Shown here one piece after another: positions 1-64,000 of a stretch of DNA of 64,000 nucleotides. A program made the translations under genes and the position numbers. The stretch's first letter is position 1, and every line of letters begins with the position of its first letter. Origin of the DNA: Peribacillus asahii (GTDB taxonomy: Bacteria; Bacillota; Bacilli; Bacillales; DSM-1321); NCBI RefSeq assembly GCF_004006295.1, contig NZ_CP026095.1:4245501-4309500 (forward strand). The letters run 5' to 3'. Under the pieces are notes generated by a model. It was not told the DNA's origin. It ran no database searches and saw only the letters and a program-made list of their open reading frames with translations.

Positions 1-1102
1 CTTCCGATGCAAAGAATTTATTCATCGAGCATTCAATTGCATATTCTGCAATAGAATCTGCTACAGCTTTACCATCCTTTATTTGTTCATCTGTAAGCTG
101 CCCCATTCGCTGTTCAAACAATCCAACTGTACGATATACAGAGCTTTCAGCTGCATAGATTTTAGAAGCCATTGTTGAAAGCTTTTCTTTCGTTAAATTA
201 AAAGAAGAAAGACGAGTCTTAAATTGCTGACGTTGATTTGTATACGCAACTGTCGTTTCAAAGGCTGACTTCGCTCCGCCTACCACGCCTACCCCTAATT
301 TATAACGGCCAATATTCAAAATATTAAAGGCAATGACGTGTCCTCTGCCAATTTCGCCAAGTAGATTTTCCACCGGAACTTGTGCATCTTCTAAAATTAA
401 TGTACGAGTAGACGAGCTTTTAATCCCCATTTTCTTTTCTTCCACACCCGTGGATACGCCCGGATAATTACGTTCTACAATGAAAGCCGTAAATTTCTCA
501 CCATCAATTTTAGCATAGACAACGAATACATCAGCAAAGCCCGCATTGGTAATCCATTGCTTCTCGCCATTCAAAATATAGTGGGTACCTTCCGCATTCA
601 ACTTTGCCGTCGTTTTTGCTCCAAGTGCATCCGATCCTGAACTTGGCTCTGTTAAAGCATAAGCAGCCAGCTTCTCACCTGTAGCAAGCAGTGGAAGATA
701 TTTTTGTTTTTGCTCTTCATTCCCGAATAAAACAATTGGTAAAGAACCAATACCAACATGTGCACCATGAGAAATACCAAAACCACCCGCTGGTGCTAGC
801 TTCTCAGCGATTAAAGCCGAGCTGATTTTATCAAGCCCTAATCCACCGTACTCTTCCGGAACATCAGCCCCTAGTAATCCAAGCTCACCTGCTTGCTTTA
901 ATAGTTTTACAGAGCGTTCGAATTCATGATTCTCTAAGTGTTCTACTTGTGGGAGCACTTCATTGACTAAAAAGTCTTCCGTTGTTTTTGCAATCATTAA
1001 TTGTTCATCGGTAAAGTCTTCCGGTGTAAATACACGCTCACAAGAAATTTCTTCAACTAAAAACCCGCCGCCTTTAATTAACTTTTCTATTTGATTAGAC
1101 AT
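1..1102 (-). CDS. fadE: acyl-CoA dehydrogenase FadE (partial, C-terminus outside window)
   Basis: Flavin-dependent acyl-CoA dehydrogenase catalysing the first oxidation of fatty acid beta-oxidation. The visible 367 N-terminal residues read through without a stop to the window edge. They contain the typical acyl-CoA dehydrogenase segments: AYALTEPSSGSDA for FAD/substrate contact, a QWITNAGFADVF stretch and a VEKKMGIKSSSTRTL-like block. The start ATG at 1102 follows GGGGG with seven bases of spacing. It is the last gene of a fadN-fadA-fadE operon on the minus strand, the order known from Bacillus subtilis. The full family member is about 590 residues, so roughly 40 percent is missing here. Family assignment is from recognisable motifs and operon order. 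Confidence 0.93.
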   Translation of the reverse strand, partial: MSNQIEKLIKGGGFLVEEISCERVFTPEDFTDEQLMIAKTTEDFLVNEVLPQVEHLENHEFERSVKLLKQAGELGLLGADVPEEYGGLGLDKISSALIAEKLAPAGGFGISHGAHVGIGSLPIVLFGNEEQKQKYLPLLATGEKLAAYALTEPSSGSDALGAKTTAKLNAEGTHYILNGEKQWITNAGFADVFVVYAKIDGEKFTAFIVERNYPGVSTGVEEKKMGIKSSSTRTLILEDAQVPVENLLGEIGRGHVIAFNILNIGRYKLGVGVVGGAKSAFETTVAYTNQRQQFKTRLSSFNLTKEKLSTMASKIYAAESSVYRTVGLFEQRMGQLTDEQIKDGKAVADSIAEYAIECSMNKFFASE

Positions 1103-1149
1103 CCGATTACCCCCTATTTAGTGATCCATCATTTACGGCTTCCACTTGA

Positions 1150-2328
1150 TTAAGCTAGTAATTCAAACACACCAGCAGCGCCCATACCGCCGCCAATACA
1201 CATCGTTACAATTCCAAATTGTTCATTGCGTCGTTTCATTTCATGAAGCAACGATAAAGTCAACTTCGCTCCTGAGCAGCCAAGCGGATGTCCTAGGGCA
1301 ATCGCTCCGCCATTCACATTTACAATCTCTTCATTTAATCCAAGCTCACGAATAATTTGAATTGATTGGGAAGCAAATGCTTCATTTATCTCAAACAAAC
1401 CGATATCTGATAATTCAAGGCCTGCTAATTTTAACGCTTTAGGAATGGCTGCGATTGGTCCGATTCCCATCACTTCAGGCGGAACACCTGCAACGGCAAA
1501 GGAACGGAACTTACCAATCGGCTTTAAACCTAGGGAGGTAGATTTCTCACGATCCATGACCATCACTGCTGCAGCACCATCACTTGTTTGTGACGCGTTC
1601 CCAGCGGTTACAGTTCCTGTCACTGAAAAGGCTGGGCGCAGCTTTCCTAGTACTTCAGCCGTTGTATTTGCTCGCACTCCTTCATCTTCCTTAAAGCGAA
1701 ATGACGTTTCTTTTAGTTTTAAATCCGGACCTACCGAACGAACCGTTACATCTACGGGCACAATTTCATCAACAAATTTACCTGCTGCAATCGCTTTAGC
1801 CGCTTTTTGATGACTTCGTACTGCAAATTCATCTTGATCTTTGCGGGAAATACCATACTTCTTCGCTACTTCCTCCGCGGTATGTCCCATCCCCATATAA
1901 TATTGTGGAGCCGTTTCCGCTAGCCTTGCGTTAGGACGCATAACATGGCCAGTCATCGGAACCATACTCATCGACTCCGCTCCGCCTGCAAGAATGGTAT
2001 CGCTTTGCCCCAGCATAATTCGTTCCGCTCCATAAGCAATGCTTTGCAAACCGCTTGAACAATAACGATTAATCGTGATGGCTGGAACCGTATGCGGCAA
2101 ACCTGCCAATGCTCCAATATTTCTAGCCATATTTAAACCTTGCTCTGCTTCAGGCATCGCACAGCCCATAATTAAGTCATCAATATTGCCTTCATAATTT
2201 CCAGCACGTTTTAATGTTTCTTTCACAACAAGAGCCCCTAAATCATCCGGTCGTACAGTCGCAAGAGAACCTTTCTTCGCTTTTCCTACCGGAGTCCGCG
2301 CTCCAGCTACTATAACCGCTTCTCTCAT
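1150..2328 (-). CDS. fadA: acetyl-CoA acyltransferase (3-ketoacyl-CoA thiolase) FadA
   Basis: Thiolase that cleaves 3-ketoacyl-CoA with CoA in the last step of the beta-oxidation cycle. The protein opens with [16 protein letters not shown], has the acyl-accepting cysteine in [10 protein letters not shown] (about Cys90), and ends with the two other thiolase signatures, [15 protein letters not shown] (catalytic His) and [11 protein letters not shown] (catalytic Cys). I place the start at 2328 because GGGGGG lies six bases upstream; a longer reading adds 13 residues not seen in the family. Length of 392 residues matches FadA. It lies between fadN and fadE with short spacers, so the three are probably cotranscribed. 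Confidence 0.95.
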
Positions 2329-2385
2329 GCAGATCCCCCTATCCATATTAAAATGCTGCTCTATCAAACTATTCTTATCGTTCTA

Positions 2386-4770
2386 TTAGTTACGTAACGG
2401 CTTCCCTTTAATAAGCATATGCTGCATTCTTTGCTGAGATTTCGGCATAGAGATTAATCGTAAAAATGCTTCTCTTTCTAAGTTTAATAAATATTGCTCA
2501 TCGACTTCCGTTCCAAATGGAAGTTTTCCTCCCGATAATACATAAGCAAGTTCTTTAGCAATCACCATGTCATGTTCAGACAAATAGCCGGACAGTCTCA
2601 TCGCTTCTGCACCAAGCAATAGCGTTGCATAGCCGCTTTCACCAACTACCGGAACTTTTTCACGAACAGGCGGTGTATACCCTTGTTCATACAGGGAAAG
2701 GACAACTTGTTTAGCATCATATAATTGATGATCCGGATTGACACTAATGCCATCGGCAAAGTTCAAGAAGTTCGTTTCACGAGCTTCTGCTGCAGACGTA
2801 GAAACATTCGCCATCGCCACTGTTTCAAACACTTTATTAGCAACTTGTTGAATATCTACAGATACTCCTTTTGGAAGCCCTTTTAATGCTTTCATATACA
2901 GCTCTTTCGTTCCACCACCGCCAGGAATTAAACCGACGCCTGCCTCAACAAGACCAATATACGTTTCCGTTGTGGCTTGAATCCGAGCGGCTGGTAATGA
3001 TACTTCCGCTCCCCCCCCAAGTGTCATATTGAATGGTGCAGCTACTACTGGAACAGCACTATATTTAATTTTGAGCATCGCATTTTGGAATTGCCTAATG
3101 ACGAAATCTAATTCAAAAATATTGTCATCTTGGGCTTCCATTAACATCATCGCGATATTGGCTCCAACGCAGAAGTTTTTACCTTGGTTTCCAATGACTA
3201 ACCCTTTATAATTAGCTTCCGCTTCATCTACGGCGACATTAATCATTTGTACAATGTCTAGACCAATCGCATTGTTCGGTGAAGTAAATTCAAGTAGAAT
3301 AACACCATCACCAATATCCATTAAACTTGCTCCACTATTTTTCTTAATAACCCCTTTTTGCTTTTTAATAGTCTGTAAATGAATGACCCTTGGATTTTCA
3401 ATAACTTGTTTATAGCTACCGTTGTCGTAATAAGAAACAATACCGTTCTCTTCTTTATAAAAAGTTTCATGTCCGGCAGCTACAAAATCTTTTAGCCATT
3501 GCGGTACAGCGATTCCTTCTTGTTCTAAACGAGCTACAGACTGCGCTATCCCAATCGCATCCCATATTTCAAACGGCCCAGCTGACCAGCCAAATCCCCA
3601 TTTCATCGCCTGATCTAAATCTACAATTGTTTCAGCAATTTCACCAAGTAGTTGAGCAGAATAAACAAGCGTTGGCATGACTATATTCCATAGCAGTTGA
3701 CCTGCACGATCTTCGCTGTATACAAGCGCTTTCATTTTATTAGCAAACCCTTTTGTTTGCTTTGCTATCTCAATGGATGGTGCTTGTAATTTTTTTCTTT
3801 CTTCATACTGTAGTGTTTCAGGATTTAGCTCCAAAATTTCCTTACCTTTTTTCAGAAAAAATCCTTGCCCTGATTTGCTGCCTATCCAGCCTTTTTCAAG
3901 CATTTTCTGCATAAAATCCGGTGTACGAAAGACTTCTTGCTCATCGCCCTTTACTTGGTCATAAACATTTTTGGCAACATGTGCAAATGTATCCAGCCCA
4001 ACGACATCAAGCGTGCGGAATGTCGCACTCTTCGGTCGGCCGATAAGCGGACCTGTGATAGAATCCACTTCTCCTACGCTGTAACCGCCTTTTAGCATTT
4101 CACGAACAGTCACGAGTAAGCCATATGTGCCAATACGATTTGCAATAAAGTTCGGTGTATCCCTTGCTTCAACAACACCTTTACCAAGCACATTTTCACC
4201 AAATTCCCTCATAAAAGCAAATACCGTGGAATCGGTTGCTTTCGTTGGTATAATTTCCAATAACTTCAAATAACGCGGAGGGTTAAAAAAATGCGTGCCA
4301 AGGAAATGCTTTTGGAAATCTTCTGAACGTTCCTCTGCCATCGCTTCAATAGAAATTCCCGATGTATTTGAAGAAACGATACTGCCCGGTTTCCGAAACT
4401 GATCCACTTTTTCAAATATGCTCTTTTTCACTGCCAAATTCTCTACAACGACCTCAATGACCCAATCAACATCTTTTAACCGTTCTAAATCATCCTCAAA
4501 ATTTCCTGCTTCAATGAATGCTAGATTTTTTTTGGATGTTAACGGTGCTGGCTTTTGCTTTAATAGCTTTGAAAGCGCCGTTTGACTGATACGATTTCGA
4601 ACGGATTTATCCTCAAGCGTTAGCCCTTTTTTCTTCTCATCCTCTGTGAGTTCCCGAGGAACCATGTCTAATAATAAAGTCGGAATGCCGATGTTAGCGA
4701 GATGTGCCGCAATCCCTGATCCCATAACTCCTGATCCTAAAACAGCAGCCTTTCGTATTTGTCGCACCAA
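2386..4770 (-). CDS. fadN: 3-hydroxyacyl-CoA dehydrogenase / enoyl-CoA hydratase FadN
   Basis: Bifunctional beta-oxidation enzyme. The N-terminal half carries the NAD-binding motif AVLGSGVMGSGIAAHLAN and the dehydrogenase core (FLGTHFFNPPRY, NFIANRIGTYG). The C-terminal half is a crotonase fold with the oxyanion segment KNFCVGANI and AGVGLIPGGGGTKE. This order (dehydrogenase first) is that of Bacillus FadN. Start choice: TTG at 4770 sits eight bases after AAGGGGG and gives 794 residues, close to the known length; an in-frame ATG at 4776 is only two bases from the same Shine-Dalgarno. It is the first gene of the operon and follows a perfect FadR operator. Confidence 0.93.
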   Translation of the reverse strand: MVRQIRKAAVLGSGVMGSGIAAHLANIGIPTLLLDMVPRELTEDEKKKGLTLEDKSVRNRISQTALSKLLKQKPAPLTSKKNLAFIEAGNFEDDLERLKDVDWVIEVVVENLAVKKSIFEKVDQFRKPGSIVSSNTSGISIEAMAEERSEDFQKHFLGTHFFNPPRYLKLLEIIPTKATDSTVFAFMREFGENVLGKGVVEARDTPNFIANRIGTYGLLVTVREMLKGGYSVGEVDSITGPLIGRPKSATFRTLDVVGLDTFAHVAKNVYDQVKGDEQEVFRTPDFMQKMLEKGWIGSKSGQGFFLKKGKEILELNPETLQYEERKKLQAPSIEIAKQTKGFANKMKALVYSEDRAGQLLWNIVMPTLVYSAQLLGEIAETIVDLDQAMKWGFGWSAGPFEIWDAIGIAQSVARLEQEGIAVPQWLKDFVAAGHETFYKEENGIVSYYDNGSYKQVIENPRVIHLQTIKKQKGVIKKNSGASLMDIGDGVILLEFTSPNNAIGLDIVQMINVAVDEAEANYKGLVIGNQGKNFCVGANIAMMLMEAQDDNIFELDFVIRQFQNAMLKIKYSAVPVVAAPFNMTLGGGAEVSLPAARIQATTETYIGLVEAGVGLIPGGGGTKELYMKALKGLPKGVSVDIQQVANKVFETVAMANVSTSAAEARETNFLNFADGISVNPDHQLYDAKQVVLSLYEQGYTPPVREKVPVVGESGYATLLLGAEAMRLSGYLSEHDMVIAKELAYVLSGGKLPFGTEVDEQYLLNLEREAFLRLISMPKSQQRMQHMLIKGKPLRN

Positions 4771-4796
4771 GCTCATATCCCCCTTACGCAGTGTAT

Positions 4797-4814
4797 TGAA
4801 TGAATACTCATTCA
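4797..4814. promoter_or_regulatory. FadR (YsiA) operator upstream of fadN
   Basis: The sequence TGAATGAATACTCATTCA matches every fixed position of the Bacillus FadR consensus TGAATGAnTAnTCATTCA. It lies 27 bases upstream of the fadN TTG start. Known biology: FadR represses fad genes and is released by long-chain acyl-CoA. The match is seen directly; binding is inferred. Confidence 0.9.
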
Positions 4815-4987
4815 TTTTTCAAGCAAAAAAAAGCAAAAAAAAGTGAAAATCTTTTGTTACTTTTAATAATAGGATATTTATGTAAAATTTTCAATGATTA
4901 AACAGTAAATTTTTCAAGTTATTTTTTGATTATTTTCACACCAATTAGAAAACATAAAAGGAGTGATTACTGGAGGTGACAACAATT

Positions 4988-5119
4988 ATGAAGCAGAAAC
5001 ATCAACCATCGAAAGCTGCTGTTAGTGCAGCCAGCGTCAAAGGCGATGCTGGACCTGGCGGAGAAAATCGTCATGGAAAAAATAAAGTAAACAGTCAAAA
5101 TAACCAATTTAAAAAATAG
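4988..5119 (+). CDS. yuzL: YuzL family small protein
   Basis: A 43-residue basic protein with the stretch PSKAAVSAASVKGDAGPGG and a C-terminus rich in Asn, Gln and Lys. This matches my memory of the short Bacillus YuzL family, which is encoded next to fadN in Bacillus subtilis as well. The ATG at 4988 is preceded by GGAGGTGA at good distance. It is transcribed away from fadN. No function is known to me; the charge and lack of hydrophobic residues suggest a soluble, perhaps disordered, protein. Confidence 0.75.
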   Translation: MKQKHQPSKAAVSAASVKGDAGPGGENRHGKNKVNSQNNQFKK

Positions 5120-5248
5120 GATAGCGTGAATCATGTAGTTTCAAGACTCATTACAAGTCTTTATCTAAACTAAAGGTTTGTTATAAGAAGATGTTGAGTT
5201 TTGGCTCCTACCGTTTTACCAACAATATTATTTAATAGAACCTAAATT

Positions 5249-5277
5249 AAAAAAGTCGACAAAAGTCGACTTTTTTA
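5249..5277. terminator. bidirectional terminator between yuzL and rodA-like gene
   Basis: AAGTCGAC-AAAA-GTCGACTT hairpin with A-tract on one side and T-tract on the other, between two convergent genes. Confidence 0.8.
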
Positions 5278-6435
5278 GAACATATATTTCTTATGATGAT
5301 AACGAATACTGAAGATTAAGCCCATCGCCATCATATTTCCCATCAACGAACTACCTCCATAGCTAATAAAAGGCAGCGGAATCCCTGTAATCGGCATAAC
5401 TCCGATTGTCATCCCAATATTTTGGAACACGTGGAACGTCAGCATACTAATTACACCGACACAAATATACGTGTAGAAATTATTTTTCGTTTCCATCCCT
5501 GTTTTCGTAATATGATACACCAATAGGAAAAATAAGCTAATCACAATACTAGAACCGATAAAACCATATTCTTCACCAATAACGCTGAAAATAAAATCGG
5601 TTTGACTTTCAGGTAAATATACCTCGCGTGAGCCAAGTCCTTTTCCAAATGTTTGACCTGAACCAATTGCAAGTAACGATTTAATTAAATGAAACCCTTC
5701 AGCACTTGAATAGTTATACGGATCCAACCAAGAATAGATACGTCCAAACTGATACTCTTTAACACCTAAATATTTCTTAATTAAATCAGGCTGCCATAAA
5801 ATAAAATAAAAAATGGTAGAAATAAGCAAAACCGCTGTTGAAACAATCGGCAGCAATATTTTCCACGATATTCCTGAAATAAAAATCATCCCTGCCAAAA
5901 TAGCACATAGTACAAGAGAGGTTCCTAAATCCGGCTGTTGCATAATGAGGAGTAACGGCGCCATAGTAACTAAAATTAATTTACCGAGCAGCCATAAATC
6001 CGTTTCAATTGTTTTCAACGAATTTTTCAAATGATGTGTGTGAATGACATTTGCAAGCGCCAAAATGAGGAATACCTTCATAAACTCCGAAGGCTGAATC
6101 GTACCAAACCCTGGGAATTTAAACCAACTTCTTGCTCCATTAATTCGAGGGACAATGCTTTCTGGCATAATGATGAGCATTAGGAGTACAAACAGCCCAA
6201 AGCCGTATGCATACCAAGATATTTTCTTTAATTGATCAGAGTCTAATGTAATGACTCCCAAAACAATCCCGACTCCAACCATATAAGAAATAATTTGTTT
6301 CAGTAAAAAGTTACTTGAATATTGTCCTGTTGATTGTGCACTATAAATGGCTACACAGCTTGTAATACACAGTAACAATAAAATGGTAACTAACCCAAAA
6401 TCTATACGCGACGAAAAATTATTTTGTTCCTGCAT
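5275..6435 (-). CDS. RodA/FtsW/SpoVE (SEDS) family peptidoglycan polymerase
   Basis: A 386-residue polytopic membrane protein of the SEDS family, glycosyltransferases that polymerise lipid II together with a class B penicillin-binding protein. About ten hydrophobic segments are visible. Family motifs present: NGARSWFKFPGF, IQPSEFMKVFLIL, a QPDLGTSLV block, ESQTDFIFSVIGEEYGF (containing the conserved Asp/Glu loop) and the C-terminal signature GIPLPFISYGGSS. The sequence is closer to RodA than to FtsW in length and in lacking long hydrophilic termini. It stands alone on the minus strand. I cannot distinguish the main RodA from a paralogue used in sporulation. Confidence 0.9.
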   Translation of the reverse strand: MQEQNNFSSRIDFGLVTILLLLCITSCVAIYSAQSTGQYSSNFLLKQIISYMVGVGIVLGVITLDSDQLKKISWYAYGFGLFVLLMLIIMPESIVPRINGARSWFKFPGFGTIQPSEFMKVFLILALANVIHTHHLKNSLKTIETDLWLLGKLILVTMAPLLLIMQQPDLGTSLVLCAILAGMIFISGISWKILLPIVSTAVLLISTIFYFILWQPDLIKKYLGVKEYQFGRIYSWLDPYNYSSAEGFHLIKSLLAIGSGQTFGKGLGSREVYLPESQTDFIFSVIGEEYGFIGSSIVISLFFLLVYHITKTGMETKNNFYTYICVGVISMLTFHVFQNIGMTIGVMPITGIPLPFISYGGSSLMGNMMAMGLIFSIRYHHKKYMF

Positions 6436-6540
6436 ACTAACTCTCCCCTAGCAAGGATCTTACTGTAGATATAAAGTAAAATAACACACTTACTCATTAT
6501 ACTTTATACAGTCAAAATCACAACTATATCGAAGGAGAAG

Positions 6541-6700
6541 TTATAAGAAAAGCGGAATCGGCTCGACCAGCTCGTGAAGAAAATAGGGAAAGACCCGGAA
6601 GGAGCCCTTTGCCTTTCAAGGGCTTTCATCTTTTTCACAGCGAGCTAGACATTAAGAAAAGCGCAAGCTCCTTAATTCTTCTTAAAAAACATAATGCCTC
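6541..6700. repeat. degenerate Bacillaceae-type palindromic intergenic repeat
   Basis: The segment starts with AAGAAAAGCGGAATCGGCTCG and later contains AAGAAAAGCGCAAGCTCC, resembling the short palindromic repeats (bcr-like) scattered through Bacillus genomes. It folds as an extended stem: AGCTCGTGAAGAAAA near 6570 faces TTTTTCACAGCGAGCT near 6635, and an inner hairpin GCCCTT...AAGGGC lies between. The rest of the 369-base gap (6436-6804) shows no gene. Identity as a dispersed repeat is inferred from memory of such sequences. Confidence 0.45.
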
Positions 6701-6804
6701 GCCCCTTAAACAGAAGCAGCTTATGTCCAGAAAGAACTAATCAGCTTACGCTAAACTTCAAAACTGTGAGCTAAAAATGACCTAAGTGAATACCCGTACA
6801 TCAT

Positions 6805-7683
6805 TTAGATGCTCTTAAATGAAACTTTACGACGCCAAACCCGGCTAATCAGCCCATGGCTCGGTGAGAATAGAAACGCTAAAGTAAAAAATAGCGCCGC
6901 AGCACATACCATACATCCAGAAATCGAAGCATCTAAAGCAGTCGCTACGTAATAGCCGACTACCGAGCTTAAAATGCCCACAACCATGCTGATTATAATC
7001 ATTCGATGTAATTGATCTGTTAATAAATACGCTGTGGCAGCCGGAATAATAAGCATACCCACGACAAGAATCGCACCGACACTATCAAAAGCTGCGACCG
7101 TTGTTACGGAAACAAGGCTCATTAATAAGTAATGAAAAAACATCACGGGAATTCCCATTGCTGCTGCCAGCGCTGCATCGAATGAACAAATTTTAAACTG
7201 CTTAAAGAATACAAAGATGAGAACTATATTAATGAGGAAACTGCTTCCAACCATCCATATGGCCCTCGGGCCCATATCCTGACCTGCAATCGTCATCATA
7301 TGCCACGGCGTATACGCAATCTCCCCATACAAAACATGTTCTAAGTCAAAATCAATTTGCTGCGTATACAAACTAACTAATAAAACACCGATAGCAAAAA
7401 GCGATGTGAATACAACACCAATCGCTGCATCCCCCTGAACACCTGAGTTTTGAAATAGTTGAATCAAAAAAACAGTTAATAGCCCAAGTAGCGCAGCTCC
7501 CATTAACATGAAAATAGATTCTCTTGATCCACTCCACAGAAACGCTAACACAATTCCAGGCAATACGGAATGACTAATCGCATCCCCCACCATCGCGATT
7601 TTTCTGACCACTAAAAAACAACCGACAACACTACAAGAACAAGCAACAAGTGCTCCAACAAGGATAATCCAAAAATCATTCAT
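6805..7683 (-). CDS. mntD: manganese ABC transporter permease MntD
   Basis: A 292-residue polytopic protein of the ABC-3 family (metal permeases of the MntC/ZnuB/TroC type). It has about eight hydrophobic segments and the family stretch VGDAISHSVLPGIVLAF near the N-terminus, plus SVGAILVVGMLIIPAATAYLL in the second half. Its ATG at 7683 overlaps the end of the preceding permease gene by eight bases, indicating translational coupling. Together with MntC it would form the heterodimeric membrane channel of the Mn(II) importer. Second permease, last gene of the operon. Confidence 0.9.
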   Translation of the reverse strand: MNDFWIILVGALVACSCSVVGCFLVVRKIAMVGDAISHSVLPGIVLAFLWSGSRESIFMLMGAALLGLLTVFLIQLFQNSGVQGDAAIGVVFTSLFAIGVLLVSLYTQQIDFDLEHVLYGEIAYTPWHMMTIAGQDMGPRAIWMVGSSFLINIVLIFVFFKQFKICSFDAALAAAMGIPVMFFHYLLMSLVSVTTVAAFDSVGAILVVGMLIIPAATAYLLTDQLHRMIIISMVVGILSSVVGYYVATALDASISGCMVCAAALFFTLAFLFSPSHGLISRVWRRKVSFKSI

Positions 7684-8605
7684 AGCGATGCACTCCTTGT
7701 TTTTGCAGTTTACGCATTAATTCATATTTCCGTTTCGTATCTCCCCTTCGCCAAAGCTTCGCTACCACGCCGCGATTCGGAGCAAATAATAAGGAAAGTA
7801 CAAACCACCCCGTTGCCGAAAGAACAATCAGTGGACCGGTGGGTAAATTGTTCACAGTTGCGCTGAGCAGCGTACCACTTATTCCACTTACCATACCAAA
7901 CACACCAGATAATATCACCATTACATGTAATCGCTCTGTCCAATACCTAGCTGAAACAGCTGGTGTGATGAGTAAAGCTGCCATCAATACAACGCCAACC
8001 GCTTGAATTCCAGTCACAACCGCTCCAACAATTAATAGCATAATGATATAATCCAATAACAAGACAGGTAAACCGATTCCCTTTGCAAAACCTGGATCAA
8101 AAGATAAAAGTTTAAATTCTTTAAAAAACAGCGTACAAACTAAGATTAAAACAAGCGACACCCCCATCATCACATACACATCGGTCATGACCATAGAGGC
8201 CGTCTGTCCAAACAAAAATTTATCCAATCCACTCTGATTTCCGTAAGAACTTTGTTGAATTTGTGTTAATAAAACAATACCTAATCCAAAGAAAGAAGAT
8301 AATACAATCCCAAGCGCCGAATCTTGCTTAATTCGACTATATTTTGTTAATACACTAATGAAGAATACCGCAATCATCCCAGCAATAGCTGCTCCAAAAA
8401 GAAAGAAAGAAATCGATTTAACCCCGGTTAAAATAAAAGCGATACAAATACCCGGAAGCGCTGCATGAGCAAGTGTATCTCCAAGTAAAGACTGTTTTCT
8501 AAGATAAGCAAAGCTTCCAATAACACCACTACTTAAACCGAGCAAAAGCGTTCCAAGTAAAATCCACTGTGTGTTCGGGTCACGAAGGACCTCTAATATA
8601 CTCAT
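7676..8605 (-). CDS. mntC: manganese ABC transporter permease MntC
   Basis: ABC-3 family permease of about 309 residues, with the motif LLGDTLAHAALPGICIAFIL and QAVGVVLMAALLITPAVSARYW, both typical for metal-specific permeases. The start at 8605 (ATG) follows GAGGTGG with five bases of spacing; an in-frame GTG nine bases earlier would overlap the Shine-Dalgarno. It follows mntB by a few bases and overlaps mntD. The C-terminus is basic (KRKYELMRKLQKQG), cytoplasmic by the positive-inside rule. Confidence 0.9.
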   Translation of the reverse strand: MSILEVLRDPNTQWILLGTLLLGLSSGVIGSFAYLRKQSLLGDTLAHAALPGICIAFILTGVKSISFFLFGAAIAGMIAVFFISVLTKYSRIKQDSALGIVLSSFFGLGIVLLTQIQQSSYGNQSGLDKFLFGQTASMVMTDVYVMMGVSLVLILVCTLFFKEFKLLSFDPGFAKGIGLPVLLLDYIIMLLIVGAVVTGIQAVGVVLMAALLITPAVSARYWTERLHVMVILSGVFGMVSGISGTLLSATVNNLPTGPLIVLSATGWFVLSLLFAPNRGVVAKLWRRGDTKRKYELMRKLQKQGVHRYE

Positions 8606-8615
8606 TGATTCCACC

Positions 8616-9368
8616 TCAATTTATTAACAATCCTGATTGTGAATCAGATAAAATCGCAAGTTTACCGCCGTACGTTTTTTGTAAATGCTCCGGAGTAAAC
8701 ACCTCTTCTGTCGGTCCTATTTGAATAAGCTGTTTATTCAGTAGAATCGTCCAGTCAAAATACTCTTTTACTGTTGAAAGATCATGATGAACGACAAGCA
8801 CCGTTTTGCCACTCTGCTTTAGCTCCATAAGCAATTGAATAATCGCTTTCTCTGTTGCTGCATCCACACCAACAAATGGTTCATCCATAAAATATAAATC
8901 GGCTTCCTGCGCCAAAGCTCTTGCTAAAAAAATTCGTTGCTGTTGCCCGCCTGATAGCTGACTAATTTGTCGATTTGCATAATCAACCATCCCTACTTTG
9001 TCTAAGCACTCTAACGCCTTTTGCTTTTCCGCCTTGCCAGGGCGCTTTAGCCATCCTAAGTGGCCGTAACGCCCCATCATCACAACATCTAAAGCATTCG
9101 TCGGAAAATCCCAATCAACAGATTCACGCTGCGGCACATAGCCTACGTTTTTTCGCATCGCTCTATATGATTTTCCCTGAATCGTTACTTTCCCGGAAAT
9201 GCGCGGAACAAGTTCTAAAATTCCTTTAATTAAAGTGGATTTCCCTGCCCCATTTGGCCCGATAATCCCAATTAACTTACCTTCTGGTACTTCAAAAGAA
9301 ACAGATTCAATAACTGGCTTTTTATGATAAGCAATTGTAAAATCTTCTACCTTTAATACATTAGGCAT
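8616..9368 (-). CDS. mntB: manganese ABC transporter ATP-binding protein MntB
   Basis: A 250-residue ABC ATPase that powers manganese import. Walker A GPNGAGKST, Q-loop in NVGYVPQRESVDWDFP, signature LSGGQQQRIFLARAL, Walker B LYFMDEPFVGVD and the switch histidine in LVVHHDLSTV are all intact. It is encoded between the binding-protein gene and the two permease genes. The DWDFPTNALDVVMMGRYGHLG segment is characteristic of metal (Mn/Zn) ATPases. Confidence 0.93.
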   Translation of the reverse strand: MPNVLKVEDFTIAYHKKPVIESVSFEVPEGKLIGIIGPNGAGKSTLIKGILELVPRISGKVTIQGKSYRAMRKNVGYVPQRESVDWDFPTNALDVVMMGRYGHLGWLKRPGKAEKQKALECLDKVGMVDYANRQISQLSGGQQQRIFLARALAQEADLYFMDEPFVGVDAATEKAIIQLLMELKQSGKTVLVVHHDLSTVKEYFDWTILLNKQLIQIGPTEEVFTPEHLQKTYGGKLAILSDSQSGLLIN

Positions 9369-9380
9369 CCAAACCCCTCC

Positions 9381-10301
9381 TTATTTCAACGCATTTACAA
9401 TCGTATCGGTATTGTGACGCACCATTCCAAGATACGTTCCTTTTTCTGTTCCTTTTTCTCCCATTGCATCTGAGAATAATTCTCCTCCAATTTTCACAGT
9501 ATGCCCTTGCTTTTCAGCCCCTTGAATAACGGCTTCGATTGCTTTTTTAGGAACACTCGTTTCTACGAAGATCGCTTTAATTTGTTTTTCTACTAAGTAA
9601 TCACGTAAATCTGTGACATCTTTAGAACCGTATTCGGATACGGTATTCATTCCTTGCAGCCCTTTCACTTCTAATCCATACGCTGCACCGAAATAGCCAA
9701 ATGCATCATGCGCTGTAACAAGTACACGTTGTGATTCTGGAATCGTATTGATTTCAGATTGAACATATTCATGTAGTTCTTTTAATTTCTCAATATATGC
9801 TTCATAATTTTTTTGGTAACTTTCTTTATTGGCTGGATCTTCCTTTATTAATGCTTCATTGACCGTATCGGCAGCTTGCATCCACAGCGTAACATCAAAC
9901 CAAATATGCGGATCATATTGCCCAGCCTTTACTTCATGCAGTTCTTCCTTAGCAATATCTTTAGAAACCGCAATCGTCGTTTTTTGCTCGCCCATTTGCT
10001 CAAAAATCTCTTCCATTTTCCCTTCAAGATGAAGACCGTTATATAGAATCATATCTGCCCCATCAAGTGTCTTGACATCTCCTTGAGTTGCTTTGTATAA
10101 ATGCGGATCGACTCCTGACCCCATCAAACTTGTCACCTCGACATGCTCTCCGCCAATATTTTGAGCTAAATCTCCAATCATTCCCGTTGTCGCCACTACT
10201 ACAAGCTTGCCCTCCGTTTGATTATCCGTCTCCGTTGAACACCCGACTAATAAAAGAAAAACAAACATAACACTCGCCATTGACTTCCATATGAATTTCA
10301 T
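9381..10301 (-). CDS. mntA: manganese-binding lipoprotein MntA
   Basis: Cluster A-I metal-binding lipoprotein, the extracellular receptor of the Mn(II) importer. A signal peptide leads to the lipobox LLVGC (Cys21). Metal ligands of the family are visible: His in GVDPHLYKAT, His in YDPHIWFD, Glu in IFVETSVPKK and Asp near the C-terminus (ELFSDAMG). The ATG at 10301 follows AAAGGGGG with six bases of spacing and gives 306 residues, the length of the B. subtilis protein. First gene of the operon; an MntR-like box lies about 100 bases upstream. Confidence 0.93.
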   Translation of the reverse strand: MKFIWKSMASVMFVFLLLVGCSTETDNQTEGKLVVVATTGMIGDLAQNIGGEHVEVTSLMGSGVDPHLYKATQGDVKTLDGADMILYNGLHLEGKMEEIFEQMGEQKTTIAVSKDIAKEELHEVKAGQYDPHIWFDVTLWMQAADTVNEALIKEDPANKESYQKNYEAYIEKLKELHEYVQSEINTIPESQRVLVTAHDAFGYFGAAYGLEVKGLQGMNTVSEYGSKDVTDLRDYLVEKQIKAIFVETSVPKKAIEAVIQGAEKQGHTVKIGGELFSDAMGEKGTEKGTYLGMVRHNTDTIVNALK

Positions 10302-10401
10302 AAACATCCCCCTTTTTCGTGTAGTTATAAATGTTTCCTTAATGCAAAAATAAGAATAAAAAAATACAGATTGAACCACTTTTGATGGTCAAGCACTAAA
10401 A

Positions 10402-10419
10402 AGTTTCCTTAGGTAAACT
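10402..10419. promoter_or_regulatory. MntR-type operator upstream of mntA
   Basis: On the minus strand the site reads AGTTTACCTAAGGAAACT, an imperfect palindrome closely similar to known MntR boxes (TTTGCCTTAAGGAAAC type). A TATAAA/TATATT -10-like stretch and a TTGCAC -35-like hexamer lie just upstream in the mntA direction, so the box would sit at or just after the promoter. MntR represses mntABCD when Mn(II) is plentiful in known bacilli; here this is inference from the sequence match. Confidence 0.75.
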
Positions 10420-10683
10420 TATTTTATAATATACATAATTTATATGCAAAAGTGCAACCCTTTTTTACTTTTTTATTGAATTACCTAAATGATTTATATT
10501 CCAGAATAATAATAGAATGCTTTGAGAAATCAGTTGAAAATATTCACAAAACAGCTATTTATATTGAATATTCAGAAAACTGAAATCGTAACTATAAGCC
10601 ATTTCCAATAAGTTATCATTGCACTATTTAAATCACTAGATTATAATTCTACTATAATAAAAAAATGCATATTTCCTCATTAA

Positions 10684-10867
10684 CCGATGGGGTAGAGGCT
10701 GCGGCTTATAAAAGTAGAACGAGTGAGATACAAGAATATCAATGACTTCGTTTAAAAGGATAAGTTGCCGAAGCAAGACGATTTTCTTGGGGTCATCTTG
10801 CTGGTGGTGTGACCGAATAGGCACATTACTGTCACGTTGCTGAAACAACGTGGGGAGCTATCTTCGG
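10684..10867 (+). promoter_or_regulatory. lysine riboswitch (L box)
   Basis: Conserved L-box blocks appear in order: GGTAGAGGCTGCG at the 5' end, AAAGGATAAGTTGCCGAAGC in the middle, TTGGGGTCATCTTGCTGGTGGTG, and GGGGAGCTATCTTCGG closing the P1 stem with CCGATGGGG. A strong terminator follows at 10891-10924 and then the permease gene, so the switch should stop transcription when lysine is bound. The upstream stretch 10440-10683 shows no gene. Confidence 0.92.
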
Positions 10868-10890
10868 AAGGATTACACGGGTTTATAGAA

Positions 10891-10924
10891 AACAGCCGTC
10901 GATCTTTCGATGGCTGTTTTTTTT
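10891..10924 (+). terminator. riboswitch-controlled terminator before the lysine permease
   Basis: ACAGCCGTCGA-TCTT-TCGATGGCTGT hairpin followed by eight T residues, directly after the lysine aptamer. Confidence 0.9.
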
Positions 10925-11045
10925 ATACTTTAAGAAAGTTTAACTTCTCTTAAATATAAAAAAGACATCGACTTTCGCCATTAGGAGCGATAATTCGTGT
11001 TTTTCTAATGTCCTTTCCTTCTAATTTAAAAGGAGTGTTACATGT

Positions 11046-12497
11046 ATGAAAAATTCAAACTTATCAACACCCCCTTCCCAATTAAAACGGAATCTAAAAG
11101 CTCGTCATTTAATGATGATTTCTTTAGGTGGAACAATTGGGACTGGTTTATTCCTAGCTAGTGGAGGAGCTATTCATCAAGCTGGACCTGGCGGAGCACT
11201 TGTTGCATATGCAGCTATTGGGCTTATGGTGTACTACTTAATGACAAGTCTAGCCGAAATGGCCGCCTTCATGCCAGTTGCAGGTTCATTCCGCGTATAC
11301 GCATCTAAGTTCGTTGATCCATCCTTTGGCTTTGCCATTGGCTGGAATTACTGGTATAACTGGGCCATTACAATTGCTGCAGAACTAGCGGCCGTTGTTC
11401 TTATTATGAAGTTCTGGTTCCCGGACAGCCCGTCTCTTCTATGGAGCGGATTGGCACTAGTGATTATGTTTTTATTCAACTACTTATCCGTTAAAGGCTT
11501 TGGGGAAGCGGAATTTTGGTTTGCCATGATTAAAGTTGTAACGGTTGTAATCTTTATTGTTACCGGAATCCTTATTATTTTTGGCATTATGGGAGGAAAC
11601 GATCCAATCGGGTTCTCTAACTTCGTGGCAGATGGTGGTCCATTTAACGGTGGATTTTTCGCAATCCTTGGTGTATTCATGGTTGCCGGATTCTCTTTCC
11701 AAGGAACTGAACTGCTTGGCGTAACAGCAGGAGAAAGTGAAGCCCCTGAGAAAAATATTCCTAAAGCTATTAAATCCGTATTCTGGCGCATTATTTTATT
11801 CTATATTTTAGCCATTCTAGTTATTGGTATGATTATTCCATTTACAGATGCCCGTCTGTTAAGTGATGACGTTGCGGTTAGTCCATTTACACTTGTATTT
11901 GAAAGAGCCGGTCTTGCTTTCGCTGCTTCTGTTATGAATGCAGTCATTCTAACATCTGTATTGTCCGCTGGAAACTCTGGTATGTACGCATCTACGCGTA
12001 TGCTTTGGGATTTAGCCCGCGATGGAAAGGCACCTAAATTCCTTGGTAAATTAGACAAACGCGGCGTTCCTGTGAATGCCCTTATTGTCACAGCATTAGT
12101 CGGTACACTTGCTTTCTCCGCTTCTTTATTTGGAGATGGCGTCGTTTATATTTGGCTATTAAATGCTTCGGGTATGGCTGGTTTTGTAACATGGGTCGGA
12201 ATTGCTATTGCTCATTATCGATTCCGTAAGGCTTACATTGCTCAAGGACATAGTTTAGATGATTTACCATATCGTGCAAAAGGATTCCCGTTCGGCCCAA
12301 TATTAGCATTGGTTCTTTGTATCATCATCATTATTGGACAAGGATATCAAGCGTTCTCAACGGACGGAATTGACTGGAATTCTATGCTTGTCTCGTACAT
12401 TGGCTTAGTCCTATTCTTCATTGTATGGATTGGGTATAAAATTAAACATAAAACAAAATTAATTCCTCTTGAGGAATGCGACTTTAAAGCTGAATAA
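11046..12497 (+). CDS. lysP: lysine-type amino acid permease (AAT/APC family)
   Basis: A 483-residue amino acid permease with about twelve transmembrane segments. The N-terminal block KARHLMMISLGGTIGTGLFLASG is the signature of the amino acid transporter (AAT) family, and FSFQGTELLGVTAGESEAPEKNIPKAI is the conserved helix 6 region. Substrate: lysine is inferred from the lysine riboswitch immediately upstream, which is stronger evidence than the sequence alone, since AAT permeases for different amino acids look alike. The ATG at 11046 follows AAAAGGAGTG. A bidirectional terminator ends the unit. Confidence 0.85.
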   Translation: MKNSNLSTPPSQLKRNLKARHLMMISLGGTIGTGLFLASGGAIHQAGPGGALVAYAAIGLMVYYLMTSLAEMAAFMPVAGSFRVYASKFVDPSFGFAIGWNYWYNWAITIAAELAAVVLIMKFWFPDSPSLLWSGLALVIMFLFNYLSVKGFGEAEFWFAMIKVVTVVIFIVTGILIIFGIMGGNDPIGFSNFVADGGPFNGGFFAILGVFMVAGFSFQGTELLGVTAGESEAPEKNIPKAIKSVFWRIILFYILAILVIGMIIPFTDARLLSDDVAVSPFTLVFERAGLAFAASVMNAVILTSVLSAGNSGMYASTRMLWDLARDGKAPKFLGKLDKRGVPVNALIVTALVGTLAFSASLFGDGVVYIWLLNASGMAGFVTWVGIAIAHYRFRKAYIAQGHSLDDLPYRAKGFPFGPILALVLCIIIIIGQGYQAFSTDGIDWNSMLVSYIGLVLFFIVWIGYKIKHKTKLIPLEECDFKAE

Positions 12498-12501
12498 TAT
12501 T

Positions 12502-12540
12502 AAAGAAAGAACCTGATATTGTATATCGGGTTCTTTCTTT
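12502..12540. terminator. bidirectional terminator between lysP and the glucosidase gene
   Basis: AAAGAAAGAACC...GGTTCTTTCTTT hairpin between convergent genes, with A/T-rich flanks on both sides. Confidence 0.8.
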
Positions 12541-12550
12541 ATAGGTTCTA

Positions 12551-14230
12551 CTATAGATAATACACACGGCATTCATAAGGGCGTAGTGGAGCCTCGTTTA
12601 TTTCATCCTCATTCCTCTGATTATAATTACTAATTAATAGCTTAGCTGATTTGTGAATAAATTCTTTCGGTAAGAAAAAGTCAGCCGCATTAGCTGTGAA
12701 ATTACAAAGTACAAGCAGCTTTTGTTCTCCTAACGTTCTCGTATACGCAAAAATACGTTCGTCTTCTGGAAAAAGCAAATCATAACGACCATAGACAATA
12801 ATGCTATATTTCTTTCGCAATCCAATTAATGTTCGATAATAATAAAAAATGGAGGCTGGATTATTAATAGATTCTTCGGCATTAACTTGTAAATAATTAG
12901 GATTTACTGCAATCCATGGAGTACCCGAGGTAAAACCTGCATGCTTAGAGTGATTCCACTGCATCGGTGTTCTCGCATTATCACGCCCGCGAGCATGAAT
13001 AGCAGCCATCATCTGATCATGTGACCATCCTCGGCTGTATACGAGCTCGTGATAAGCATTGATTGTTTCAATATCTCGATATTCATCTAACTGATGAAAG
13101 GCCACATTGGTCATCCCAAGTTCCTCCCCTTGATAAATATAGGGAGTGCCCTGCATCATATGAAGACAAGTAGCTAACATTTTGGCACTAACTTCTCGAT
13201 ACATGCCATCATCACCAAATCGAGAAACGGCTCGTGGCTGATCATGATTATTCCAATACAAACTGTTCCAGCCATCCTCCTCTAACCCCTTTTGCCATTT
13301 CGTTAAAATATGTTTCAAATCAGTCAGCTTCCACGGACCATTGCTCCATTTCCCTTCTGGTCCTCCTCCTAAATCGACATGTTCAAATTGAAATACCATT
13401 TGTAATTCATTCCGCTTTTGCCCTGTATACAATTTCGCTTGATCTGGATTAACTCCAGGTGCCTCACCAACTGTCATAATATCGTAATGCGCCAATACTT
13501 CCCGATTCATTTCTTGCAAAAACTCATGAGACCAAGGGCGATTCATAATATAAGGACTACCGTCTCCATACTGTTTTCCTGGATACACATATCCATCTGG
13601 AAAAGCAGGGTCCTTGGAAATCAAGTTAATAACATCCATTCGGAATCCATCGACTCCCTTATCCAGCCACCACTTCATCATTTCATAAATTTCTTTTCGT
13701 ACCGCTTCGTTTTCCCAATTCAAATCCGGCTGCTTTTTACTAAATAAATGTAAATAATATTCATCTGTATTGGCATCATATTCCCAGACAGACCCTTTAA
13801 ATACAGATTCCCAGTTCGTAGGAGGTTGTCCATTCCTGCCTTGGCGCCATATATAATACTCTCGCCTCGGATTGTCTTTAGACGACCTTGATTCAACAAA
13901 CCACTCATGCTCATCTGACGTATGATTGACAACGAGATCCATCACCAACTTCATTCCACGCTCATGAAGCGCCTTTAACAACCGTTCAAAATCAGCCATT
14001 GTTCCAAATTCGCTCATAACCGAGCGATAATCACTAATATCATACCCGTTATCATCATTAGGAGATTGATAAATTGGAGATAGCCAAATGACATCGACAC
14101 CAAGCGTTTGCAAATAATCGAGCTTCATCATAATGCCTTGTAAATCACCAATTCCATCGCCATTGCTGTCCATAAAGCTTCGTGGATAAATTTGATAGAC
14201 AACCGCCTCTTTCCACCATCTTCTCTCCAT
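12551..14230 (-). CDS. malL: alpha-glucosidase, oligo-1,6-glucosidase type (GH13)
   Basis: Cytoplasmic GH13 glucosidase of about 559 residues that hydrolyses short alpha-1,6- (and possibly alpha-1,4-) linked glucosides. The TIM-barrel motifs are intact: DLVVNHTSDEH, nucleophile Asp199 in GFRMDVINL, acid/base Glu256 in MTVGEAPG and Asp330 in WNNHDQPR. The N-terminus WWKEAVVYQIYPRSFMDSNGDG and the QPDLNWENEAVR segment are typical of oligo-1,6-glucosidase/MalL. There is no signal peptide. I choose ATG 14230, eight bases from GGGAG, over an in-frame GTG at 14239 which is too close. It stands alone; substrate specificity is not decidable from sequence. Confidence 0.88.
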   Translation of the reverse strand: MERRWWKEAVVYQIYPRSFMDSNGDGIGDLQGIMMKLDYLQTLGVDVIWLSPIYQSPNDDNGYDISDYRSVMSEFGTMADFERLLKALHERGMKLVMDLVVNHTSDEHEWFVESRSSKDNPRREYYIWRQGRNGQPPTNWESVFKGSVWEYDANTDEYYLHLFSKKQPDLNWENEAVRKEIYEMMKWWLDKGVDGFRMDVINLISKDPAFPDGYVYPGKQYGDGSPYIMNRPWSHEFLQEMNREVLAHYDIMTVGEAPGVNPDQAKLYTGQKRNELQMVFQFEHVDLGGGPEGKWSNGPWKLTDLKHILTKWQKGLEEDGWNSLYWNNHDQPRAVSRFGDDGMYREVSAKMLATCLHMMQGTPYIYQGEELGMTNVAFHQLDEYRDIETINAYHELVYSRGWSHDQMMAAIHARGRDNARTPMQWNHSKHAGFTSGTPWIAVNPNYLQVNAEESINNPASIFYYYRTLIGLRKKYSIIVYGRYDLLFPEDERIFAYTRTLGEQKLLVLCNFTANAADFFLPKEFIHKSAKLLISNYNQRNEDEINEAPLRPYECRVYYL

Positions 14231-14312
14231 TTCAGCCACTCCCTTCTATCCCTATTATAAAAAGAAAAACTGTTAAATATGCTCAGTCAGAGCAATACCT
14301 AAAAAAACTTGC

Positions 14313-14633
14313 CTACTGAGAAGAAGTAACCTTTAAACCAATAATCCCTATTACAATACAGCCCACAAAGAAGAGACGCAGGAAGTCTTTCGGTTCCTGA
14401 AAAAAGATAATCCCTATAGTAACCGCTCCGACAGCGCCAATTCCTGTCCAAATCGCATAAGCCGTCCCAAGCGGTAATGTTTTAATTGCTGCTGATAAAA
14501 AATAGAAACTAATAATCATCCCAACAACAGTAATAACAGATGGAATGATTTTCGTAAATCCTTCCGTATATTTTAAGCTTGTTGCCCATATCACTTCGAA
14601 TACTCCTGCAATGATTAAATAAAGCCACGCCAT
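14313..14633 (-). CDS. gdx: guanidinium exporter Gdx (SMR family, SugE-like)
   Basis: A 106-residue small multidrug resistance family protein with four transmembrane helices. Glu13, the proton/substrate-coupling residue, sits in AGVFEVIWATSLKYTEGF, and LPLGTAYAIWTGIGAVGAV is typical of the Gdx branch rather than the EmrE branch. It should exchange guanidinium for protons as an antiparallel dimer. The start at 14633 follows GAGGAGG; the longer open frame upstream is the riboswitch read through as codons and is not protein. Substrate assignment is supported by the guanidine-I riboswitch in the leader. Confidence 0.92.
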   Translation of the reverse strand: MAWLYLIIAGVFEVIWATSLKYTEGFTKIIPSVITVVGMIISFYFLSAAIKTLPLGTAYAIWTGIGAVGAVTIGIIFFQEPKDFLRLFFVGCIVIGIIGLKVTSSQ

Positions 14634-14658
14634 TTTTTTCTCCTCCTCTTTTTCACAG

Positions 14659-14697
14659 CAAAAAGCCCGGAAAGTATATTTTTCAATACCTCCCGGG
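14659..14697 (-). terminator. riboswitch-controlled terminator in the gdx leader
   Basis: AGCCCGG-GAGGTAT...ATACTTT-CCGGGCT followed by five T residues on the minus strand. Its 5' arm overlaps the 3' conserved block of the guanidine aptamer, so ligand binding and termination exclude each other. Confidence 0.88.
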
Positions 14698-14782
14698 CTT
14701 TTATCCCTCCGTGTACGCAAGCTGAATCTTGCGCGTTTCTCTCGGACCAGTCCGACCTTCACAATCGCGGAACCCTAGAAAC
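14689..14782 (-). promoter_or_regulatory. guanidine-I (ykkC) riboswitch
   Basis: On the minus strand the conserved blocks are in order: TCTAGGGTTCCG, GGTCGGACTGGTCCGAGAGAA (shown here in part), then CACGGAGGGATAAAAGCCCGGGAGG. These are the hallmark strings of the ykkC guanidine-I aptamer. The terminator overlaps its 3' end, and the gdx Shine-Dalgarno follows. In known examples guanidine binding prevents termination and turns on the exporter. Confidence 0.93.
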
Positions 14783-14917
14783 TTTAATATTGCCCTTACT
14801 ATAACACACAATATATACGGGGGCAAACACATGAATTTTTTTACAAAGAAATATTTTCTATTTATTCATTAAAATAGTATAATTGTTATATAACAGTTTA
14901 ATAGGAGGAATCAGTGT

Positions 14918-15535
14918 ATGGAAAATATCATTACGGAGTTTCAAAATATCCCCACAACGGCGATTTCAGATGTACTCGATGGATTAAACAACCTAAATTC
15001 TGCTATCAAACCTTTACAGGAGCATTATCGCTTTGCTGGACGAGCATTGACCGTTCAACTGCCGATTAATGATAATCGCGCTGTCTTAAAAGCGATTGGA
15101 GCCGCACAACCTGGTGATGTACTTGTTGTTGATAGTAAAGGAGATACATATCGTGCTATTGCTGGAGACTTTGTTGTTGGTTTAATGAAAACGATGGGCA
15201 TCCGTGCATTAGTTGTTGACGGAGTAATTCGAGATATCGTAGCCATTAAAGAGCTAGATTTCCCTGTTTTCTCAAGAGGTACAACAGTCGCTTCCAGCGG
15301 TAAAGCAGGAGTCGGCGATATTAATGTGCCAATTTCATGCGGCGGCGTCGCTGTTTATCCGGGAGATATTATTGTCGGCGATGCGGACGGTGTTGTTGTC
15401 GTGGCACAAAAAAATGCTGAAGAAGTTCTAAAGAAGGCAAAAGAAAAGGTTGCAAAAGATCAAGTTCGTGAAGATACGATTGCCGGAAAGCCAGAGGAAA
15501 TTAAAAAATATATTGCACAAATGCTTGCTAAATAA
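14918..15535 (+). CDS. RraA-like / demethylmenaquinone methyltransferase-fold family protein
   Basis: A 205-residue protein of the RraA-like fold. Visible family segments: IPTTAISDVLDGL at the N-terminus, GDVLVVDSKGD, GIRALVVDGVIRDI (the Gly-X-X-X-Arg-Asp metal/substrate region) and the C-terminal PGDIIVGDADGVVVVAQ. Members include RraA regulators of RNase E and 4-hydroxy-4-methyl-2-oxoglutarate/oxaloacetate aldolases; older annotations call them menG. RNase E inhibition is unlikely in a bacillus, so an aldolase/decarboxylase role is more plausible, but this is inference. ATG at 14918 follows AGGAGG. It is monocistronic, with a terminator just downstream. Confidence 0.8.
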   Translation: MENIITEFQNIPTTAISDVLDGLNNLNSAIKPLQEHYRFAGRALTVQLPINDNRAVLKAIGAAQPGDVLVVDSKGDTYRAIAGDFVVGLMKTMGIRALVVDGVIRDIVAIKELDFPVFSRGTTVASSGKAGVGDINVPISCGGVAVYPGDIIVGDADGVVVVAQKNAEEVLKKAKEKVAKDQVREDTIAGKPEEIKKYIAQMLAK

Positions 15536-15557
15536 AGTAAAACCTCCATACAAAAAT

Positions 15558-15592
15558 AAAGGAGCCTAGAAATTGATTCTAGGCTCCTTTTA
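15558..15592. terminator. bidirectional terminator
   Basis: AAAGGAGCCTAGAA...TTCTAGGCTCCTTTT hairpin between the convergent RraA-like and LtaS-like genes. Confidence 0.85.
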
Positions 15593-15594
15593 CT

Positions 15595-17568
15595 TTACTT
15601 GGATTCTTTATTAGAAGAAGGTGTACTTGTTTGCTCTTCTTCTTTATATGTGTAATCATAGTCGTTTGGATCAACAGGTACAAAGCCTTCTGGTTCATAG
15701 AAACGAAGCAAGTCGCCATTGACAACTTTATCAGACAGATTCAATTTCATTTCAACAAACTCTTTCGCTTTAGTCATCTCTTCCGTTGGTTCAACGGTTT
15801 CGCCTGTTTTCGTATCATAATATACTCCTTTAAATGATGAGAAATCCGGCGTTACAAAATCACCATCCCGGAATGGAACAATTTCATTATGGTCCTTAGA
15901 TAATAAGTCTGTACCGAATTGTACATATTCACTCGTATCTACACCTAATAAATGAAGCAATGTCGGTCTAAGGTCGATTTGACCACCATATTGATGTTTC
16001 ACTCCACCTTCAACACCTGGTGCATGAATCAATAATGGCACACGTTGCAATTGTCCATCTTCAAATTCGCCCACTTCTTTTCCAAGAACCTCTGACATTG
16101 CTCGCATATGATTCTCAGAAATACCATAGTGATCACCGTACATCACAATTACAGAGTTATCATATAATCCTGATTCCTTCAAATATGTGAAGAATTCCTT
16201 TAAGGCTTCATCCGCATATCGAGCAGTTTGGAAGTAATTATCTACAGATGCATCACCCGTCGTATGCTTACCAATTGTTGTTAACTCTTGGTCGATTGTA
16301 TAAGGGAAGTGATGAGATACCGTAATAAACTTCGCATAGAAAGGCTGTGGAAGTGCTTCTAAGTTAGGAATAGATTCCTTGAAAAACGGTTTATCCATCA
16401 ATCCATAACTTGCAACATCTTCGCCTTTCATATCATAATATTCCGCATCAAAGAACTTATCAAAACCAAGTGATTTGTACATCTTATCACGGTTCCAGAA
16501 TGATTTATAGTTTCCATGGAATACAGCTGATGTATACCCCTCTTGTTTTAAAATAGCTGGAGCTGCTTGGTACGTATTTTGTGCCCGATTTGTAAAAGCT
16601 GCTCCTTGAGGCAATCCAAACAACGAGTTTTCTAGCATAAATTCTGCATCGGCTGTTTTCCCTTGTCCCACTTGATGGAAGAAGTTATCGAAATACATGA
16701 AATCCTTACTCTTTGCTAATGAATTTAAAAATGGTGTAACTTCTTCCCCATTTAATTTATAGTCAATTAAGAATTGTTGCATCGACTCTAAGTGAAGATA
16801 AATGACATTCTTCCCTTCAGCTGCACCAAAGTATTTCGGGTTCGGTTCAGCTTTTGTTGCCTTTGTATAGTTGACCACTTCCGTTAAATCATTACTGCTA
16901 GCTGTTGCACGTTGAGCATATGTTTTTGTATTTTGAACAGCATCATATATTGTGTAATTATACAGACCTAAATATTTCACAATATAGTTACGGTCAAACG
17001 TTCTTGATAATAACTGCGGACGATCTTTCTCTGCTAATGCTAGATTTACAGTAAAAATAGCAATCCCTGTTAGAAACACTATTGCAACTGTCCGACGCTT
17101 TGGTTTAACAACTACGAATTTTTTCCCTTTCCATTTATATAGGACAAAGAGAATAATGGTATCTACAAAGTACAATACATCATATGGTTTAAAAAGCGCT
17201 AATACGCTCGATCCTAGGTTTCCTGCATTTTGTACTTGTGTTAATGTTGGTAACGTAATAAAGTCCGTAAATGAACGATAATACACAATATTAAAGAATA
17301 ACCATAAGGAGAAAATTACATTTAAACGAACAATCCATTTAATCATCTTTTTCTCTTTTGCTAATAATGCTAAAGCAAAGAATAGAACGGCTGAACTTAA
17401 TGGATTAATAAATAATAAAAAGCTTTGTAATCCATTCTCAATGCCTAAACTAAATTCTACTTGATACCCAATGTATGTTTTAATCCAAAACATGACGACT
17501 GCAATTAAGAAAAAGCCAAGAGTATGATCAATCAAGAACTGCTGGCCTTTTTTAAAAAAGTTATTCAT
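15595..17568 (-). CDS. lipoteichoic acid synthase family protein (LtaS/YfnI/YqgS type)
   Basis: A 657-residue protein with five N-terminal transmembrane helices (to about residue 190) and an extracellular sulfatase-like domain. The LTA-synthase metal and catalytic motifs are visible: NVIYLHLESMQQF (Glu ligand), GQGKTADAEF (nucleophilic Thr), VMYGDHYGIS and a conserved SHHFPY. These enzymes polymerise glycerol-phosphate from phosphatidylglycerol onto a glycolipid anchor. Bacilli have several paralogues with different roles (main synthase, stress, primase, sporulation) and sequence alone does not let me choose. The C-terminal 40 residues are acidic then Ser/Glu-rich, likely a disordered tail. 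Start follows AGGTG. Confidence 0.88.
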   Translation of the reverse strand: MNNFFKKGQQFLIDHTLGFFLIAVVMFWIKTYIGYQVEFSLGIENGLQSFLLFINPLSSAVLFFALALLAKEKKMIKWIVRLNVIFSLWLFFNIVYYRSFTDFITLPTLTQVQNAGNLGSSVLALFKPYDVLYFVDTIILFVLYKWKGKKFVVVKPKRRTVAIVFLTGIAIFTVNLALAEKDRPQLLSRTFDRNYIVKYLGLYNYTIYDAVQNTKTYAQRATASSNDLTEVVNYTKATKAEPNPKYFGAAEGKNVIYLHLESMQQFLIDYKLNGEEVTPFLNSLAKSKDFMYFDNFFHQVGQGKTADAEFMLENSLFGLPQGAAFTNRAQNTYQAAPAILKQEGYTSAVFHGNYKSFWNRDKMYKSLGFDKFFDAEYYDMKGEDVASYGLMDKPFFKESIPNLEALPQPFYAKFITVSHHFPYTIDQELTTIGKHTTGDASVDNYFQTARYADEALKEFFTYLKESGLYDNSVIVMYGDHYGISENHMRAMSEVLGKEVGEFEDGQLQRVPLLIHAPGVEGGVKHQYGGQIDLRPTLLHLLGVDTSEYVQFGTDLLSKDHNEIVPFRDGDFVTPDFSSFKGVYYDTKTGETVEPTEEMTKAKEFVEMKLNLSDKVVNGDLLRFYEPEGFVPVDPNDYDYTYKEEEQTSTPSSNKESK

Positions 17569-18121
17569 GGTTTCACCTCTACTAATCTAGTGGTAACGTA
17601 TATACCTACTGTTACAACTTCTTTATAAACTTCGGAAAAACAATAAAGTTAATACTAACACTTATAAGTTCATTAATCAATCACCTATAAAACCCATTGT
17701 TGCTACATTCTGAGACAACTTGTATTCTGGCACCTCACTATCTTATGAATGAACTTTACAAATCATCACCTAATTTTGATATTGCTCTTTGCATCCTCAC
17801 ATTCACTCTTATACTATATAAAATCATTCGTGAACTTGCCAATAAATAATACTGTAAACTAAACGCAGCTAGGCTGTACTCATTATAAACGACTTATAAA
17901 AAAAATGCTATAAAGTTCAATATTTTGGAAGAAAATATCCCTTATTTATAATGACTATTCTAATAAACGTTATTGAATAAACAGCTATGCACATACATGA
18001 ATGAACTAAGCGTTATTTCAATGTAGACCTTTATTATAAGTTATTATTCACCGATTAAAGCGAAAATACAAGCGCTGGAGAATCAAAAGTAAAGTCGCTT
18101 ATCTTTTTCTTCCTATATAAA
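17569..18121. other. 553-base intergenic region, AT-rich, no gene seen
   Basis: Between the LtaS-like gene and the decayed binding-protein gene. No open frame with a ribosome binding site, no tRNA-like or riboswitch-like motif was recognised. It presumably holds the promoter of the LtaS-like gene at its low-coordinate end. Confidence 0.6.
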
Positions 18122-18165
18122 CGAAAAAGCCACCTATCCTCGTCAAATAAACAAAATTAGGCGGC
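18122..18165 (-). terminator. terminator after the decayed binding-protein gene
   Basis: Minus strand GCCGCCTA...TAGGTGGC followed by TTTTTCG. It sits exactly where the terminator of the pseudogene behind it would be expected, suggesting it is the relic of that gene's own terminator. Confidence 0.65.
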
Positions 18166-18402
18166 CTTCCTCAAATACGTCTCAGCCGCTTCAATATCAC
18201 TGATCATTTTATCAAGAGACACTAAACCGACGCCAGATGTTAAAACAATCAGACCTTTTTTTATCAGTTGGAGCAATTTTGTTTAATTCTTCATATACTT
18301 CTGTGTAACGCCCAGAGATTAAAATCCATTCTGGTGCTAATTCGTTAATTGCTTCAAAGTCAGGCTCTTTTAATCCACCTGCATGTTCTGCTGTATCTTT
18401 TT
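18166..18402 (-). pseudogene. remnant of a second siderophore-binding lipoprotein gene
   Basis: Reading the minus strand gives LKEPDFEAINELAPEWILIS and then GRYTEVYEELNKIAP, clearly the same kind of segment as IAEIDPDVIFISGRQAPYYEELKEIAP in the intact binding protein just upstream. After IAPTDKK the frame shifts by one and continues KKGLIVLTSG, then jumps to a C-terminal piece (KMISDIEAAETYLRKAA). Both the N-terminal half and most of the C-terminal domain are missing. It is therefore a deleted, frameshifted paralogue of the siderophore receptor. Confidence 0.8.
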
Positions 18403-18427
18403 ATTGAGAAAGCTAGCCATGAAACAA

Positions 18428-18478
18428 CAAAACAGAGCTTTCCAAAGAGTCAGTTTTCACTAACTTGTTGGAAAGCCC
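18428..18478 (-). terminator. terminator after siderophore-binding protein gene
   Basis: Minus strand GCTTTCCAA...TTTGGAAAGC followed by a T-rich tract (TCTGTTTTGTT), just beyond the stop codon at 18497. Confidence 0.65.
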
Positions 18479-18496
18479 CATACATAAATTATTGAC

Positions 18497-19519
18497 CTAT
18501 TTTAATTCAGCTAAAACTTCTTCAATTTTTGCAAGCTCTGATTGTAAGCCGCCGCCGCTTAAGTACCAAAGTGGACCATCTAAGTAAACGATTCTATTGT
18601 TTTTGTAAGCTTCTGTTTTCTTGATGATTTCATTTTCCATATCAGCTTTGATGTTAGACTTTTCACCTGTAGCTGCTGTACGGTCGATTACGAATAACAC
18701 TTGCGGATCAAATTCTAAAATTGCTTCGAAGCCGAAGTTAGAACCGTGAGAAGAAGCCTCGATATTATCTGTCACTGGTTTAAAGCCATATATGTCATAC
18801 ATATAACCGAAACGAGAGTTTTCTGCGAAGCCAGATAATTTACCTTGATCATACATAGTAACTAATGATGTTTCATAGTTACCAGCTAAAGCTTTAATTT
18901 CTTCTAAAGCTGAATCGTATTTAGCAAGATATTCTTTAGCTTCCGCTTCCTTACCGAACATTTTAGCTGCAGTATCTACAGAAGCTAAAAATGTGTTCCA
19001 ATAGTCATCTTGAGAAGTACCAACGAATACTACAGGAGCGATTTCCTTTAATTCTTCATAATATGGAGCTTGACGACCAGAAATAAAAATTACATCCGGA
19101 TCAATTTCAGCGATATCTTCAAGTAATGGCTCCTTTAAAGTACCGATACTTGTATACTTATCAGCAGAGTAGTCTTCAAGGTGAGATGGTAAAGTTGAGT
19201 CTTTAGGAAGACCTACAACTCCTTCAACACCAAGTGCATCTAATGTGTCTAAGAATCCATAATCAAACACTGCGATTTTTTTCGGCATAGTTTCAAATGT
19301 TACATCTTCAAAGTCGATTGTACCTGCTTCCTCAGTTTCGGCTGAAGCAGTTGTTGGAGATACAGTCATTGGATAAACCGCACCTTGTCCCTCTGTAGCC
19401 TGATCTTTAGCTGTTGTAGTTTCCTTTGGTTCTTCTGTTTTAGTTTCTTCATTAGAACCACAAGCAGTAAGCATTAAAGACATCGCTAACATTGTACTAG
19501 CTAATTTCCATTTTTTCAT
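18497..19519 (-). CDS. yclQ: iron-siderophore ABC transporter substrate-binding lipoprotein (YclQ/FatB-like)
   Basis: Receptor of an iron(III)-siderophore importer (petrobactin/catecholate class by similarity to YclQ/FatB). Lipobox LMLTAC with Cys20, then an acidic linker, then the two-lobed binding-protein fold: DTLDALGVEGVVGLPKDS, EIDPDVIFISGRQAPYYEEL and a C-terminal YLDGPLWYLSGGGLQS, all typical of FatB/CeuE-type receptors. Length of 340 residues is usual after accounting for the linker. It would normally be cotranscribed with the permease and ATPase genes, but here a small mobile element lies between, and the gene has its own perfect Fur box upstream. Confidence 0.9.
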   Translation of the reverse strand: MKKWKLASTMLAMSLMLTACGSNEETKTEEPKETTTAKDQATEGQGAVYPMTVSPTTASAETEEAGTIDFEDVTFETMPKKIAVFDYGFLDTLDALGVEGVVGLPKDSTLPSHLEDYSADKYTSIGTLKEPLLEDIAEIDPDVIFISGRQAPYYEELKEIAPVVFVGTSQDDYWNTFLASVDTAAKMFGKEAEAKEYLAKYDSALEEIKALAGNYETSLVTMYDQGKLSGFAENSRFGYMYDIYGFKPVTDNIEASSHGSNFGFEAILEFDPQVLFVIDRTAATGEKSNIKADMENEIIKKTEAYKNNRIVYLDGPLWYLSGGGLQSELAKIEEVLAELK

Positions 19520-19564
19520 GTGTATTACTCCCCTTTTATGTAGTTTATATTTCTTTATTATTAA

Positions 19565-19579
19565 TGATAATTATTATCA
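19565..19579. promoter_or_regulatory. Fur box upstream of the siderophore-binding protein gene
   Basis: TGATAATTATTATCA is a perfect 7-1-7 Bacillus Fur box. It lies 46 bases upstream of the start codon at 19519, a good position for iron-dependent repression. Confidence 0.9.
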
Positions 19580-19799
19580 TCGATAATCGTTTTCATTACA
19601 GAATTATTAATTGTTATCGTCAATACTCTTTCTGAATAATTATTTTAAATTTTTCAGAACGAATAATATATCAATAATCCATAGTTTAAAGCTACAGTTG
19701 TGTCACTTTTAAAAAAACACCTAGAGAAAATAAAAGTTACGCTTGTACATCTCCTCTAGGCTGCTCTTTACGACCATTCGGTTACCTTACAGATTTCTG

Positions 19800-20232
19800 C
19801 GAAAAGAAAGCCCATTAAGGTGCGCTCGCATCCCCTTTAGAGATGGGATGAATGTTCGCTCAAATGCGATGTGTAGATAAAATATCGAAAATACGTTCTG
19901 TACACCACGTATTTGGAATGGTATAATTTAGTAGATAGGATGTTCTTTGAAAACTGAACATAAGTAGTTGTGACAGGAAAAACGTCTGTCACGTAAAATG
20001 TTCAACGTTCTGCCGACCAACACTCTTCATAGAAAGAGTGCGGTATCGTAATCCTAGACAAGTATCGCCGGTTGAACGGCGTAGTTGGCACCGATCTTGC
20101 CCTCTTGAAAGACTGTTTTTCTCTCAAATGTTGCTCACCCAAGTCTCGCCTCTGCCTCTTCTTATGGAAGGTGGTAAGTGGGATATTTGTGAGAAAGAAC
20201 CCCAGCGGCTTTAGCCATGGGAGTGATCAGGT
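19800..20232 (+). mobile_element. short non-autonomous IS200/IS605-like element with a structured, omega-RNA-like interior
   Basis: About 430 bases without any transposase or tnpB frame. Left part holds a hairpin CATCCC-CT-TTAG-AG-AT-GGGATG (19829-19850); the right end holds CCCA-GC-GGC-TTTA-GCC-A-TGGG (20201-20221) followed by GAGTGATCA. Paired subterminal hairpins with TTTA(G) loops resemble IS605-family ends. Between them are several good stems: GTGACAG/CTGTCAC (19970-19992), CACTCTT/AAGAGTG (20021-20040), CGCCG/CGGCG (20066-20081), and GAACAT (19956) that can pair with ATGTTC either before it (19940) or after it (19998). This looks like a structured RNA of the kind made by tnpB/iscB elements. 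Family and exact ends are inferred. Confidence 0.55.
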
Positions 20233-20994
20233 ATGTGAATTGAAGTATACACAAATACGACATCCATTTTGCTCTTGAATCGGGATATCCATATCGTAAA
20301 TTTCACGTAGTGCATCCGAATTAATAATCTCATGCGTCGGCCCGTTTTTCACAAGCTTACCGTTTTTCAACGCGACAATACGATCTGAGTAAACAGACGC
20401 GAAGTTAATATCGTGTAATACAATGACAACTGTTTTACCAAGCTCATCTACAAGCTTACGTAAAATCTTCATGATTTGAACAGAATGCTTCATATCTAAG
20501 TTATTTAAAGGCTCATCAAGTAATACATAGTCCGTATCTTGCGCAATAACCATCGCAATAAACGCACGTTGTCTTTGACCGCCTGATAATTCATCTAAAA
20601 ACTTATCTTGCATCTCTGTTAAGTTCATATATTCAATCGCTTGATCAACAAATTTTTCATCTTCTGCTGTAAGACGTCCATTCGAATACGGATAGCGGCC
20701 AAATGCAACCAGCTCACGTACCGTTAATCGGACATTAATGTAGTTTGCTTGCTTCAAAATCGAAACGCGCTTCGCAAAATCAGAGGACTTCCATTTTTTA
20801 ATATTATTTTTATCAAGTAATACTTCCCCAGTATCTGCATCTAATAACCGGCTCACCATAGAAAGAAGTGTAGATTTACCGGCACCGTTCGGTCCGATAA
20901 ACGATGTAATCGTCCCCGGCTCGATGGTTACAGATACGTCTTCTACAACAGGCTTTTTACCAAATCGCTTCGTTAGTCCCTTGAGTTCAATCAT
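20227..20994 (-). CDS. yclP: iron-siderophore ABC transporter ATP-binding protein (YclP/FecE-like)
   Basis: ABC ATPase of 255 residues that energises siderophore import. Walker A GPNGAGKST, signature LSGGQRQRAFIAMVIAQ, Walker B DYVLLDEPLNNLD and switch His in VIVLHDINFAS are intact. The order permease-permease-ATPase-receptor matches B. subtilis yclNOPQ. Its start overlaps the upstream permease stop by four bases (ATGA). The last residues (about NSHT) and the TGA stop lie at the right edge of the IS605-like element, so the natural C-terminus may have been changed by the insertion; the catalytic parts are unaffected. Confidence 0.9.
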   Translation of the reverse strand: MIELKGLTKRFGKKPVVEDVSVTIEPGTITSFIGPNGAGKSTLLSMVSRLLDADTGEVLLDKNNIKKWKSSDFAKRVSILKQANYINVRLTVRELVAFGRYPYSNGRLTAEDEKFVDQAIEYMNLTEMQDKFLDELSGGQRQRAFIAMVIAQDTDYVLLDEPLNNLDMKHSVQIMKILRKLVDELGKTVVIVLHDINFASVYSDRIVALKNGKLVKNGPTHEIINSDALREIYDMDIPIQEQNGCRICVYFNSHT

Positions 20995-21947
20995 CCTGCT
21001 GACCTACTTTCCTTTAATAATAAATAAATGAAGTAAATACCACCGATAAAGTTAATAATCACACTTAACGTCGTACGTAATTCAAAAATATGTTCAATGA
21101 GGAACTGACCACCAACTAATGCAATAATACTAATTAAACTTGCACCTAAAATTAAAACAGAATGCCTATATGTAGCTAAATATTGATAGGAAAGATTCGC
21201 TACGATTAAGCCAAAGAACGTAATCGGACCAACTAGTGCTGTTGATGTCGCAATTAAAACCGAAGATAAAATTAAAATATTCATTACCATACGGTCATAG
21301 TTAATACCAAGGTTAATCGCATTTTCACGACCAAGTGACATAACATCCAGCTTCCCCATAATGCGATAACCGTAAATAAACGCAATGAATAAAATACCGA
21401 TTGCAATATATAATAAGTCAGCCTTTACGTTTGTAAAGCTCGCAAATAGACGATTTTGCAGACTTAAATATTCCACTGGATCAATCAGTACTTGTAAAAA
21501 TGTCACAAGACTTCCTAAAAGCGTTCCTAAAATCATCCCAATTAAAAGAAGTAAATAAATAGGATGCTTATCGGCCCGGAATAAGAAACGATATAAAATG
21601 AGTGCAAATAATACCATTGCGATAATCGCTGCACCGAAATTTAAATATTTATTTAATACCCAAATCGACAGTGACCCTGCAAAGAAGTAAATTAAGGTTT
21701 GTACTACTTCGTACATCGAATCAAGGCCCATAACAGAAGGTGTTAAAATGCGGTTATGGGTAATTGTCTGGAACACGACTGTCGAATACGCAATCGCAAC
21801 ACCTGTTACAATCATTGCTGTAACACGCATCATACGTTTTGGGAAGGCGTAATCAAAGCCGCCTTTTATATCATAAAATCCGTAAAGTAAAATACAAATA
21901 ATCGCTAATACCGCCAAAAAAATCAACTTCGTACTATTACTTCGCAT
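20991..21947 (-). CDS. yclO: iron-siderophore ABC transporter permease (YclO-like, FecCD family)
   Basis: FecCD-type permease, 318 residues, with eight to nine hydrophobic helices. Family stretches: QTITHNRILTPSVMGLDSMY near the N-terminus, ATSTALVGPITFFGLIVANL (the cytoplasmic coupling region contacting the ATPase) and a C-terminal FIGGIYFIYLLLKE. It overlaps yclN by eleven bases and yclP by four, so the three are translationally coupled. It pairs with YclN as a heterodimer. Confidence 0.9.
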   Translation of the reverse strand: MRSNSTKLIFLAVLAIICILLYGFYDIKGGFDYAFPKRMMRVTAMIVTGVAIAYSTVVFQTITHNRILTPSVMGLDSMYEVVQTLIYFFAGSLSIWVLNKYLNFGAAIIAMVLFALILYRFLFRADKHPIYLLLLIGMILGTLLGSLVTFLQVLIDPVEYLSLQNRLFASFTNVKADLLYIAIGILFIAFIYGYRIMGKLDVMSLGRENAINLGINYDRMVMNILILSSVLIATSTALVGPITFFGLIVANLSYQYLATYRHSVLILGASLISIIALVGGQFLIEHIFELRTTLSVIINFIGGIYFIYLLLKESRSAG

Positions 21948-22890
21948 ATGCTCTCCCCCTAAATAACATAATTAAGAAGATCACACTACCGATTACTGCC
22001 ACAGTTACGTTAACCGGAATCTCATAAGGGTGAACAATAATACGCCCAATAATATCACATACTAACAGGAAGACAACGCCTAATACTGCTGTATGTGGAA
22101 TAGTTTTGCGTAAATTATCACCTAAATAAAGAGATACAATATTAGGAACAATTAAACCTAAAAACGGAATAACGCCGACAGTTAGTACGACAGTTGTAGC
22201 AATAATGGCAACTAGGATAAGACCTATATTTAATACAAACTTATAACTTAAGCCTAAGTTTTTAGCGAAGTCTTCCCCCATACCTGCGACTGTAAATTTA
22301 TTCGCATAAAGATACGCTAAAATAACCGCTGGAATACTTATGTATAACAGTTCATAGCGTCCTGCGATAATTAATGTGAAGCTTCCCATTAACCAAGATG
22401 AAATATTTTGGAGAAGGTCTGCTTCATATGCAAAAAATGTCGTAACCGATGACAAAATGTTCCCGTACATAATCCCAATTAGTGGAACGAAAATGACATC
22501 TTTAAATTTAATACGATCCAAAATTTGCATAAAAACTAATGTTCCTACTAAAGCAAAGGCAAAGCTAAAAATAACTTGCTGCGTATAGGTTACATTGGTA
22601 AAGAACAGCATTGAAATTAAAATTCCTAGTTTTGCTGCATCTAACGTACCAGCAGTCGTTGGAGAGACAAATTTATTTCGACTTAAAGACTGCATAATTA
22701 AACCAGCAATACTCATTCCTGCTCCTGCCAATATAATCGCCATTAAACGAGGCACTCGACTTGCTAAGAAAATTTGTGTCTTATCCGAATTCCAGTCGAG
22801 CAAGTCACTCGGCTTAATATCAATCGCCCCGATAAATAGCGATACAAATGACAGGACTACAGCTGCAACTATTAACATCCATATTCTCAT
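21937..22890 (-). CDS. yclN: iron-siderophore ABC transporter permease (YclN-like, FecCD family)
   Basis: FecCD-type permease of 317 residues. Recognisable segments are ASRVPRLMAIILAGAGMSIAG, QSLSRNKFVSPTTAGTLDAAK and VLTVGVIPFLGLIVPNIV. It is the first gene of the transport operon; two Fur-box-like sites lie upstream (22930 and 23184), so transcription should be iron-repressed. The sequence and gene order are those of the B. subtilis petrobactin system yclNOPQ; the actual siderophore is inferred. Confidence 0.9.
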   Translation of the reverse strand: MRIWMLIVAAVVLSFVSLFIGAIDIKPSDLLDWNSDKTQIFLASRVPRLMAIILAGAGMSIAGLIMQSLSRNKFVSPTTAGTLDAAKLGILISMLFFTNVTYTQQVIFSFAFALVGTLVFMQILDRIKFKDVIFVPLIGIMYGNILSSVTTFFAYEADLLQNISSWLMGSFTLIIAGRYELLYISIPAVILAYLYANKFTVAGMGEDFAKNLGLSYKFVLNIGLILVAIIATTVVLTVGVIPFLGLIVPNIVSLYLGDNLRKTIPHTAVLGVVFLLVCDIIGRIIVHPYEIPVNVTVAVIGSVIFLIMLFRGRAYAK

Positions 22891-22929
22891 TTGTAATCCT
22901 CATAATGTGTTTATTCTCGGTGCGACAAT

Positions 22930-22944
22930 TGAAAATGATTATCA
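22930..22944. promoter_or_regulatory. Fur box proximal to yclN
   Basis: TGAAAATGATTATCA matches the 15-base Fur consensus TGATAATNATTATCA at all but one position, 40 bases upstream of the yclN start. Confidence 0.8.
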
Positions 22945-23183
22945 CTCCAAGTAAGAATTCAACTATATATTAAAGAAAATTCTAAAATCAACCCCAAAAT
23001 GCAATCGCTACTAAAATAAAGATAGATAAGTAAATGAATATTTTTATATTTAACTTAGAATGAGCAAAAAACATTTTAAAGTTAACTACCTAAGCATTCC
23101 TCCTATTTTTTAAAAACCTGGTTGAAACAAGTAGTAACTTCCATTAGAATTTTCATTAATCCTAAATAATGTAATAAAGCGAA

Positions 23184-23198
23184 TGATATTCATTATCA
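23184..23198. promoter_or_regulatory. distal Fur box upstream of yclN
   Basis: TGATATTCATTATCA matches the Fur consensus with one mismatch. It lies 294 bases from yclN and 184 bases from the divergent DUF1450 gene, so it could serve either promoter. Confidence 0.7.
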
Positions 23199-23381
23199 TT
23201 AAAACTTTTACAATAAATATTTTAACATCTAATTTTATACTGTCAACTGATTTGTTTATACACATTTGTTTATTTTGTCGAATTATGTACGTGACAAGCC
23301 ATTTTTATACATTGCTATGTATTATAAAAACAGCGCTTCATCTCATAAAAGCATGTTTCTAAATTTTAAACAAAGGGCGCG

Positions 23382-23660
23382 ATGAATATGAAAATATTTT
23401 TCTCGAAATTTTTCCCCTCTAAAAAAAAGATACAAATAGAATTTTGTCAAAATAATCTCGATCGTCATTTAAATGAAAAAACAACACTTGCTTTTAGCCA
23501 ATTGCTGCAACAATCTCATATTCACTACAAAGAATACGAATGCTTAAGCAACTGTTCAACTTGCCGCAAATCCGCCTATGCCATTGTAAATGGTCAAGTA
23601 ATCGAAGCCAATCATATAGACGAGCTTTTGTTACTTCTTAAAGAACAAGTATCAAAGTAG
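23382..23660 (+). CDS. DUF1450 (YuzB-like) small protein
   Basis: A 92-residue protein. After a basic, Phe-rich N-terminal extension (about 18 residues) it has the DUF1450 pattern: IEFCQNNLDRH, then ECLSNCSTCRKSAYAIVNGQ and IEANHIDELLLLLKE. The Cys-X3-Cys-X2-Cys arrangement is the thioredoxin-like/metal-binding-like cluster of YuzB proteins. ATG at 23382 is weakly supported by AAGGGCGCG upstream; a second ATG two codons on is possible. Function unknown; iron-sulphur or redox roles have been suggested for related CxxC proteins, which is inference. It precedes the cyclase gene by about 70 bases on the same strand. Confidence 0.8.
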   Translation: MNMKIFFSKFFPSKKKIQIEFCQNNLDRHLNEKTTLAFSQLLQQSHIHYKEYECLSNCSTCRKSAYAIVNGQVIEANHIDELLLLLKEQVSK

Positions 23661-23729
23661 AACTGCACCCCAAATCATTTGATACATATACATGTTGTAG
23701 CAAACATAGAAAAAAGGGGGCTGCTTAAA

Positions 23730-25610
23730 TTGATTCAACCTGTTCAACCTGAAATCGACCGCCTCATTCAGCGTTTTAAAACGGATCAAACGGCTAATGG
23801 AGCGTGGGAGTATCCATTCGAAATGGGTATCACGCCAGATGCGTATATGATCATTTTATTGACCATTCTTGATATGAAGGATGAGACACTGATTGCCTCA
23901 TTAGTGGAAAGAATCGCAAGTAAACAAGAAGACAATGGGGCATGGAAGCTTTTTCATGATGAGAAGGAGGGTAACCTTTCGCTTACGATTGAGGCCTATT
24001 ATGCTCTGCTTTATAGCGGACATTATGAGAAGAACGATCCACCTATGCGCAAAGCTCGCCAATTTATCCTCTCGAAAGGTGGGATAAAGAAGGCCAAACT
24101 GTTTACTAAATTTATGCTGACTATTACCGGACAAATCAAATGGCCTCTCGTATTCCCTATCCCACTTGAATTCATCTTATTGCCGCCGAATGGTCTCATT
24201 AGCATGTATGATTTTTCCGTCTATAGTCGAGTGCATTTCATTCCCCTCTTGCTTCTTGGTCATAAAAAGTTTCGGATTAGACGAAGCAGTAGTCCGAATT
24301 TGAAGGATTTATATATAAAGAAGGAAGAACGAGAAGAAGAGCAGCTGTGGGAAGAATTTCGTACGGGTGAATATCGTTCTTTATTTTCCAAAGTTCAGGA
24401 AGGTGTCTCCTCGTTAATCGGCTTACCTCATTCTTTACATTCCTTAGCTAAAGCATCCATCAAACGCTATATGACAGACCGTATTGAAAGTGATGGTACA
24501 TTTTATAACTACTTCAGCGCAACTTTTTTTATGATTTTCGCCTTTCTTGCTCTCGGTTATTCTAAAGACGCCCCCATCATTACAAAAGCCGTCGACGGAT
24601 TGAAAGCAATGGTCACTTCCATCGATGGCCATCCACATATTCAATTTACGACAGCCTCTGTTTGGAATACCGCTTTAATCAGTTACGCTCTGCAAGAATC
24701 CGGTGTCTCTATTCAAGATCCCACTATTCAAAAAGCAAACTCTTATTTACTATCCCAACAGCAGGACAAATATGGAGACTGGGTTATTCACAATCCACAG
24801 GCTGTTCCTGGCGGCTGGGGATTTTCCCATGGTAGTACACTAAATCCAGATGTGGATGACACAACCGCTTCATTGCGAGCACTCGCTCATCAACAAAACG
24901 CTCAAAATAGCTGGCAGCGCGGACTTCGCTTTACTTTATCGATGCAAAATAACGATGGTGGATTTCCCGCTTTTGAAAGAAATGTAGATAAATCGTGGAT
25001 TACTTATTTACCAATAGAAAATGCTGACTTCATTCTATCCGATCCATCCACAGCTGATTTAACAGGACGGACATTAGAATTCCTTGGCAATTTTGTAAAC
25101 ATCAAAAACCCTAACAACGTCAGCAAGCAAGCCAGTAAATGGCTTATTCGTCACCAAGAAAGCAACGGTTCGTGGTTTGGACGCTGGGGGGTATGCTATA
25201 TTTACGGAACGTGGGCCGCCCTAACCGGATTAGCGGCAGCCGGATATTCATGCGAGCATTATGCTATCCAAAAAGCGGTCAATTGGTTAAAAAAGATTCA
25301 AAATGAAGATGGCGGCTGGGGAGAATCTTGTTATAGTGATATTCATAGAATGTATATACCACTGGGGACAAGTACAGTCACACAGACTGCCTGGGCTGTG
25401 GATGCTCTCATTGCAGTTAGTGATCAACCAACCTCTACTATTGAACGCGGCATCACTTTTCTTCTTAATAAAAAAAATGAAACACCAAATTGGGCAAAAA
25501 CATATCCTGTAGGCCAAGGGTTAGCCGGTTATATTTATTGGCATTATCACAGTTATGAATATTTATTTTCATTGCTTGCATTGAGTCATTATCGAAATAA
25601 ATATAGTTAA
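23730..25610 (+). CDS. sqhC: squalene-hopene cyclase family protein (sporulenol synthase type)
   Basis: Triterpene cyclase of about 626 residues, matching B. subtilis SqhC (632), which cyclises tetraprenyl-beta-curcumene to sporulenol in spores. The catalytic acid motif DVDD is at about residues 374-377 (NPDVDDTTASLRAL). QW repeats are numerous: QQQDKYGDW, QNNDGGFPAFE, QESNGSWFGRWG and QNEDGGWGES. I set the start at TTG 23730, eight to nine bases after AAAAAAGGGGG; an ATG-led frame from 23679 would add 17 residues without Shine-Dalgarno. Whether squalene or a C35 terpene is the substrate cannot be read from the sequence. Confidence 0.9.
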   Translation: MIQPVQPEIDRLIQRFKTDQTANGAWEYPFEMGITPDAYMIILLTILDMKDETLIASLVERIASKQEDNGAWKLFHDEKEGNLSLTIEAYYALLYSGHYEKNDPPMRKARQFILSKGGIKKAKLFTKFMLTITGQIKWPLVFPIPLEFILLPPNGLISMYDFSVYSRVHFIPLLLLGHKKFRIRRSSSPNLKDLYIKKEEREEEQLWEEFRTGEYRSLFSKVQEGVSSLIGLPHSLHSLAKASIKRYMTDRIESDGTFYNYFSATFFMIFAFLALGYSKDAPIITKAVDGLKAMVTSIDGHPHIQFTTASVWNTALISYALQESGVSIQDPTIQKANSYLLSQQQDKYGDWVIHNPQAVPGGWGFSHGSTLNPDVDDTTASLRALAHQQNAQNSWQRGLRFTLSMQNNDGGFPAFERNVDKSWITYLPIENADFILSDPSTADLTGRTLEFLGNFVNIKNPNNVSKQASKWLIRHQESNGSWFGRWGVCYIYGTWAALTGLAAAGYSCEHYAIQKAVNWLKKIQNEDGGWGESCYSDIHRMYIPLGTSTVTQTAWAVDALIAVSDQPTSTIERGITFLLNKKNETPNWAKTYPVGQGLAGYIYWHYHSYEYLFSLLALSHYRNKYS

Positions 25611-25652
25611 TTTTATTGTGTCTAATTCAATGAATGGACGTTCTACTTTCAA

Positions 25653-25696
25653 ACAAAAAAAGAGCTGTATCAAAGCCTCTGCTTTGAAATAGCTCC
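25653..25696 (-). terminator. terminator of the nos/methyltransferase operon
   Basis: Minus strand GAGCTATTTCAAAG...CTTTGATACAGCTC followed by seven T residues, just after the methyltransferase stop codon. Confidence 0.85.
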
Positions 25697-25702
25697 TTCT
25701 CT

Positions 25703-26305
25703 CTACTTGATTGGCTTCTGTCCTACAAACTGAATCACATGAGACAAACCATTATGAAGCTCACCTTCATTGCGAACGACTTCTCCCATAAAAAAGTGAA
25801 CGATTCGCCAGTCTACAAAAGCTTCTAAAAATTCCTCTGGTGTATATAAAAGCTCTAATTCCCGCGGTCCGCCACTTTTATATGGAATTTGATGAATCGA
25901 GTACACCTCTGTTATAAAATAACCACCCGGTTTTACCGCAGCTTTCACACCTTGTAACGTTTTTTGACGTAATTCTTTCGGAAAATGACCGAAAATGCAA
26001 ACCAACTCATCCCAGCGATTTTCTCCCCACTCGGCTACATTCAAATCAACAAGTGCTGTTTCAACCGAAACACCGCAAGATTCCGCTAACTTAGTTGTTT
26101 TCATTAAACCAGATTGAGCATAATCCCAAGCTGTTACGTTCAGACCTTGCTCCGCCAAAAAAACAGCGTTACGACCTTCGCCTTCTGCAATCGCTAAAGC
26201 ATCACCTGACAAACTAAGCTTGGGCTGCATGTTCGCTAAAAAGGCATTCGGCTCTGTTCCATATACATAATTCTCATTTTCAAAACGCGTATTCCACGGG
26301 TTCAT
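25703..26305 (-). CDS. class I SAM-dependent methyltransferase (TehB-like)
   Basis: A 200-residue class I methyltransferase. The AdoMet site is GDALAIAEGEGRNAVFLAEQGLNVTAWD (motif I, written here in part) followed by ALVDLNVAEW and FGHFPKELR. The N-terminus PWNTRFENENYVYGTEPNAFL is typical of the TehB/YdaC-like family, often annotated as tellurite or thiol methyltransferase-like. It begins 13 bases after the nosF stop and ends before a shared terminator, so it appears to be the last gene of the nosDLYF operon. Substrate unknown. Possible link: detoxification or maturation associated with copper/sulphur, which is speculation. Confidence 0.8.
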   Translation of the reverse strand: MNPWNTRFENENYVYGTEPNAFLANMQPKLSLSGDALAIAEGEGRNAVFLAEQGLNVTAWDYAQSGLMKTTKLAESCGVSVETALVDLNVAEWGENRWDELVCIFGHFPKELRQKTLQGVKAAVKPGGYFITEVYSIHQIPYKSGGPRELELLYTPEEFLEAFVDWRIVHFFMGEVVRNEGELHNGLSHVIQFVGQKPIK

Positions 26306-26318
26306 GAACGCCCCCTCC

Positions 26319-27014
26319 TTATTGACGATGAAGCTTCATTAATTGAATCGTTGTTTCTTCAACTGTTCCTTTATGAACAATCTTTTCAATCACTTCACCT
26401 TGTTTCATAAATATAATCAAGTCCCCTGTTTCAGCAGCCACATCCATCATATGTGTTGAGAAAACAATAGTAGTTCCACTTTTCTTGACCTCATTAACAA
26501 TTTCAACAAAACGATTGACCCAATATGGATCCAAACCATTTGTCGGCTCATCCATTAATAAAACAGCTGGTTCAGCTAGAATCGATTGTCCAAATATTAA
26601 CCGCTGTCTCATTCCCTTAGACAAACTTTTTACTAATTCACGACGCTTATCTGCTAATCCAATTAATTCAACCACTTGATTAATCCGTTCTTTCTTTACT
26701 TTTCTAAATGCCCCGTAAAAGTTCAAAAACTCTTCCACTGTCATCATCTCTTGAGCATAGAAATCATCGGGCATAAACCCAATTTTCTTCAAATAACTTT
26801 CTCGATCATCTTTTATATTAATGTCATCAATAATGGTTGTACCTGTAGTCGGTGTGCTAATCGCCGCAATCATTTGGAGCAACGTGCTCTTACCTGCTCC
26901 ATTCCCGCCACATAAAGCGACACAGCTACCTGCTTCTGCTTCAAAAGAGCACGGGTGCAGAGCTGTTTTTTCCTTATATACTTTAGAAACGCTATCCACT
27001 TTCAATCTTGTCAT
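26319..27014 (-). CDS. nosF: ABC transporter ATP-binding protein NosF-like
   Basis: ABC ATPase of 231 residues. Walker A GGNGAGKST, signature LSKGMRQRLIFGQSI, Walker B AVLLMDEPTNGLD, switch His in VFSTHMMDV. In nitrous-oxide-reductase gene clusters NosF pairs with NosY and works with NosD in delivering sulphur for the Cu-Z centre. The start at 27014 follows GGAGG by eight bases and overlaps the nosY stop (ATGA); the longer frame has no supporting signal. Name rests on context with nosD, nosL and nosY as much as on sequence. Confidence 0.85.
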   Translation of the reverse strand: MTRLKVDSVSKVYKEKTALHPCSFEAEAGSCVALCGGNGAGKSTLLQMIAAISTPTTGTTIIDDINIKDDRESYLKKIGFMPDDFYAQEMMTVEEFLNFYGAFRKVKKERINQVVELIGLADKRRELVKSLSKGMRQRLIFGQSILAEPAVLLMDEPTNGLDPYWVNRFVEIVNEVKKSGTTIVFSTHMMDVAAETGDLIIFMKQGEVIEKIVHKGTVEETTIQLMKLHRQ

Positions 27015-27823
27015 CGTCTCTTCCTCCATTCAAGCATCCCCATCGAAAATAAAAATGAAACCGCTAAAAAGCAGATAAAATAGAGGATATAAATCAGTAT
27101 AGAAAGATACGTTCCTAAATAACTAATTAGAGGATCGTAAGCTTGACCAAAGACAGAACCTGCATCAAGACTAATAACAAAAGCGACCCTGATGAGTTCC
27201 GCAGGATTAAGGAATAACAATCCATTCATTAACGGAGCAATCCACGTGTATGGTACTGCGCCAAGTATCCCAATTAAAGCAGTTGGCCAAATCATAATTA
27301 AGAAAAACCATAGCATCACAGAAATCGATAATGCCTGCCAACGAGTTTTTACAAAAGAACCGATACAAACTCCTATGACAAGAAAGAAAAATAGTAAGGT
27401 AACGGAAAAAAGATAAATGGCCCATAGCCATTTCATCGAAAAGCCGCCACCGATGACTAAACTAATCGCCATACTAATTCCGAAGCTAAACGTAAATACA
27501 ATCCACTGGGCGGTAAATTGACCACCAATTTTTCCGATTACGTAAGACAAAGTAAACAGTGGATACGTACTTAATAAGCGCCATTGTCCATTCTCCACTT
27601 CATTCGCTATTGAAAATGAACCGATAATGAGCATGAACAGCGGAATAATATACAATGCAATATTCGCAACTGTCCCTGTTATATTTGTATAGCCCGTTAA
27701 AGATGGCGCGCTGTTTTGCAGTAAAAAAAGCAAAGATAACACAGCGACCCATAAAATGAGAAATGAATAGTACGAACGCTGCCGCACCGTCATCCGTAAT
27801 TCAGAACGCCAAATATTCCACAT
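27011..27823 (-). CDS. nosY: ABC transporter permease NosY-like
   Basis: A 270-residue membrane protein with six hydrophobic segments, of the ABC-2 type permease class. Segment SFSIANEVENGQWRLLSTYPL is the conserved cytoplasmic motif of NosY-like permeases (EKERGTLE-like region). ATG at 27823 follows AAGGAGGGGG; the longer frame from 27877 is rejected because it reads through this Shine-Dalgarno. It sits between nosL (143 bases upstream) and nosF (4-base overlap). Confidence 0.82.
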   Translation of the reverse strand: MWNIWRSELRMTVRQRSYYSFLILWVAVLSLLFLLQNSAPSLTGYTNITGTVANIALYIIPLFMLIIGSFSIANEVENGQWRLLSTYPLFTLSYVIGKIGGQFTAQWIVFTFSFGISMAISLVIGGGFSMKWLWAIYLFSVTLLFFFLVIGVCIGSFVKTRWQALSISVMLWFFLIMIWPTALIGILGAVPYTWIAPLMNGLLFLNPAELIRVAFVISLDAGSVFGQAYDPLISYLGTYLSILIYILYFICFLAVSFLFSMGMLEWRKRR

Positions 27824-27966
27824 CGTAATTCTCCCCCTCCTTAAGAAAAGAGCAACGTGCCTGTAGCTAGATATCAAAACCTGTCAACCAAATGATGTTT
27901 TTTATCTATTCCTCATAGAAAAAGGGCGACACAGAAAAATGCGCCGGCCCTCTTCCCACTAATCCA

Positions 27967-28521
27967 TTAATGATTTGTATTCTCTTGCTCCATATCATGA
28001 CCCGATTCTTCTGTTCCATCTTCAGAATGGGAATGTCCTTCTCCCATGTTCTGCATCATTTCATGATTTTGCGTCCAGCTATGTTTTGCTAACTCATCCG
28101 CTGTCATTAATGTACTACCTGCATGATTTGCTACAAATTTCTCGGCATCCGCTTTCTGTTCAAAAGAAATTACATTATAAGCCATTGGTGTTTTCACCGA
28201 TTGATTATATACATAGGCAGCATCATCCGCTGGCACCCACTCTTTATTATCGTAATCACGTACGAACTCGGCATCGATTTTTTGATCTGCGTTTTCACTC
28301 ATCCATTCATACATACAGCCTAAATCATCAAATATAAGCGACTTTCCATTTTCTAAAATAACTTGGGTAGCATACTGATTATCTACTACAGCCATATTAC
28401 AAGTCGCACACGTATCTGTTTCTTCATTGATAGCTACTGGTTGAACTTCCTTATCACCGCATGCAGCTAACATAGATAGCACACCTATTAATACTAAAAA
28501 GCTAAAAAGCTTCTTTTTCAT
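27967..28521 (-). CDS. nosL: NosL-like copper-binding lipoprotein
   Basis: Lipoprotein of 184 residues with lipobox SMLAAC (Cys21). The NosL motif is present: TDTCATCNMAVVDNQYA, in which Cys and Met residues bind Cu(I) in characterised NosL proteins, followed by IFDDLGCMYEWM. The C-terminus is rich in His, Met and Glu (MMQNMGEGHSHSEDG), a likely extra metal-binding tail. NosL supplies copper to NosZ in nitrous oxide reducers. Start overlaps the nosD stop (ATGA). Confidence 0.88.
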   Translation of the reverse strand: MKKKLFSFLVLIGVLSMLAACGDKEVQPVAINEETDTCATCNMAVVDNQYATQVILENGKSLIFDDLGCMYEWMSENADQKIDAEFVRDYDNKEWVPADDAAYVYNQSVKTPMAYNVISFEQKADAEKFVANHAGSTLMTADELAKHSWTQNHEMMQNMGEGHSHSEDGTEESGHDMEQENTNH

Positions 28522-29789
28522 ACTCTTTTCCTCCCTACTATAAATAAGCTTGTACTAACAATCATCATTCCTACACTCATCATCCATAACGCTGATGCAG
28601 ATGTCTCTGTTCTTTCCACTTCCATCGTTGTTTCCATCAAAGGCGCTTCATCCGTTAATACTTGATCAGCAGGGCTTTTTAACATTTTCTGCAGCAGCAG
28701 CACGCCAGGTGACTGAAAGAATAATTGAAATTCAGGCACATCCGCTGTTAATGTTAAAAAATAAGGATCTGCCACAAACGGGAATATACTTTCCCCTTTG
28801 CCCTTCAAGTCGAGCTTAGCTGAAGCGTCCCAATAATTATGATGAATTTTATTATTCGAACTCTCAATTGCTTGCGCTTCATTTACATTTCCAACAAACG
28901 TATTTTGAGTTAATTGATTATTATTCGCCTTAGTAAACTGAACTCCAATAAAATTATCCATGACTTTGTTGTTTGCCATCACATTTTCTTCAGATGTTTC
29001 CATATAAATACCGACTCGGTTTCCAGTAAGTGAATTTTCAGCAATGCGGCTATTTTCTACAAAATAAATTAACAGCCCTTGTGCATTAACATTATTACGA
29101 TTATAAGAGAAATCATTGCCTACCACTTGCACATGTTTAACCCGCATTAACATCGTTCCCGTCATATTATACTGAGCGATGTTTTTTTCGAGCACATTAT
29201 CATCGGCAAACATTAAATGCATCCCATATCGAGAGCCTTGAATATGATTTTGACGCAGTGTATTTTTGTGACTTTGCTCTAAGTAAATTCCATCTTGCAC
29301 CTTGGCAATCTTCATATTTTGAATCGTATTATGACTAGATTCCCATAAATCAATACCATTTCCTTTTCTTTGACCAATAATGAGGCCGTTTTGTATATTT
29401 ACTTCGCTCGCTCCATCAAGTCTAATACCGTAACGTTTTGTTTCAATTTCAAAATTAGTTATCTGATGCTTAGAGCCTGAGATTGAAATAGCTGTTGCTT
29501 CCTCTTCTTCACCACAATATTCTACTTGGATTTGTTCGAGTGAAACACGTTGTCCTTTAATCATAATAGCCGGCTGTTCTTCACACGAACGAATCAACAC
29601 CTCCCCTTGACCTTTCAATGTAATCGGTTTTGTAATTACGAGATTTTCCTCATATATCCCTTCCGATATCTCAATCGTTTCACCAGGTGCTGCGCGTTCA
29701 ATTTTAGATTGTAATGTTGCTGCATCGGTTTCCCTCGGCAAAAGCAAAACTAGAACGAGAATTAATAGCATATACTTCAACTGGCTCAT
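28518..29789 (-). CDS. nosD: NosD-like periplasmic/extracytoplasmic copper-cluster assembly protein
   Basis: A 423-residue right-handed beta-helix protein. A signal peptide (MSQLKYMLLILVLVLLLP) is followed by many parallel-helix repeats with N-X-I/V-X-N patterns (for example NDFSYNRNNVNAQ, NKVMDNFIGVQFTKANNN), as in NosD/carbohydrate-binding CASH domains, and a C-terminal transmembrane anchor (MMSVGMMIVSTSLFIVG). It should sit outside the membrane with the NosYF transporter. ATG at 29789 follows GAGGTGAGGG; the upstream 32 codons lack support. It is the first gene of the cluster. Confidence 0.85.
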   Translation of the reverse strand: MSQLKYMLLILVLVLLLPRETDAATLQSKIERAAPGETIEISEGIYEENLVITKPITLKGQGEVLIRSCEEQPAIMIKGQRVSLEQIQVEYCGEEEEATAISISGSKHQITNFEIETKRYGIRLDGASEVNIQNGLIIGQRKGNGIDLWESSHNTIQNMKIAKVQDGIYLEQSHKNTLRQNHIQGSRYGMHLMFADDNVLEKNIAQYNMTGTMLMRVKHVQVVGNDFSYNRNNVNAQGLLIYFVENSRIAENSLTGNRVGIYMETSEENVMANNKVMDNFIGVQFTKANNNQLTQNTFVGNVNEAQAIESSNNKIHHNYWDASAKLDLKGKGESIFPFVADPYFLTLTADVPEFQLFFQSPGVLLLQKMLKSPADQVLTDEAPLMETTMEVERTETSASALWMMSVGMMIVSTSLFIVGRKRV

Positions 29790-29934
29790 AAAGCCCTCAC
29801 CTCGCTCTCTTAAAAACTTCTCTTTATTATTAAATTCTATAATTGTGAAAAAAGTTTGAAGAATAGATGAATAAATCCAAACCATTTGGCATTCTTCCTT
29901 ACAGTATCGTGAAAATCTTTATTTTTTAAACACG

Positions 29935-29976
29935 AAAAAGAGTTTACCTGCCCATATAACAGGCAGGTAAACTCTT
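29935..29976 (-). terminator. terminator of the PepSY gene
   Basis: Minus strand AAGAGTTTACCTGCC...GGCAGGTAAACTCTT followed by TTTCG; a near-perfect 15-bp stem. Confidence 0.88.
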
Positions 29977-29980
29977 CTCC

Positions 29981-30490
29981 TTAATCTTCCTTCCCTACAT
30001 GCAGCACATCTCCTGTGTTTGCATCAATCACTAAGTCATACTCCAACCACTTTTTCTCTACTTCAATTTCATATACAAGCAAACCATTTTCCATATCCAA
30101 CTCAACATCTGTAATCGTCCCATTCGCTACTTCCTTCAAAGCAATCTTTTCTGCTTCTTCAAGACTAATCTTAGCTGCCGGGTGGCTATCATCATTATCA
30201 TCGTCGTACTCTCGCTCAATCATTTCACCATTAGAAGCATTCACTTCAACATCTTCATAGCCATTTTCTGTTTTCATTGTCATCTCATATGTTAACGTGT
30301 CATCCAAGTCTCGCTCCACCTTTATCACTTCGCCATTCACTTGTTCAGAAACACTTTTAACTGCTTCCTCTTTTGAAACTGTCCCTGCATTTAGAGCATA
30401 AGCTGTAATCGCGGAGACCCCTCCGAGGACTAACACTCCCGTTACCATTGCTATTATCATCATTTTCTTTGTAAAAAATGTTTTCATCAT
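29981..30490 (-). CDS. ykoI: PepSY domain protein (YkoI-like)
   Basis: A 169-residue secreted or membrane-anchored protein: an N-terminal hydrophobic segment (MIIAMVTGVLVLGGVSAITAY) and two PepSY repeats, the second being AAKISLEEAEKIALKEVANG to DANTGDVLHVGKED. It follows the histidine kinase and response regulator genes on the same strand, 66 bases downstream, reproducing the B. subtilis ykoG-ykoH/ykoI association. PepSY proteins in such loci may modulate the kinase or inhibit proteases; this is inference. Confidence 0.8.
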   Translation of the reverse strand: MMKTFFTKKMMIIAMVTGVLVLGGVSAITAYALNAGTVSKEEAVKSVSEQVNGEVIKVERDLDDTLTYEMTMKTENGYEDVEVNASNGEMIEREYDDDNDDSHPAAKISLEEAEKIALKEVANGTITDVELDMENGLLVYEIEVEKKWLEYDLVIDANTGDVLHVGKED

Positions 30491-30556
30491 AAAACCCTCC
30501 TATCTGTTAGTAACTTCATCATAGGATAGTAAAATGAAAACAAAATAAGAGCTAGA

Positions 30557-31885
30557 TTAAAATTTGATGAGAAACGAGATATTCACAGTTGTTCCAACTC
30601 CTACTTCACTTTCAATGGCAATTCTTCCTCCTAGTGAATCCACAATTGATTTAGCAATCGATAAACCAAGGCCGCTCCCGCCCGTACTTCTTGTTCTTGA
30701 AGGATCAACTCGATAGAACCGCTCGAAAACATGTGGTATATCTTGTTTAGGAATTCCAACGCCTTGATCTTGAACACGAATCATTAAGGCTTCCTCAGAA
30801 ACCTCAATCGAAACCGTAACCTCCGTTTCACTGTATTTCAATGCATTATCAACTAAAATGATTAGTACTTGTTCGAATCGATTAGCATCTGTTTCATAAG
30901 TAACCTCTTCTGGCTTCGCTATCACTTGCACGATGCGATTCGACGTTTGACTAAAATTCCGTGCTACCTGCCTGCATAATGAAACGATTTCCACCTTTTC
31001 AATAGAAAGATTGTTTTTAGAAGCCACTTGTAATAAATTTTGCGTTAGTTCCTTCATTCTTAAGGCTTCATGATGAATGGCCTCTACTGCCTCTTCTTGA
31101 ATATCCGCCTCTTCCTTTCCCCATCTCTTCAAAAGAGAAGCATAACTTTCAATCACCGTAATCGGTGTTTTCAATTCATGAGAAGCATCAGAGAGAAATT
31201 GCTGCTGTTGATAATAATTTTGCTCTAGACGAGCCATCATTCTATTAAAAGCGGCTCCCATTTGTTCAAGCTCATCCTTCGCTTTATCCGGCAAAGGAAT
31301 TTTCTTAAATTGACCGCTCTGTTCAATCTCAACCATCGTACGACTCATAATGGAAACAGGCTTTAAGATAAGTGTCGCTAACCGTTTACTAGCAAAAATA
31401 GAGATAAAAATAACGAATAAAGACATAGCTAAGAGCACAACTGTGAGCATTACTAAATGATCGATTACTGATTCAATTGGCTGTGAAACTTCAATAACGC
31501 CCTGTTGCTGCCCTTTATTTCTTACAGGCAAACGATACGTTAAAACGTACTCACCATCAACTTTACTTAGTTCAAAGTCATCCTCTGATACATATTTTGT
31601 CTCTAAAGCAAGCAATTCCTCTTCCTCCGTAAATGGAGAAACCGCATTCTCTTTCCCATGATAGATGCGCACCATCCCGTCATCCGGAATCATTGGTTCT
31701 ATATCAGCAAAACGGCTTGTTAAGCCAACGTTGTCTTCAATCAGTTGAGCTTGCTCTTCTAAAAATTCCTGCTCTCTTTGCAGGGAAAGCCAAAAGAATG
31801 CGATTGCTACTAAAGCACTTAACATCAATAGCATGACTGTCAAAAATAATATCGAATACCATTGAATTTTCGTTCTGATTTTCAT
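30557..31885 (-). CDS. ykoH: sensor histidine kinase (YkoH-like)
   Basis: A 442-residue membrane kinase: two transmembrane helices (about residues 13-35 and 143-165) flank an extracellular sensor of about 105 residues; then a HAMP domain, the phosphoacceptor His236 in FLSDASHELKTPI, and the HATPase domain with N box (ILVDNALKYSE), G1 (VQDQGVGIP) and G2 (GGSGLGLSIAKSI). The start overlaps the response regulator stop by four bases. Signal unknown; the sensor is acidic (EEEELLALETKYVSEDD), which could favour a cation ligand, as inference only. Confidence 0.9.
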   Translation of the reverse strand: MKIRTKIQWYSILFLTVMLLMLSALVAIAFFWLSLQREQEFLEEQAQLIEDNVGLTSRFADIEPMIPDDGMVRIYHGKENAVSPFTEEEELLALETKYVSEDDFELSKVDGEYVLTYRLPVRNKGQQQGVIEVSQPIESVIDHLVMLTVVLLAMSLFVIFISIFASKRLATLILKPVSIMSRTMVEIEQSGQFKKIPLPDKAKDELEQMGAAFNRMMARLEQNYYQQQQFLSDASHELKTPITVIESYASLLKRWGKEEADIQEEAVEAIHHEALRMKELTQNLLQVASKNNLSIEKVEIVSLCRQVARNFSQTSNRIVQVIAKPEEVTYETDANRFEQVLIILVDNALKYSETEVTVSIEVSEEALMIRVQDQGVGIPKQDIPHVFERFYRVDPSRTRSTGGSGLGLSIAKSIVDSLGGRIAIESEVGVGTTVNISFLIKF

Positions 31886-32577
31886 CGACGGTGCTCCTTT
31901 ATGCTATACCCCACTCCTCGATGCGTATGAATTAACGGACACTCAAAAGGATCGTCTACTTTTTTCCGAATATAACGGATATATACGTCAACTACATTTG
32001 TATCACCTGTAAAATCATAGCCCCAAACATGTGTTAAAATCTGTTCACGTGACAGCACTTGATTTTTATTTTGCATCAAATAGACAAGTAAATCGAACTC
32101 TCTAGACGTTAGCTCAATGTTCTGATTATCCCTTCTGACCTCTCTCGTTCCAAGCTGCAGACGAAGATTTTCAACCATTAAAAGGTTCTTATCTTCTTCT
32201 ACATTTGTGTGATGGGATTGGCGTAAGCACACCCGTATTCGAGCCAGCAATTCTTCTATTTCAAACGGTTTCGTCACATAATCATTTGCACCATGGTCTA
32301 AGCCGCTTACTTTATCCGGCACGGCATCCCGAGCTGTTACGAGAATAACGGGCGTATGTGTATTGTTTTTTCGAAAACGACGGAGAACTTCAATCCCATT
32401 CAGTTCTGGAAGCATAACATCTAGTAAAATTAAGTCCCATTGTTCCTGTTCTGCTTTTGCTAATCCCGTTTTTCCTGTATAAGCGGTATCTGTTTCGTAT
32501 CCTTCATGACGCAATTCAAGCGTCAGAACACGAGCAATGCTTTGTTCATCTTCAATAATTAAGATTCGCTTCCCCAT
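31882..32577 (-). CDS. ykoG: OmpR-family response regulator (YkoG-like)
   Basis: A 231-residue response regulator. The receiver domain has the acidic pocket at IIEDEQ, phosphoacceptor Asp53 in LILLDVMLPELNG, and Lys in YVTKPFEIEELLARI. The C-terminal winged helix shows LTSREFDLLVYLMQNKNQVLSREQ and VDVYIRYIRKKVDD, typical of OmpR/PhoB. It is first in the two-component operon, followed by the kinase and the PepSY gene. Targets unknown; autoregulation of the operon is likely but unseen. Confidence 0.92.
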   Translation of the reverse strand: MGKRILIIEDEQSIARVLTLELRHEGYETDTAYTGKTGLAKAEQEQWDLILLDVMLPELNGIEVLRRFRKNNTHTPVILVTARDAVPDKVSGLDHGANDYVTKPFEIEELLARIRVCLRQSHHTNVEEDKNLLMVENLRLQLGTREVRRDNQNIELTSREFDLLVYLMQNKNQVLSREQILTHVWGYDFTGDTNVVDVYIRYIRKKVDDPFECPLIHTHRGVGYSIKEHRR

Positions 32578-32645
32578 TCTATTCCCACCTTTCTGTTATT
32601 AGTGTAGCGAACCAACATTAAAATATTATGAGAATAGTACAGAGA

Positions 32646-32679
32646 GAAAAAAGTTGGCTGTGAATACTCACACCCAACA
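32646..32679 (-). terminator. terminator of msrA
   Basis: Minus strand GTTGGGTGTG...CACAGCCAAC followed by six T residues. Confidence 0.8.
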
Positions 32680-32690
32680 TAATTCCGTCA

Positions 32691-33206
32691 TTATTTCCAA
32701 TGCTTTTCGATAAATGCATCGCGCCCTGACCTTTTTCGATCATCTTTATAGTGAGCTGGATTCTTCTTATGAAAATCTTGATGATATTCTTCAGCAGGAT
32801 AAAACGTCTGCGCTCGTAAGATTTCAGTCACAATCGGTTTCTTAAAAGTCCCACTAGTTGCAATCTTCTCCTTCGATGCCTCTGCTAATTGCTTCTGTTC
32901 TTCGTTATGATAAAAAATCGCTGTCCGATACTGGCTTCCTCTATCTTGGAACTGTCCTCCTGCATCGGTCGGGTCAATTTGCGGCCAAAATAAGTTTAAT
33001 AATCGTTCATAAGAAAACAGCTTTGGATCATATGTAATTTCAACCGCTTCATAATGACCTGTCGTACCAGTTTTCACCTCTTCATACGTCGGATTTTCAA
33101 CGTGTCCTCCTGTATAACCAGAAATAATTCCTTCAATTCCCGGCAGTTCCTCAAAAGGCGAAACCATACACCAAAAACATCCGCCTGCAAATGTTGCTTT
33201 TTGCAT
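32691..33206 (-). CDS. msrA: peptide methionine-S-sulfoxide reductase MsrA
   Basis: Repairs oxidised methionine (S epimer) using thioredoxin. The catalytic motif GGCFWC (Cys10) is at the N-terminus, with GYTGGHVENPTYEEV and HYEAVEITYDP as substrate-pocket blocks, and the C-terminal PAEEYHQDF. Length of 171 residues is normal. Start at 33206 follows GAGGAAC; the open frame extends nine codons upstream without need. It is monocistronic with its own terminator; no MsrB domain or gene is adjacent. Confidence 0.95.
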   Translation of the reverse strand: MQKATFAGGCFWCMVSPFEELPGIEGIISGYTGGHVENPTYEEVKTGTTGHYEAVEITYDPKLFSYERLLNLFWPQIDPTDAGGQFQDRGSQYRTAIFYHNEEQKQLAEASKEKIATSGTFKKPIVTEILRAQTFYPAEEYHQDFHKKNPAHYKDDRKRSGRDAFIEKHWK

Positions 33207-33352
33207 GTAAATCAGTTCCTCTCTCTCCATTATGAAAAAAATATACCATACATTGCACTAAATAGCGGCATTCACTCTCTCCATAAGCACTATGTATAAA
33301 AAGGAAATTATAACAAAAGATACTAAATAAGAATTTATAGTAGGTGGTTTCT

Positions 33353-34453
33353 ATTCATAAAACGGATTCGATTACTCCATTTCAATTAATCCTTATTGCT
33401 ACGACAACCATTGGTTTAAATAATCATGTGTTTGCCATCTCTCCTTTGATTAGAGAAGTAGGACGGGATGCTTGGATAACGGTTATCATTACGATGCTGC
33501 TCATGATGCTGTGGATACCATTATTAATGTACATTCATAAAAAAACGAATAGACAGCCTTTATTTGACTGGCTTAAAGAATCTATTGGCAAAAAAGCAAC
33601 TAATATTTTAACCTTTATTTTTATTAGTTATCTTATAGTGATGGCAGGCTTTACTTTAAGAGAAACAATTACATGGGTTAGTATTTTATTCTTACCAGAA
33701 ACACCCGTATTTTTAATAACCTTTCTGTTCATCTTTACATGCTGGCAGCTTGCTATTACTAGTTTACGCACATTAAATATTCTTAATATTTTTCTATTAT
33801 TTTTTATTACGTTACTTGGCTTTTTTGTCTCTTTCGCTAATATCCAGTATAAAAATTTCATGCTGCTTCTTCCACTTTTAGAACACGGCTATCAACCTGT
33901 GCTAAGTGGCATCATCTATCAAGCAGCTGGTATAGCAGAAATTTTCCTTTTTCTTTTATTACAGCATAAAGTGCAAAACCCGCTCAATTGGCGTCATTTT
34001 GTCAGCATCGTTCTTATCTTAACGATTCTAACAATAGGTCCCCTCATTGGGGCGATTATAGAATTCGGACCAACAGAAGCCTCTATACAACGATTCCCCC
34101 CCTACGAAGAATGGGGATTAGTATCGTTAGGTAATTTTGTAGAGCATGTAGATTTTTTATCGATTTACCAATGGTTGGCTGGGGCCTTTATTCGCCTCGC
34201 TCTATTACTTCTGTTAATGAAAGAAATACTGCCAGCTAAAGCAGACAAGCTTAAAAATAAATATTTATTCGGTTTCTCTCTTATTATTGCGGGAATAGTA
34301 TTGGTTCCTATTAGTGACTTTAGATTTTCTTACCTGACAGCCAATATTATTTTACCTGGGACATTTTTGTTCTTTTTTAGTTTTTCTCTATTAATAAGTG
34401 TACTGGTGATGATTTCTTCAAGGAAAAAACGGGGGTCCATTTATGAAATTTAA
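33353..34453 (+). CDS. GerB-type spore germination permease (GerKB-like)
   Basis: B subunit of a germinant receptor in the spore inner membrane: a single-domain APC-superfamily protein of about 366 residues with ten helices. N-terminal DSITPFQLILIATTTIG and the interior SIYQWLAGAFIRLALL are family features. Start problem: an AGGTGG ribosome site lies at 33342-33347, and five bases after it the in-frame codon is ATT (33353). The only standard in-frame start, GTG at 33344, lies inside that Shine-Dalgarno and directly follows an in-frame TAG. ATT initiation is therefore my preferred reading. The gene overlaps the A-subunit gene by 11 bases. Confidence 0.82.
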   Translation: MHKTDSITPFQLILIATTTIGLNNHVFAISPLIREVGRDAWITVIITMLLMMLWIPLLMYIHKKTNRQPLFDWLKESIGKKATNILTFIFISYLIVMAGFTLRETITWVSILFLPETPVFLITFLFIFTCWQLAITSLRTLNILNIFLLFFITLLGFFVSFANIQYKNFMLLLPLLEHGYQPVLSGIIYQAAGIAEIFLFLLLQHKVQNPLNWRHFVSIVLILTILTIGPLIGAIIEFGPTEASIQRFPPYEEWGLVSLGNFVEHVDFLSIYQWLAGAFIRLALLLLLMKEILPAKADKLKNKYLFGFSLIIAGIVLVPISDFRFSYLTANIILPGTFLFFFSFSLLISVLVMISSRKKRGSIYEI

Positions 34454-35945
34454 AACATCTAAAAAATTAATTCCTCCTGAAAAAGAAGGGCCTCAAAAGA
34501 AAAATACAGGCACAACACTAAATGAAGAAGCTTTAAGAAAGCTGTTTACTAAATGTATTGATATTCAATTTTCATCGTTACAATATAATCAGCACACCAT
34601 CACCCTCGTCTATTGTACGGGCTTGGTGAATACAGACATGTTATATCAGGTTGTTCCTAAGCGATTTGAAGATTTTTTCGCTCACTTAAAGGGAGAGATT
34701 ACATTAGATTCCCTTCAGCAACTTTCCCTTCCATCTCTTCAACTAGTAAAAGAGGAAGAACAAGCTACCGACGCTATTTTTGAAGGCAAGCTGCTCTTCA
34801 TTGTACAAGAGCAAAACCTTATCATGTCAGTAGATATTGCCGATCGGCCTGAACGCCAGCCGGAGGAAACGGCAACAGAAGTGAGCGTCAAGGGACCACG
34901 TGATAACTTTATTGAAAATATTACAGTGAACTATGCCTTGATTCGGAAGAGGTTGCGTACGACAACGCTTGTCGGAGAAGCTTTTGAAATTGGTAAACGT
35001 TCCAAAACAAAAGTATCACTTTTATATATGGAGGATATTGCTGATCAAGATTTTCTCCAACAAATTCGCCAAAAACTTCAGTCTATTTATATAGATGGTC
35101 TGTTAAGCGGTACACAGTTGGAAGAACTAATCAATGATAGTCCCTATTCGGTCCTTCCTCGTCATGCTTATACAGGCAGACCTGATTTTGCTGTCGAGTC
35201 CTTATTAAACGGCCGCTTCGTTCTATTAATTGATGGCATTTCCTATGCCTATATCACACCAGTTAATCTATTTTATTTATTAAAAAGCGCTGAAGATAAA
35301 GAATATAATTATTTATACAACTCTTTTGAAAGGCTGCTTAGAATAGTCGGTATTTCCGTTGCCGCTTTTTTGCCTGGCTTTTGGGTCGCATTAACGGCTT
35401 TTCATCAAAATCAACTGCCCTTAACATTATTAGCAACAGTCATTGAATCACGAAGAGGGGTCCCATTCCCTACCGCTATGGAAGCGATCTTAATGTTACT
35501 TTTGTTTGAATTATTTAGAGAGGCTGGCATGAGGCTCCCTTTGGCTGTTGGACAAACATTAAGTGTGGTCGGCGGGCTGATTATTGGCGACGCGGCGATT
35601 AGAGCTGGCTTAACGAGTCCAGCTATGCTCGTCGTCATTGCCGGTTCTACCGTTGCCACATTTACTTTAGTCAATCAATCCCTTGTAGGGACTGTTTCAT
35701 TGATGCGCTTTTTCGTCATTTTCCTTGTTTCTCTTTTTGGCTTTGTCGGCTTTTTCGTCTCTATCTTTTTAGTTGGTACATATGTAGCTAACATCCGCAC
35801 ATTTGGAGTACCATACTTATCACTTGCGACACAGCTAAATATGAAGAATGTTCTAAAAGCTATCTTCCGCTTACCAGCTCAGAAAAAGGATACACGCCCC
35901 GCCACCCTTAAGCCTCATGACCCTACTCAGGAGGGCGAGCCATGA
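34443..35945 (+). CDS. GerA-type spore germination protein (GerKA-like)
   Basis: A subunit of the germinant receptor, 500 residues. A hydrophilic N-terminal domain of about 270 residues (the germinant-sensing/oligomerising part, with the conserved SVKGPRDNFIENITVNYALIR written here in part, and PRHAYTGRPDFAVESLLNGR) is followed by about five to six transmembrane segments containing FLPGFWVALTAFHQNQLP and RRGVPFPTAMEAILMLLLFE. All are characteristic of the GerA family. It sits between the B and C genes; gene order here is B-A-C rather than the common A-B-C. Germinant not predictable. Confidence 0.93.
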   Translation: MKFKTSKKLIPPEKEGPQKKNTGTTLNEEALRKLFTKCIDIQFSSLQYNQHTITLVYCTGLVNTDMLYQVVPKRFEDFFAHLKGEITLDSLQQLSLPSLQLVKEEEQATDAIFEGKLLFIVQEQNLIMSVDIADRPERQPEETATEVSVKGPRDNFIENITVNYALIRKRLRTTTLVGEAFEIGKRSKTKVSLLYMEDIADQDFLQQIRQKLQSIYIDGLLSGTQLEELINDSPYSVLPRHAYTGRPDFAVESLLNGRFVLLIDGISYAYITPVNLFYLLKSAEDKEYNYLYNSFERLLRIVGISVAAFLPGFWVALTAFHQNQLPLTLLATVIESRRGVPFPTAMEAILMLLLFELFREAGMRLPLAVGQTLSVVGGLIIGDAAIRAGLTSPAMLVVIAGSTVATFTLVNQSLVGTVSLMRFFVIFLVSLFGFVGFFVSIFLVGTYVANIRTFGVPYLSLATQLNMKNVLKAIFRLPAQKKDTRPATLKPHDPTQEGEP

Positions 35946-37114
35946 GGCAAACTGGAAAAAGAAAATGGATATATTTAGCTCTTTTTCTCGCTATGACTCT
36001 TCCATTAGCAGGATGCTGGGATACAAGTGAACCAGAGCGCATGGTATACGTTCATGGACTAGGCATTGATTATAAAGATCAACAATATACAGTTTATTTA
36101 CAAATTATTAATCCTCGCCTTTTAGCTAAATCAGAAGTAGCCGGCGGTGCTTCTGGAACAAAGATTGAGGTCGGCCGCGCATCTGGAAAAACAGTCAATG
36201 ACGCAGTGTTTAAGTTATATAAGTCATCTCAGCGCAGGGTTTTTTGGGGACACCTTGGTTTTGTTATATTCACGGAGGAAGCAATAAAAGCGGAAGGGAT
36301 TCAAGCAACCACCGATTTATTAGACAGATATCGAGAAACACGATACCGCCTTTGGATGTATGCAACAAATGAACCACTAATGGATGTATTAACAGCGGTT
36401 CCCATTATGGAAATGTCAACAGCTCTATCTCGAGTAAGCGATCCGCTTGCTACCTACAAACAAAGTTCGTTTGTTAAGCCAATTGATATGCGTGAATTAT
36501 TCATTTTACTAAATGAACCACCTTACGAAGCCAATATACCTTATATCAATTTAACAAAGGAAGATGTATGGAAAACAGAAAAAAAGAGTCATCGGGTCAT
36601 TCAAACAAAAGGCATTGCATCCATTAAAAAGAAGAAACTGCAAAAAATAATAGAGAATCAAAACATATACGGCCTTAGGTGGATGACTAAAGATATAAAG
36701 CGTGAGGAGTTAACTCTCACTACTAAAGAATTTTCAGATGTTAGTTTACTTATTAATAAGGTAAAAGTTAAAATAAAACCTATTGTTAAAAAAAACAACA
36801 TCCAATTTACCATTTCTATTAAAGCGGAGGCCATATTACGAGAGAACCCTAAAGATAAGAGTTTAAAAAACATAATTCAAGTTACTGAACAGACAATTAA
36901 ACAGCAAGTGAAGGGAACCTACTTACAAGGAGTTGAAAACAATATAGATATATACCGCTTATCAGAAATGTTATACAGAAAAAATGTTCAAGCTTGGAAA
37001 AATGCAGAGCAAAACGGGAAAGTTCCATTGACCGAGGATTCAATCCAGCAGCTGGATGTCCAAGTACATTTAATTCATGGAGAAAAGAATCGAAAGCGTT
37101 CTACTATTAAATAA
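35942..37114 (+). CDS. GerC-type spore germination lipoprotein (GerKC-like)
   Basis: C subunit of the germinant receptor, 390 residues. The lipobox LPLAGC (Cys25) is followed by WDTSEPERMVYVHGLGIDY, the nearly invariant GerC start (WDxxE...GIDxxxxYxV). Downstream YRETRYRLWMYATNEPLMDVL and a long mixed alpha/beta C-terminus match the family. The ATG overlaps the TGA of the A gene (ATGA) and its Shine-Dalgarno GGAGGGCG lies inside that gene. A terminator follows. In known bacilli such operons are read by sigma-G; I did not identify the promoter. Confidence 0.92.
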   Translation: MRQTGKRKWIYLALFLAMTLPLAGCWDTSEPERMVYVHGLGIDYKDQQYTVYLQIINPRLLAKSEVAGGASGTKIEVGRASGKTVNDAVFKLYKSSQRRVFWGHLGFVIFTEEAIKAEGIQATTDLLDRYRETRYRLWMYATNEPLMDVLTAVPIMEMSTALSRVSDPLATYKQSSFVKPIDMRELFILLNEPPYEANIPYINLTKEDVWKTEKKSHRVIQTKGIASIKKKKLQKIIENQNIYGLRWMTKDIKREELTLTTKEFSDVSLLINKVKVKIKPIVKKNNIQFTISIKAEAILRENPKDKSLKNIIQVTEQTIKQQVKGTYLQGVENNIDIYRLSEMLYRKNVQAWKNAEQNGKVPLTEDSIQQLDVQVHLIHGEKNRKRSTIK

Positions 37115-37121
37115 GCTCTCT

Positions 37122-37167
37122 GACAACCTAGTTTCTCACTAACCCCAACTTAGGTTGTCTCCTTTTC
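37122..37167 (+). terminator. terminator of the germinant receptor operon
   Basis: GACAACCTA...TAGGTTGTC hairpin followed by TCCTTTTCTT. Confidence 0.7.
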
Positions 37168-37202
37168 TTACGAAAAAACTGCCTAGCCTGCTCTAAGCAA
37201 AA

Positions 37203-37232
37203 AAGCAAGTTCGCCCCAAAACGAACTTGCCT
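37203..37232 (-). terminator. terminator of des-desK-desR
   Basis: Minus strand GCAAGTTCG...CGAACTTGC stem followed by six T residues. Confidence 0.85.
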
Positions 37233-37243
37233 CTCTATCGATC

Positions 37244-37843
37244 TTATTTAAACCAGCCCTTTTCTTTAAAACGGACGATGGCTTCAATTCGATTACTTAC
37301 GTCTAATTTATCAAGAATAATAGAAATATAATTACGAACGGTTCCTGTTGTTAAATAAAGCTCTTTCGCAATTTCTTTCGTATTTTTTCCATCAGCAATT
37401 AAACCAAGTACTTGTTTTTCTCGCTCAGTTAACGGATTTTCTTCTTGAAACGCCATATCAACAAGCTCAGGAGCATAAATCCGACGACCATCCATAATAA
37501 TTCGAATTGAATTCGCCAGTTCCTCACTTGGACTATCCTTTAATAAATATCCGCTCACACCGGCTTTTCGCGCTCGTTCAAAATAACCAGTACGCGCAAA
37601 CGTCGTTAAAATAATAACTTTGCAAGCTTGATTTTGAATTTCCTCAGCCACATCTAACCCGCTTTTGACTGGCATTTCGATATCCATAATGCAAACATCC
37701 GGCTTCAAACGATTCACTAACTCAAGCGCCTCTTCACCATTGCTCGCTTTCCCGACTACTTCCATATCTTCTTCCAAATCTAAAAGAGAGCCCAGCGCTC
37801 CCAGCAGCATCCGTTGATCTTCAGCAATGACTATTCGAATCAT
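37244..37843 (-). CDS. desR: response regulator DesR
   Basis: A 199-residue NarL/FixJ-family regulator that activates the desaturase gene in the cold. The receiver has Asp54 in VCIMDIEMPVKSG and Lys in GYLLKDSPSEEL; the C-terminal helix-turn-helix is LTEREKQVLGLIADGKNTKEI to RNYISIILDKLD. Length and context (downstream of the kinase, four-base overlap, with des upstream) match B. subtilis DesR. Confidence in the name comes mainly from the des-desK-desR order. Confidence 0.92.
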   Translation of the reverse strand: MIRIVIAEDQRMLLGALGSLLDLEEDMEVVGKASNGEEALELVNRLKPDVCIMDIEMPVKSGLDVAEEIQNQACKVIILTTFARTGYFERARKAGVSGYLLKDSPSEELANSIRIIMDGRRIYAPELVDMAFQEENPLTEREKQVLGLIADGKNTKEIAKELYLTTGTVRNYISIILDKLDVSNRIEAIVRFKEKGWFK

Positions 37844-38979
37844 ATTGATTTCCCCCGTTCCGCTTGTTTAATCACATTCGGCACTCTAATAACGAGTTTC
37901 GTTCCATTTGATGCTGGAATGTCTAAACTCCCATTAACAAATTCTAATCGTTCCTTCATCCCTTGAAGTCCATTTCCTTTAAAAAAGTCTCCTTTATGCT
38001 GAAAACCGACTCCGTTATCTTCTATTTCTATATACCACTCCGTCGGCAACTGCTTAATCACTAGCTTACAAGAAGAAGCATGACTATGTTTAACGATATT
38101 GTTAACTGCCTCTTTTAAGCACATACTTAACACATTTTCCACTAACAATGGTGTATCTTTAAGCTGTGAAGAACCTACTAGCTCCAGCTTGATTTGTGCC
38201 GCATTCAAGATTTGGCGAATTCGAAGCATTTCTTCGACAAGACGCGTACCGCGCATTTCAGACACTAAATCGCGTACTTCTTTTAGAGCCGTGCGCGCTG
38301 TCTGCTGAATATCTTTAATTTCATTTTTAGCTGCCTCTGGACTACGAGTCAGTAATTTGCCTGCCAAATCACTTTTTAAACCGATTAAAGAAAGCTTTTG
38401 CCCTAACGTATCATGCAGATCGCGAGCAATTCGCTGCCGCTCTTCTATTTTAACAAGCTCCGAAATTCGTTTATTTGCATCCTCTAACTGTTCTTCCAAC
38501 TGCTCCCTTTTCTTTCGATTGTATGTGTTAAATGGTATCAAAACTACACCAATCACACAAATGACAATGAACGGGAACTGCGTAAGAAAAATTTTATTTT
38601 GATAGAGAAACCCTAAATTTACCCCCAATATCGTAGTGATGATATGGATGGTATATAGTGTATAAAAACCAATCTTATTTTGAATATTTCCAATAAAAAA
38701 AGCGAGAAATAAAGCAAAATAAATATAACCAAAGAGACTCGTCATCGCAATTGAAGTGATAATTTGAATGGACGTCCATAAATAGACACTCCACCCCTTC
38801 GCAGCAAAGGATAATCCATAAGCGACAAAAAATAAAAGAATCATCCCAATCCCAGCTGCAATTTCTAACTTAGAGGACGATTTAAAAATAAAATAAAACG
38901 GTAGAATACAAAAAATAATCCAAACATAAGGGCTCAGCCCCGTATTCTTCGGGAAAATATGATACCAATTTTTTTTCAT
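37840..38979 (-). CDS. desK: membrane-fluidity sensor histidine kinase DesK
   Basis: A 379-residue kinase of the HisKA_3 type. Four to five transmembrane helices fill the first 155 residues and sense membrane thickness in the characterised protein. The phosphoacceptor is in IARDLHDTLGQKLSLIG, and the ATPase domain has EAVNNIVKHSHAS (N box) and IEDNGVGF/GNGLQGMKERL (G boxes). Start at 38979 follows AAAGGAGGC; the longer frame is unsupported. It lies between the desaturase gene and desR, separated from the former by a terminator that would lower downstream expression. Confidence 0.92.
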   Translation of the reverse strand: MKKNWYHIFPKNTGLSPYVWIIFCILPFYFIFKSSSKLEIAAGIGMILLFFVAYGLSFAAKGWSVYLWTSIQIITSIAMTSLFGYIYFALFLAFFIGNIQNKIGFYTLYTIHIITTILGVNLGFLYQNKIFLTQFPFIVICVIGVVLIPFNTYNRKKREQLEEQLEDANKRISELVKIEERQRIARDLHDTLGQKLSLIGLKSDLAGKLLTRSPEAAKNEIKDIQQTARTALKEVRDLVSEMRGTRLVEEMLRIRQILNAAQIKLELVGSSQLKDTPLLVENVLSMCLKEAVNNIVKHSHASSCKLVIKQLPTEWYIEIEDNGVGFQHKGDFFKGNGLQGMKERLEFVNGSLDIPASNGTKLVIRVPNVIKQAERGKSI

Positions 38980-39019
38980 AACAGCCTCCTTTCCTGTACA
39001 TTGTAATCTAATCAAAGAC

Positions 39020-39052
39020 TAAAAAACCATTCATAGCAAGAATGGTTTTTTA
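39020..39052 (-). terminator. intra-operon terminator between des and desK
   Basis: Minus strand AAAAACCATTC-TTGCTAT-GAATGGTTTTTTAG. It may attenuate read-through from the strongly cold-induced des promoter into desKR. Confidence 0.75.
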
Positions 39053-39057
39053 GCTTT

Positions 39058-40083
39058 TTATTTTTCTTGAAAGCTTGGTTGAGATTTTTCTACCAAAATC
39101 TTCGCTTCATGGAAGCCTACAAACGTTTTGCTTGACTCATCCCATAAGCGGAATCGAAGAGCTTTTAAACTAGAACGAATTGTAATCGTTGTAGCTTGTT
39201 GTAAAGGTGGTGTAGAATCATGAGCTTTCTCAAGATGATAATTCGGAACCTTCGGGCTGAGGTGATGTACGTGGTGAAAACCAATATTTCCTGTCACCCA
39301 TTGCAATAGCTTTGGAAGCTTATAATATGAGCTTCCATCAATCGCAGCCTTCACATAATTCCAGTTTTCTTCCTCTTCAAAATAAGAATCCTCAAACTGA
39401 TGCTGTACGTAGAACAGCCAAATTCCAAGCAACCCTGACACAAACATGATTGGAAGTTGAATCATAAGAAACGCTTGCCAGCCAATTGCTAAACATAACA
39501 ATGTATACAGTACAATAACAGAAACATTCGTTACATACGTATTGACTCTTTCTTTCTTACGTGCTCCTTTTCGATTAAAACGATTTGATACTAAGAATAA
39601 ATACGCTGGCCCTAATCCAAACATCACAAGCGGATTTCGATATAAACGATACTGAAGCCGAACCCAAAACGAAGCATTTACATACTCCTCCACCGTCATA
39701 ATCCAAATATCGCCTGTCCCTCGCTTATTTAAATTACTGCTTGTCGCATGATGAATTGAATGGTCGCGCTTCCACTTTTCATATGGAAATAGCGTAATAA
39801 TACCTGTAATTGTCCCTAAAATATCATTAGCTTTTCGACTTTTGAAAAAAGACTGATGGCAGCAATCATGAAAAATAATAAAAATTCGGACCACAAACCC
39901 TGACGCAATAATCGAAAGAGCTAAACTTAACCAATAAGAAATTTCCAAACTATAATACGCAGCAACCCATAACAAAATAAACGGTGGAATCGTATTAACT
40001 AACTGCTTTACACTCGTTTTTACATTAGACTTTTCAAAAGGAGCGATTTGTTTTCTTAGATTGACTTGATTTTGTTTACTCAT
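39058..40083 (-). CDS. des: acyl-lipid fatty acid desaturase Des
   Basis: Membrane diiron desaturase of 341 residues that introduces a double bond into phospholipid acyl chains on cold shock. Three histidine boxes are intact: HDCCHQ, HSIHHATS and HHVHH (GFHHVHHLSP). Four hydrophobic stretches flank them. It resembles B. subtilis delta-5 Des in length and in being followed by desK-desR. A 7-2-7 inverted repeat about 115 bases upstream is a candidate DesR site. Confidence 0.93.
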   Translation of the reverse strand: MSKQNQVNLRKQIAPFEKSNVKTSVKQLVNTIPPFILLWVAAYYSLEISYWLSLALSIIASGFVVRIFIIFHDCCHQSFFKSRKANDILGTITGIITLFPYEKWKRDHSIHHATSSNLNKRGTGDIWIMTVEEYVNASFWVRLQYRLYRNPLVMFGLGPAYLFLVSNRFNRKGARKKERVNTYVTNVSVIVLYTLLCLAIGWQAFLMIQLPIMFVSGLLGIWLFYVQHQFEDSYFEEEENWNYVKAAIDGSSYYKLPKLLQWVTGNIGFHHVHHLSPKVPNYHLEKAHDSTPPLQQATTITIRSSLKALRFRLWDESSKTFVGFHEAKILVEKSQPSFQEK

Positions 40084-40190
40084 TTCTGCCTCCTGAACAG
40101 TTCACTTCTCTTTTATCTTGAACAATTTACTTCTCTTCTATAATAAAAAAGAACACAATATCGTTATAGTCATAAACGTCAGGTAGAGAA

Positions 40191-40206
40191 TATGACAAAT
40201 GTCATA
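40191..40206. promoter_or_regulatory. candidate DesR operator upstream of des
   Basis: TATGACAAATGTCATA is a perfect 7-bp inverted repeat with a two-base centre, about 108-123 bases upstream of the des start. DesR is known to bind inverted-repeat DNA upstream of des; assignment of this exact repeat is inference. Confidence 0.55.
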
Positions 40207-40307
40207 TCCTCTACTTATTCAAATTCTATATGTTGAATATAACATAACAACAATATATTGATTTTTGACAGTTGCTATTATCGCTATTTCTTATAGAAAC
40301 AAATCGT

Positions 40308-41093
40308 TTATCTTTCGTTATCTTCTAGCGTTTGAAATAGTAAATTGGAATAAGGATGTTTTAACTGCCCAACATCCAAAAGATGAAATGTTTCAATAAT
40401 CTCTCCTTGATACATAACTGCTACTCGATCACACAGTTCCTTCGTTGATTGTAAATCATGAGTGATAAATAAGTAAGATAATTGTTCTTGCTTTTGAATT
40501 CGTTTTAACATACGTATAATAGAAGTTTGTGAAGTAGAATCTAGACTGGCTATTGATTCATCAAAAATAATAATGTCTGGTTTCACAGCTAAAGCTTTTG
40601 CAATACAAACTCGTTGCTTTTGTCCACCGCTTAATTGGTGAGGATATCTTATTAAATAGGAAGCATCCAAATTAACTAACTCAAGCAATTGTATACATTG
40701 AGTTCTCCATTCTTTGTTTTTAGAAAAATAGTTGCGCAGCGGTTCAGTTAAAATTTCCTGTACGTTCATCTTTGGATGCAAAGATGAAGATGAATCTTGT
40801 AATACCATTTGTAACCGCTTATACAACTGAATATCCTTTATTTGATTGCTATTAATTAATTTTCCATCAAGTAAAACCTGCCCCGAAGTGACAGATTCTA
40901 TTTTCATAATCAATTTGGCTATCGTACTTTTTCCGCTGCCGCTTTCACCAACAATCCCCAAGCATTCTCCTTTAGACAATGTTAAATTAACCTGATTAAC
41001 AGCTGTAAAATGCTTCTTTCTTCTAAACCACGATAATTTTCTTGATCTGACAGAGTATTCTTTAGTAACATTACATAACTCAAGAAGGGTCAA
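40308..41093 (-). CDS. Nik/Opp-type ABC transporter ATP-binding protein (NikE/OppF-like)
   Basis: Second ATPase of a nickel/peptide/opine-type importer, 261 residues. Walker A GESGSGKST, signature LSGGQKQRVCIAKAL, Walker B DIIIFDESIASLD (Ser where Asp/Pro is more usual) and switch His in FITHDLQST. The N-terminal VRSRKLSWFRRKKHFTAVNQV insertion is typical of the OppF/NikE half. It lacks the C-terminal Fe-S-like Cys-rich tail of true OppF. Last gene of a five-gene operon behind a cobalamin riboswitch. Confidence 0.87.
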   Translation of the reverse strand: MTLLELCNVTKEYSVRSRKLSWFRRKKHFTAVNQVNLTLSKGECLGIVGESGSGKSTIAKLIMKIESVTSGQVLLDGKLINSNQIKDIQLYKRLQMVLQDSSSSLHPKMNVQEILTEPLRNYFSKNKEWRTQCIQLLELVNLDASYLIRYPHQLSGGQKQRVCIAKALAVKPDIIIFDESIASLDSTSQTSIIRMLKRIQKQEQLSYLFITHDLQSTKELCDRVAVMYQGEIIETFHLLDVGQLKHPYSNLLFQTLEDNER

Positions 41094-41806
41094 AGGAGAA
41101 CTCCTCCTCGGTCCATTTGAACCACACGGTCGGCATATTTCTTAACACTTTTCTCATCATGAGAAATAAGTAAAATCGTCAATTTTAATTCCTGTTGCAG
41201 CTGCTTAAGCAACGTTAAAACCTTTTCACGATTGATCACATCAAGAGCAGTCGTTGGTTCATCTGCAATAAATATCTTTGGCTGCAAGCTTAACATCATC
41301 GCTAATAGTACCCGCTGTCGCATTCCTCCACTTAATTCAAAAGGATATAGAGATAAAATGTGCTCTGGATCTGAGAAACCGACTTGATTTAATAACGAGT
41401 GTAAAGATGTTTCTATACTTTTTTTGTTCCACTTCTTATGCCTTAATGCTTCTACCATTTGTCTTTTCACAGTTTGAATAGGATTTAACCCATTTAAAGA
41501 ATGTTGAATTAATAAACCAATTTCATCACGACGAAGCTGTTGGAGACGTCTTTCATCATAGTCTATAATATTTTCATCCCTATATATTATTTGCCCATGC
41601 GTCACACGACAGCCTTTCTCCAAAAGTCCAACTATTGCATGTGCAGTTAAACTTTTTCCACAGCCGCTTGGACCGGTAATAGCAAGCATTTCCCCCCTAA
41701 ATAATTGAAACGACATATCATCGACAATCGTTTCCCACTTTCCTTCATTCTGACAAGAAATTTTTACATGTTCGATACTTAGTAAGGGATCTATATTCTT
41801 CTTCAT
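41090..41806 (-). CDS. Nik/Opp-type ABC transporter ATP-binding protein (NikD/OppD-like)
   Basis: First ATPase of the importer, 238 residues. Walker A GPSGCGKSL, signature LSGGMRQRVLLAMML, Walker B IFIADEPTTALD and switch His LLISHDEKSV are intact. Short length without the C-terminal oligopeptide extension is more like NikD than OppD. Overlaps the next ATPase by four bases and follows the permease by two, indicating translational coupling. Confidence 0.87.
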   Translation of the reverse strand: MKKNIDPLLSIEHVKISCQNEGKWETIVDDMSFQLFRGEMLAITGPSGCGKSLTAHAIVGLLEKGCRVTHGQIIYRDENIIDYDERRLQQLRRDEIGLLIQHSLNGLNPIQTVKRQMVEALRHKKWNKKSIETSLHSLLNQVGFSDPEHILSLYPFELSGGMRQRVLLAMMLSLQPKIFIADEPTTALDVINREKVLTLLKQLQQELKLTILLISHDEKSVKKYADRVVQMDRGGVLL

Positions 41807-41807
41807 C

Positions 41808-42635
41808 TTACACCTCTTTAAGAGTAGTAGAATCTAATTTTCTAAATCTGTCGCTAATTAATTGACATGCTAATACGAAAAATAAAATAGCCATCCCCGG
41901 AAAAATCATCACATGTGGAGCAATTTGAAAATAAGACGTTGCATCATGTAACATCGCTCCCCATTCAGGTGTTGGAGGTTGGATTCCTAACCCTAAAAAA
42001 GAAAGTCCCGCAATAGCCAGCACGATTTTCCCCATATCCAATGCACTAAAAACAAGAACAGATACAAAGATTTGCGGAAGAATATAACGTTGCATAATAC
42101 GCCGATGTGAATTTCCTGACATGCGCGCCGATAATAGATAGTCCTCTTTACAAATCTTAATCACCAGACTCCTAATAAAGCGAACATAGTTTGCCCAACG
42201 AACGATTATGATCGCAATAATCATATTAATAAATCCAGGTCCTAGGACACCAACAATTGCAATTGTGAGAACAATATCAGGAATAGCTAGCATACTATCA
42301 ATTACTCGCATAAAAATATGATCTGTTCGACCACGTACATATCCTGTTACTAGCCCAATTGGAATACTAATTATTAAAGTAAAAATAATAATAAGAAAAG
42401 CAGCTGTCATACTTATTCTAGCTCCGTAAATAACCCTTGATAATATACAACGTCCTAAATGATCCGTACCAAATGGATACATCCAACTTGGAGAAGATAA
42501 TCTATTAGCTAAATTTACATTTACAGGGTCGTGAGGAGCAATCCAAGGAGCAAAGATTCCAATAAAAAGGATTAGTATAAGCACCCCGCTTCCTACTATT
42601 ACGTTTATATCTAATCGATATAACATCTTTTGCAT
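41808..42635 (-). CDS. Nik/Opp-type ABC transporter permease (NikC/OppC-like)
   Basis: A 275-residue permease with about six transmembrane helices. The DppC/NikC family start is seen in IFAPWIAPHDPVNVNLANRL and PFGTDHLGRCILSRVIYGAR; the ATPase-contact loop is in YVRFIRSLVIKICKEDYLLSARMSG, and the C-terminus has GLSFLGLGIQPPTPEWGAML. Encoded between the other permease and the ATPases. Confidence 0.9.
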   Translation of the reverse strand: MQKMLYRLDINVIVGSGVLILILFIGIFAPWIAPHDPVNVNLANRLSSPSWMYPFGTDHLGRCILSRVIYGARISMTAAFLIIIFTLIISIPIGLVTGYVRGRTDHIFMRVIDSMLAIPDIVLTIAIVGVLGPGFINMIIAIIIVRWANYVRFIRSLVIKICKEDYLLSARMSGNSHRRIMQRYILPQIFVSVLVFSALDMGKIVLAIAGLSFLGLGIQPPTPEWGAMLHDATSYFQIAPHVMIFPGMAILFFVLACQLISDRFRKLDSTTLKEV

Positions 42636-42649
42636 GAATACATTCCCTT

Positions 42650-43579
42650 CTAACTAACCCTTAAGCGCGGATCTACTAGAACATAAATAAAATCTACAAC
42701 CGTATGAATACAAACAAATAGAATAGATGCAAAAATAACATACCCTTGAATAACTGGATAATCTCGCATATTAATTGACTCAATAATATATCGTCCTAGA
42801 CCTGGCCATGAGAAAATAGATTCTACAATAATACTTCCACCTAGCATAAAAGCAAAACTTGTCCCTATCATCGTCACAATTGGTAAAAAAGCATGCTTGA
42901 GCACTTGAAAAACTAATATTCGTCTCTTGGACATGCCCCTTGCTCTAGCCGCTTTCACAAAATTTTGGTTCATCATATCCAACATACTTGTCCGTAACAC
43001 TCGAGCATACACGGTTCCTAATCCTAACCCCAGTGTTAGCGCTGGTAACACGAGATGCTGCCAAGTGCCATTTCCCATAGAAGGAAGCCAGCCATATTGC
43101 ACAGAAAATAAATAAATGAATAGAAATCCTAACCAAAAAGAAGGAACCGCAGACCCGAAAAGAGCCATAAGTCTGCCGATTCTATCTAATATCCCTGCTG
43201 AATAGATAGCTGTTGAAATTCCTAAACTGAGAGTAATCACTAGCATAATCAATAAACCAGCACACGCTAGTTCTAAAGTAGCCGGTAACCTTTCGAATAG
43301 TTCATCAACGACGGGCTCTTTAGAAACATAGGAGTTTCCCCATTGCCCAGTGAAAACCTCCTTGATCCATTGGACATATTGACTCCCTATAGATTCTGTT
43401 AATCCTAGCTCCGAGCGTAATGAGTCTAGTGCTTCTTTTGATGCAGGAACATCATTCACTTTTAACATAATCGTAGCCGGGTCTCCAGGCGATACTCTTA
43501 GTAGTAAAAAAGTAAGCGTAGCGACGCAAAAAACAACAAAAACTAATTGAATCAAATGTTCTATGAAAAACTTAATCAT
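42650..43579 (-). CDS. Nik/Opp-type ABC transporter permease (NikB/OppB-like)
   Basis: A 309-residue permease with six transmembrane helices. Family blocks: LLRVSPGDPATIML at the N-terminus, LPALTLGLGLGTVYARVLRTSML, ARGMSKRRILVFQVLKHAFLP (cytoplasmic coupling loop) and SIFSWPGLGRYIIESINMRDYPV. Follows the binding-protein gene by five bases. Confidence 0.9.
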   Translation of the reverse strand: MIKFFIEHLIQLVFVVFCVATLTFLLLRVSPGDPATIMLKVNDVPASKEALDSLRSELGLTESIGSQYVQWIKEVFTGQWGNSYVSKEPVVDELFERLPATLELACAGLLIMLVITLSLGISTAIYSAGILDRIGRLMALFGSAVPSFWLGFLFIYLFSVQYGWLPSMGNGTWQHLVLPALTLGLGLGTVYARVLRTSMLDMMNQNFVKAARARGMSKRRILVFQVLKHAFLPIVTMIGTSFAFMLGGSIIVESIFSWPGLGRYIIESINMRDYPVIQGYVIFASILFVCIHTVVDFIYVLVDPRLRVS

Positions 43580-43584
43580 CTACA

Positions 43585-45144
43585 CTATTCCACATCAATT
43601 TGTGAATGATTATAGTAATACTCAATCGGATGAGCAACAAATCCTTTTAAACCGTCTCTAACAGCAAATACCGTATTCGGGAAAACAATAAATGACTGTG
43701 GAATATCTTTATTAATTTCCTCTTGTATTTGAATAGCTAATTGATTGCGCTTCTCCAAATCCGTTGTTTGACTTAACTGATTAATCATTTTATCAACCGA
43801 AAGAGACACATACTTACTCACATTTGATTCACTATTAGATTGATAAAATATTTCTAAGAAGTATTGTGGGTCACCTGTATGTGCTGTTAACATGCTGTAC
43901 ATTGATAAATCCCAATCCTCATTCGCTAATGTATCATCAATATTCTCTACTTGACGAATATTGATTTTCATTCCTTCAGCTAATAATTTATTTTGAATTA
44001 CTTCTGCCATTACTGTTAATTCTGGACGCTGTGGAAACGTTAATAATGTCGCTTCAAATGTCTTTCCTTCTTTTTCCCACATGCCCTCAGAATTTTTCTT
44101 CCAACCTTCTTGCTGCATTAACTGATTAACAGATTCTGTTTCTTCTTTATTTTCCACTTTGCCAAATGGCAAGACAGGAGAAAATGTACTATGGGCTACA
44201 GACCCTTGTCCTTTCATGACTGAATTCACAATCTCTTCACGTGGAATCAACATATCAACCACTTTCCTCAATGCTAACTCTTTAAATAGAGGAGATTCCA
44301 TATTGTACATCAGCATATGTGTTCTTAATGATGTAGCGGTTAACACTTCAAATTTTTTATTCTTCTCTAAAACATCAATATGATCAACAGAAATATCGGT
44401 TGCCCCGTCTACATCTCCAGATTGTAAAGCCATTAGTCGCGTATTAGCATCAGAAATAAATTTAATTGTCACTTCAGATAATAATGCTTTCTCGCCCCAA
44501 TAATCTTCATATCGTTCAACAATAAGTGATTGATCTTGATTAAATTGTTTAATTTTAAATGCCCCTGTAAAGGCAGGATAGCTATCTTTATCATTAATTG
44601 TTGCTACATCTACGATGATTGTTGCTGGGTCAGCTAAATGCGCAATTAAAGCCGCATTCGGTTGTGTAGTTTCAATTTTCAACTCAGTATCTGACACGGC
44701 TTCCATCGATTTAATTTGTAATAAATCTTTCGCTTTTGGGTTTTTATCGATAGAACGCTGTAATGAGTCTTTTACGCTTGTAGCATCCATTACTTTCCCA
44801 TTATGAAAACTTACATTTTTTTGCAATTGAAATAACCATGTTGTGTCATTTTCTTGTTTCCATGATTTTGCCAGCCAAGTTGTAGGCTCCAATTCTTCAT
44901 TTAATTTAATTAATGTTTCCGCTGTTCCAGAGCGCATAACTTCCCAGCTATCACTACCATGTGGGTCAAGGCTTGCTGGACTCCACGAAAAAGCTAAGGT
45001 TGCTTTTTGGTTTGAATCTTCTTCATTAGTACCTTTGTCTGTTGATGTTTCATCATTTCCAGCACATCCTATAAGTGCTAGAAAGCATAAAGCAAGAACC
45101 ATCCATAATCCTAAGTTTCGTTTCCTATTCCAATTCTTCAACAT
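43585..45144 (-). CDS. Nik/Opp-type substrate-binding lipoprotein, probably for cobalt/nickel or a metal chelate
   Basis: Cluster C binding protein of 519 residues. Signal peptide and lipobox LIGC (Cys27), then the SBP_bac_5 fold: LAFSWSPASLDPHGSDSWEV, LIKLNEELEPTTWLAKSW, FQLQKNVSFHNGKVMDATSV and the C-terminal SFIVFPNTVFAVRDGLKGF. Such proteins bind peptides, nickel/cobalt complexes or opine metallophores. The cobalamin riboswitch upstream argues for cobalt or a corrinoid precursor. Predicted ligand is inferred from regulation. Confidence 0.87.
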   Translation of the reverse strand: MLKNWNRKRNLGLWMVLALCFLALIGCAGNDETSTDKGTNEEDSNQKATLAFSWSPASLDPHGSDSWEVMRSGTAETLIKLNEELEPTTWLAKSWKQENDTTWLFQLQKNVSFHNGKVMDATSVKDSLQRSIDKNPKAKDLLQIKSMEAVSDTELKIETTQPNAALIAHLADPATIIVDVATINDKDSYPAFTGAFKIKQFNQDQSLIVERYEDYWGEKALLSEVTIKFISDANTRLMALQSGDVDGATDISVDHIDVLEKNKKFEVLTATSLRTHMLMYNMESPLFKELALRKVVDMLIPREEIVNSVMKGQGSVAHSTFSPVLPFGKVENKEETESVNQLMQQEGWKKNSEGMWEKEGKTFEATLLTFPQRPELTVMAEVIQNKLLAEGMKINIRQVENIDDTLANEDWDLSMYSMLTAHTGDPQYFLEIFYQSNSESNVSKYVSLSVDKMINQLSQTTDLEKRNQLAIQIQEEINKDIPQSFIVFPNTVFAVRDGLKGFVAHPIEYYYNHSQIDVE

Positions 45145-45171
45145 GTTCTTCCCCCTATAAAATGATTAAAA

Positions 45172-45214
45172 ACAAAAAAGCATTTCTGACTATATAAAGA
45201 GGTCAGAAATGCTT
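45172..45214 (-). terminator. leader terminator between cobalamin riboswitch and the ABC operon
   Basis: Minus strand AGCATTTCTGACC...GTCAGAAATGCT followed by six T residues, 28 bases before the first start codon. It is the likely expression platform of the riboswitch. Confidence 0.85.
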
Positions 45215-45335
45215 TTAATGATAAAAATAGGGAATCTACACCTATAATCATCCATAGATGATATACGTACAGACTTGTGATTATCAGCACACTAACCACC
45301 TCCCTAAAAATCCCGTAGGTCTAACAGTGATGTTC

Positions 45336-45520
45336 AAATAGGTAGGTCTCCTGACTCAGGGCATTCACTCTCAATCCTTCCCAGGTGTTACCCCAGTGGT
45401 TTTTCTGAAAGCTCACAGCATATCATACTGTTTCCCTACACAGTGGCGGGTCCGTGTCGGAATTAAACCGACTTCCCTATTAAGCAAACGAAACTTCCTA
45501 AAGCTTCATTGTGCACCTAT
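45336..45520 (-). promoter_or_regulatory. cobalamin (B12) riboswitch
   Basis: On the minus strand the conserved blocks are in order: AGGTGC, AATAGGGAAGTCGG, AATTCCGACACGGACCCGCC, ACTGTG, the B12-box-like CCACTGGGG...CCTGGGAAGG, and GAGTCAGGAGACCTACC at the 3' end. This is a complete cobalamin aptamer. About 120 nt later a terminator precedes the Nik/Opp-type operon, so adenosylcobalamin should turn the transporter off. Confidence 0.95.
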
Positions 45521-45600
45521 TTTCTACATATGAAATTTTTAACATTCTGTTATTTCAAACACTTATATTCTAATTAAAAATAATAGTTATATAATTAACG

Positions 45601-46122
45601 ATTGTCAATGGAAAACTAGACATTCTAGTTAATAATGCACATGTATCAAGACAGATGCTTTTCAATGAAACAACAATGGAACATTTTAATCTTTCTTTCG
45701 GAACTGGATTCTATCCTACATTCCATTTTATGCAGGCTGCTTACCCTGAATTAAAGAAATCTAAAGGTAAAGTGATTAACTTTGCTTCAGGTGCCGGAAT
45801 TGATGGACAACCTACACAAACTTCTTATGCAGCCGCAAAAGAAGCGATCCGCGGAATTTCTCGTGTTGCCGCAAACGAATGGGGCCCAGATGGAATTAAC
45901 GTCAATTTAATCTCACCTATTGCGCTTACTCCGGGCGTTCAACAATGGCGTGAAAATGATCCAACATTATACGATGCAATGATTAACAAAATTCCGCTTC
46001 GTCGTCTTGGTGACCCAGAATAAGATATCGGTCGAGTAGCTGTTTTCTTAGCCGGCAGCGATTCAGATTATATGACTGGACAAACACTTATGGTAGATGG
46101 CGGTACTATTAAATTACGTTAA
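45601..46122 (+). pseudogene. 5'-truncated short-chain dehydrogenase gene with internal stop
   Basis: The frame reads GKLDILVNNAHVSRQM, then YPELKKSKGKVINFASGAG, the catalytic YAAAKEA, and RLGDPE, then a TAA at 46021-46023, and continues in the same frame as [20 protein letters not shown] and VDGGTIKLR with a normal stop at 46120. GAA to TAA is a single base change. The 5' part with the Rossmann GxxxGxG motif (about 80 codons) is absent upstream of 45601. So this is a doubly damaged SDR. A new Met start at 45655 gives a 122-residue frame but no complete fold. Confidence 0.88.
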
Positions 46123-46135
46123 GGAGGAATTTAGC

Positions 46136-46840
46136 ATGGGAAGATTAGATAATAAAGTGGCTATTATAACAGGTGGAGCATCAGGTATTGGAGAACGCAT
46201 GGTTGATTTATTCAGCCAAGAAGGGGCAATCGTCATTGCCGCTGATATTAACGAAGCTGCACTGGAAAAAGCAAGTCAAAAAGAAAATGTGTATGGAATG
46301 AAATTAAATGTAGCTTCGGAGGCTGATTGGGAAGCTTTAACGAAAGAAGTAAACGAACGTTTCGGGAAAATTGATATTCTCGTGAACAACGCAGGGATTT
46401 CTTCAGAAAAACCTTACCAAGAGATTGACATTAATGATTGGGAAAAAATGATGGACATTAATGGATTTGGTCCATTTGCCGGCATGAAACATGTTACTCC
46501 TTATATGGCAGCGCAAAGGAAAGGCTCAATCATTAATATCTCTTCTTATACAGCTCAAATCGGTCAAGGCTTTAATCATTACTCAGCGTCTAAAGGTGCA
46601 GTACGTGCTGTATCTAAGGCAGCTGCAACAACTTTTGGTTATCAAGGAATACGTGTAAACGCCCTATTCCCTGGAATTATTGAAACACCTATGACAAAAT
46701 CGTTAGAAACATCAAAAGAACTTCTAAACCGTTTAGTTCAAGCAACTCCCCTTCAACGATTAGGTCATCCGGAAGATATTGCAAATGCAGCATTATTTTT
46801 AGCACCTGATAAATCGTCTTATATCACTGGTCAGAATTAA
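46136..46840 (+). CDS. short-chain dehydrogenase/reductase with frameshifted C-terminus
   Basis: SDR of classical type: cofactor motif ITGGASGIGERM, NNAG in ILVNNAGISSEK, catalytic Ser in INISSYTAQ and Tyr-Lys in YSASKGAV. The annotated stop at 46838-46840 comes from loss of one base: after ITGQ the expected reading is Q-E-LIIDGGFSAQ, and restoring one G in CAGAATTAATT yields exactly that, with a stop at 46867-46869. The protein therefore lacks about ten C-terminal residues that normally help cofactor binding. Start 46136 has AAGGAGG. Substrate unknown; sequences of this kind are often annotated 3-oxoacyl-ACP reductase or cyclopentanol dehydrogenase-like. Confidence 0.8.
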   Translation: MGRLDNKVAIITGGASGIGERMVDLFSQEGAIVIAADINEAALEKASQKENVYGMKLNVASEADWEALTKEVNERFGKIDILVNNAGISSEKPYQEIDINDWEKMMDINGFGPFAGMKHVTPYMAAQRKGSIINISSYTAQIGQGFNHYSASKGAVRAVSKAAATTFGYQGIRVNALFPGIIETPMTKSLETSKELLNRLVQATPLQRLGHPEDIANAALFLAPDKSSYITGQN

Positions 46841-46955
46841 TTATTGACGGCGGCTTTTCTGCTCAATAAAATTAATTATATGGTCGTACGAACCTTTTCC
46901 GCATGCACTTCCTGTTTCGACAGGGAGCTTTACTGGATGTCAAGTATCGTAATAG

Positions 46956-46982
46956 ACCCCTTAAATACAAAGGGGCTTTTCC
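46956..46982 (+). terminator. terminator after SDR genes
   Basis: CCCCTT-AAATAC-AAAGGGG stem followed by CTTTTCC. Confidence 0.65.
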
Positions 46983-47068
46983 TATTAAATAGGCTTTGTT
47001 AAACAATATTGTTGATTATACAACGACCTATAACAGAGCCATTAAATAAAAGAAAGGGGTGATAAGAG

Positions 47069-47494
47069 ATGACAAAACAAACAATCTTTGAATTGATTCA
47101 TATGATGGATCAATTAACGAATAATATGATTATTAAATGGAATAAAATGTTCAAAGAGAACCTAGGGATTTCCCATATTCTCGTACTAAATTATCTTAAA
47201 GAAAATGGAAAAAGCCGGCCATCAGATATCGCAAGAGCTTTAGGATTAACTCCTCCCTCTTTAACTCACTTATCTGAAAAACTCGTACAAAAAGAATTGG
47301 CCACACGAGTTGTTGATGATGAGGACCGAAGAATTATTTATTTAGCGATTACAAATAAGGGCGTTGAAATGGTTCAGATAGCACATGAAACAGGAAAGAC
47401 ATTACGCACAAATTTATTCGAAACATTATCAGAAGAAGAGCGACAACAACTATTAACTATCTATGAGAAGCTTAACCACTCGCTGGAAAAATAA
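47069..47494 (+). CDS. MarR family transcriptional regulator
   Basis: A 141-residue winged-helix regulator. The HTH and wing are visible in ENGKSRPSDIARALGLTPPSL, HLSEKLVQKELATRV and DEDRRIIYLAITNKG. Start follows AAAGGGGTGA. It lies downstream of the two SDR genes on the same strand, 200 bases and one terminator away, and may regulate them or itself; no operator was identified. Effector unknown. Confidence 0.9.
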   Translation: MTKQTIFELIHMMDQLTNNMIIKWNKMFKENLGISHILVLNYLKENGKSRPSDIARALGLTPPSLTHLSEKLVQKELATRVVDDEDRRIIYLAITNKGVEMVQIAHETGKTLRTNLFETLSEEERQQLLTIYEKLNHSLEK

Positions 47495-47498
47495 AAAA

Positions 47499-47538
47499 CA
47501 TATGCTTGTTCTCATGTAAGACCAAGCATATGCTTTTT
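47499..47538 (+). terminator. terminator of the MarR gene
   Basis: ACATATGCTTG...CAAGCATATG stem followed by CTTTTTAC. Confidence 0.8.
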
Positions 47539-47679
47539 ACTATATATATTCAAGTTGTTAAACTGGTATAGGAAGGCCCCTCGCTCGTACAAGACATTGT
47601 TTTCCTATGAGCAGAAGCTAAAAATCATTCTGCTAACTAAATGAGATGTAATCCTAGCAGAAAACTAATTTAGATTATA

Positions 47680-49083
47680 CTAATCTGCTTTTCTTAATTT
47701 CTGGATTTCCTGTAATTCCGAAATCGTTACTAATTGATAGCCTTGCTTATTAAGTCGTTTAATAATTTCAACAGCAGCCTCTGCACTTGATTGATAAATA
47801 TCGTGCATGAGAACAACTTTTCCATCCTCTGCTTGAGCCATTACTCGTTTTACAATCTTATCTTTATTACGAACTTCCCAATCCTCTGGATCAATATCCC
47901 ATAAGATTACATCCATTTTCTTAAAATACTTAGTAATTTTTTTATTTGTTGCTCCATATGGCGGGCGCATATGGATGGGTTCATATCCACTCACTTTTTT
48001 AATAATAGATTGGGTTTCTTCAATTTGACTTGTCACTTGCTTCTTATTTAACCTTGTTAATTGTGGATGGTCCCATGAATGGTTTCCTACCTCATTTCCA
48101 CCCTCTAACATCTCTGTAATCATATCCGGATAATATTTCACTCGACTTCCCAGCACAAAAAATGTCGCATGGCTATCGTATTTTTTTAATGCCTTTAAAA
48201 TGGTCGTAGTCGTACTTGTATTCGGGCCATCGTCAAATGTAAGAGCAATGACTTTTTTATTTGGATCAATATTCATTTCTCTTTTAGGAAGCTCTGCCAC
48301 AGCATTTGGCGGCTGAATTTCTTTAATTTTATTTTTATTAGCCTTATTATTTTGATATGTATCCAGAAGATCATTTTTAAAGACGTTCTTTTTAATAGCA
48401 ATTGTTTGTACGCCTAAATGATCAGGAGCAACTTGATTAGGTCTGAAATACAACACGATTGTATCTTCTAATATACTAAAATGACGAAAATTCTCTTTTA
48501 TCGGCTTAGTTCCGTCTTTTAAAGTATGCATTGAAGCAGCAATGTCTTGATTTTTCTTTAGTTGTGCATAAGAAATAGTAGATAATATAGATAAGTAATC
48601 TGATTTTTCCTTAAAAATATCCTCCAATGAAAGGGACTTTTGTAGTGGAATATCGAAGTTAAACGTCTGTAGGTCTATATAACCATCCTGTTTATCAATT
48701 TGCTTATATTCTTCAAACACAATCGTCACTGTTTGTTTACTATAATGGACGATATCATAAGTAATACTTAACTCGGAAGTTTCCTTTTGTGAGGAATTTT
48801 TCCCACTCAACTCTTTCTCGTATTGAGAAATTCTCTCTGTTACATAATTTTTCAACGTTTCATCAATTATGTTCATTTCGAAGAATGGATAACTAACCGA
48901 ATAACCTCCATATGTACTATCTTTGAGTAACATTTTCATCTCTACATCCGAATATTTGTTATCCATACTTTTTACCGCTTGAGCCTTTGAATTAATCAAA
49001 TAACTAGCTATTCCTATTAACATACAACAACCGATTAGCGCAATAAAGACCCTCTTATAATTCAGTTTTCTCTTTCTTTCCAT
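47680..49083 (-). CDS. pdaC: peptidoglycan/polysaccharide deacetylase PdaC-like
   Basis: A 467-residue membrane-anchored deacetylase, the same length as B. subtilis PdaC (YjeA). N-terminal signal anchor (VFIALIGCCMLIGIASYLI), a DUF4163/DUF3298-type domain (about residues 45-235) and a NodB domain. NodB motifs are intact: TFDDGPNTSTT (Asp-Asp metal site), HSWDHPQLT (His ligands), RPPYGATN and LWDIDPEDW, VLMHDIYQ. PdaC removes acetyl groups from N-acetylmuramic acid and increases lysozyme resistance; function here is by similarity. Monocistronic. Confidence 0.9.
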   Translation of the reverse strand: MERKRKLNYKRVFIALIGCCMLIGIASYLINSKAQAVKSMDNKYSDVEMKMLLKDSTYGGYSVSYPFFEMNIIDETLKNYVTERISQYEKELSGKNSSQKETSELSITYDIVHYSKQTVTIVFEEYKQIDKQDGYIDLQTFNFDIPLQKSLSLEDIFKEKSDYLSILSTISYAQLKKNQDIAASMHTLKDGTKPIKENFRHFSILEDTIVLYFRPNQVAPDHLGVQTIAIKKNVFKNDLLDTYQNNKANKNKIKEIQPPNAVAELPKREMNIDPNKKVIALTFDDGPNTSTTTTILKALKKYDSHATFFVLGSRVKYYPDMITEMLEGGNEVGNHSWDHPQLTRLNKKQVTSQIEETQSIIKKVSGYEPIHMRPPYGATNKKITKYFKKMDVILWDIDPEDWEVRNKDKIVKRVMAQAEDGKVVLMHDIYQSSAEAAVEIIKRLNKQGYQLVTISELQEIQKLRKAD

Positions 49084-49394
49084 TTGTTACTCTTCCCCTT
49101 ATATAATTCTAATAAATAAACACATTAAAATATCAGTTCTCTCAAGCGCTAGTTATATAAAAAGTTTTGTATGCAGCAATTTAGATTGCACGAAGGCAAG
49201 AAATCTTCCTCTCTCTGATTTTACCAGTATTGATGTTTTTAGCAATGGCAAAGTAAATAATTATCAAGAAATTGACGAAAAACAACGAGAAAAATAGAAT
49301 GTTAGCAAATATATAGGTGTACCCTTTATTCATCATTATTATATGAACCTAAATCGCAATATAGCTGGATTTTTTTATAAAACTTATGAACAAT
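49084..49394. other. 311-base gap upstream of pdaC
   Basis: AT-rich; no open frame with a ribosome binding site and no recognised RNA element. It should contain the pdaC promoter near 49100-49150. Confidence 0.5.
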
Positions 49395-49430
49395 AAAAAC
49401 CCCTATTCCAAAAAATCGAAATAGGGATTG
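49395..49430 (-). terminator. terminator of ndh
   Basis: Minus strand CCCTATT...AATAGGG stem followed by GTTTTTATTG. Confidence 0.8.
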
Positions 49431-49454
49431 TGATTATCTTAACATATCTCCAAA

Positions 49455-50636
49455 TTAATAGGCGTAAGTATACAACGCTTTAATGTGAGACATGTAACGA
49501 ATGTTACTTGCTTCTTTCATCAATGTTGCCGGAAGACCTTTAAGTGGAGTGTTGTTAGCTCCGATTGTCGCAACACCATCTTTGCGTCCAAGACTTGCAA
49601 GTGTACCTGAGTTTACAGGATTAAACTTATCCATTTTTTGGCCTGCGAAGTATGCAAACAAGTTGAATCCAACAAGTTCACCCATTTGCCAAGCGTTTTG
49701 TGCAGTTGGTGCGTACGGACGACCGCCTTCTTCTGGGAAAGCAACAGCGCTGTCACCAACAACAAATACGTCGTTATGTGATTTAGATTGAAGGAATTCA
49801 TTAACGGTTGCTCTTCCACGGTCCACTTCAAGACCTGATTCACCAACGATTGGAAGTGCTGCTACGCCACCTGTCCAAACAAGCGTGTTAGCGACGATTG
49901 TTTGACCGTCTTTTAATGAAATCTCATTTCCTTTAACACCTGTTACAGGAAGACCTGTTAAGAATTCAACACCACGTGCTTCTAAGCTTGCTGTTGCGCG
50001 TTCGATTAAGTTATCAGGTAGAACTGGAAGAATTTTAGGACCAGCTTCTACAAGCTTGATTTTCAAATCGCTGAAGTCTACGCCATATTGTTTCGCAATT
50101 TTCGGGAAGTTATCAACGATTTCACCAACTAATTCAACACCTGTTAATCCGCCACCGCCGATTACGATAGTTGCATCTGCTTCATTTTTCGTTTTCGCAT
50201 ATTCACGAATGCGACCTTCGATATGATTGTAAATTTTATTAGCATCTGCTACAGATTTTAATACTAGGCTGTTTTCTTCAAGTCCTGGGATACCGAAGAA
50301 TCCAGTTTGACTTCCTAAACCAACAACAAGGGCATCGTAAGTTAAGATAGAACCATCAGCAAGTTTTACTTCTTTTTTGTCTACGTTGAATGATTCAACT
50401 TTAGAAATTTTAAGGTTAATATCTTTTCCTTTGAAAAGCTTTTCTAAAGGCACAGCAACAGCTTGTTCTTTAATAGTTCCACCTGCAAGACGATGTAATT
50501 CTGTGATGATTTGGTGAGTTGGGAATTGGTTCACCACTGTAACTTGAGCTTCATCCTTGTTTAAATATTTACGAACAGTTAAAGCAGAAAGTACTCCGCC
50601 ATAACCTGCACCTAAGATGACGATATGTTTTGACAT
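49455..50636 (-). CDS. ndh: type II NADH dehydrogenase Ndh
   Basis: Non-proton-pumping NADH:menaquinone oxidoreductase, 393 residues, peripheral on the membrane. FAD site at the N-terminus (IVILGAGYGGVLSAL), NADH site ATIVIGGGGLTGVELVGE, and the second FAD motif NDVFVVGDSAVAFP. The AQNAWQMGELVGFN helix and C-terminal amphipathic segment (IRYMSHIKALYTYAY) fit membrane docking in NDH-2. It follows a yjlC-like gene by 42 bases, reproducing the B. subtilis yjlC-ndh operon, which is repressed by Rex. Confidence 0.93.
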   Translation of the reverse strand: MSKHIVILGAGYGGVLSALTVRKYLNKDEAQVTVVNQFPTHQIITELHRLAGGTIKEQAVAVPLEKLFKGKDINLKISKVESFNVDKKEVKLADGSILTYDALVVGLGSQTGFFGIPGLEENSLVLKSVADANKIYNHIEGRIREYAKTKNEADATIVIGGGGLTGVELVGEIVDNFPKIAKQYGVDFSDLKIKLVEAGPKILPVLPDNLIERATASLEARGVEFLTGLPVTGVKGNEISLKDGQTIVANTLVWTGGVAALPIVGESGLEVDRGRATVNEFLQSKSHNDVFVVGDSAVAFPEEGGRPYAPTAQNAWQMGELVGFNLFAYFAGQKMDKFNPVNSGTLASLGRKDGVATIGANNTPLKGLPATLMKEASNIRYMSHIKALYTYAY

Positions 50637-50678
50637 AGTTAATCCTCCGTCCTTACGAATTAAATGTGAAACAAACTA

Positions 50679-51110
50679 TTATTTTTGGCTATTTTTTTCT
50701 GCTGTAATTTGAAGAAAAGCGTTTGCAAAACGGAACAACTTTTGTGCTTGTGGATCTTTAAGCATTTTTAAAATACCGAATAAACCGATTACGTCCTGAT
50801 TTGCATCTGCACGATCTTTTGCTTCAATAGCAGTCGCAGCAAGACCTTTTACAGAGTGTGTAACTGGTTCTACGATTTCTGTAATTGCACTAACCGTATC
50901 GCTTTTTAATACTTCATCCGTGGCAACCGATTGAGCAAGATCGTAAGACTTTGTTAAAATGTTTACTAATTCAGTCAATTTCGGCAATTGTTCTACTAAA
51001 GTAGTCAGTGATTCTTGTACCTCAGGTTTTAATAGCTGATCTAGTACATCCAGTTGTTCTTGGCTCGCTGTCAATGCTTCAGACTTTTGTTGAGTGCTTG
51101 TTTCTGACAT
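50679..51110 (-). CDS. yjlC: YjlC family protein (DUF1641)
   Basis: A 143-residue, acidic, mainly helical protein. DUF1641 features: LDQLLKPEVQESLTTLVEQL, a VEPVTHSVKGLAATAIEAKD region and the C-terminal IGLFGILKMLKDPQAQKLFRF. No transmembrane segment or signal peptide. Start at 51110 follows AAAGGAGA; the longer frame includes a leader with no support. Function unknown; conserved cotranscription with ndh suggests a role with NADH dehydrogenase or redox balance. Confidence 0.88.
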   Translation of the reverse strand: MSETSTQQKSEALTASQEQLDVLDQLLKPEVQESLTTLVEQLPKLTELVNILTKSYDLAQSVATDEVLKSDTVSAITEIVEPVTHSVKGLAATAIEAKDRADANQDVIGLFGILKMLKDPQAQKLFRFANAFLQITAEKNSQK

Positions 51111-51182
51111 ATCCAATTCTCCTTTACAATAAGCATATTGCTTAATTTTGCATTTTCTTAACTCATATAAGTTTAGGAAACT

Positions 51183-51200
51183 TTGTAAAACTTTACACAA
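51183..51200. promoter_or_regulatory. candidate Rex operator upstream of yjlC-ndh
   Basis: TTGTAAAACTTTACACAA agrees with the Rex consensus TTGTGAAnnnnTTCACAA at 12 of 14 fixed positions. It lies 73-90 bases before the yjlC start. Rex regulates yjlC-ndh in B. subtilis in response to NADH/NAD ratio, so position and neighbours both fit. Confidence 0.72.
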
Positions 51201-51730
51201 AAAAATAAAACCTTTTAAATGTCTTTAAACGTACCAATACCAGTGACTCTTCTCATTATATCCTGCTATATAATTATTGAAAACCTCAAAAGTAGATATA
51301 AAAAAATTCCTTTAACTGGATTAATAAAATTAAAAACATCCGCTAATAAACCTCCATAAACAAGAGCTGCGTTTATTAGCTGAGATTTTCTTCATAGAAA
51401 AAAATCCAACGTGCGATTCGCGACAATACCTATCTTAACACAGAATGCGACGCATTAAAATGCACGACTTTCTTTTAAAATAAGTATGCGACAAATACCT
51501 ACTCAATATGTGGCTACTTGGTCGTTATTCCTATGTTTCCTTCCCATTAAACAACATGTGAATAACATCACAAACTATTCCAGCAATTAAAACGAATCCA
51601 GACAATGACAGTATAACATAATTCATACATGATGTAACCATGTGCTTTAAAATGAATCTGTTAAATAAGGTTGTTAATTTTTTACTCAACCATATTCTAG
51701 CCTTAAAAATTCTAGACGTGATAAATGTAA
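51201..51730. other. 530-base gap between the yjlC and DUF350 units
   Basis: AT-rich. A 31-codon frame on the minus strand at 51543-51638 would encode one hydrophobic helix (starting MNYVILSLSGFVLIAG), but no Shine-Dalgarno precedes it, so it is not called. Nothing else recognised. Confidence 0.45.
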
Positions 51731-51763
51731 GAAAAGACGACTCATTTTCCTTCTGAGCCGTCC
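51731..51763 (-). terminator. terminator of the DUF350/ATP-grasp cluster
   Basis: Minus strand GACGGCTCA...TGAGTCGTC stem followed by TTTTCTT. Confidence 0.8.
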
Positions 51764-51776
51764 TTTACTTCTTCCA

Positions 51777-52190
51777 TTAATACGTCAAGCTTCCCGCTAC
51801 AATTAGACCAACTGTAATACCGACTGCAAATAAGCTAAAACCGACAGCTGTGTTTCCTTCCTCTACCTTTTTCGCTAGATTTGTTTTCGGTGTTAAAATA
51901 TATTCAATGATTAAATAAGCTACCACTTGTGTCGCGATTCCAATCAAGCCCCATAAAAAAGCATCCACTACATTCACACTGCTTCCCCACACTGTATAGA
52001 GCGTAATCCCTAAACCAATGACTTTTCCCCATAGCTTTAAAGCAACCGCAAGATTCCCTTCTTTAATTAATTGCCATTCTGAAAACTTCGTCGTCAGCGC
52101 AAATGCGATTAATCCAAGTACAATTAAAACAAATCCTGTCCCCACATAAGCTAAAAAATTTAAAAAGCTATCCGAAGATATAAAATCCAT
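51777..52190 (-). CDS. DUF350 family membrane protein (YjfL-like)
   Basis: A 137-residue protein with four hydrophobic helices, arranged as two DUF350 repeats: FLAYVGTGFVLIVLGLIAFAL and later GNTAVGFSLFAVGITVGLIVAG, with the GN-x-AVA/AVG pattern (EGNLAVALKLWGKVIG) repeated. Function unknown. In enterobacteria the equivalent YjfL is encoded next to a glutathionylspermidine-synthase-like ATP-grasp protein, as here. Two bases separate it from the ATP-grasp gene, so they are cotranscribed. Confidence 0.82.
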   Translation of the reverse strand: MDFISSDSFLNFLAYVGTGFVLIVLGLIAFALTTKFSEWQLIKEGNLAVALKLWGKVIGLGITLYTVWGSSVNVVDAFLWGLIGIATQVVAYLIIEYILTPKTNLAKKVEEGNTAVGFSLFAVGITVGLIVAGSLTY

Positions 52191-52192
52191 CT

Positions 52193-53476
52193 CTATTTTT
52201 CCTCCTCTTTATCTAAGCCGATTGGCAAGAAATATGATTCATTATCTGTAATCTGTCTCCCAGCACGAATGCCAATCGAACTGACCTGACCATTTATATA
52301 GAAGCAACCGTACATATAATGTACTTGCTTCTCTCCTTGTTCTGTTTGTACAACTGTTTTAGGAAGCTCGATAAACTGCTGATAAACCGGCACTGAATCT
52401 TTATATGTTTTATGCTGATCTTCGTCCAGTTTTTGACCTGTGCCTCCATAAATTTCAACCGTGTCTCCTTCACGACCGAAAGACGGTTTCTTTACATAGT
52501 TCACCTTTTGCTGCCAAAACCAGTCCTCATCCATATAAGTAGGCAAAAAATAGGTCGAAATCCATTGATGTTCTTCCTCTGTATAAAAAGAATGTCTCAC
52601 TTCATGTAATCCCCAAATAAGAGCCATAATAGCTTTTGATTGCAACAAAAAAGCGGAAGGAGGATTGATAACAGCCAACTCTTTTTCTTCCACAAGCTTC
52701 ATTAAAAATTGTCCTACTTTTTCTTTCGTTAAAGGGTCTTCATCTTCGATTAGATGTTCAAGTGGATACGTCTGACGATACAATACATCTATTTTTTCAC
52801 CTTGGTCATCGTACAGTCCGCGTTCTACTACAACTTCTCCATTCTCCTTAATTGCTTCCGGTACAACTCTTAATCGATCAAGACTTGTAAAACGGCTATT
52901 AAAGCCACTCAATTGCTGTAAATACATAGTTGTTAAGCGGTCTTCTGCGTGGTCTCCATGGGAAGCAAAAACAATATGAGGAGTTTTTCTCTTTCCAAGA
53001 AAGCCAACAGCTGCTTTAATAGCCTTCTGAAGCGCTTCTCGAAGCTTATCCTCACACGCCTCATTCGGATTTTTAAGCTGAAACGCTTTGCACACTTTTT
53101 CATTTATATTAAATGTCTCCATAATAAAAGTCGGTGTATCTGCATTCATCTCAAGCAGTTTTACATCTTGTTCCGTCACCACTAAATCAAGGCGGGCGAT
53201 AACACTTTCAAAAGGAAGGGTCTGTAAACGAATATACGTAAAAGATTCAGGAGGAAATCCAAGTTGAAGGAATGTCTCATCATCTAAATTCCTTAGCAAT
53301 GGAGCCGTTTTATAAAAAATATGGCCGATTCGCTCCGCCGCTGTTCGGATGCGTCCAATCGTTTCTGATGTTTCCTTTTTCACATCCCACAAAGCGTATT
53401 CCATGCCATATAAATCAGACCAAAACCCGTCGATTTGTTCATAAAACTGCTTCCTTTCATCATGAAACGTACTCAT
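52193..53476 (-). CDS. glutathionylspermidine synthase-like ATP-grasp protein (YgiC/YjfC family)
   Basis: A 427-residue protein of the GSP_synth family, an ATP-grasp ligase predicted to form an amide bond. Family segments: WDVKKETSETIGRIRTAAER, LEMNADTPTFIMETFNINE, DVLYRQTYPLEHLIED, VINPPSAFLLQSKAIMALIW and C-terminal KPSFGREGDTVEIY and YFLPIGL. The substrate of this stand-alone branch is unknown; no amidase domain is fused. Its ATG directly follows the TAA of the lipoprotein gene, and its ribosome binding site GGAGGG consists of that gene's last two glycine codons. Confidence 0.88.
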   Translation of the reverse strand: MSTFHDERKQFYEQIDGFWSDLYGMEYALWDVKKETSETIGRIRTAAERIGHIFYKTAPLLRNLDDETFLQLGFPPESFTYIRLQTLPFESVIARLDLVVTEQDVKLLEMNADTPTFIMETFNINEKVCKAFQLKNPNEACEDKLREALQKAIKAAVGFLGKRKTPHIVFASHGDHAEDRLTTMYLQQLSGFNSRFTSLDRLRVVPEAIKENGEVVVERGLYDDQGEKIDVLYRQTYPLEHLIEDEDPLTKEKVGQFLMKLVEEKELAVINPPSAFLLQSKAIMALIWGLHEVRHSFYTEEEHQWISTYFLPTYMDEDWFWQQKVNYVKKPSFGREGDTVEIYGGTGQKLDEDQHKTYKDSVPVYQQFIELPKTVVQTEQGEKQVHYMYGCFYINGQVSSIGIRAGRQITDNESYFLPIGLDKEEEK

Positions 53477-53773
53477 TTACCCTCCAAATCCACCTTTTGT
53501 CCCACTTCCAATCCCTGACTTTACATAGGATTGATAAGAATAACTGGTTTTTAATGCTTTTTTATTTGAATAAACAGTCCCGTTGTGATAGTAACCACCT
53601 GAGTGCGAGGAACTATCATCATCACAGTAATATGTTCCCGTCTTCTTATCCCAGTCCCAATCATCACAATCATATCCAGTCGGTTCAGGCGGACGATCTT
53701 CCCCGCAAGCGGCCAAAGAGGCAGCAAGCGCCGCCGTTAATACTCCTGTCATCATTTTCTTTGTTTTTTTCAA
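53477..53773 (-). CDS. small lipoprotein of the ATP-grasp/DUF350 cluster
   Basis: A 98-residue lipoprotein with lipobox SLAAC (Cys23). The mature part is short, acidic then Ser/Gly/Tyr-rich (DCDDWDWDKKTGTYYCDDD; SSHSGGYYHNGTVYSNKK) and ends KGGFGG. Two further cysteines (in YDCDD and YYCDDD) could form a disulphide. It resembles DUF1190 (YgiB/YjfM) partners of YgiC/YjfC in location and in its Gly-rich end, but similarity is too weak for me to assert the family. It may be the substrate or partner of the ligase encoded next; inference. Confidence 0.75.
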   Translation of the reverse strand: MKKTKKMMTGVLTAALAASLAACGEDRPPEPTGYDCDDWDWDKKTGTYYCDDDSSSHSGGYYHNGTVYSNKKALKTSYSYQSYVKSGIGSGTKGGFGG

Positions 53774-53796
53774 TTTCTATACTCCTCTCCCCATGT

Positions 53797-54252
53797 TCAC
53801 ATCGTATAGCCAGTTGGTGTTACATATAACACATACACTTTCCGGTCTTCATCAATCTCTGCTGAATCTCGCTCCCATTCCTTACCGTAATCATATGTAT
53901 ATACACTGCCAATTACACTTAACACATCTAGATGATTGGTCATATATTTAGACGTAATAAGTGGATGGTTCTTCCTTGCGTTCAACTCACGAACCTCAAG
54001 CTTGATTCCCTGCTTCGAATCCTCCTCTTTTTCTATTAGTCCCTCTTCATACACTTCCACATAAATGACAAACAAATCATTTTCGATGGCGGAGGAAAGC
54101 TGTTTATATGTAACCCCTTCTTTAACGAAAAATTCACATTCTCTTCTTGCCAGAATTTGTTCTAGGTCAATACCTGGATAATGATAAATCGGTACAAATT
54201 GCTCAGGTCCCTTTTGCAGCCGATACTCTAAAATAACAGATTGAAACTCCAT
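53797..54252 (-). CDS. conserved hypothetical protein of the ATP-grasp/DUF350 cluster
   Basis: A 151-residue soluble protein; no signal peptide, no transmembrane helix. It begins MEFQSVILEYRLQ and continues with alternating beta/loop segments (FVPIYHYPGIDLEQIL, ECEFFVKEGVTYKQL, LFVIYVEVYEEGLI) and ends in YVLYVTPTGYTM. I do not recognise a family. It is the first gene of the four-gene minus-strand cluster, 23 bases before the lipoprotein gene, with AAGGGGA upstream of the ATG. Confidence 0.7.
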   Translation of the reverse strand: MEFQSVILEYRLQKGPEQFVPIYHYPGIDLEQILARRECEFFVKEGVTYKQLSSAIENDLFVIYVEVYEEGLIEKEEDSKQGIKLEVRELNARKNHPLITSKYMTNHLDVLSVIGSVYTYDYGKEWERDSAEIDEDRKVYVLYVTPTGYTM

Positions 54253-54559
54253 GCAACTCCCCTTCTTCTATGTATCTACCTTACGTTTCATTTATAATTC
54301 GACTTTTATTTTACTGGAATATTCACATAATCAATATAAGAAATACTATCTATTTTTTGTAAAATACCTATGAAACATTATCGTAAAAACAATATATCTA
54401 AAATTTAATATAATCGTAACATTAGTCACAAAATCGTTTAAACCCTAATATTTCCTTGGTTTAGTTAACATTTTCTAGTCAATTTGTCACAACCTAATAT
54501 GTTACTATACTCGTTGGAGAATATTATTCTCTCAAATATTACAAAGTTAGGAGGGCATC
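54253..54559. promoter_or_regulatory. divergent promoter region with sigma-A-like promoter for the amidase
   Basis: TTGTCA at 54484-54489 and TATACT at 54506-54511 are separated by 16 bases and precede the amidase start by about 50 bases. No gene or RNA element was recognised in the remaining AT-rich sequence. Confidence 0.6.
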
Positions 54560-56443
54560 ATGACAAACTACACAAAAATTCTCATCTGCGTACTCACTTT
54601 CATGTTGATTTGTTCAGGCTTCCCCATGCTAAGCCATGCAGAAACCATTCAGAGCAGTTCTGAGAAGGCCATCGTCTTGTCGGAAAACGAAGAACTGGTC
54701 CCCGTTTTAAAAGAAGAGACAGCAAACAGTGAGATTTTAACTTCTATCCCAAATCAATCAGAAGTTTATGTACTACATACAGGAACAAGCTATACATACA
54801 TAAGCCTTACCAATCCACTCACGGATGAGAACATAACGGGGTATATCCAAAATTCATTGATTTCTGTACCCGAGACAGCGGATCCAGATTCAACAGATAC
54901 AAAAATGAATGAGGAACCTTTAGACAGTGCTCTTGAAGAAACACCTACACCTGAAATAACTAGTTCAGAAACAAAAACAAAAGCACTAGCAGTTGAACAA
55001 CAGATAGAAAGTGAAGCAGCAGTCGAACAGCAAACAGAAAGCGAAGTCACAGCCGAACAGGCGCTATCAACGATTAAAGCTCCAGCTCCAACGATGCGCG
55101 GGTTAGTTGTACAAGATTCTACCAAGGTCTATGCACAAGCGGAGGACAATGCCGATGTACTGAAAAGCTACCCAGAAGGAAGTATCTTAGAATATGCATC
55201 ATTCAATAACGATTGGTATATTTTCAAGATTTATGTAAATGGTGTAGCAACAACAGCATTCATCAAAAAAGACGATGTGGAAACAATCGATTCTAAGCAA
55301 ACGAGCTTAACAGGGATTGCCACTAACACGCTTGCTATTTATTCAAAAGCAACAACGAATTCAAAAACCTTAAAGTCTTATGCTCAAGGTTCTGTTTTAA
55401 AATATCGGACATTCGCTTCCGACTGGTATGAAGCAACGGTTTATTCCTCCGGTACAGCTGTTACAGGTTATATTAGAACGAAAGATGTAGAAAACAGGGT
55501 AACACCGCAGGAATCGCTAAGTGGTGTCGCACCAACTACAATATCTGTATATGCAAAAGCTTCTACTAGTTCTAAAAAGTTAAGGTCCTATTCTTCAGGT
55601 TCCACTTTAAAGTATAAAACGTTCACCTCTGAGTGGTATGAAGCTACTGTTTACATAAGTGGTGTCGCTACCAAAGGTTATATTAAAAAAAGTGATATGG
55701 AAGAAAAGGGAACGACTTATTATGTATACGGAGCATCTTCCTTAAACATTCGTGAGGGTGCAGGCACAAGCTACGGCATAGTAACAGCCGTCAAAAAAGG
55801 ACAAGCCGTGACCTTATTCGAAACGAAAGGAAACTGGGGTAGAATCGAAACGAGTTCCGGTATTATGGGCTGGGCGTCCCTATCCTATTTAACCAAAACT
55901 AAGCCTTCTCAAGGATTAGAGAATCGAGTCATTGTCATTGATGCAGGCCACGGTGGAAAAGATCCAGGAGCCTATTATATTGAAAAGAATCTGACCCTTC
56001 AAACGGCGAAACAGCTTCAAACCTTACTTAAAAAGGCGGGAGCAAAAGTAGTTATGACACGTTCAACTGATACGTACTTAACACTTTCACAGCGAGTAGC
56101 TATTAGCCACAACAATAAGGCAGATGCATTTGTTAGTCTTCATTACAATGCAAGCTCAAGTTCAAGTGCAAAAGGAATTGAAACTTTCTATTGGGCAACA
56201 AATGTTAACGAGAAAACGCTTGCTCAGTATGTTCAGGGTGAAGTCGTTAAACAAACAGGCTTAAGTAACCGAGGTGTGAAGACAGGAAACTTCCATGTTA
56301 TCCGTGAAAATAAAAAACCTGCTATATTAGTAGAGTTAGGCTTCCTTTCCAATGCAACAGAAAGAAAAAAAGTTTCTACAGAAACCTACCAATACAAATC
56401 AGCAATCGGAATTTATAAAGGTCTCGAAAAATACTTTGATTGA
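54560..56443 (+). CDS. secreted N-acetylmuramoyl-L-alanine amidase with SH3-type repeats
   Basis: A 627-residue cell wall hydrolase. A signal peptide (ending near SHAET, residue 28) is followed by a first SH3-like unit, an acidic linker with repeated EQQTESE-type units (about residues 115-170), three roughly 75-residue SH3-like repeats (each with KVYAQA/IYSKA/VYAKA, LKSY or LRSY, and WYEATVY or WYIFKIY), one canonical bacterial SH3 (YGASSLNIREGAGTSY), and a C-terminal Amidase_3 domain. Zinc ligands are in IDAGHGGKDPG and SLHYNAS, catalytic Glu in LVELGFLSN. Start follows TAGGAGGG. Terminator directly downstream. Confidence 0.93.
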   Translation: MTNYTKILICVLTFMLICSGFPMLSHAETIQSSSEKAIVLSENEELVPVLKEETANSEILTSIPNQSEVYVLHTGTSYTYISLTNPLTDENITGYIQNSLISVPETADPDSTDTKMNEEPLDSALEETPTPEITSSETKTKALAVEQQIESEAAVEQQTESEVTAEQALSTIKAPAPTMRGLVVQDSTKVYAQAEDNADVLKSYPEGSILEYASFNNDWYIFKIYVNGVATTAFIKKDDVETIDSKQTSLTGIATNTLAIYSKATTNSKTLKSYAQGSVLKYRTFASDWYEATVYSSGTAVTGYIRTKDVENRVTPQESLSGVAPTTISVYAKASTSSKKLRSYSSGSTLKYKTFTSEWYEATVYISGVATKGYIKKSDMEEKGTTYYVYGASSLNIREGAGTSYGIVTAVKKGQAVTLFETKGNWGRIETSSGIMGWASLSYLTKTKPSQGLENRVIVIDAGHGGKDPGAYYIEKNLTLQTAKQLQTLLKKAGAKVVMTRSTDTYLTLSQRVAISHNNKADAFVSLHYNASSSSSAKGIETFYWATNVNEKTLAQYVQGEVVKQTGLSNRGVKTGNFHVIRENKKPAILVELGFLSNATERKKVSTETYQYKSAIGIYKGLEKYFD

Positions 56444-56467
56444 TCCCCTATATAGGGGATTTTTTTA
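56444..56467 (+). terminator. terminator of the amidase gene
   Basis: ATCCCCTA-TATAGGGGAT hairpin followed by seven T residues. Confidence 0.88.
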
Positions 56468-56546
56468 TTCACAAAATAGAGAATTACTTATTGTTGCAAT
56501 GAGAAAATGACTTTTTTATACTTGATAACTAAAGGAGGCGATTCTT

Positions 56547-56729
56547 ATTTTAAAGAAAATCATTAAATCACTCTTAAATAGCGGAAGCAGTTCTAAACAT
56601 AAAAGATACTATTCAAGCAGCTCTCGTAGAAAGCACTATTCAAGTAAACAAAATTATTATGGTCATAAACATTACAAAAAAGGACATAAAAAGGGCTTTT
56701 TTAGTTCTCGCAGCTTTTCAAGCAGTTGA
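56547..56729 (+). CDS. Ser/Lys/His/Tyr-rich basic microprotein with ATT start
   Basis: A 60-codon frame beginning ATT-TTA-AAG, eight bases after a strong AGGAGG. The product would be LKKIIKSLLNSGSSSKHKR, then YYSSSSRRKHYSSK, a His/Lys/Tyr stretch, and a Ser-rich end (FFSSRSFSSS). About a third of residues are serine and net charge is strongly positive. No standard start exists in frame: upstream codons run to a TAA at 56526, downstream there is no ATG/GTG/TTG. It lies just before, and probably in one transcript with, a Ser/Thr kinase gene. Not recognised as a named family; possibly a kinase substrate. Confidence 0.55.
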   Translation: MLKKIIKSLLNSGSSSKHKRYYSSSSRRKHYSSKQNYYGHKHYKKGHKKGFFSSRSFSSS

Positions 56730-56741
56730 TTATGAAGGCTT

Positions 56742-57518
56742 ATGAGAATGATGTTTCAACACCTTTATGAAATTAAATACAATCGATTATTTATCGACCA
56801 CATCAACCAAAGTAATAAGTACGAATTTTTAGACACCTTAGGGATCGGATCCTTTGGAGTCGCTTATTTACTTCAGCATAAGCTCACTAATGAGAAGTAT
56901 GTTTTAAAACGACTGCGTGCTAAGCATAAAAATAAAGCCTCAACAAAAAATAACTTTAAGCAAGAAATTGCGTTTCTCCAAAAGGAAATGCATCCGAACT
57001 TGCCCACTATCAAAGAGGAAGGCTTTGTTAAAGGCCTTCCATTTTATATGATGGATTTTATTGAAGGCCAGACGTTTGAACATCTTATTTTTAATAAAGG
57101 ACAAACATTCTCCGTCCATGAATCATTAACACTCGTCAAACAATTATTTGAAATTGTACTAACGATTCATGATCACGGAATTGTTCATCGCGATTTACGT
57201 ATCCCAAACATCCTCCTGCATCATAATAAACTATATGTCATTGATTTTGGCTTAGCTTGTTATATGAAAGAGAGTATAAACATCGATACGATAAAAAATC
57301 CGAAAAAAGTAGAAAATTATATTAGCGACCTTTACTATATCGGACATTTCTTACTGTATTTACTATATTCCAATTACACGCCTCATGATAAAAAGGAACG
57401 ATGCTGGCAGGAAGAACTGCAGTTGCCTCTCTATGTACAGCATTATATAGAACGTTTACTTCTAATCCAACAAGCATTCCCGGATACTCGGACGGCTTAT
57501 GAAGCACTTCCACTGTAA
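56742..57518 (+). CDS. Ser/Thr protein kinase (YbdM/PrkD-like)
   Basis: A 258-residue Hanks-type kinase without a membrane segment, matching the size of B. subtilis YbdM. Glycine loop GIGSFGVAY, ATP-binding Lys56 in YVLKRL, catalytic loop HRDLRIPNILL (about residue 149), and IDFGLA (DFG, about 168) are intact. Activation loop is short. Start: ATG 56742, but in-frame ATGs at 56748 or 56751 are better spaced from GAAGG (56734-56738). Substrates unknown; the serine-rich microprotein encoded 12 bases upstream is an obvious candidate. Confidence 0.88.
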   Translation: MRMMFQHLYEIKYNRLFIDHINQSNKYEFLDTLGIGSFGVAYLLQHKLTNEKYVLKRLRAKHKNKASTKNNFKQEIAFLQKEMHPNLPTIKEEGFVKGLPFYMMDFIEGQTFEHLIFNKGQTFSVHESLTLVKQLFEIVLTIHDHGIVHRDLRIPNILLHHNKLYVIDFGLACYMKESINIDTIKNPKKVENYISDLYYIGHFLLYLLYSNYTPHDKKERCWQEELQLPLYVQHYIERLLLIQQAFPDTRTAYEALPL

Positions 57519-57550
57519 AGAGGGCCCACAACTTTGAAGCGGGCCCTCTT
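57517..57550. terminator. bidirectional terminator
   Basis: AAGAGGGCCC...GGGCCCTCTT stem between the kinase gene and the Spo0M-like gene, which converge. Confidence 0.8.
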
Positions 57551-57581
57551 ATCCATGACTTTTGGATTTTATCTATGTGAA

Positions 57582-57968
57582 CTACAGGATTTGAATGATA
57601 TCCTGATCTTGGCTGGTTACACCTTCATTAAAGTGCAGCTTTGTTTGAAAGCGATAAGATATTTCATCTGTTGAAGCACCAATAGACGCTGGAATCCGGA
57701 AAGTAAATGGAAGGGTATATAGTTCCTCAGAATTAACCAGCTTGGAAGTCAAAATGATTTTAGTATCTATTACTTTTTCAATACCTGCAGCTTTATCAGT
57801 CAATACGAGATTACAATCTATTCTCTTTAACTTTTGTTCAATGCTTCCTCCGTTGATAGAAAAATACCCATAAACGACCTCACCAGGTCTATGCGCTTCC
57901 TTTTGCAAAATCAAATCGATTCTTGCTGAACCTATTCCTAATAGAGCCATGCTTTTCCTTAATATCAA
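57582..57968 (-). CDS. Spo0M-like protein, N-terminal domain only
   Basis: A 128-residue protein equal to the first arrestin-like domain of the Spo0M sporulation-control family (usual length about 255-260): LGIGSARIDLILQKEAHRPG, EVVYGYFSINGGSIEQKLKR and LYTLPFTFRIPASIGA. It stops at DQDIIQIL, at the point where the domain linker begins in full-length members. TTG at 57968 follows GGAGGGTG by seven bases and is the best start. Either a truncated gene or a short family variant. It lies about 260 bases downstream of a manganese riboswitch and terminator on the same strand. Confidence 0.75.
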   Translation of the reverse strand: MILRKSMALLGIGSARIDLILQKEAHRPGEVVYGYFSINGGSIEQKLKRIDCNLVLTDKAAGIEKVIDTKIILTSKLVNSEELYTLPFTFRIPASIGASTDEISYRFQTKLHFNEGVTSQDQDIIQIL

Positions 57969-58231
57969 TGAACACCCTCCTGAATTATTTATATAACTGT
58001 AATTTTTTTGTCGTAAGCTTTTCAAATATCTTTATACTTTTCCTTATCCTTCAAAAGCTAAGCTTGTTATTAGCCCATTAGCTTATAGAATGAGATTTTC
58101 ATGTTTTTATTTGATGCATTCCCCAACCTTTTCTTATTTTTAAACAGCTAGGAAACTTCTCCTCACCTATCTTCTTTGTTTTCTCATAAGCTTGAGACTG
58201 GGTCTTACTGCCCGTTAAGTTTGGGATAAAA
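57969..58231. other. 263-base gap downstream of manganese riboswitch, no gene
   Basis: This is where a riboswitch-controlled membrane-protein gene would be expected. Reading all frames on the minus strand gives only short frames (for example a 66-codon one that overlaps the terminator), and none shows hydrophobic helices or TerC/MntP/YkoY motifs. It may be the scar of a deleted gene. Confidence 0.55.
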
Positions 58232-58261
58232 CAAAAAACCCTCACCAGTAGATGGTAAAGG
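58232..58261 (-). terminator. manganese-riboswitch-controlled terminator
   Basis: Minus strand CCTTTACCA-TCTAC-TGGTGAGGG followed by six T residues. Its 5' arm can instead pair upstream with TGGTAAAGGT (minus strand; arms at 58253-58262 and 58282-58291), a perfect 10-bp antiterminator. Both alternatives are visible directly. Confidence 0.85.
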
Positions 58262-58294
58262 TTTAAAATACACATATAAAGACCTTTACCAGTA

Positions 58295-58392
58295 GGCAAA
58301 AGGTCTGGCTAACAACGTTATGTTGCCGACAAAGCCGGGAATGATACACTCCGTAATGACGACTTTGTTGTAAAAGCTACTCCCCTTAAGAA
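58295..58392 (-). promoter_or_regulatory. yybP-ykoY manganese riboswitch aptamer
   Basis: On the minus strand the class-defining strings are present in order: AAGGGGAGTAGC, ACAAAGTCGTCATTACGG, then CCCGGCTTTGTCGGCAAC and TTAGCCAGACCTTTTGCC. These form the two coaxial stems and L1/L3 loops that bind Mn(II). It is followed by an antiterminator/terminator pair. In known bacteria Mn(II) binding turns on exporters such as MntP or TerC-like YkoY. No such gene follows here. Confidence 0.88.
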
Positions 58393-58456
58393 GAAGTATT
58401 CAACTATTTTAAAATATTATAAATAAACTCTATCAGAATGTCAAAAAACTTTAACC

Positions 58457-58687
58457 TTGTTTATATCTATAAATAAAAAAGAGGGTAAGGTAATCAAGAT
58501 TCCTATAAAAATTCCAGAAATATTTCTTTCCTCTTTAGAATTCAGAGGTAAAGATCTTGATGTTACATATAGAATAAATATGCACCACTCAATTTCCAAA
58601 CAATTGAAATTACAACCTAACTTTAATACAATAGATACAAACATACATTCTTTTTTTATATTTATTAAATTGAAGGGAGGAATATAA
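58457..58687 (+). CDS. possible small ORF before the LAGLIDADG gene
   Basis: A 76-codon frame (TTG start, no convincing ribosome binding site) ending ...KLKGGI. Its last codons form the GGGAGG ribosome site of the LAGLIDADG gene that begins one base after its stop, which could couple them. I see no known domain. It may be a real leader gene or chance. Confidence 0.25.
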   Translation: MFISINKKEGKVIKIPIKIPEIFLSSLEFRGKDLDVTYRINMHHSISKQLKLQPNFNTIDTNIHSFFIFIKLKGGI

Positions 58688-58688
58688 C

Positions 58689-59096
58689 ATAGAAAAGTGG
58701 GAAGCAGCATATATAGCAGGAATTATAGATGGAGAGGGTTCCATTACATTGACTAGAATGCATGAAGGTGAACACCGTCGGCCATGTATCACAGTTGCTT
58801 CAACTGACAAAGAACTATTAATTTATCTCCAATCTTTAACCGGTGGTACAATCAATAACAAAAAGAATTACAAGCCCGACCGGCATAAAGATTCCTTTAC
58901 ATTAACGATAAAGAAGAAAGAAAATGTCATGTTTATTTTAAAACATATTTCTCCCTATTTAAGAGTCGATAAAAAGAGAAAACGCTCTTTATGGATATTA
59001 GAACACTATGAAAAGGTAACTCTGAGGAATGGAAAATATAGTCCAGAATTATTAAAAGCTAAACTATCATTTGAAGAGTTATTCTTTCAAATATAA
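58689..59096 (+). CDS. single-motif LAGLIDADG homing endonuclease (ATA start)
   Basis: About 135 residues. The N-terminal motif AAYIAGIIDGEGSITLTR is a clear LAGLIDADG helix; the rest (VASTDKELLIYLQSLTGGTI, KDSFTLTIKKKENVMFILK, LRVDKKRKRSLWILEHYEK) matches the beta-sheet saddle and second half of single-motif enzymes, which act as homodimers. The frame has no ATG/GTG/TTG before the motif; GGGAGG is followed eight bases later by ATA at 58689. The first ATG (58749) would delete the motif. It is outside the tmRNA intron, 150 bp past the tmRNA 3' end, on the opposite strand. Confidence 0.82.
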   Translation: MEKWEAAYIAGIIDGEGSITLTRMHEGEHRRPCITVASTDKELLIYLQSLTGGTINNKKNYKPDRHKDSFTLTIKKKENVMFILKHISPYLRVDKKRKRSLWILEHYEKVTLRNGKYSPELLKAKLSFEELFFQI

Positions 59097-59225
59097 TGTA
59101 AAACCTGGCCTATAGTTTTTTTGAAACTATGCGATAAAGTGAATGGAAATCATCTCCCGCCTTCATATTCCTTGTTTCTTCAAAACATTGAGGTAGGTTC
59201 TTAATTTACCATTAAGTAAACACAA

Positions 59226-59255
59226 AATAAAAACCACCAAATATGTATTTGGTGG
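59226..59255 (-). terminator. terminator of ssrA
   Basis: Minus strand CCACCAAATA-CA-TATTTGGTGG followed by TTTTTATTTTG; a perfect 10-bp stem whose 5' arm includes the encoded CCA end of the tmRNA. Confidence 0.85.
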
Positions 59256-59895
59256 AGACGGTGGGACGTGCTATTCCATGCTTTCGTCATGGCACTGACT
59301 ATATCTTGAACCTGTAATTAATTATTCAGGTCCTCTGGCGTATTATGCGAAATATAAATTTACTAAACAGAAGTAGTATTCCGCATCCTAGTACTACCAT
59401 TTTCAAATGGTAGCCTATAAGTCGATACACGGCTGTTGGATTGCTCCACATACCGCTCGGCATTGCCTTATCGCAATAAATGCGAGGTAGGTTTCACCGA
59501 TAAAGCCAGATTTTCACTTGCATGTTACCATACAAGGCGACTATTTACTAATCGAACCCACGTCCAGACATAACGGCACTTAAGCTTCTACGAGTGTAGT
59601 CGACATATTCATGTTTCACTTACTCATTTGCCTGTCGACAGGCGTCTGAGCAGCTAGTCTGATTGTTCTCTTCCTTCATCCTCAGACGGTGGAATCCGGC
59701 GTAGCCCACTTAGAGTGAGTCCCTGACCCTACCACATGGGCAATGGAGGGAGGAACAGCTATCGACTGTTATTAAGCAGCGAAAGCTAAGTTGTTGTTTT
59801 GTTTGCCAGTTATAGGCTTTGACGTTTTAACGAGGCCGATCCCCTCGACTCGCAACCTAAGCTCGAACTATCCCTGTCGAATCCGTAACGTCCCC
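59250..59895 (-). ncRNA. ssrA: tmRNA (ssrA), split by a group I intron
   Basis: Transfer-messenger RNA for ribosome rescue. The 5' end GGGGACGTTACGGATTCGACAGGG and the 3' exon TCCCACCGTCTCCACCA form the alanine-acceptor end (GGGGAC pairs with GTCTCC). The tag-coding frame starts at 59807 and reads GKQNNNLAFAA then TAA (59772), so the full tag is AGKQNNNLAFAA. The T-arm is interrupted at 59551/59550: exon 1 ends GTGGGTTCGAT and exon 2 begins TCCCAC, restoring a normal T-loop after excision. Without the intron the RNA is 362 nt, as in B. subtilis. smpB lies directly upstream on the same strand. Confidence 0.96.
59267..59550 (-). other. group I intron in the tmRNA T-loop
   Basis: 284 nt without ORF. 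Group I core signs on the minus strand: S-element AAGATATAGTC (59297-59307) whose UAUAGUC pairs with R-element GACTTATA (59416-59423) with one bulged U to form P7; the intron begins after U of exon CGAU, which pairs with GUCG at intron positions 10-13 (P1 with terminal U-G); the last intron base is G. These fit known rules for group I splicing. Precise secondary structure of P3-P8 and P9 was not worked out. Confidence 0.9.
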
Positions 59896-60022
59896 AGTAT
59901 AAGAATGGAGCGTACGAGAATGAATAGCAAGCATTGTTTGCTGTGTTATTCAGTTGTCATCGTTACAAGAATAATTATAGCATGTTTCTTCAAAAAATCA
60001 ATTGTAAGTTATTGTAAAAAAC

Positions 60023-60490
60023 CTACATCTTTTGACGTTCGCGGAAAGCTCGTTCGATATCACGTTTTGCTTCTTTTTTCTTCAAGTCATCACGCTTATC
60101 GTATTGCTTCTTCCCTTTACCAAGCCCAATTAATATTTTAGCAAAACCGTTTTTTAAATATAATTTTAACGGAACAATCGTATAACCTGTTTCTTTCGTT
60201 TCACCAATTAGTTTATTAATTTCCTTGCGATGAAGCAATAGCTTTCTCGTTCGCAATGGATCATGATTATAACGATTTCCTTGCTCATACGGACTGACAT
60301 GCATGTTGTGCAAATATAATTCCCCGCGTTCAATTTTCGCAAAGGAATCCTTTAGATTCGCTTTGCCTGCTCGAATCGATTTAATTTCTGTTCCTTGAAG
60401 CACAATACCAGCTTCAAACGTATCTTCAATAAAATAATCATGATACGCTTTTTTATTTTGTGCTAGTTGCTTGCCCATTCCCTTTGGCAT
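60023..60490 (-). CDS. smpB: SsrA-binding protein SmpB
   Basis: A 155-residue RNA-binding protein that recruits tmRNA to stalled ribosomes. Family motifs are intact: [59 protein letters not shown] and a basic C-terminal tail ([20 protein letters not shown]), which inserts into the empty mRNA channel. It lies between rnr and ssrA, the standard order in Bacillaceae. Confidence 0.97.
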
Positions 60491-60540
60491 CTTACTCTCC
60501 CCTTCTTTAGAGAGGATGATGACTCATCCTCTCTCATACA

Positions 60541-62898
60541 TTATCTCTTTTTTGGTTTTTTCTTGCGCTTAGCAGACGGCGCATTTTCATAAAACTTTTT
60601 CTTCTTTTTCGGTTTTCGTTCAGACGAGGAACGTTCAGAGTTCCGGCCTCCACGTCCTTCATCACGACCATTTCGTCCGCCGCGGCCGCGCTTTTTCTCT
60701 CCTGCATTTGCTTTAAATACGCGTTTCTCACCAGAAGATGGACGTGGACGACTCACTTTCATACCGATAATTTCAAAATCAACTGCACGCTCTTCTTTAT
60801 TTACATTGCTAACCCGAATCGAAATTTCATCCCCAATTCGGAACACTTTTCCTGTTCGTTCCCCTACCATCGCTAGTTGACGTTCGTCAAAGCGATAATA
60901 ATCATCAGTCATATAGCTTACATGAACAAGCCCTTCAATTGTGTTTGGCAACTCCACAAACATACCAAAATTCGTAACAGAACTAATAATTCCATCATAC
61001 TCTTCGCCAATTTTATCAAGCATATATTCTGCTTTTTTCAGCTCATCTGTTTCGCGCTCAGCATCTACAGCGCGACGCTCCCGCTTAGATGTATGATCTG
61101 CAATATCAGGCAGCAAGGAATCCCATTTTTCTTGTGTAGCAGGGTCCAATTTGCCTTCAATTAAATACGTGCGAATAAGACGGTGCACAATTAAATCTGG
61201 ATAACGGCGAATTGGCGATGTGAAATGTGTATAGAATTCCGTAGAAAGACCAAAGTGACCTAAGCTTTCCGGGTCATATTTCGCTTGCTGCATCGAACGA
61301 AGCATGACAGTAGAAATGACCATTTCTTCCGGCTTGCCTTCCACCGCTTCAATAATTTCTTGTAAAGCCCGTGGATGCACTTCATTCGCTGATCCACGAA
61401 CAAGGTAACCAAAGTTTGTAATGAATTCGAAGAAGCGTTGTAACTTCTCTGGCTTTGGATCTTCATGAATTCGATAAATAAACGGAACATCTAACCAGTG
61501 GAAATGTTCTGCTACTGTCTCATTCGCTGCTAACATAAACTCTTCGATTAATCGTTCTGCTACAGAGCGTTCGCGTAGCACAACGTCCGATGGATGCCCT
61601 TCTTCATCAACGAGCACTTTTGCTTCTTTAAAATCAAAGTCAATGGCTCCGCGATTCATCCGTTTACGACGCAGAATCTCAGCAAGCTTCTCCATTTCTT
61701 GGAACATCGGAATAATCGGCTCATAACGCGCAAGCAATTCTTCATCTTGATCTAATAAAATTTTATTCACATCGCTATACGTCATTCGTTCTGTCGTTTT
61801 AATTACACTTTCAAAAATTTCGTGCTGTATGACTTCCCCTTCAGGTGTAATTTCCATTTCACATGATAAAGTAAAACGATCGACTTTTGGATTCAAAGAA
61901 CAAATCCCATTTGATAAACGATGTGGAATCATCGGGATCACTCGGTCTACTAAATAAACACTTGTCCCTCTTTCTAACGCTTCTCGATCAATAGGTGAAC
62001 CTTCTGTTACATAATGACTAACATCGGCAATATGAACGCCAAGCTTGTAATTGCCATTATCGAGCTTCGTAACCGTAACGGCATCATCCAAATCTTTCGC
62101 ATCAGCACCATCAATCGTTACAATCACGTCATTTCGTAAATCACGGCGATTGCCGATTTCACTTTCCGCAATAGTATCTGGCACAGCATTCGCTTGGTCC
62201 ATCACTTCCTGAGGAAACTCTAATGGCAAACCATGCTTATGAATCACGGATAAAATGTCCACACCTGGGTCATTTTTATGGCCAAGAATTTGAATGACTT
62301 CTCCTTCTGCACTTGTACGCCCTTCAGGATAAGAAGTTAATTTTACAACTACTTTATGTCCCTCAATAGCTCCGCCATTTACTTGTTTTGGAATAAAGAT
62401 ATCGCTTGCAATCTTTTTATCATCTGGGATGACAAATCCAAAATGTTTACTTTCAGAATACGTACCGACAATCTCCGTTACGCCCCGTTCAAGAATTCGA
62501 ATCACGGTTCCTTCTCGTCTTGAACCGCTTGTTTCCGTAGAAACCCGAACCATAACAGTATCGCCGTGCATCGCGCTCTTTGTTTCATTTGGTGGAATGA
62601 AAATATCATCTGCACCCGGTTCATCTTCAGGTGTAACAAAAGCAAATCCCTTCGCGTGCCCAGACAACTTCCCTCGAATTAAATTCATTTTTTGCGGCAG
62701 GCCATAGCGATTGCTTCTCGTCCGAATGACAAGACCCTTTTCTTCCATTTTGACAAGCGCCTTCACAAAGTTCTTAAAATCTGCTGAATCTTCAATCCCT
62801 AGAGCTTCTTCTAGCTCTTGAACAGTTAACGGCTTATATGCCTCTTCTTTCATATAAGATAAAAGCCGCTCGATATGTTGATCGATTTGTTCTTCCAT
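60541..62898 (-). CDS. rnr: ribonuclease R
   Basis: Processive 3'-5' exoribonuclease of about 785 residues, partner of trans-translation in degrading rescued mRNAs. Domain order: N-terminal winged helix, two cold-shock domains ([37 protein letters not shown]), RNB catalytic domain with the acidic metal site [15 protein letters not shown]1 domain ([18 protein letters not shown]) and a Lys/Arg-rich tail. ATG at 62898 lies nine bases after GGAGG; TTG 62904 is too close. Upstream of smpB on the same strand. Confidence 0.96.
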
Positions 62899-62930
62899 AT
62901 TCAAAACCCTCCTTACATTAGGGTATATTT

Positions 62931-63677
62931 TTACTCATTCCAATCTAAACTTTCTAAAAATGAAAAGATATCTTCATGCAATTGTGCACGTTCCTTATCT
63001 AGCGTAATGACATGGCCTGATTCCTCATACCACTTTAGTTCTTTCATTGAAGATTGTACAGAATCATAGATAATATTGGCACTATCTATATTAATCATCG
63101 CATCATGCCGCCCTTGAACAACAAAAGTTGGCGCATAAATATGATCCACATGATTCCGCACATCCGTAATTAATTGCTGCAACGCTTGTAACGTATTCAT
63201 CGGTGTTTCTAAAAACTTCTTCATTTCTAATTCGATTTGCTCCGGCTCTTTTCCCTCATGTTTTTTAAAATTACGAGCGTATTGCAAAACACCTTCATAC
63301 ATGATTTCTTCGCTTTTTATATACATTGGTGCACACATTGTTACAATACCCTTAATAGGGACAGTATATCCTAATTTAAGAGAAAATACGCCTCCAAGAG
63401 ACAGCCCTGCTACGGCAATTTCCTCATAACCTTTCTGTTTCAAAAAATCATAGCCCGTTATTACATCTTTCCACCAATCCACAGGACCTGTTGTGACTAA
63501 CTCTTCTGGTGGGACAGCGTGACCTTTATAATGCGGTGCGTGACAAGTATAACCTCGTTGCTCTAAAAAACGGCCAAGCATTCGAACATCAGATGAATTC
63601 CCAGTGAATCCATGCAGCAATAATACAGCACGTTTCCCGCCTTCAAATGTAAAGGGCTGCGGCAATCTAATTTTCAT
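62931..63677 (-). CDS. est: carboxylesterase (Est30/YvaK type)
   Basis: An alpha/beta-hydrolase of 248 residues, cytoplasmic, hydrolysing short-chain esters. Oxyanion HGFTGNSSD, nucleophile Ser93 in GLSLGG, acid Asp in QGRHDAMI (about 192) and catalytic His in [10 protein letters not shown] (about 222). The size and catalytic positions match Geobacillus Est30. It lies between secG and rnr on the same strand, as in B. subtilis secG-yvaK-rnr-smpB. Confidence 0.93.
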
Positions 63678-63893
63678 TCCAAAAACTCCTTTTACACGAA
63701 ACGTTTATATCTCTTCATAAATAGGGGAAAATATTCTTATTGTACTAAATTTTTCATTCATTACTTCTCAACTATACCTGTTAAAGTCATAAAAGCGCAA
63801 GGCGAGTGTCTTTTAGCTGAAACTGGACACCAAAGAGGAACGAAACTTTATACGTTTAGTTAGAACAAAGCCTGTACTTTTAAAAAAAACATA

Positions 63894-63923
63894 GAAAAAA
63901 GCCTAGCTTCATTAGCTAGACCT
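63894..63923 (-). terminator. terminator of secG
   Basis: Minus strand GGTCTAGC-TAATGAA-GCTAGGC followed by six T residues. Confidence 0.75.
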
Positions 63924-63936
63924 CTTTAATATTCGT

Positions 63937-64000
63937 TTATTCAAAATAAGCGATTAGCAACGTTAAAGCAAAGAAAATAACAGATAATACAACTGTCGCT
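63937..64000 (-). CDS. secG: preprotein translocase subunit SecG (C-terminal fragment, runs off window)
   Basis: The last 20 codons of a minus-strand gene read ATVVLSVIFFALTLLIAYFE and stop. This is the second transmembrane helix of SecG, where a hydrophobic stretch of this type ends the protein. Position upstream of the esterase, rnr, smpB and ssrA genes is the conserved Bacillus order. Only about a quarter of the gene is in view. Confidence 0.85.
   Translation of the reverse strand, partial: ATVVLSVIFFALTLLIAYFE

Follow-up and report, generated by a model that had tools for sequence, protein, structure and literature searches.

The window, a 64,000-nucleotide stretch of DNA from Peribacillus asahii, contains a tmRNA gene (ssrA) whose T-arm is split by an insert best supported as a group I intron, together with a free-standing gene for a predicted LAGLIDADG homing endonuclease that converges on it from the other strand (Table 1). 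The endonuclease gene lies outside the intron, 153 bp past the end of ssrA and 174 bp past the end of the intron. Upstream of ssrA is an open reading frame that we take, from its sequence and position, to be smpB; smpB-like proteins are encoded in 68 of 80 loci of named species that we compared. Elsewhere in the window three riboswitches exceed their Rfam cut-offs: lysine (10685-10868, plus strand), cobalamin (45535-45324, minus strand) and guanidine-I (14789-14688, minus strand).

Table 1 Features of the interrupted ssrA locus and its convergent neighbour, in window coordinates
Feature	Position	Strand	Remarks
Likely ribosome-binding site GGGAGG	58675..58680	plus	8 nt ahead of the ATA codon; from sequence inspection
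LAGLIDADG homing endonuclease gene (predicted), uninterrupted	58689..59096	plus	135 residues from the apparent ATA; stop at 59094-59096
Likely ssrA terminator	59229..59255	minus	Hairpin then T run, between the two convergent genes; from sequence inspection
ssrA gene	59250..59895	minus	Runs from 59895 to 59250
ssrA exon 2	59250..59266	minus	17 nt; 3′ half of the T-arm, acceptor strand, CCA
Group I intron (supported)	59267..59550	minus	284 nt, without an internal endonuclease gene
ssrA exon 1	59551..59895	minus	345 nt; 5′ acceptor strand through U59551 of the T-loop; contains the tag frame GKQNNNLAFAA
Presumed smpB, protein partner of tmRNA	60023..60490	minus	155-aa open reading frame directly upstream of ssrA

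The Rfam tmRNA model matches the window at 156.7 bits and leaves the 3′ half of the T-arm and the acceptor strand unaligned. ARAGORN finds no tmRNA in the window and none in the unspliced ssrA; with the exons joined, it reports one tmRNA with the tag GKQNNNLAFAA, in agreement with the preliminary description, which held that removal of the insert restores a perfect T-stem/loop. The boundaries given there, a 284-nt interruption of the T-arm between U59551 and T59266, hold exactly. The insertion point (TTCGAT/T) follows base 6 of the seven in the T-loop, and excision restores the loop; by our own mapping of the numbering used in a published survey, this reads as its position 7 class (PMC11915505). 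The 4.89-Mb genome contains 28 tmRNA matches, of which the interrupted ssrA alone lies above the cut-off, so that the intact second ssrA once considered as a fallback is excluded at that cut-off. Ribosome rescue in the cell would depend on splicing. The span first described, 59250..59895, coincides with the ssrA gene but omits the convergent LAGLIDADG gene, which was overlooked and is the more interesting part of the locus.

Fold and distribution of the intron

We drew a fold from the window's sequence comprising P1 to P9 with P5a, P6a, P7.1 and P7.2, and compared it with an alignment of 52 introns picked for diversity among the 89 of 90 intron relatives that were readable at both ends. Across these 52 distinct introns, 98.2% of the 3383 cells pair, and changes on both sides occur in 37 of the 66 pairs. 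Shuffled controls were 92.3% paired, and none of the 500 shuffles reached the observed value on any of five measures; the slid control, at 30.5-37.2% paired, flatters the fold, since one of the aligned sequences was itself the template for the structure. P3 has 6 pairs, 100% paired and 4 of them with changes on both sides, and pairing reaches 99.6% in P4, 100% in P6 and 98.5% in P8. The conserved core, formed by P3–P8 with the crossing of P3 and P7 and with P7 as the guanosine-binding helix, is present in this fold count.

The ends of the intron are equally uniform, with a U before the insert and a terminal G in all 89 readable relatives, which are 263-308 nt long, and with the P1 U-G pair in all 52 aligned introns. 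Together with the core pairing in the 52 relatives, these ends uphold the group I reading of the preliminary description, and the comparison supports the insert as a group I intron in the T-loop of the genome's only tmRNA gene. The P7 helix proposed in that description is found, with 4 pairs that are 100% paired, but it is invariant and so carries zero covariation evidence. The Infernal searches that it recommended gave a divided result: the tmRNA model matches clearly, as above, but Intron_gpI matches 59560..59276 at 36.0 bits (E 3.3e-7), under the gathering cut-off of 50, so a search at Rfam cut-offs leaves this intron unlisted.

A blastn search of 397 genomes of the order, from 135 genera, detected relatives of the intron in 90 genomes and 39 genera. 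Within the window's own family, 4 of the 43 genomes searched carry one, and occurrence is patchy inside a single genus, at 4 of 36 genomes. The nearest sampled relative, G009, has an intron 99% identical to that of the window. Group I introns in the tmRNA T-loop were reportedly described by Williams in 2002. The published survey gives 883 unique intron-form tmRNA sequences, all interrupted in the T-loop, mostly at position 7 and predominantly from Bacillota, with a mean length of 293 bp over 843 founding tmRNA introns (PMC11915505). The published position 7 introns share with this one the gene, the T-loop, the U before the insert, the G at its end and a similar length. The intron as first described thus belongs to a class already known; the statement that this class is not new stands, whereas its supposed rarity does not fit 883 unique sequences and 90 carriers among 397 genomes.

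Several relatives show local rearrangements. Locus L080 (G114) has a decayed second copy of the intron 3′ end and exon 2, ~100 bp past ssrA. In L163 (G188) the intron contains ~150 nt of extra sequence between its matched halves, around P5; we considered an internal endonuclease gene there and set it aside, as a six-frame reading showed nothing recognisable. Tandem intact ssrA copies, at 391-735 and 1501-1845 and ~1.1 kb apart, occur in L021 (G016, same genus), and G287 has two tmRNA matches ~0.7 kb apart.

A predicted free-standing LAGLIDADG endonuclease

The protein encoded by the convergent gene has Pfam domain matches of 29.5 and 26.4 bits, against cut-offs of 22.5 and 23.1, and contains a single LAGLIDADG motif in which D13 is invariant in 16 of 16 cases. 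Its predicted fold is that of I-CreI, with the bI3 maturase also among the fold matches of the model. The product is probably a homodimeric endonuclease of the I-CreI/I-MsoI type. I-CreI and I-MsoI are encoded within group I introns of algal rRNA genes, whereas the gene in the window lies beyond the intron and converges on the host gene. Its apparent start codon, at 58689-58691, is the rare ATA, where most relatives have ATG, TTG or GTG, and expression may therefore be weak.

Constraint on the protein was estimated from 20 full-length genes, forming 190 pairs, of which 47 had finite silent divergence and 143 were saturated and set aside. In the 47 pairs dN/dS has a median of 0.12 and a highest value of 0.31. 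Between the window's gene and that of G009, dN is 0.003 and dS 0.123, the differences being almost only silent. By this pattern of substitutions the endonuclease gene is under purifying selection.

Linkage between the gene and the intron

A protein search for the endonuclease family in the 397 genomes of the order matched 54 of them, 47 of the 90 intron carriers versus 7 of the 307 other genomes (Fisher p 2e-28, a value that overstates independence because the genomes are related). In 39 of the 47 carriers the gene is found 50-1177 bp past the intron end, always on the opposite strand. In the others it is distant: in five carriers 6 to 43 kb separate it from the intron along one contig, two have it on another contig and one has it 454 kb from the intron on the same strand. 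In four genomes, with gaps of 29-43 kb, islands might have displaced the gene from ssrA, but this is only a guess and we do not adopt it; no copies of the ssrA end were found beside displaced genes within 3 mismatches.

In a closer search with 20 queries, 41 of the 90 carriers had the gene or parts of it no more than 1.5 kb downstream, in all 41 on the strand opposite to ssrA. A copy was called full-length when 110 residues aligned to the window's protein free of stops; by this rule 20 are full-length and 21 partial or broken. The same 20 queries found no gene within 1.5 kb downstream in the other 49 carriers (3 of the 90 contigs ended within 530 bp), so the intron persists without the endonuclease gene.

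Named species genomes, which overlap partly with the 397-genome sample, were scanned by protein alignment, and the best 80 of 202 relatives were compared. In 69 of these best 80 of 202 copies the intron is 40-622 bp from the gene and convergent with it, and ten of the remaining 11 genomes carry the intron elsewhere. The intron is therefore present in 79 of the 80 genomes; the exception, Gracilibacillus timonensis, has an uninterrupted ssrA and a broken endonuclease copy that lacks the LAGLIDADG stretch and contains a stop. Copies that are stop-free over at least 120 residues number 68 of the best 80, all of them in intron carriers. Lutispora saccharofermentans, in the same set, has the same arrangement of intron and gene.

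Sampling 329 genomes of the phylum turned up the endonuclease family in 6. Of these, G000 and G081 come from the order and carry the intron, with the gene or a remnant of it downstream; the other four (G644, G429, G595 and G544) fall outside the order, and in each of them a tmRNA gene has a copy or remnant next to it. The gene of G644 is beside a tmRNA with an Intron_gpI match of 46.7 bits. That of G429 is beside a tmRNA with an interrupted T-arm in which Intron_gpI is not reached at E 1e-4, and a further, broken copy in this genome, ~6 kb off, has no tmRNA match next to it. G595 and G544 have broken remnants beside intact tmRNA genes. A search of viral contigs with a single-sequence query, which reaches close relatives only, gave 8 pattern matches, none of them a relative of the endonuclease.

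Copies in intronless genomes

The flanks of 60 intronless ssrA genes contained one short remnant (G208) and zero intact genes, in a control that understates remnants because it was hand-picked from the top-scoring listed ssrA genes, excludes the 7 intronless genomes with a known match and includes one flank of only 554 bp; the figure of 7 in 307 is free of this fault. Among the intronless matches are fragments in G384, right beside ssrA, in G063, with ssrA on another contig, and in G120, where an N-terminal fragment leads into an unrelated frame, with an intact ssrA 1.9 kb away. The match in G206 is weak (33%) and sits in a longer frame. The genes of G155, G299 and G358 belong to a more distant LAGLIDADG family, with 34-41% identity, and are uninterrupted over the matched stretch; no tmRNA was matched in the stretches around the G155 and G358 genes, and we set the three aside as another family. 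The G299 copy is ~650 bp from an intact ssrA. Copies of the distant family are found at 1444-1863 in L166, at 1200-1664 in L171 and at about 1017-1397 in L168.

Close copies right beside an uninterrupted ssrA were found in six cases (G033, G208, G384, G544, G595 and L315), all broken or remnants. With 68 uninterrupted copies in carriers among the best 80 of 202, this supports, without proving, the intron insertion site as the target of the enzyme; were this the target, a working enzyme next to an unoccupied site would cleave the chromosome that encodes it. The more distant family of G155, G299 and G358, uninterrupted in intronless genomes, departs from this pattern. The T-loops of the 60 intronless genes read TTCGACT in 44, TTCGATT in 13, TTCAATT in 2 and TTCGAAT in 1. 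We considered whether the base preceding the insertion point is a scar left by earlier introns and rejected this, since intronless genes bearing remnants are mixed, with C in L165, L327, L041 and L315 and T in L232 and L329.

The shared history of the two elements was compared by distances in the 53 of the 80 named loci in which endonuclease, intron and smpB were all readable. The endonuclease–intron correlation is 0.67, the endonuclease–smpB correlation 0.64 and the intron–smpB correlation 0.57; given smpB, the partial correlation of endonuclease and intron is 0.48, and none of 2000 permutations was as high. At a finer scale, G124 and G229, from one genus, share 99% identity over a stretch that starts close to the intron end and takes in the terminator. 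Beyond it G124 has ~540 bp with the gene, where G229 goes straight into the flank, which is 88% alike, indicating that the gene was gained or lost independently.

Proposed mechanism and alternatives

From these comparisons we consider it likely that the intron and the free-standing endonuclease engage in collaborative homing, in which the enzyme would cut an empty ssrA and repair would copy both elements. The group I ribozyme would excise itself from the tmRNA precursor, rejoining the T-arm. The endonuclease would cut an intronless ssrA at or near the T-loop insertion site, and repair of the break from carrier DNA would copy the intron, exon 2 and the adjacent gene together, a span of less than 900 bp in the window. 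As the intron splits the target, the carrier's own ssrA would be protected, and the endonuclease would in turn give the intron its mobility. The endonuclease would decay later, often leaving the intron alone. The T-arm contains an inverted repeat that might seem suited to a dimer, but I-CreI-type dimers bind sites with an even centre and the T-stem repeat has a single base at its centre; the target is thus not readable from the sequence, and we do not claim the repeat as the site.

A broader proposal is that many tmRNA introns of Bacillales, and some of other Bacillota, were spread by one dedicated free-standing LAGLIDADG family maintained immediately downstream of ssrA, the two elements forming an addiction-like pair at the ribosome-rescue gene. 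The enzyme would cut the host's own ssrA upon intron loss, and the intron would thereby act as an antidote. We see the chances of this wider reading as evenly balanced.

The linkage could also reflect an ordinary free-standing homing gene that targets an intergenic spot downstream of ssrA, its proximity to the intron being incidental. The gene does sit in an intergenic region, where free-standing genes generally insert according to PMC13405050, and its presence varies where the intron is retained. Such a gene would, however, guard its own site and should also be uninterrupted beside intronless ssrA, whereas 79 of the best 80 of 202 close copies are in carriers, the 80th is broken and the six beside an uninterrupted ssrA are broken or remnants; we judge this explanation decidedly unlikely. 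A single ancestral joining of intron and gene, followed by inheritance and loss and with no present mobility, would account for the partial tracking of the host in the smpB correlations (0.64 for the endonuclease and 0.57 for the intron) and for the many decayed gene copies. It is hard to square with the distance-based partial correlation of 0.48 beyond smpB, with the patchiness of the intron in one genus (4 of 36) and with purifying selection on the gene, and it seems to us improbable, if with some claim to attention.

LAGLIDADG maturases exist, and the protein might be a splicing helper for the intron instead of a mobility enzyme, as the bI3 maturase among its fold matches and the tie of the gene to the intron would allow. 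Yet no gene was found nearby in 49 of the 90 carriers, carriers with and without the gene share one alignment and the same core fold, and the LAGLIDADG aspartate is invariant, all of which makes a maturase very unlikely. That the insert is a non-working intron and ssrA is dead, a reading that could draw on the Intron_gpI score under the Rfam cut-off, is scarcely credible given compensatory changes in 37 of 66 pairs, correct ends in 89 of 89 relatives, and a tag frame and tmRNA fold that are intact after the exons are joined.

Comparison with known systems

The locus joins an intron of known class to a candidate free-standing LAGLIDADG partner. Among the open-access papers listed we found no report linking a free-standing LAGLIDADG gene to an ssrA intron; older subscription work could hold one. 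The tmRNA intron survey counts endonuclease genes within introns, whereas the gene described here is outside, and in its available portions we found no mention of a free-standing gene beside ssrA (PMC11915505). The survey reports endonuclease genes inside 36 of the 883 tmRNA introns, as against 54% for archaeal rRNA introns, which raises the question of how tmRNA introns spread. If collaborative homing is correct, a neighbouring endonuclease, easily missed because it is outside the intron, would answer this question for Bacillales, and a dedicated enzyme of this kind would explain why endonucleases are scarce inside tmRNA introns. It would also offer a case of a halfway stage in the origin of mobile introns, with a separate enzyme first and an enzyme inside the intron later.

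Collaborative homing is known from two phages, including a free-standing endonuclease together with the cyanophage psbA intron (PMC3984707; F-CphI, PMC6083498), and the present case would extend it to dozens of bacterial species. The phage systems share with the window, and with 69 of the best 80 of 202 loci, an intron without its own gene and a free-standing endonuclease. In the phage systems the endonuclease site is the intron insertion site, and we propose the same here from the distribution of copies. The partners differ in kind, as F-CphI is not a LAGLIDADG enzyme, whereas the partner here is a LAGLIDADG protein. The settings differ too: cutting has been demonstrated in the phage cases, whereas the pair described here resides in a bacterial chromosome, in a structural RNA gene and in dozens of host species, where cutting by the enzyme is a proposal.
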